Shown: positions 1 through 15,396 of the stretch, in pieces
Position numbering within the stretch: the first letter of the stretch is position 1
Layout: every line of letters begins with the position of its first letter
Origin: a bacterium
GTDB taxonomy: Bacteria > CSSED10-310 > JAJRTK01
Reading direction: 5' to 3'
DNA: 15,396 nt
Assembly: GCA_024278345.1 (NCBI GenBank)
Contig: JAJRTK010000081.1
Location: 1-15,396 of the forward strand
Made by a program: the position numbers and the translations under genes
Notes under the pieces: model-generated
What the model was told of the DNA's origin: nothing
The model's input: only the letters and a program-made list of their open reading frames with translations
Databases searched by the model: none

Positions 1-85
1 CGACTGGAGAGCCGTATGCGGGAGAACCGCACGTACGGTTCGGAGGGAGGGGAGGCGCAAACCAATGCGCTTTCCCTACCCCTAT
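1..85 (+). mobile_element. 3' end of a group II intron (domains V and VI), truncated by the window edge
   Basis: Positions 9-41 fold as a group II intron domain V. Lower stem 9-16 (GAGCCGTA) pairs with 34-41 (TACGGTTC) with one G-U pair. The upper stem is 17-21 with 27-31, the loop is GAGAA, and a two-base bulge lies at 32-33. The catalytic triad AGC sits at 10-12. A domain VI-like helix follows: GGGGAGGCGC (50-59) pairs with GCGCTTTCCC around an AAACCAAT loop. The A at 78 is seven bases before a CTAT end at 85, which fits the branch point and the AY 3' end of these introns. Domains I-IV and any reverse transcriptase/maturase would lie left of the window. The exact 3' splice position is uncertain because the last few bases are also shared with a dispersed repeat. 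Confidence 0.8.
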
Positions 86-133
86 CCACATCTTTGTGCG
101 CTGCGCGCTTTTCTCGGGTGGCCGGTACCATGA
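80..133 (+). repeat. Dispersed repeat family 1, copy 1 (adjoins the group II intron end)
   Basis: This 54-nt stretch matches the reverse complement of 14564-14617 at 47 of 54 positions without gaps. The core is TTTGTGCGCTGCGC followed by CTTTT and CGGGTGGCCG. It contains a small hairpin (GTGCG, CTG, CGCRC) followed by a short T run. It begins where the group II intron ends, so the repeat may be the intron's target site or its 3' exon. It does not appear to be coding. Confidence 0.75.
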
Positions 134-232
134 CCGGGGCCGGGCCCCCTCCCGCCAAGAGGCTTCGACTCCTCTGCCGACACCTCTTGCAGTGGAGTTG
201 GAAAAAAGATGGTTGAGTTTGCCCCTCCAATC

Positions 233-269
233 GCGGGCGGGTGGCCCGATGACCGGTGCCCCCGCCCGC
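233..269 (-). terminator. Strong hairpin just past the HD-GYP stop codon; possible terminator
   Basis: Arm 233-245 (GCGGGCGGGTGGC) pairs with 258-269 (GCCCCCGCCCGC), giving a 12-bp GC-only stem with one bulged T and a 12-nt loop. It begins three bases beyond the stop of the minus-strand HD-GYP gene. No U-tract follows on that strand, so it may be a transcript-stabilising stem or a factor-dependent terminator. The left arm and loop (238-260) also resemble a degenerate piece of repeat family 1. Confidence 0.4.
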
Positions 270-271
270 CC

Positions 272-1933
272 TCAGCTTGTCGGGGCCAAATACTGGCTGA
301 CGTCCACCTGGTCGATCTGCTCCGGGCGAAGGAACCTCTTTGCGTACTCCATGTAGACGCCGGATCGGAGAAAGAGCTCGAAGAGATCGGGATCGATGTG
401 GTGGTCCTTTTTCATAAACCAGAGGATGCGGATGCTCTCGCTGAGGGTCTTGGGCTTCTTGTAGGGTCGATCCGCCGCCGTGAGGGCTTCGAAGATATCG
501 GCGATGGCCATCATTCTTGCCGGGATGGACATTTGCTCCCTCTTGAGGCCGCGAGGATAGCCGGTTCCATCCATCTTTTCGTGGTGTCCTCCGGCGAATT
601 CAGGGACTCTTTTCAGGTGGTCCGGAAAGGGAAGCTGTTCCAGCATCTCGATGGTGGCCGTGATGTGATGCTGGATAGTTTCGCGCTCCTTGGAGTTGAG
701 CGTGCCTTTGCGGATGGAGAGATTTTTCACCTCGTCATCGGTGAGGAGCGGCAGCTCTTCACCGTGCCGGTTTCGCCAGGTGTGTCGGGCGATGGATTGG
801 ACACGCTCGATGTCCTGGTTTTTCATGAACTCTCCGCCGACATTCGCTTTTTCCAAAAATGCCAAATCGTCGTCGAGATCCGCCAGCCGCCGGGAAAGTT
901 CCTGCCACAAAAAGACCGGATCGCCGCCGGCGGCGATCTTTTGCAGGGTGTCGATTTCGGCATCGCGCCGTGCGACCTCAAATCGGTTCTTGACGAGCTC
1001 GATACGGTCCACGATTGTCTCTAGCTTGGTCGCCTTGTCCATGACGAATTCCGGAGTCGTCACCTTGCCGCAGTCGTGCATCCAGGCCGCGATGCGAAGC
1101 TCGTACATTCCGGCGTCATCCAGGAAAAAGTCAGCTAGCGGGCCGCTCCTTGCCTTGCAGGCGGCCTCGGCGAACATCTCCGTGAGGATCGGCACGCGCT
1201 CGCAATGTCTGCTGGTGTACGGGGACTTGAGATCGATAGCTTTGGCGATCAACCGGATGAACGATTCCAGGAGATTCTTTTGCTGTTCCAGGAGCCGATT
1301 GTTGTCGATGGCGATGGCCGCCTGAGATGCCAGCGATTCGATACTGGGCTGGATCGACGGAGGAAACGGGATCACTTCATCGGTTTCCCGGTTCAAGGCG
1401 TTGAGAAGTTGAAGCACTCCCACCACTTCGCCCCGGTGGTTCGCCAGCGGAACCGCCAGAAACGATTTCGAGGTGTAACCGGTGCGGTTGTCGTAGGACT
1501 TTGTACCTGTAAAATCAAAGCGATCCCTCTCGGAATAGACATCGGAAACGCTCACTGTTTCTCGGGTCAGGGCCACATAGGTTGCTACGTTATGAAGGTT
1601 TTGGGCCCCGGTCTTTTCGTCGCGGAGGGCGATAGGCGGGTAGGGAATCGTCCGGCCAGTGGTGCCGCCCATGGCGATGCCCAGCGTGTCATTCCTCATA
1701 ATGGCGAATTCCAGCATGTCGTTTGAAGTCCGAAGGTAGAGGGTTCCGCCGTCGGCATGGGCCATCTCTTTCGCCCGGACAAGGATCTGCTCCAGCAGCC
1801 GCGGAAGATACCGTTCCGCGGAAAGGGCGATCCCGATTTCCACAAGCTGCCGAAATCGCTCCACCAGCTCCTTTTGCTCTAGGATCAGCCGTTGATTGAC
1901 ATCGGCGTGAAGGCAATCCTCGGAATCTGTCAT
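272..1933 (-). CDS. GAF + HD-GYP domain protein, putative cyclic-di-GMP phosphodiesterase
   Basis: A 553-residue cytoplasmic signalling protein starting at ATG 1933, which has AGAGGACAAGG just upstream; the in-frame TTG at 1963 lacks a well-placed Shine-Dalgarno site. From that TTG, residues ~30-225 form a GAF sensor domain ending in a helical linker, and residues ~235-545 form an HD-GYP domain. The metal-binding HD is in MHDCGK (295-300), and the HHE...DGTGYP signature is at 460-470, so both diagnostic motifs are intact. HD-GYP proteins hydrolyse c-di-GMP to pGpG or GMP; the GAF ligand is unknown. About 135 residues separate the HD pair from the next conserved His (432), against roughly 30 in ordinary HD-GYP domains. 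The extra ~100 residues are charged and helical. It is a lone gene, divergent from the downstream membrane protein. Subtract 10 from these residue numbers for the ATG start. Confidence 0.92.
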   Translation of the reverse strand: MTDSEDCLHADVNQRLILEQKELVERFRQLVEIGIALSAERYLPRLLEQILVRAKEMAHADGGTLYLRTSNDMLEFAIMRNDTLGIAMGGTTGRTIPYPPIALRDEKTGAQNLHNVATYVALTRETVSVSDVYSERDRFDFTGTKSYDNRTGYTSKSFLAVPLANHRGEVVGVLQLLNALNRETDEVIPFPPSIQPSIESLASQAAIAIDNNRLLEQQKNLLESFIRLIAKAIDLKSPYTSRHCERVPILTEMFAEAACKARSGPLADFFLDDAGMYELRIAAWMHDCGKVTTPEFVMDKATKLETIVDRIELVKNRFEVARRDAEIDTLQKIAAGGDPVFLWQELSRRLADLDDDLAFLEKANVGGEFMKNQDIERVQSIARHTWRNRHGEELPLLTDDEVKNLSIRKGTLNSKERETIQHHITATIEMLEQLPFPDHLKRVPEFAGGHHEKMDGTGYPRGLKREQMSIPARMMAIADIFEALTAADRPYKKPKTLSESIRILWFMKKDHHIDPDLFELFLRSGVYMEYAKRFLRPEQIDQVDVSQYLAPTS

Positions 1934-2019
1934 GTCCTTGTCCTCTGACTTTTTCGGCCGCAAGGTGGTCCCGCCGCTGCTTCCTGTTTGGTCGGCAGAC
2001 AGCGGACTTCAGGCTGGTG

Positions 2020-2028
2020 ATTCTACCA
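2020..2028 (-). promoter_or_regulatory. Candidate extended -10 promoter for the HD-GYP gene
   Basis: Read on the minus strand this is TGGTAGAAT, a TGn extended -10 with a five-of-six TATAAT match. It would start transcription about 80 nt before the ATG at 1933. The -35 region is poor (TTCCAA at 18-bp spacing), as is common for extended -10 promoters. This is a motif match only. Confidence 0.3.
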
Positions 2029-2148
2029 CCATTCTTGGAGAAGTTGGAATCGACTTATTCTGAAAGAAGGATCCAAAGCTTGACGAATGGACTAAAAAGG
2101 GCGATCCATGGATTGGGGTATCGGTGAACTGGAAAGTAAGGAGTTTTC

Positions 2149-2622
2149 ATGTCGAGCACTCGTTCTTCGAGCTTGGAAGCCCGTTATCGGCTCGCGGTCA
2201 TCATTTCGGGGGCCTGCGCAGCCAGCATCCTTGTCTACATTCTCCTAGGTCTTCTGATTGCCAAGCAGCAGGATCCCTTTTCCGGATTCCTGGAGGGCCA
2301 GCCCTTCGTGGGAATCTTGGCTGGAATCCTTTTGGCCGTGGGACTATCGAATTTTTTTGTCGTTCCGCTGGTGATGAAGGCTGTTTGCCGAGCGACTTCG
2401 GGGGATGGTGGCAACGGCCTGTTGTTTGGAAGCATCGTGGGAATCGCTCTTTGCGAGATGCCCGCTGTTTTTGGGTTGGTCTTGTTTCTCCTGGGCGGTG
2501 ACCAGAGGGTTCTCTATGGGTTCGCACTGCTTTCCTGGCTGCTCATGGCGCTCAACTTTCCCCGCTGGGAGCAATGGCGGGAATGGGCACGAAACATGGA
2601 AAAGGAGCAGGTCGATGACTGA
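2149..2622 (+). CDS. Four-helix integral membrane protein of unknown function
   Basis: A 157-residue protein with a textbook Shine-Dalgarno (TAAGGAG, 6 nt before the ATG). Four hydrophobic segments lie at about residues 13-37, 52-77, 91-117 and 120-138, followed by a charged C-terminal tail. The third helix (GIALCEMPAVFGLVLFLLGG, 98-117) carries a glutamate at 103 and superficially resembles the ion-binding helix of rotary ATPase c subunits. The four-helix arrangement, short polar N-terminus and isolated context argue against a real ATP synthase subunit. The stop overlaps the start of the HIT gene by 8 nt, so the two are probably translationally coupled. I do not recognise a named family. Confidence 0.85.
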   Translation: MSSTRSSSLEARYRLAVIISGACAASILVYILLGLLIAKQQDPFSGFLEGQPFVGILAGILLAVGLSNFFVVPLVMKAVCRATSGDGGNGLLFGSIVGIALCEMPAVFGLVLFLLGGDQRVLYGFALLSWLLMALNFPRWEQWREWARNMEKEQVDD

Positions 2623-2968
2623 GAAGGAGGAGACGATTTTCGGCAAGATCCTGTGCGGGGATGTTCCGTGTGAGAAAGTGTGGCAGGATGACCGGTGCAT
2701 CGCGTTCAGGGATATTGCCCCCGTGGCACCGCGGCACATTCTTGTCATTCCCCGGAAGTATATTCCCACGGTGAACGATTTGACGGAGGCCGATGAATCA
2801 CTGGTGGGGCACCTGATCTGGGTCGCCGCGCAAATCGCACGGCGGGAAGGTTTCGCCGACGACGGCTACCGCCTGGTCATGAACTGCAACAAGCACGGCG
2901 GCCAGGCTGTCTATCACCTCCACCTCCACATTCTTGGAGGCCGGCAAATGGAATGGCCGCCGGGGTGA
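2615..2968 (+). CDS. hinT: HIT family protein, HinT-type purine nucleotide phosphoramidase
   Basis: A 117-residue cytoplasmic protein, the normal length for HinT. The start at 2615 is preceded by AAGGAG and overlaps the membrane protein gene by 8 nt. The histidine triad is in AVYHLHLHILGG near residues 98-109, with upstream N and G residues of the nucleotide-binding pocket (NCNKHGGQ). The C-terminal GGRQMEWPPG matches the conserved end of HinT/HINT1 proteins, so the stop at 2966-2968 is genuine. The family hydrolyses nucleoside 5'-phosphoramidates and acyl-adenylates; the physiological substrate here is unknown. The last 50 nt of the gene, including the stop, are repeated immediately downstream. 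Confidence 0.95.
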   Translation: MTEKEETIFGKILCGDVPCEKVWQDDRCIAFRDIAPVAPRHILVIPRKYIPTVNDLTEADESLVGHLIWVAAQIARREGFADDGYRLVMNCNKHGGQAVYHLHLHILGGRQMEWPPG

Positions 2969-3026
2969 CCACCGCTTCCACCTCCACATTCTTGGAGGCC
3001 GGCAAACGGAATGGCCGCCGGGGTGA
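2919..3026 (+). repeat. 58-bp-period direct duplication of the HIT gene's 3' end
   Basis: Positions 2919-2968 and 2977-3026 are identical except for one base (T at 2949, C at 3007), giving 49 of 50 matches at an offset of 58 with an 8-bp spacer (CCACCGCT). The first copy holds the last codons and stop of the HIT gene. The second lies in the 80-bp gap before the converging methyltransferase gene and is out of frame, since 58 is not a multiple of three. Confidence 0.95.
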
Positions 3027-3048
3027 GCGCTTGTTGGCGAGCCGGTTA

Positions 3049-3762
3049 TCAGCGGATCGCCAGCATGTAGACTCGGGTGGCGTAGTGGGCCTTCATCAGA
3101 CGGTGGAGAAGCGGGCGAAAAAGGTGCTTCGCCAGGGCACCCGCGCTGTTGTCGTAGAGGCCGTCGGAGCAGTGGTAGCGCGTGATGGAAGAAAAGCCCG
3201 ATCTTTTGAGGATCCGCCGGAACCGCCGGGGCGAGATCCCTTCTTCCCGCACACCGAACCGGCGGACCGCTTCCACGGATTCGAAGGAAAAACGGTGGTT
3301 CCAGTTCGGTTCCAGCGCAAGGAACCGGCCCCCAGGCAGAAGGGTCTTGGCCACGGCTTCCAAGGTAAGATCGAGTTTTTCCACGTGGTGGAGGACATCG
3401 TATGCCAGGCAACCATCAAAGGTCCCCAGGTCCAGGTTGCCTAGCTCTTCGAGATCGGCGGCCAAGAACCGGGTCTCCCCCTCTTCCTTTTCCGCCTGCT
3501 CGCGGGCGATATCGATCATGCCCGGAGAGATGTCAAGGCCTGTCACGCGGTATCCACACCGCGTGAGCCATCGGCTGGTCCAGCCGGACCCCACTCCCAA
3601 ATCCAGGATCCGGGAACCCGCCGGAAGATCCAAGAGGTCCAGGATGTTGCCAAAGTCCCTCAAATGGATCGCCGTGACGTGGGCTGGCCCAAATGGCTTG
3701 TTCCTAAGCCATTCCAGGGAGTCAAGGCGGGTGGGGTAAAGTATTTCGTCGATTTTCGCCAT
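3049..3762 (-). CDS. Class I SAM-dependent methyltransferase
   Basis: A 237-residue protein when started at ATG 3762 (MAKIDEILYP). The open frame continues 85 residues upstream, but that part is low-complexity and translates a dispersed intergenic repeat, so I exclude it. Motif I is ILDLGVGSG (52-60). The acidic ribose-binding residue is D77 in VTGLDIS, an adenine-contacting D103 follows in AADLEE, and a motif IV-like CLAYDVLHHV lies at 118-127. This is the Methyltransf_11/25 type, which acts on small molecules, lipids or quinone precursors; the substrate cannot be inferred. It has no clear Shine-Dalgarno. It converges with the HIT gene and diverges from the TPR gene, so it is probably monocistronic. 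Confidence 0.88.
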   Translation of the reverse strand: MAKIDEILYPTRLDSLEWLRNKPFGPAHVTAIHLRDFGNILDLLDLPAGSRILDLGVGSGWTSRWLTRCGYRVTGLDISPGMIDIAREQAEKEEGETRFLAADLEELGNLDLGTFDGCLAYDVLHHVEKLDLTLEAVAKTLLPGGRFLALEPNWNHRFSFESVEAVRRFGVREEGISPRRFRRILKRSGFSSITRYHCSDGLYDNSAGALAKHLFRPLLHRLMKAHYATRVYMLAIR

Positions 3763-3842
3763 GATCGGTCGTGGAGTGAAGTTGAGCCGTCTGGTGCCTC
3801 CAGAAGGCGGAAACCGTTGGAGGTCCACCGAAAAGGGCCAGG

Positions 3843-3935
3843 GGCGGCGGACGGATTGCCGCGGAAAAAAGGCGAGTGGCGGCGGACGGATTGCCGCCGA
3901 CGCGAGCGGACACAACCAAAAGAAAAATGAGCGTT
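3843..3935 (+). repeat. Dispersed repeat family 2, copy A (tandem double core)
   Basis: The 20-mer GGCGGCGGACGGATTGCCGC occurs at 3843-3862 and again at 3878-3897. The second core continues through a GCGGAC segment into AACCAAAAGAAAA, the A-rich tail found in the other copies. The core can fold with GGCGGC pairing to GCCGCC. It lies in the divergent spacer between the methyltransferase and TPR genes and helped set both start sites. Confidence 0.85.
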
Positions 3936-3994
3936 CTTCTGAAGAGATGCCCCGTGAGGGATATTCTGATGCTGAGGATTCGGAGAGAAGGGTA

Positions 3995-5731
3995 ATGGAG
4001 ATAGGCAGGCTGGGCAAGACGAAGGAAAAACGGTTTTTGGCCCTTTTACGGATGTTCCCCGGTGGCGCGACTTCGGCGGCATTGGAGGCGTTGTTGGGCG
4101 CCGGTTGGAGGGAGGGGCTGGAGACGGCGATTCGGCGGCATGTCGTCCGAAAAACCGGCGAGGATGAGGAAGACTTCTACTCCCTCGCGGAAGGCTCGGC
4201 AATGTCCGTGGAAGAAGGCTTGCCCTCCGCGGAGTTGGAAGGTTTGCGGCGGGAGGTCTGCCGTTGGTGGCAGAGCCAGTGCGACGCTCTTTTGCATCTG
4301 GTGGCTCGGGAGGGGATCGATGCGTGTGAGAAGGAGCTAGGGAAAGTCGAGGCGAACCTCTTGGCCTGCCTGAAGCCGGAGCGGAAGGCCGGTTTCAAGT
4401 CCGAAGGGAAGGCGGCCAGCGCGGCGGCTCGGCTGGGCGTGAGCCTGGCCCGGGTTTTTCTGTTTCTAGGGAGGATCGGTGACTCCAAGGCGGTTCTGGA
4501 TCGGGTTCTGGCTGCATCTGAGCATTCCGGAGACCGTTCAGGTCGCGCGCTGGCCATGGAGGAGATGGGGGAGCTGCACGCGCGCCGTGGCGACCTGGTT
4601 TTGGCGGCGGAACGGTTTTCCGATGCCCTGGCCTACTTTTTCGGAGAAGGCTCGGCAGTGGATGAGGCGCGCCTTTTGGCGGCCATCGCCCGGGTGAAAG
4701 GGCGAAGGGGAGATTTTGAGGGCGCTTTGCGCGATTATCAAGATGCCGAAGAGAAGGCCACGGATGCCGGTGATGGCGTCGTAGCCGCCAGGATTTCTAG
4801 AGCGATGGGGGATCTTTGCTTCCGGATGGGATGCCATGAGAATGCCAGAATCCACTTTCGCCATGCGCTGGCAAGGCTCCAGGAGCAGGAGGAACTGCTG
4901 GTGGAAGAGGCTTCCTGCCTGCTTTCCGTTGCAGCGCTGGAGTCCAGGGAAGGGAACCGTTCGGCGGCCCGGGCTGCCTATCAAGAGGCTTATGACCTCT
5001 ATGGAGAGCTGCGGCATTCGCTGGGTCAGGCCCATGCACTGCGAGGGCTTGGCGCAGCGGAGATGGCGTCTGGCCGGCACGCCCATGCCCGCCGGAATCT
5101 CGAGGAAGCGCTTTCCTTGTACCAGCAAGGCAGCGGATCTATCGGGATGGCGAACTGTCTTCAATCTCTTGCGCGTTTGCGGAGCAAGGAGGGGGAGAGA
5201 GAAGAAGCCTGGCAACTCTTGATCCGGGCATTCGACATCCATGTTTCCGTGGGCGATGGGATTGGAGTGGGCTCGGATCTCGGCTATCTGGCGCATCTTG
5301 CCAGGGAGCGGGGCCAGGTCGGTCGGGCTTTCTGGCTGGCGGAGATGGCCTTGGCCTGCCACAGGCTTGTAGGCGATCGCCTTGGCCAGGCCATGGATTT
5401 GCGCCTCCAGGGGGATCTCTTTCAACGGGAAGGCGTCGTGGCCGGATCGTTGGCCGCCTGGTGGCTTGCCCTGGGGCTTTTCAAGCTCCTCGGGACTCCC
5501 GACGCGGCAAAGTTCGAGGCGATCTTCGCGCGCCTTGAAAAGGACGGGCGCGGAACCCCTTACGAGCTTCTGTTCCAGGAGATTCTAAAGGACGCGGAGG
5601 CCGTGCGGATGCGAGCCATCTCTCCTTTTTCCCAAAAATTGTCCCAGGACAGGGAGCTCTTGTCCATGGCCGGGAAGATCGGCTTCGCTTCCAATTCGCA
5701 TCTGCGGCAGCCTTTTTCAGAGAAGGCGTGA
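3995..5731 (+). CDS. TPR-repeat protein with an N-terminal winged-helix-like segment
   Basis: A 578-residue protein started at ATG 3995, behind GGAGAGAAGGG; ATG 3947 is an alternative. Residues ~10-68 (FLALLRMFPGGATSAAL... to FYSLAEG) resemble the winged-helix segment that follows the NTPase in STAND/AfsR-like ATPases, but no P-loop is present. Residues ~140-500 hold nine TPR-like helical hairpins with a strict 40-residue period. The turn glycines are at 159, 199, 239, 279, 320, 360, 400, 440 and 480, typically RRGD or REG followed by an Ala-rich helix. The period suits MalT/LGN-type 40-residue TPRs. There is no signal peptide or membrane segment. A cytoplasmic scaffold or regulator is likely; the partner is unknown. 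Confidence 0.85.
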   Translation: MEIGRLGKTKEKRFLALLRMFPGGATSAALEALLGAGWREGLETAIRRHVVRKTGEDEEDFYSLAEGSAMSVEEGLPSAELEGLRREVCRWWQSQCDALLHLVAREGIDACEKELGKVEANLLACLKPERKAGFKSEGKAASAAARLGVSLARVFLFLGRIGDSKAVLDRVLAASEHSGDRSGRALAMEEMGELHARRGDLVLAAERFSDALAYFFGEGSAVDEARLLAAIARVKGRRGDFEGALRDYQDAEEKATDAGDGVVAARISRAMGDLCFRMGCHENARIHFRHALARLQEQEELLVEEASCLLSVAALESREGNRSAARAAYQEAYDLYGELRHSLGQAHALRGLGAAEMASGRHAHARRNLEEALSLYQQGSGSIGMANCLQSLARLRSKEGEREEAWQLLIRAFDIHVSVGDGIGVGSDLGYLAHLARERGQVGRAFWLAEMALACHRLVGDRLGQAMDLRLQGDLFQREGVVAGSLAAWWLALGLFKLLGTPDAAKFEAIFARLEKDGRGTPYELLFQEILKDAEAVRMRAISPFSQKLSQDRELLSMAGKIGFASNSHLRQPFSEKA

Positions 5732-5800
5732 GAACCGGTTGATTGCGCGTTTCTCAAGGTTTTTGGATGATCTCCGATTGTGCAATTGCGAAAAAGGCCA

Positions 5801-5829
5801 TTGACGAGTGGGTTCCAGGGGCTTATAGT
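5801..5829 (+). promoter_or_regulatory. Sigma70-type promoter upstream of the acyl-CoA dehydrogenase gene
   Basis: TTGACG at 5801-5806 and TATAGT at 5824-5829 are separated by exactly 17 bp, each matching the consensus at five of six positions. Transcription would begin near 5836, leaving a leader of about 170 nt before the ATG at 6010. The leader contains a GATCCCTGGGATC palindrome at 5951-5963. This is the best promoter in the window. Confidence 0.65.
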
Positions 5830-6009
5830 AAAAAATGAGTGGCCGTTCATTTTTCCTGTTTCGCTCTTTTCGTCCGCTGGTGGCTTGCTCCCAAACAGGG
5901 GCTGTGGCAGGCGGAATAACGGCCGGACCAAAAACTGTCACACGATTTTGGATCCCTGGGATCACGGGGCCTGAAGAGGTTCCCGCCTGGATTCGGAAAG
6001 GGGTGAAGC

Positions 6010-7851
6010 ATGAGCTTCCGGATTGATCTCCAAGACATCCTCTTTACGCTGGAAGAACACCTCAAGATCGAGCGGCTGTTGTCGTTTGAGCGGTACAAAG
6101 AGTCTTCCATGGAAGATTTTCGACTCTTGCTAGAGGAGGCCCGGAAGTTTTCCGAAGAGGTCCTGGCCCCAGTGAATGCCGAGGGGGACAGGGAGGGAGT
6201 CAAACTCGAAAATGGCGCCGTGACCGTTCCCGCCACTCACGTGGAGGCCTACCGCCAGTTTATCGAAGCTGGCTGGTGCGGAATGGGGTTTGCCGAGGAA
6301 TTGGGGGGATACCCGGTGCCGCGGGTCATTGGCACGGCGATTAGCGAAATGTTTACCGGAGCGAATGTCGCCTTCATGCTCTATCCAGGCCTCACTCGCG
6401 GGGCCGCGGAGCTCTTGCTGCACCATGCCGGTCCCGAGATGAAGGAAAAATACTTGCCGAAGATGGTTTCTGGCGAGCGGTCGGGCACGATGTGCTTGAC
6501 CGAGGCCCAAGCCGGTTCGGCCGTGGGTGATCTTTCCTGTACGGCGGTGAAGGAGGGAGACCACTATCTGCTCAAGGGGACCAAGATCTTCATCAGTTCT
6601 GGCGATCACAACATGACGGAGAATATCATCCACCTGGTGTTGGCACGCATCGAGGGGGACCCTCCGGGAACGAAAGGGATCAGCATTTTCGTCGTGCCGA
6701 AATTCTTGGTGAACAAGGATGGCAGTCTCGGCCAGCGGAACGACGTCTGCTGCGAGAGCATTGAGCACAAGATGGGGATCAAGGCGTCCGCCACCTGCAC
6801 CCTGACGTTCGGCGATCGGGGAAAGTGTGTCGGCTACCTCATCGGCGCCCAGCGGTCGGGAATGCGGATCATGTTCCACCTCATGAACGAGGCCCGGTTG
6901 TTGACCGGTCTTCAGGGCGAGTCCATCGCCGCCGCCGCCTACGGGGAGGCCCTCGATTACGCCAAGGAGCGAATCCAGGGTGTTGCTCTCAGGGACATGA
7001 AAAATATCGATGCGCCTCGCGTGGCCATCATCGAGCACCCCGATGTCCGGCGCATGCTCATGAACCAGAAGGCGCTGGTGGAAGGGATGAGGGCGTTGCT
7101 GCTCAGGACGGCCTACTATCTGGACATCTCGGAGATTTCCACCGACGACGATGAACGCCAGAGGGCTCAGGATCTGGTCGATCTGTTGACGCCCATCTGC
7201 AAGGCGTTTTGCAGTGACATGGGCTTCCGTGTGACCGAGCTCGCGGTCCAGACCTTTGGAGGCTACGGCTACTGTTCGGACTATCCGGTGGAACAGCACC
7301 TTCGGGACTGCAAGATCTCCTCGATTTACGAGGGGACCAACGGCATCCAGGCTTTGGACCTCTTGGGCCGGAAGCTGGGGCGGAAGAACGGTCGGCTGGT
7401 GATGACTCTCATGGAAGAAATGGATCGCTTCATGAAAGCCGAAGCTGAGCATCCCTCGTTCGGCAAAGAGCTCGAAAAATTTGGCTCCATGAAGGATCGC
7501 CTGCTTTCCGTGATCATGTCGTTCGGCGGTTACCAGATGCGGGGTGACTTCGAGTACCCAGCGCTTTCGTCGGTGCCCTTCCTCTACATGTTTGGATACA
7601 CCGTTGTCGGGTGGCTTCTTTTGGAGCAAGCGGTGGAAGCCGAGTCGCGTCTCCACGCTCTCTATTTCTCCGAGGGCGCTGCGAGTCTCGACGAGCAAAA
7701 AGCACTGCGGCAAGCCGATCCCAAGGCCGCTCACTATCACAACAAGGCACTGACGGCCCGGTTCTTCATCGCCAATATATTCCCACAAGCCCATGCATTG
7801 GCCGATGCCATCGAGTCAGAGGATCGGAGTCCCCTGGAGCTGTCACTCTAG
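6010..7851 (+). CDS. Acyl-CoA dehydrogenase with N- and C-terminal extensions (FadE/DmdC-like)
   Basis: A 613-residue FAD-dependent enzyme that oxidises an acyl-CoA thioester to the trans-2-enoyl-CoA. Residues 1-~35 form the short N-terminal extension typical of the DmdC-like subgroup. The N-terminal and middle domains follow, with the flavin/substrate loop MCLTEAQAGSAVG at 161-173. The C-terminal helical domain has VQTFGGYGY (413-421) and the catalytic glutamate E441 in IYEGTNGIQALDLLGRKL. Residues ~465-600 are the extra C-terminal domain of this subgroup. Length and motifs are normal and intact. Substrate could be a medium- or long-chain acyl-CoA or 3-methylmercaptopropionyl-CoA; sequence does not decide. 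AAAGGGGTG precedes the ATG. No other beta-oxidation gene is adjacent. It appears to be a single transcription unit with its own promoter and terminator. Confidence 0.95.
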   Translation: MSFRIDLQDILFTLEEHLKIERLLSFERYKESSMEDFRLLLEEARKFSEEVLAPVNAEGDREGVKLENGAVTVPATHVEAYRQFIEAGWCGMGFAEELGGYPVPRVIGTAISEMFTGANVAFMLYPGLTRGAAELLLHHAGPEMKEKYLPKMVSGERSGTMCLTEAQAGSAVGDLSCTAVKEGDHYLLKGTKIFISSGDHNMTENIIHLVLARIEGDPPGTKGISIFVVPKFLVNKDGSLGQRNDVCCESIEHKMGIKASATCTLTFGDRGKCVGYLIGAQRSGMRIMFHLMNEARLLTGLQGESIAAAAYGEALDYAKERIQGVALRDMKNIDAPRVAIIEHPDVRRMLMNQKALVEGMRALLLRTAYYLDISEISTDDDERQRAQDLVDLLTPICKAFCSDMGFRVTELAVQTFGGYGYCSDYPVEQHLRDCKISSIYEGTNGIQALDLLGRKLGRKNGRLVMTLMEEMDRFMKAEAEHPSFGKELEKFGSMKDRLLSVIMSFGGYQMRGDFEYPALSSVPFLYMFGYTVVGWLLLEQAVEAESRLHALYFSEGAASLDEQKALRQADPKAAHYHNKALTARFFIANIFPQAHALADAIESEDRSPLELSL

Positions 7852-7896
7852 GGGCCGCGGGATACCGAAAAGCCCTTCCCTTACCGGGCATGGTGG

Positions 7897-7919
7897 GACT
7901 TCGCGGAGGTCTTTTCTTT
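7897..7919 (+). terminator. Intrinsic terminator of the acyl-CoA dehydrogenase gene
   Basis: GACTTC (7897-7902) pairs with GAGGTC (7906-7911) across a GCG loop with one G-U pair. TTTTCTTT (7912-7919) follows directly. It lies 45 nt after the stop at 7851 and faces the converging gene at 8031. The T-rich part coincides with the A-rich tail of the inverted repeat copy B. Confidence 0.6.
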
Positions 7920-7973
7920 GGGTTGACTTCCGCTCCCGGCGGCGGCAATCCGTCCGCCGCCACTCGCCTTTCG
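7908..7973 (-). repeat. Dispersed repeat family 2, copy B (inverted)
   Basis: On the minus strand this carries the full 20-mer GGCGGCGGACGGATTGCCGC, preceded by GGCGAGT as in copy A and followed by CGGGAGCGGAAG and the tail CAACCCAAAGAAAAG. It sits in the 179-bp convergent spacer between the acyl-CoA dehydrogenase and the propeller-like gene. Confidence 0.85.
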
Positions 7974-8030
7974 GCGCACCTCACAAGGACTTCCCGGGGG
8001 GCAACACCACCGGAAACCAGATCGAGCGGG

Positions 8031-9137
8031 TCAACGGCGAAACCAGCCGGCGATCCGCTTGAGAAGGCCACCGGGCGATTCTTCCTCGTCATGATCGAAG
8101 GAAAACTGCCGGCCCGCCAGGCGTTTCGCCTGGCGGGCTTCCCCCTCTCCCGCGTCTGGAGTGGCCCAGGAGTGATGGAGGATGTCGGAACCCTCATCGG
8201 CGCTCCCCGCCGCCATCCGCCAAAGGCCCTGGTCCGTCGCCAAATAGAGGTCGTCTCCGGTGCTGATGGCGCTGGGGTGAGCCCCGGGAAAGTTCTGCGA
8301 GCCATCCCAGATCGAGGTTCCCGGAATCCGCCACCGGACCGTGGTTGTCTCCGGCCTGGCCGTGTAGAGCATGTAAACGCGCCGCCGGTGGACGATGAGC
8401 CCCGGTTTCCCGCCGGCTCCGTCGGTTCTGGCACGGAAAGAAATCCTCTCGAAATTGAGCTGGAGCTGCCCCGTGGGAACCAGCGCACCAGATTCTTTCC
8501 GCAAGATGCCGAACAGTACGTGAGGATGCCCGCTTGGATCCACAGCCACCGAGGGCATGGCATAAACTTCGCCGTCGCCCCGGTAGTACGACGTGAGGTC
8601 GCGGAGCAGCCCGTCCGAAGAGAGCTTTTCATACTCCGCCGCGACGGTGTGGACGCCTTCGTCATCCGTCCAAGCCATTCCCACCCAACGGCCATTGTGG
8701 CAGACCGAGACCTCCCACCCTCTTTCGGCAAGACGATGCATTGCCAGATCTTCACTGCCGCTCCAGTAGAGGAGGTAGACTCCCTCTCCTTCCTGGTTCT
8801 CCCTGCCAGCGGCCAGGACGACATTTTGCCCCCAGGCCGCGGCTGTGGCCACCGAATTGAACTGGCCAGCCAGGACGATCTTCCCGTCGGTCCAGAGGCC
8901 ACTCTGGGTGGCAAACAGAACGGATCCCCCCAGCAGGTGAGGCGATCCCGTGGCGTTATCGGGGGGGGGAACGGCCTCGGCGGTTTCCATTTTTCCGGCA
9001 GCCAGGCGGCTTCGATCATAGCTCCCCCCAAAATTCTTTTCCGCTATCCAAAGAGCGCCGTCAGGATCGAGCCCAAGGGCGAGCCGGTTGCTAGAGGTCT
9101 GCTTCTTTTGCCATTGAACAATCTTTTCACTTTCCAT
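8031..9137 (-). CDS. Unrecognised protein, probably a beta-propeller
   Basis: A 368-residue protein started at ATG 9137 with AGGAAGAGG about 8 nt upstream; the in-frame TTG at 9176 is less likely. There is no signal peptide or membrane segment. Short beta-strand blocks recur with polar turns: LGLDPDGALWIA (21-32), GSVLFATQSGLW (71-82), VAVDPSGHPHVLFG (197-210) and GDDLYLATDQGLWRMA (294-309). These resemble blades of BNR/sialidase-like or NHL-like propellers. The C-terminus is an acidic patch followed by a basic amphipathic helix (GGLLKRIAGWFRR). I cannot assign a family or function. Codons for residues ~332-341 form a perfect 12-bp inverted repeat at 8112-8138. It is divergent from the UbiB gene and convergent with the acyl-CoA dehydrogenase. 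Confidence 0.75.
   Translation of the reverse strand: MESEKIVQWQKKQTSSNRLALGLDPDGALWIAEKNFGGSYDRSRLAAGKMETAEAVPPPDNATGSPHLLGGSVLFATQSGLWTDGKIVLAGQFNSVATAAAWGQNVVLAAGRENQEGEGVYLLYWSGSEDLAMHRLAERGWEVSVCHNGRWVGMAWTDDEGVHTVAAEYEKLSSDGLLRDLTSYYRGDGEVYAMPSVAVDPSGHPHVLFGILRKESGALVPTGQLQLNFERISFRARTDGAGGKPGLIVHRRRVYMLYTARPETTTVRWRIPGTSIWDGSQNFPGAHPSAISTGDDLYLATDQGLWRMAAGSADEGSDILHHSWATPDAGEGEARQAKRLAGRQFSFDHDEEESPGGLLKRIAGWFRR
8112..8138. repeat. Perfect 12-bp inverted repeat inside a coding region
   Basis: GCCCGCCAGGCG (8112-8123) and CGCCTGGCGGGC (8127-8138) are exact reverse complements around a TTT loop on the plus strand. The hairpin lies near the 3' end of the propeller-like gene, encoding about EARQAKRLAG. 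It would be very stable in the mRNA. Confidence 0.9.
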
Positions 9138-9565
9138 CGCGGCGCCTCTTCCTGGTGGGTCCGTCCATGAGCACAAGCGGCATCATGCCGGTTTGTCTGG
9201 TTCATGTCGAAAGTAGAAGCTCCCAACGAGGGTTCCGGGCAAGGAGATCTCGCCGGATTCCAGGCCCGGTTGGGGCTGCGCTTGGAGCTCTTGGCACCGA
9301 TGACCGGGTCCCCCAATGACTGGACAAATCTCCCACTCCCAGCCCACTGATGCTGGGTCGTTCCCGGATTGGGGTTTCCGGCCTGATTCGTGGTGTTGAG
9401 ACGCGAGTGGTGGCGGATGGGATGACCTCGTGCCGAGGGCGTGAGTCGTGCCGCCGGGAGCGGAACGTAGCCAAAGAGAAGAGCGGTGTCTTGTGCGGTT
9501 TGGCGTTCGAGGTGGATCTCATGGGCGAGAACCGTTAGTCTTTGGTTTAGAACTAGGAGGCCCCG
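9138..9565. other. 428-bp divergent spacer between the propeller-like and UbiB genes
   Basis: No convincing gene on either strand; the short open frames here lack coding character. It contains repeat family 2 copy C (9402-9487) and the Shine-Dalgarno AGGAGG (9555-9560) of the UbiB gene. Promoters for both flanking genes should lie here, but I found no -35/-10 pair worth naming. Confidence 0.6.
9402..9487 (+). repeat. Dispersed repeat family 2, copy C (diverged, with an internal insertion)
   Basis: It starts GCGAGTGGTGGCGGATGGGAT, a diverged form of the family core, then carries about 20-25 extra bases (around 9424-9448). It rejoins the family at GCCGCCGGGAGCGGAA (about 9449-9464, shared almost exactly with copy B) and ends in CCAAAGAGAAGAG. 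It is the most degenerate of the four copies. Confidence 0.65.
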
Positions 9566-11251
9566 ATGGTGGTGATGAAGATCCGGCGCACTTACAAGCA
9601 CTTGCAGCGGTACCGACAGATATTGAGCGTTCTTATTCGCTATGGGCTCGCCGAAGGGCTGGAGCGGCTGCACCTCGATTTTGCTCAGGATATTTTAAGC
9701 AAGCCCATCGGCGAAGAGGTGATGGGGCTGTCGTACGAAGAGCGCGTGCGCACGGCCCTGGCGGAGCTTGGACCAACTTTTATCAAGCTGGGACAGATCT
9801 TGTCCGTTCGTCCGGATTTGGTGGGGGTCAAGCTGTCCCAGGAATTGAAGAGCCTTCAGGCCGACGTTCCTTCGGACGATTTCGAGTACGTGAAGGCGAC
9901 CATCGAGGAAGAGCTGGGACGGGAAATCACCGAGCTGTTCACCGAATTCGACCCGGAGCCTCTTGCTTCGGCCTCCATCGGCCAGACCCATCGGGCGACG
10001 CTTCCGGGAGGGCGCCAGGTTGTTGTGAAAGTCCGGCACAAGGGGATTGAGCCAAAAGTTCAAGTGGACCTCGAGATCCTTCTGGACCTGGCGGAGCTCC
10101 TGGAGCGTAATGTGGAAGAGAGCCGCAATTATCGGCCACGCGACTTCGTGGAGCAGTTCCGGCAGGCGCTCCTTAGGGAGATGGATTTTCGCCATGAGAT
10201 GCGAAACCTGGAGCAGTTTCGCACGTTGTTCGAGGAGCAGGCGGAGGTTCGCATCCCCGAGCCCATCGTCACGCATTCCGCACGGAAGGTGCTGTCCATG
10301 GAGTTCTTCGACGGAGTGCATGCGTCGGATTTGGATGGAATTCGGGCGCTGGGCGGGGATCCCGTGGAGGTTGCTCTGCGGGGCGGGCATCTCTACTTGA
10401 AGATGGTGTTCGTTTACGGGCGTTTCCACGCCGACCCGCATCCGGGGAACATTCTGGTGCTTCCCGGCGGGACCATCGGACTTCTGGATTTCGGCACCGT
10501 GGGCAGATTGACGGATGAGCTCCGGGAGGATTTGGAGGATCTGATCATCGCCCTGGCGCAGCGGCAGGGGGAGCGGGCTACCGACATTATCGTCCGGGTG
10601 GGCACACCGCCACGGGATCTCGATGTCGGGATGCTTCGGACGGAGCTCATGGACCTCACGGGCTATTATGTGACGAAGGCGCTTTCAGAGATCGATGTGG
10701 GGCAGCTTCTCACAGAGGTGATGGACCTTATCCAGCGGCATCACATCGTGCTTCCTCCGGCTATTTCCATGCTGATCAAGGTGCTCATCACGCTGGAGGG
10801 GACCGGTCGAGCTTTGTCGCCGGAGTTCAACCTGGCGGAGCTTTTGGAGCCGTACAAGACGCAGGTGATTTTGCGGCGGCTGTCTCCGGAGCGGCAGATG
10901 AAGAAGATGCAACGGCTGTACCGGGACCTCGAGCGGGCGGCGCAAGTCGTGCCCACGGGCCTGGTGGACATCGTGGCGCAGCTCAGGAAGGGGGATTTTC
11001 GGGTTCAACTGGAGCATCAGGGCCTTCAAGAATTGGGGCTGGAGCTACGGTACTCGGCGAACTGCCTCACTCTGGGGATTCTGACGGCGGCCTTGTTTCT
11101 GGGATCGACGGTTCTTTTGAGCGCGAAGGTGCCACCGCTGGTGTTCGGGCAATCCTTGTTCGGTCTTCTGGGTTACGTGCTGGCTGTCTTATTCGGGGTG
11201 CGGCTTTTGTGGGCGGTTCGTCATTTGGGGTTGGCGGGATGGAAGCGGTGA
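9566..11251 (+). CDS. ubiB: UbiB/AarF/ABC1 family atypical kinase-like protein
   Basis: A 561-residue protein with a perfect AGGAGG five bases before the ATG. It has the complete UbiB signature: KxGQ motif FIKLGQILSVRPDLV (72-86), the Ala-rich loop ASASIGQTHRA (134-144) replacing the kinase glycine loop, lysine K155 in VVKV, catalytic-loop HADPHPGN (288-295), and LLDFGTVG (306-313) as the DFG motif. Two hydrophobic helices (about 495-520 and 525-550) anchor the C-terminus in the membrane, as in UbiB. The family is an ATPase or kinase-like factor required for ubiquinone and other isoprenoid-lipid metabolism. No other quinone gene is present here, so the exact role is inferred from family. The M16 peptidase gene starts 89 bp downstream on the same strand and may be co-transcribed. 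Confidence 0.95.
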   Translation: MVVMKIRRTYKHLQRYRQILSVLIRYGLAEGLERLHLDFAQDILSKPIGEEVMGLSYEERVRTALAELGPTFIKLGQILSVRPDLVGVKLSQELKSLQADVPSDDFEYVKATIEEELGREITELFTEFDPEPLASASIGQTHRATLPGGRQVVVKVRHKGIEPKVQVDLEILLDLAELLERNVEESRNYRPRDFVEQFRQALLREMDFRHEMRNLEQFRTLFEEQAEVRIPEPIVTHSARKVLSMEFFDGVHASDLDGIRALGGDPVEVALRGGHLYLKMVFVYGRFHADPHPGNILVLPGGTIGLLDFGTVGRLTDELREDLEDLIIALAQRQGERATDIIVRVGTPPRDLDVGMLRTELMDLTGYYVTKALSEIDVGQLLTEVMDLIQRHHIVLPPAISMLIKVLITLEGTGRALSPEFNLAELLEPYKTQVILRRLSPERQMKKMQRLYRDLERAAQVVPTGLVDIVAQLRKGDFRVQLEHQGLQELGLELRYSANCLTLGILTAALFLGSTVLLSAKVPPLVFGQSLFGLLGYVLAVLFGVRLLWAVRHLGLAGWKR

Positions 11252-11340
11252 CTGGAGGAAAGAAGAAGAGGCGAAATGCTTGGCCGGCGCCAAGGTGCGT
11301 GGGTCGCTTTGCATCGCGTGAGGGCGCGAAAGGAGCTTGT

Positions 11341-14300
11341 ATGAGAGGGCGAACTGGGTGGATTCTTGTTGTGGGGATCAGTCTGATGGCAGGCTTTGCG
11401 TCCGCGGGGCAGGACGCAGCCGCGGCTAGTGAGAAGAGTCTGGCAGCCGGGGAAAAAACGGGCTCGGCCCAGGTGGATGTCCAAACTTTGGAGCTCGAGA
11501 ATGGCATGCGCTTTTTGCTTGTGCCGCGGCCAGAGCTGACGACGGTCTCGGGCGGCTGGGTGGCCCACGTGGGTTCGGCGAACGAGCGGCCCGGGATTAC
11601 CGGCCTGGCTCATCTTTTCGAGCACATGCTTTTCAAGGGAAGCCGCACCATCGGCTCGAAAGATATCGACCGGGACCTTGAGATCATCGAGCGGCAGGAG
11701 GCACTCCAGAAGGAGATTCGACGACTCTACACCGCGCGGAGGCAACGTTGGCGCCGAGGGGAGATCGAGGATCCCTATGCCGACGATAGCCGGTCGCCCG
11801 AGCTCATCGAATTGCGACAGCAGTTCGAGAAGCTGGTGGAAGAACAGCGGGAGATCATCCTCAAGGATGAGTTTGACAGGCTGTACACCGAAGCTGGCGG
11901 CTCCGGTATGAATGCTTTCACGACCCAGGACATGACCGTCTATTTCGTCACGGTGCCGGCGAACAAGCTGGAGCTCTGGTTCTGGATGGAGTCGGATCGC
12001 TTGAACGAGCCAGTGTTCCGGGAGTTTTATTCGGAGCGGAGCGTGGTCCATGAAGAGCGGCGCCGGAGCACGGAATCGACCCCCACGGGCAAGTTCGAGG
12101 AGCAGCTCGAAGCGATGTTCTGGCAGTCGCATCCCTACTCATGGCCGGTTCTGGGTTGGCCGTCGGATCTGGAGGTGATTAGCAAGGAGCAGGCGGACAA
12201 GTTTTTTGCCACGCACTACGCTCCCAACAACCTGACGGAGGTCTTGGTGGGTAACTTTGAGATTGATGAAGCAAGGCGACTGGCCAGACGTTACTTCGGG
12301 AGGTTGAAACGAGGGACTGACCCGCCCGAAGTGGTGACGCTAGAAATGGAGCAACAAGCCGAAAAACGGATGGTGGCCCGCTGTAACTGCCAACCCCGGG
12401 TTCAGATCCTGTATCACACCGTGCCCTTCCGCCACGGCGACAGTTACGCACTGAGTGTCCTTGCGGGGATCCTCAACGGCCGGACGGGACGCCTCTACAA
12501 ATCGATGGTCTTGGACCGGCAAATTGCCACGTCCGCCGGGGTGTACCAGAACTCGAACAAATATGGCGGTGCTTTCGGCGTCGATATCGAGGCCAAGGGC
12601 GAGGTGACCCCCGGACAACTGGAGGCAGCCTGGTACCAAGAGCTTGCAAAGCTCCAAGGGGAGCTCGTGGCGCCGGCCGAGCTGAAAAAGATCAAAAACC
12701 GCACGGCTGCCAGCGCATTCCGCCGCCTCCGAAAACCCATGTCGCTGCTCATCCAACTTCTTTACTACGACGGCTTGGGCGACTGGACCTACCTCAACGA
12801 TTGGGCGCGGAAAACGCGGCAAGTGACCGCCGAAGAAGTGCGGGAAGTAGCGCGACGCTATTTCGCGCCTCAGAACCGGTTGGTGGGACTCTATTATCGA
12901 AATGAAGCCCCGCCCGCGAGCCAGGGGGATGCCGGTCAACCCAAGGAAAAGGGGAACACTGGTCCACCTGCCCCGGCCACCAGCCAAGCCCCGACCACCC
13001 AATCTGCGCCTTCTACAGCTCCGGCACCCGCGCAATCCGGCCAGGCAGCTTCCAGGGCGCCCGCCGCGATGACCTTGAATGCGCAGGGACCGAAAGCGAC
13101 GGTTCCGGCCCAGACAGACGTGGCCAACAGCAAGGAGCCGCCGCTTCCAGCGCATCCCCGGGAGCTCGAGTTCGGCCCTCTCGATTTCGAAGTCCCCGAT
13201 GCCAAGGAGTTTCGACACACTCTGTCCAACGGCATCCCCGTCTATGTCGTGGAAGACCATTCTCTCCCGCTGGTGACCATCTCCGTGACGCTAAGGAGCG
13301 GCAGTTTTCTGGAGCCGCCCCACAAGATCGGTCTTGCCAGCCTAACGGGTTCCATGCTGCGAGAAGGCGGCACCGAAAGCCTCACGGCGGAAGAGTTCGA
13401 CGAACGAGTCGATTTCATCGCCGCCAACATGGGCTCCTTCATCGATGATACGTCGGGAGGCGGAAGCATGGACTGCCTCTCCTGGGTCCTGGACGACGCC
13501 CTGGAGCTCTTCTTCGACATGCTAAGGCGACCCCGCTTTCAGCAAGACCGCCTGGACGTCGAAAAATCGAGCATCATCGAAGGCCTCAGACAGAGGAACG
13601 ACGACGCACGGAGCATCTTCGGACGGGAGTGGTTGTGGCTCCTTTATGGCCAGGACCATTTCAGCACACGCCTCCCTACACAGGCGAGCATCGAAAAGAT
13701 CACCCGCCAGGATCTCCTGGATTTTCACCTGCGTGCCTTCCAGGCCGATCACCTGGTCATCGCCGTCGCTGGCGACGTCGATCCAGAATCCATCATGGAA
13801 AAGCTGGAGAAACAGGTCGCTGGCTGGGGCGCCGCGACCGCCTCCATCCCGTGGCCGCCGCCAATCTTGTCCCACAAACCGAAACCCGGGCTCTATCACG
13901 TGGAGAAGGATGTTCCCCAGGGCCGCGTGGGCATCGGACACATGGGCATCCAGCTTGTCGATTGGAAGAACCCGGACCTCGCGCCAATCCTGGTGATGAA
14001 CGACATCCTGGGTGGTGGCGGCTTCACCTCCCGCATCACCAAGCGGGTCCGGTCCGACGAAGGATTGGCCTACAGCGCCTATTCCGTCTTCGGCATGAGC
14101 CAGCATTGGCCGGGCGTCTTCCGCATCGGCTTCCAGTCCAAGAGTGCCACGGTGGCCTATGCCGCCAAGCTGGCGCTCCAGGAGGTCCGGCGGATCCAGA
14201 CGGAACCGGTGACTCCTCAAGAGCTGGGAACCTCGAAAAACTCATTCATCGACGTTTTTCCCCGGCGCTTCGAGTCGGCAGTCTCCGTGGCAACGCTCTT

Positions 14301-14559
14301 TGCCGCGGACGAATTCCTGGGCCGGGGTCACGACTATTGGGACACGTACCAAAATCGGTTGGCTGGGGTCACCGCGGACGACGTGCTTCGCATAGCCAAG
14401 ACTTATCTGCATCCCGAGCGGATCGTCTTCCTGGTCATCGGTCGCTGGGCGGAGATTGAGCCCGGCGACGCCGAGGGAAAGGCCAGCATGAAAGAGTTCT
14501 TCGACGGCAAGGTGAGCCACCTGCCTCTCCGCGACCCATTGACGCTGGAGCCGATGTAG
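11341..14559 (+). CDS. Secreted two-domain M16 (insulinase/pitrilysin) zinc metallopeptidase
   Basis: A 1072-residue protein started at ATG 11341 (AAAGGAG five bases upstream). The N-terminus is a Sec signal peptide with likely cleavage after ASA (residues 20-22), so it acts in the periplasm or outside. The first M16 unit (~48-520) has the inverted zinc motif HLFEH (91-95) and the third ligand near E238 in VVHEERR. Between them lies an extra ~70-residue charged, coiled-coil-like insertion (about 108-183) before the GMNAFTTQDMT motif. A Pro/Ala/Gln-rich linker (~523-600) joins a second M16 unit (~622-1060), which has ASLTGSMLREGG where the zinc motif would be and so is non-catalytic. It retains the GGGGFTSRI and R...Y region involved in substrate binding. 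This N-active/C-inactive arrangement forms a clamshell that degrades peptides. The specific substrate is unknown. Confidence 0.94.
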   Translation: MRGRTGWILVVGISLMAGFASAGQDAAAASEKSLAAGEKTGSAQVDVQTLELENGMRFLLVPRPELTTVSGGWVAHVGSANERPGITGLAHLFEHMLFKGSRTIGSKDIDRDLEIIERQEALQKEIRRLYTARRQRWRRGEIEDPYADDSRSPELIELRQQFEKLVEEQREIILKDEFDRLYTEAGGSGMNAFTTQDMTVYFVTVPANKLELWFWMESDRLNEPVFREFYSERSVVHEERRRSTESTPTGKFEEQLEAMFWQSHPYSWPVLGWPSDLEVISKEQADKFFATHYAPNNLTEVLVGNFEIDEARRLARRYFGRLKRGTDPPEVVTLEMEQQAEKRMVARCNCQPRVQILYHTVPFRHGDSYALSVLAGILNGRTGRLYKSMVLDRQIATSAGVYQNSNKYGGAFGVDIEAKGEVTPGQLEAAWYQELAKLQGELVAPAELKKIKNRTAASAFRRLRKPMSLLIQLLYYDGLGDWTYLNDWARKTRQVTAEEVREVARRYFAPQNRLVGLYYRNEAPPASQGDAGQPKEKGNTGPPAPATSQAPTTQSAPSTAPAPAQSGQAASRAPAAMTLNAQGPKATVPAQTDVANSKEPPLPAHPRELEFGPLDFEVPDAKEFRHTLSNGIPVYVVEDHSLPLVTISVTLRSGSFLEPPHKIGLASLTGSMLREGGTESLTAEEFDERVDFIAANMGSFIDDTSGGGSMDCLSWVLDDALELFFDMLRRPRFQQDRLDVEKSSIIEGLRQRNDDARSIFGREWLWLLYGQDHFSTRLPTQASIEKITRQDLLDFHLRAFQADHLVIAVAGDVDPESIMEKLEKQVAGWGAATASIPWPPPILSHKPKPGLYHVEKDVPQGRVGIGHMGIQLVDWKNPDLAPILVMNDILGGGGFTSRITKRVRSDEGLAYSAYSVFGMSQHWPGVFRIGFQSKSATVAYAAKLALQEVRRIQTEPVTPQELGTSKNSFIDVFPRRFESAVSVATLFAADEFLGRGHDYWDTYQNRLAGVTADDVLRIAKTYLHPERIVFLVIGRWAEIEPGDAEGKASMKEFFDGKVSHLPLRDPLTLEPM

Positions 14560-14563
14560 ACCT

Positions 14564-14617
14564 TCATAGTATCGGCCACCCGATAAAAGTGCGCAGCGCA
14601 CAAAAACGTGGGTAGGG
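14564..14617 (-). repeat. Dispersed repeat family 1, copy 2 (inverted, directly after the M16 stop)
   Basis: The reverse complement matches 80-133 at 47 of 54 positions without gaps. On the minus strand, GTGCG-CTG-CGCAC is followed by TTTTA, a terminator-like hairpin. It begins 5 bp after the M16 stop codon. No group II domain V is present next to this copy. Confidence 0.75.
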
Positions 14618-14619
14618 AT

Positions 14620-14644
14620 CCCGTTGCCCGCAAGTTGCAACGGG
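14620..14644 (+). terminator. 8-bp hairpin downstream of the M16 gene
   Basis: CCCGTTGC (14620-14627) pairs perfectly with GCAACGGG (14637-14644) around a 9-nt loop, 60 bp after the M16 stop. No T run follows on the plus strand, so a role as an intrinsic terminator is unproven. Confidence 0.35.
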
Positions 14645-14668
14645 AAGTGAGCGCGCTCCCTGGTGGGT

Positions 14669-14685
14669 GCAGGGCGAAGCCCTGC
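14669..14685. repeat. Perfect short hairpin GCAGGGC-GAA-GCCCTGC
   Basis: A 7-bp perfect stem with a GAA loop in the spacer after the M16 gene. It has no T-tract and no assigned role. It might contribute to transcription termination together with the hairpin at 14620-14644. Confidence 0.5.
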
Positions 14686-14770
14686 CAGGGGACAGGGCTG
14701 AAACATCCCCTCATTTCCAGGCGGAAAGAGGATTTGGGGGCTCGTTGACCGGTTGAAGGGCGATGAGAGG

Positions 14771-14835
14771 GGAGGGGCGGCGGACGGACCGCCGCCGACC
14801 CGACCGGACCCCAACCAGCAGAAAAAAGCAGTTGT
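14771..14835 (+). repeat. Dispersed repeat family 2, copy D
   Basis: The core GGCGGCGGACGGACCGCCGCC differs from the other copies so that the stem is extended to 8 perfect pairs (GGCGGCGG with CCGCCGCC, loop ACGGA). It continues GACCCGACCGGACC, then CAACCAGCAGAAAAAAG, matching the A-rich tail of copy A. It lies between the M16 gene and the transposase remnant. Confidence 0.8.
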
Positions 14836-14936
14836 TCGGAGTCTTTGACCTGGATGCGTCCCACAAGCAAAAAAATGAGGGGATGGCTCAGCAAAAGGTG
14901 GTGCTCTATAGTTAGGGCATTTACGCCAGGGTCGCT

Positions 14937-15396
14937 TCACTGGGGCCCAGCCCGCTTCCATGGCTGGAAGGTTTCCGGCCTCGGTCCAGAGACCAACGGT
15001 AGGTCGCTCACAGGCGTGAAAATCAACTGTTCTACACTCATGGGCTTCTGCGCAAGCCCCATGGCCATCGCTGGCGTTCGATGCACCACCTGCAAGGGCT
15101 CCAGCATGAGACGCAGACCACTATTCACAAAATGGAAGTTGTAGCAGACCATCACCCACCACGAGACCGCCAGGTGCATGACAAAATCCTTGGAGAAGCA
15201 CAGGGTCTTGCGCGCCTTGCGGGCGTTGTGTGTCCGGTCGGTTCCATTCTGTCGCTCGATGAATGCCGTGTTGATCCTTCACCGCCGGAAAAAACGGATC
15301 GCCTTGTGGCGGTGTTTTTTGATCCCGCGGTAGAAGGAAGTGTGGGGCTTGGTGAGTGGAGCTTTGTGGTTGGGGTTCCCTGAAAGAGGATTTGGC
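14937..15396 (-). pseudogene. DDE transposase C-terminal remnant with an in-frame stop, cut by the window edge
   Basis: Read on the minus strand, the frame closed at 14937 gives INTAFIERQNGTDR, then NARKARKTLCFSKDF, then YNFHFVNSGLRL, and ends with TPAMAMGLAQKPMSVEQL. This is the C-terminal end of an insertion-sequence DDE transposase of the IS1-like type; the glutamate in FIERQNG is the likely third catalytic acid, and TPAMAxGL is a typical tail. The same frame continues upstream but is broken by TGA at 15279-15281, with plausible sequence (YRGIKKHRHKAIRFFRR) on both sides of it. The open part after the stop is only 113 residues. I therefore call a decayed or nonsense-interrupted element; the N-terminal part lies beyond the window. 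Confidence 0.75.

Follow-up and report, generated by a model that had tools for sequence, protein, structure and literature searches.

A very abundant intergenic hairpin repeat that is probably the conserved core of a MITE family with IS1-type ends

Repeat copies and neighbouring features in the window

The window, by which we mean the whole stretch of DNA analysed here, is one complete contig of 15,396 nt (C548) from a 6.06-Mb genome (G000) that comprises 550 contigs and is 88% complete. Four of its spacers contain a copy of the same hairpin repeat (A to D), and a partial insertion sequence occupies its right-hand end (Table 1). The copies had been predicted to form one family lying in divergent, convergent, upstream and downstream settings. 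These settings agree with our gene calls, which come from a simple codon-statistics gene finder made for this analysis (85% coding), and a covariance model (CM) trained on 38 copies confirmed all four as members. The scores of copies B and D are partly given by construction, as the training set had sequences identical or nearly identical to both; evidence independent of this training is provided by BLAST from copy A and by nhmmer, as described below.

Table 1. Coordinates of the repeat copies and associated mobile elements in the window
Feature	Position	Strand	Evidence and remarks
Truncated tandem extra hairpin before copy A	3844..3865	+	CM 13.7 bits, model positions 9-30; direct repeat D2
Copy A	3869..3970	+	CM 65.0 bits (3871-3916); nhmmer 3.6e-18; RNA fold equals the consensus structure
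Copy B	7892..8011	-	Shortened unit of ~120 nt; CM 68.1 bits; ends compared with the TIR, limits by eye
Copy C	9402..9487	+	CM 18.9 bits (9402-9471), E 0.014 in 82 kb; nhmmer 5e-4
Copy D	14769..14815	+	Core hairpin within composite MITE; CM 55.1 bits; fold
Composite MITE enclosing copy D	14697..14892	+	196 nt; own 20-nt TIRs GCTGAAACATCCCCTCATTT / AAATGAGGGGATGGCTCAGC; near-identical copies elsewhere
IS1-like right TIR	14897..14919	+	GGTGGTGCTCTATAGTTAGGGCA; pattern match; further ends at C58, C273, C545; close to both MITE ends
IS1-family transposase fragment	15168..15335	-	PF03400 26.4 bits (DNA), 25.3 (protein), cut-off 24.1

The copies differ in how much of the element they retain. Copy A consists of the core hairpin (3871-3907), an A-rich tail and a decayed 3' arm, its 3' limit being approximate and its 5' terminal repeat not recognisable. 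Copy B runs from its 5' end GGTGGTGTTGC at 8011 through the core hairpin (7922-7968) to ...GTCCCACC at 7892, with no recognisable target duplication. Copy C combines a decayed tail with a core whose apical arm is enlarged by about 23 nt, a type also found at L087:8532, L092:180 and L127:16736. An apical insert of the form GGGGAACTCGCGCCGAAGGCGCGGGTCGTGCC gives a subset of hairpins a branched head (L067, L070, L087, L092, L101, L127).

The window contains further features of its own. The end of a Group II intron, domain V/VI (Rfam RF00029, 58 bits), lies at the very start of the contig (7-85, plus strand). An 87% inverted repeat of the GCGCAGCGCACAAA type (80-133 and 14564-14617) recurs near many contig ends and represents a further multi-copy element at which the assembly breaks. 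A HIT-domain gene has a 58-nt tandem duplication at its 3' end (2886-3001), which repeats the HLHLHILGG stretch past the stop.

Copy number and distribution in the genome

A first BLAST search of G000 with copy A gave 42 matches, and iterated nhmmer found 134 copies (E<=1e-3) within 1.02 Mb of sampled stretches and 0 in the reversed-sequence control. In 60 contigs picked arbitrarily by number (0.65 Mb) there were 79 copies, which scales to an estimated total of about 740 in 6.06 Mb; the CM recovered at least 150 in G000. The original prediction had reckoned with the possibility that the genome would contain no further copies; hundreds are present. In seven other genomes of the phylum, the CM gave only three weak matches, all in a single genome (G003, best E 0.03), and a DNA query against 40 relatives found no related repeats. 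The exact core pattern had 0 matches in the genome contigs.

Genes take up 85% of the genome, yet about 90% of the copies (120 of 134) are found outside them. In tandem two-gene spacers 29 copies are on the same strand as both genes and 22 on the opposite strand, while 19 copies lie between convergent and 25 between divergent genes. The orientation of copies is thus without preference, and the counts match the spacers available. A palindrome of 20-40 nt, high copy number and intergenic position are among the features by which REPs are recognised, and the family has all three. As a separate observation, the hairpin core in L004, L005, L021 and L006 is adjoined, at nearly equal distance, by a different repeat, TGTCCCGCNTNNNGTGGATACCC, as if another mobile element favoured these sites.

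A mobile unit of about 148 nucleotides

Similarity between copies begins about 50 nt upstream of the hairpin start and ends about 100 nt downstream of it. The boundaries become sharp in a young subfamily whose members share 95-97% identity over about 148 nt and no similarity beyond, being alike over exactly one span (about query 1455-1603). Young copies begin with GGTGGTGCT (printed with flanks: GGTGGTGCTTCGGCCTTAGGGCA) and end with CACGACC (GCCCTAAAAGAAGAGCACGACC); GGTGGTGCTTCGGCCTTAGGGCA and GCCCTAAAAGAAGAGCACGACC form an imperfect inverted-repeat pair, outside which lie 8-bp direct repeats. From left to right, an intact unit comprises GGTGGTGCTYNNNNYYTAGGGCA, a spacer of about 22 nt, a 36-nt imperfect hairpin, GGAACGCAAC, an A-rich stretch and GCCCTAAAAGAAGAGCACGACC. 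The hairpin has the form GGCGAG-YRGCG...CGAY-GGGAGC, its helix being interrupted by an internal loop of tandem G.A/A.G and by a G.A mismatch.

Perfect 8-bp duplications flank the copies at L064 (AGGATTCC), L196 (AGAAGATC) and L059 (TGTTTTCG). Matching duplications are also found at two pairs of contig ends, C15/C546 (CAATCTTC) and C182/C506 (AGAATGTG), each of which we read as what is probably a single copy split by the assembly. Among 36 full-length copies the flanking 8-mers agree on average at 5.42 of 8 positions, against 4.02+-0.17 after shuffling (maximum 4.56 in 500), and they match at 7 or more positions in 7 of the 36, against a shuffled mean of 0.57 and a maximum of 3. Such duplications are the mark of cut-and-insert (DDE-type) transposition, and a unit of 148 nt cannot hold a transposase gene. 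With a length below 500 bp, defined ends, target-site duplications and TIRs common to a co-resident insertion sequence, the unit has the properties of a MITE. The original prediction took hairpin and A-rich tail as the unit, but what is conserved and what moves is the 148-nt element with its TIRs. Those terminal repeats had been missed, as had the 8-bp target duplications and the place of copy D in a second, composite MITE.

This composite element is itself repetitive. The pattern of its TIRs has 24 matches against 0 in a backward control, relatives sharing up to 97% over long stretches occur at L086, L065 and L087, and longer versions are present at L067 and C147. By eye, an IS1-type MITE with degenerate ends sits inside the 196-nt composite.

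The parent insertion sequence

Immediately to the right of the composite, an IS1-like TIR opens an insertion sequence that runs off the contig end (14897-15396). The transposase fragment within it is a short C-terminal stretch interrupted by TGA. The TIR pattern matches the genome at 115 places, compared with 2 in the backward control, and nearly all matches inspected are ends of the 148-nt MITE. The exceptions include left ends of the insertion sequence, identical at C156 and C187 with a third at C549 recognised by pattern, and right ends at C58, C273, C545 and in the window. Most of these extend to the end of their contig, as is usual for multi-copy elements. One MITE subfamily is identical to the left end GGTGGTGCTCTACCCCTAGGGCA at 21 of 23 positions; overall, MITE left ends agree with it at 18-21 of 23, and both MITE ends agree with the right end of the insertion sequence at 17-18 of 23. 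Homology stops right after the TIR, and the next 11 bases do not match.

IS1-family elements of the ISAba3 type are reported to have TIRs starting GGTGGTG and 8-bp duplications (PMC6382973). Such GGTGGTG ends and 8-bp duplications, together with the matching ends and the PF03400 fragment beside the right end, indicate that the parent is probably an IS1-family element. Every copy of it seen runs off a contig or is truncated, and left and right ends lie on different contigs, so the parent is incomplete in this assembly and its two ends are presumed to be linked across contigs. Because of this incompleteness we only infer that its transposase acts in trans on the MITE ends.

Taken together, the TIRs, the 8-bp duplications, the ends matching a multi-copy insertion sequence and the adjoining transposase fragment make us fairly confident that the repeats are mostly old, decayed copies of one MITE family of about 148 nt, most likely moved by an IS1-family transposase. 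Copies would be pasted mainly into spacers, after which their terminal repeats would decay.

Conservation of the hairpin

In the fold of the consensus GGCGAG(T/C)(G/A)GCG...CGA(C/T)GGGAGC, the outer pairs G2-C37 and C3-G36 are followed by the tandem G.A/A.G internal loop and by a helix from 6-33 to 8-31. Position 9/30 is a G.A (or G-C), and an inner helix from 10-29 to 15-24 closes a loop of 8 nt. The highest mutual information (0.736 against a shuffled maximum of 0.393) belongs to columns 8 and 31, where 85 of 120 copies have G-C and 32 have A-T. In 38 distinct, diverse copies 86.8% of cells pair, compared with 72.2+-1.3 after shuffling; the covariation score is 0.371 (shuffled 0.173+-0.015) and both sides have changed in 54 cells (shuffled 20.9), while shifting the partner by 1-3 columns destroys the pairing signal. 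Several of the same stem pairs reach z values of 5.8-8.5 in an alignment of 76 longer copies. On the GGCGAG strand G.T outnumbers A.C by 114 to 18, and of about 126 copies 110 keep the tandem G.A loop and 86 the second G.A. The excess of G.T and the persistent mismatches imply that one particular strand, folded with its mismatches, has been kept; the hairpin may have been preserved because the GGCGAG strand acts when folded on itself, as RNA or as ssDNA, whether in transposition or in tolerance and use by the host.

Of the original interpretation, a repeat family whose structure matters is thus borne out, as substitutions do not ignore the pairing, while two of its supporting arguments do not hold. 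A TT said to break the longer stem in copies A and B, and replaced by CC in copy D, had been offered as structural evidence. This argument fails since TT is a loop dinucleotide in the consensus and copy B already folds with nine uninterrupted pairs and an 8-nt loop. Similarly, the tail of copy B had been read as part of a terminator. Terminator-like matches number 20 across the window and 16.1+-3.2 in shuffled sequence, and the one in question (7895-7913) has its stem in the 3' arm, not in the hairpin.

The arms behave differently from the core. A maintained helix between them was considered and rejected: arm pairs show no covariation in the 76-copy alignment, and the arm duplex, at -18.1, is at the level of the controls (-18.6 with arms swapped, -16.8 with letters shuffled), so the arms are terminal repeats by descent. 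They can still be recognised in 71 of 124 copies, roughly half, compared with 22 in control windows. Copies without recognisable arms have weaker cores, which fits ageing, and some of them could be hairpin-only units. Overall the core has been kept much better than the arms and irrespective of their identity, averaging 0.80 between copies whether the arms agree at 30% or at 60%; in 115 pairs of copies the cores are at least 95% identical and the arms less than 45%. This contrast is partly one of ascertainment, because copies were found by their cores, but ascertainment leaves the near-identical cores of otherwise decayed copies unexplained. Simple neutral decay after insertion does not predict a better-kept core; selection, gene conversion or separate movement of the core might each account for it.

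Alternative explanations

A different mobiliser could be a RAYT (tyrosine HUH) transposase. Under this explanation the family would be a REP family whose mobile unit is the hairpin with its tail, the arms belonging to a MITE that captured the hairpin. The genome has a single RAYT gene (C390:22522-23232; NF047646 1.3e-18, 67.3 bits, below the 80-bit cut-off; PF01797 30.2 bits, cut-off 23), and a genuine copy lies across its stop codon (CM 43.3 bits, E 1.3e-8, outside the training set; fold z -4.06). A core lies within 10 nt of the gene 3' end in only 4 of 681 genes, so this placement is unlikely by accident, and the independence of core and arm identity would also suit a hairpin with a history of its own. 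A Y1 enzyme is, however, not expected to leave target duplications, and young copies carry both TIRs and 8-bp duplications, which speaks against RAYT as the mobiliser. Similarity at the RAYT end also reaches into the MITE 5' arm, to about 30 nt upstream of the hairpin. RAYTs have been described as flanked by two inverted REPs (PMC2817692), yet no second copy was found on the 5' side of the gene, even with filters off. Nor is GTAG or CGTC conserved at the foot of the hairpin, GT(A/G)G occurring in 65 of 134 copies and inside the paired stem. With neither a second flanking copy nor a conserved tag the link is not compelling, and mobilisation by RAYT appears quite unlikely. The RAYT-associated copy is a possible origin of the hairpin.

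Some observations on RAYT genes stand apart from this question. The RAYT gene itself contains a palindrome of the GTAG type twice in frame (L132 8806-8830 and 8895-8919; GTAGGGGCGGGTTCCGAACCCGCC on the other strand); these notwithstanding, GTAGGGGCGGG is absent from the sampled genome, and no GTAG-type REPs were found elsewhere in it. RAYT relatives in other bacteria (L169, L170, L172, L174, L176) have a strong hairpin, such as TAGGGACACCCCGAGTGGGGTGTCCC, that begins at the stop codon or directly behind it, and this layout resembles that of the copy at the RAYT gene of G000. Next to RAYT relatives from other taxa, the core model gave no convincing match.

Two further explanations concern the hairpin itself. 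Stem pairing could be kept by mutation, not selection, if template switching or gene conversion between copies repaired the palindrome. The 115 pairs with near-identical cores and diverged arms would be in line with such exchange, but template switching would remove mismatches, and the retention of both G.A mismatches in most copies speaks against simple palindrome repair; maintenance of the pairing by mutation is, in our view, very unlikely. Alternatively, the repeat might be a cis-acting RNA element, such as a terminator, an mRNA stabiliser or a leader, selected by the host in each spacer. A covarying hairpin that favours G.T over A.C on one strand and a core that outlives its arms are what such an element would show. 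Against it, orientation in the spacers is unbiased, a U-tract is missing 3' of the hairpin in its own orientation, terminator-like matches stay at the level of shuffled sequence and Rfam has no match at the four repeat sites; host selection spacer by spacer is therefore most improbable.

While a MITE family moved by an IS1-family transposase remains the preferred explanation for the copies, the hairpin might in addition be a structural module that is itself active, for instance a REP-like signal in ssDNA or RNA that was captured from the RAYT gene and is maintained independently of the spreading MITE arms. We consider this unlikely, but if true, the family would unite two mobile systems, IS1-type ends and an HUH-type hairpin, in one composite with hundreds of copies, in a phylum about which little is known. 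If not, it adds one more MITE family, of unusual abundance, to a phylum with few genomes. In either case the example illustrates that a family that looks like REPs by its conserved core can turn out to be a MITE when the alignment of young copies is carried through to their ends. The estimated 740 copies, whose folded core persists as the terminal repeats decay, are also a natural collection on which one could test directly whether structures in RNA or ssDNA are under selection in small bacterial repeats.

Comparison with known systems

The family shares features with several described systems. Like REPs and their RAYTs (PMC2817692, PMC3733652), it has an imperfect hairpin of 20-40 nt in hundreds of intergenic copies and a RAYT gene with a copy at its 3' end; it differs in the missing conserved GTAG/CGTC tag, in a RAYT gene that is not flanked on both sides and in the presence of TIRs and duplications. 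The ends resemble those of ISAba3 of the IS1 family (PMC6382973), with a TIR starting GGTGGTG, 8-bp duplications and a PF03400 transposase, although the assembly has no complete copy of the present parent, whose transposase is represented only by a C-terminal fragment. ERIC (IRU) sequences of enterobacteria, with up to 711 copies per genome (PMC10969869), are similar by description as short intergenic imperfect palindromes in high copy number and both orientations, whereas the present family has visible TIRs, 8-bp duplications and a likely parent insertion sequence.

QMITE2 of Coxiella burnetii is a MITE of about 190 bp with TIRs of 23-29 bp, duplications of 7-9 bp and tens of copies; its core contains a palindrome, and its truncated copies look like REPs (PMC10969869). 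The present family shares the TIRs, the duplications, the core palindrome and the REP-like truncated copies. The palindrome of QMITE2 is of the GTAG REP type, whereas that of the present family has no GTAG tag, its ends match an IS1-type element and its estimated copy number is about tenfold higher. The family is thus a very abundant MITE with a REP-like core, closest in design to QMITE2.
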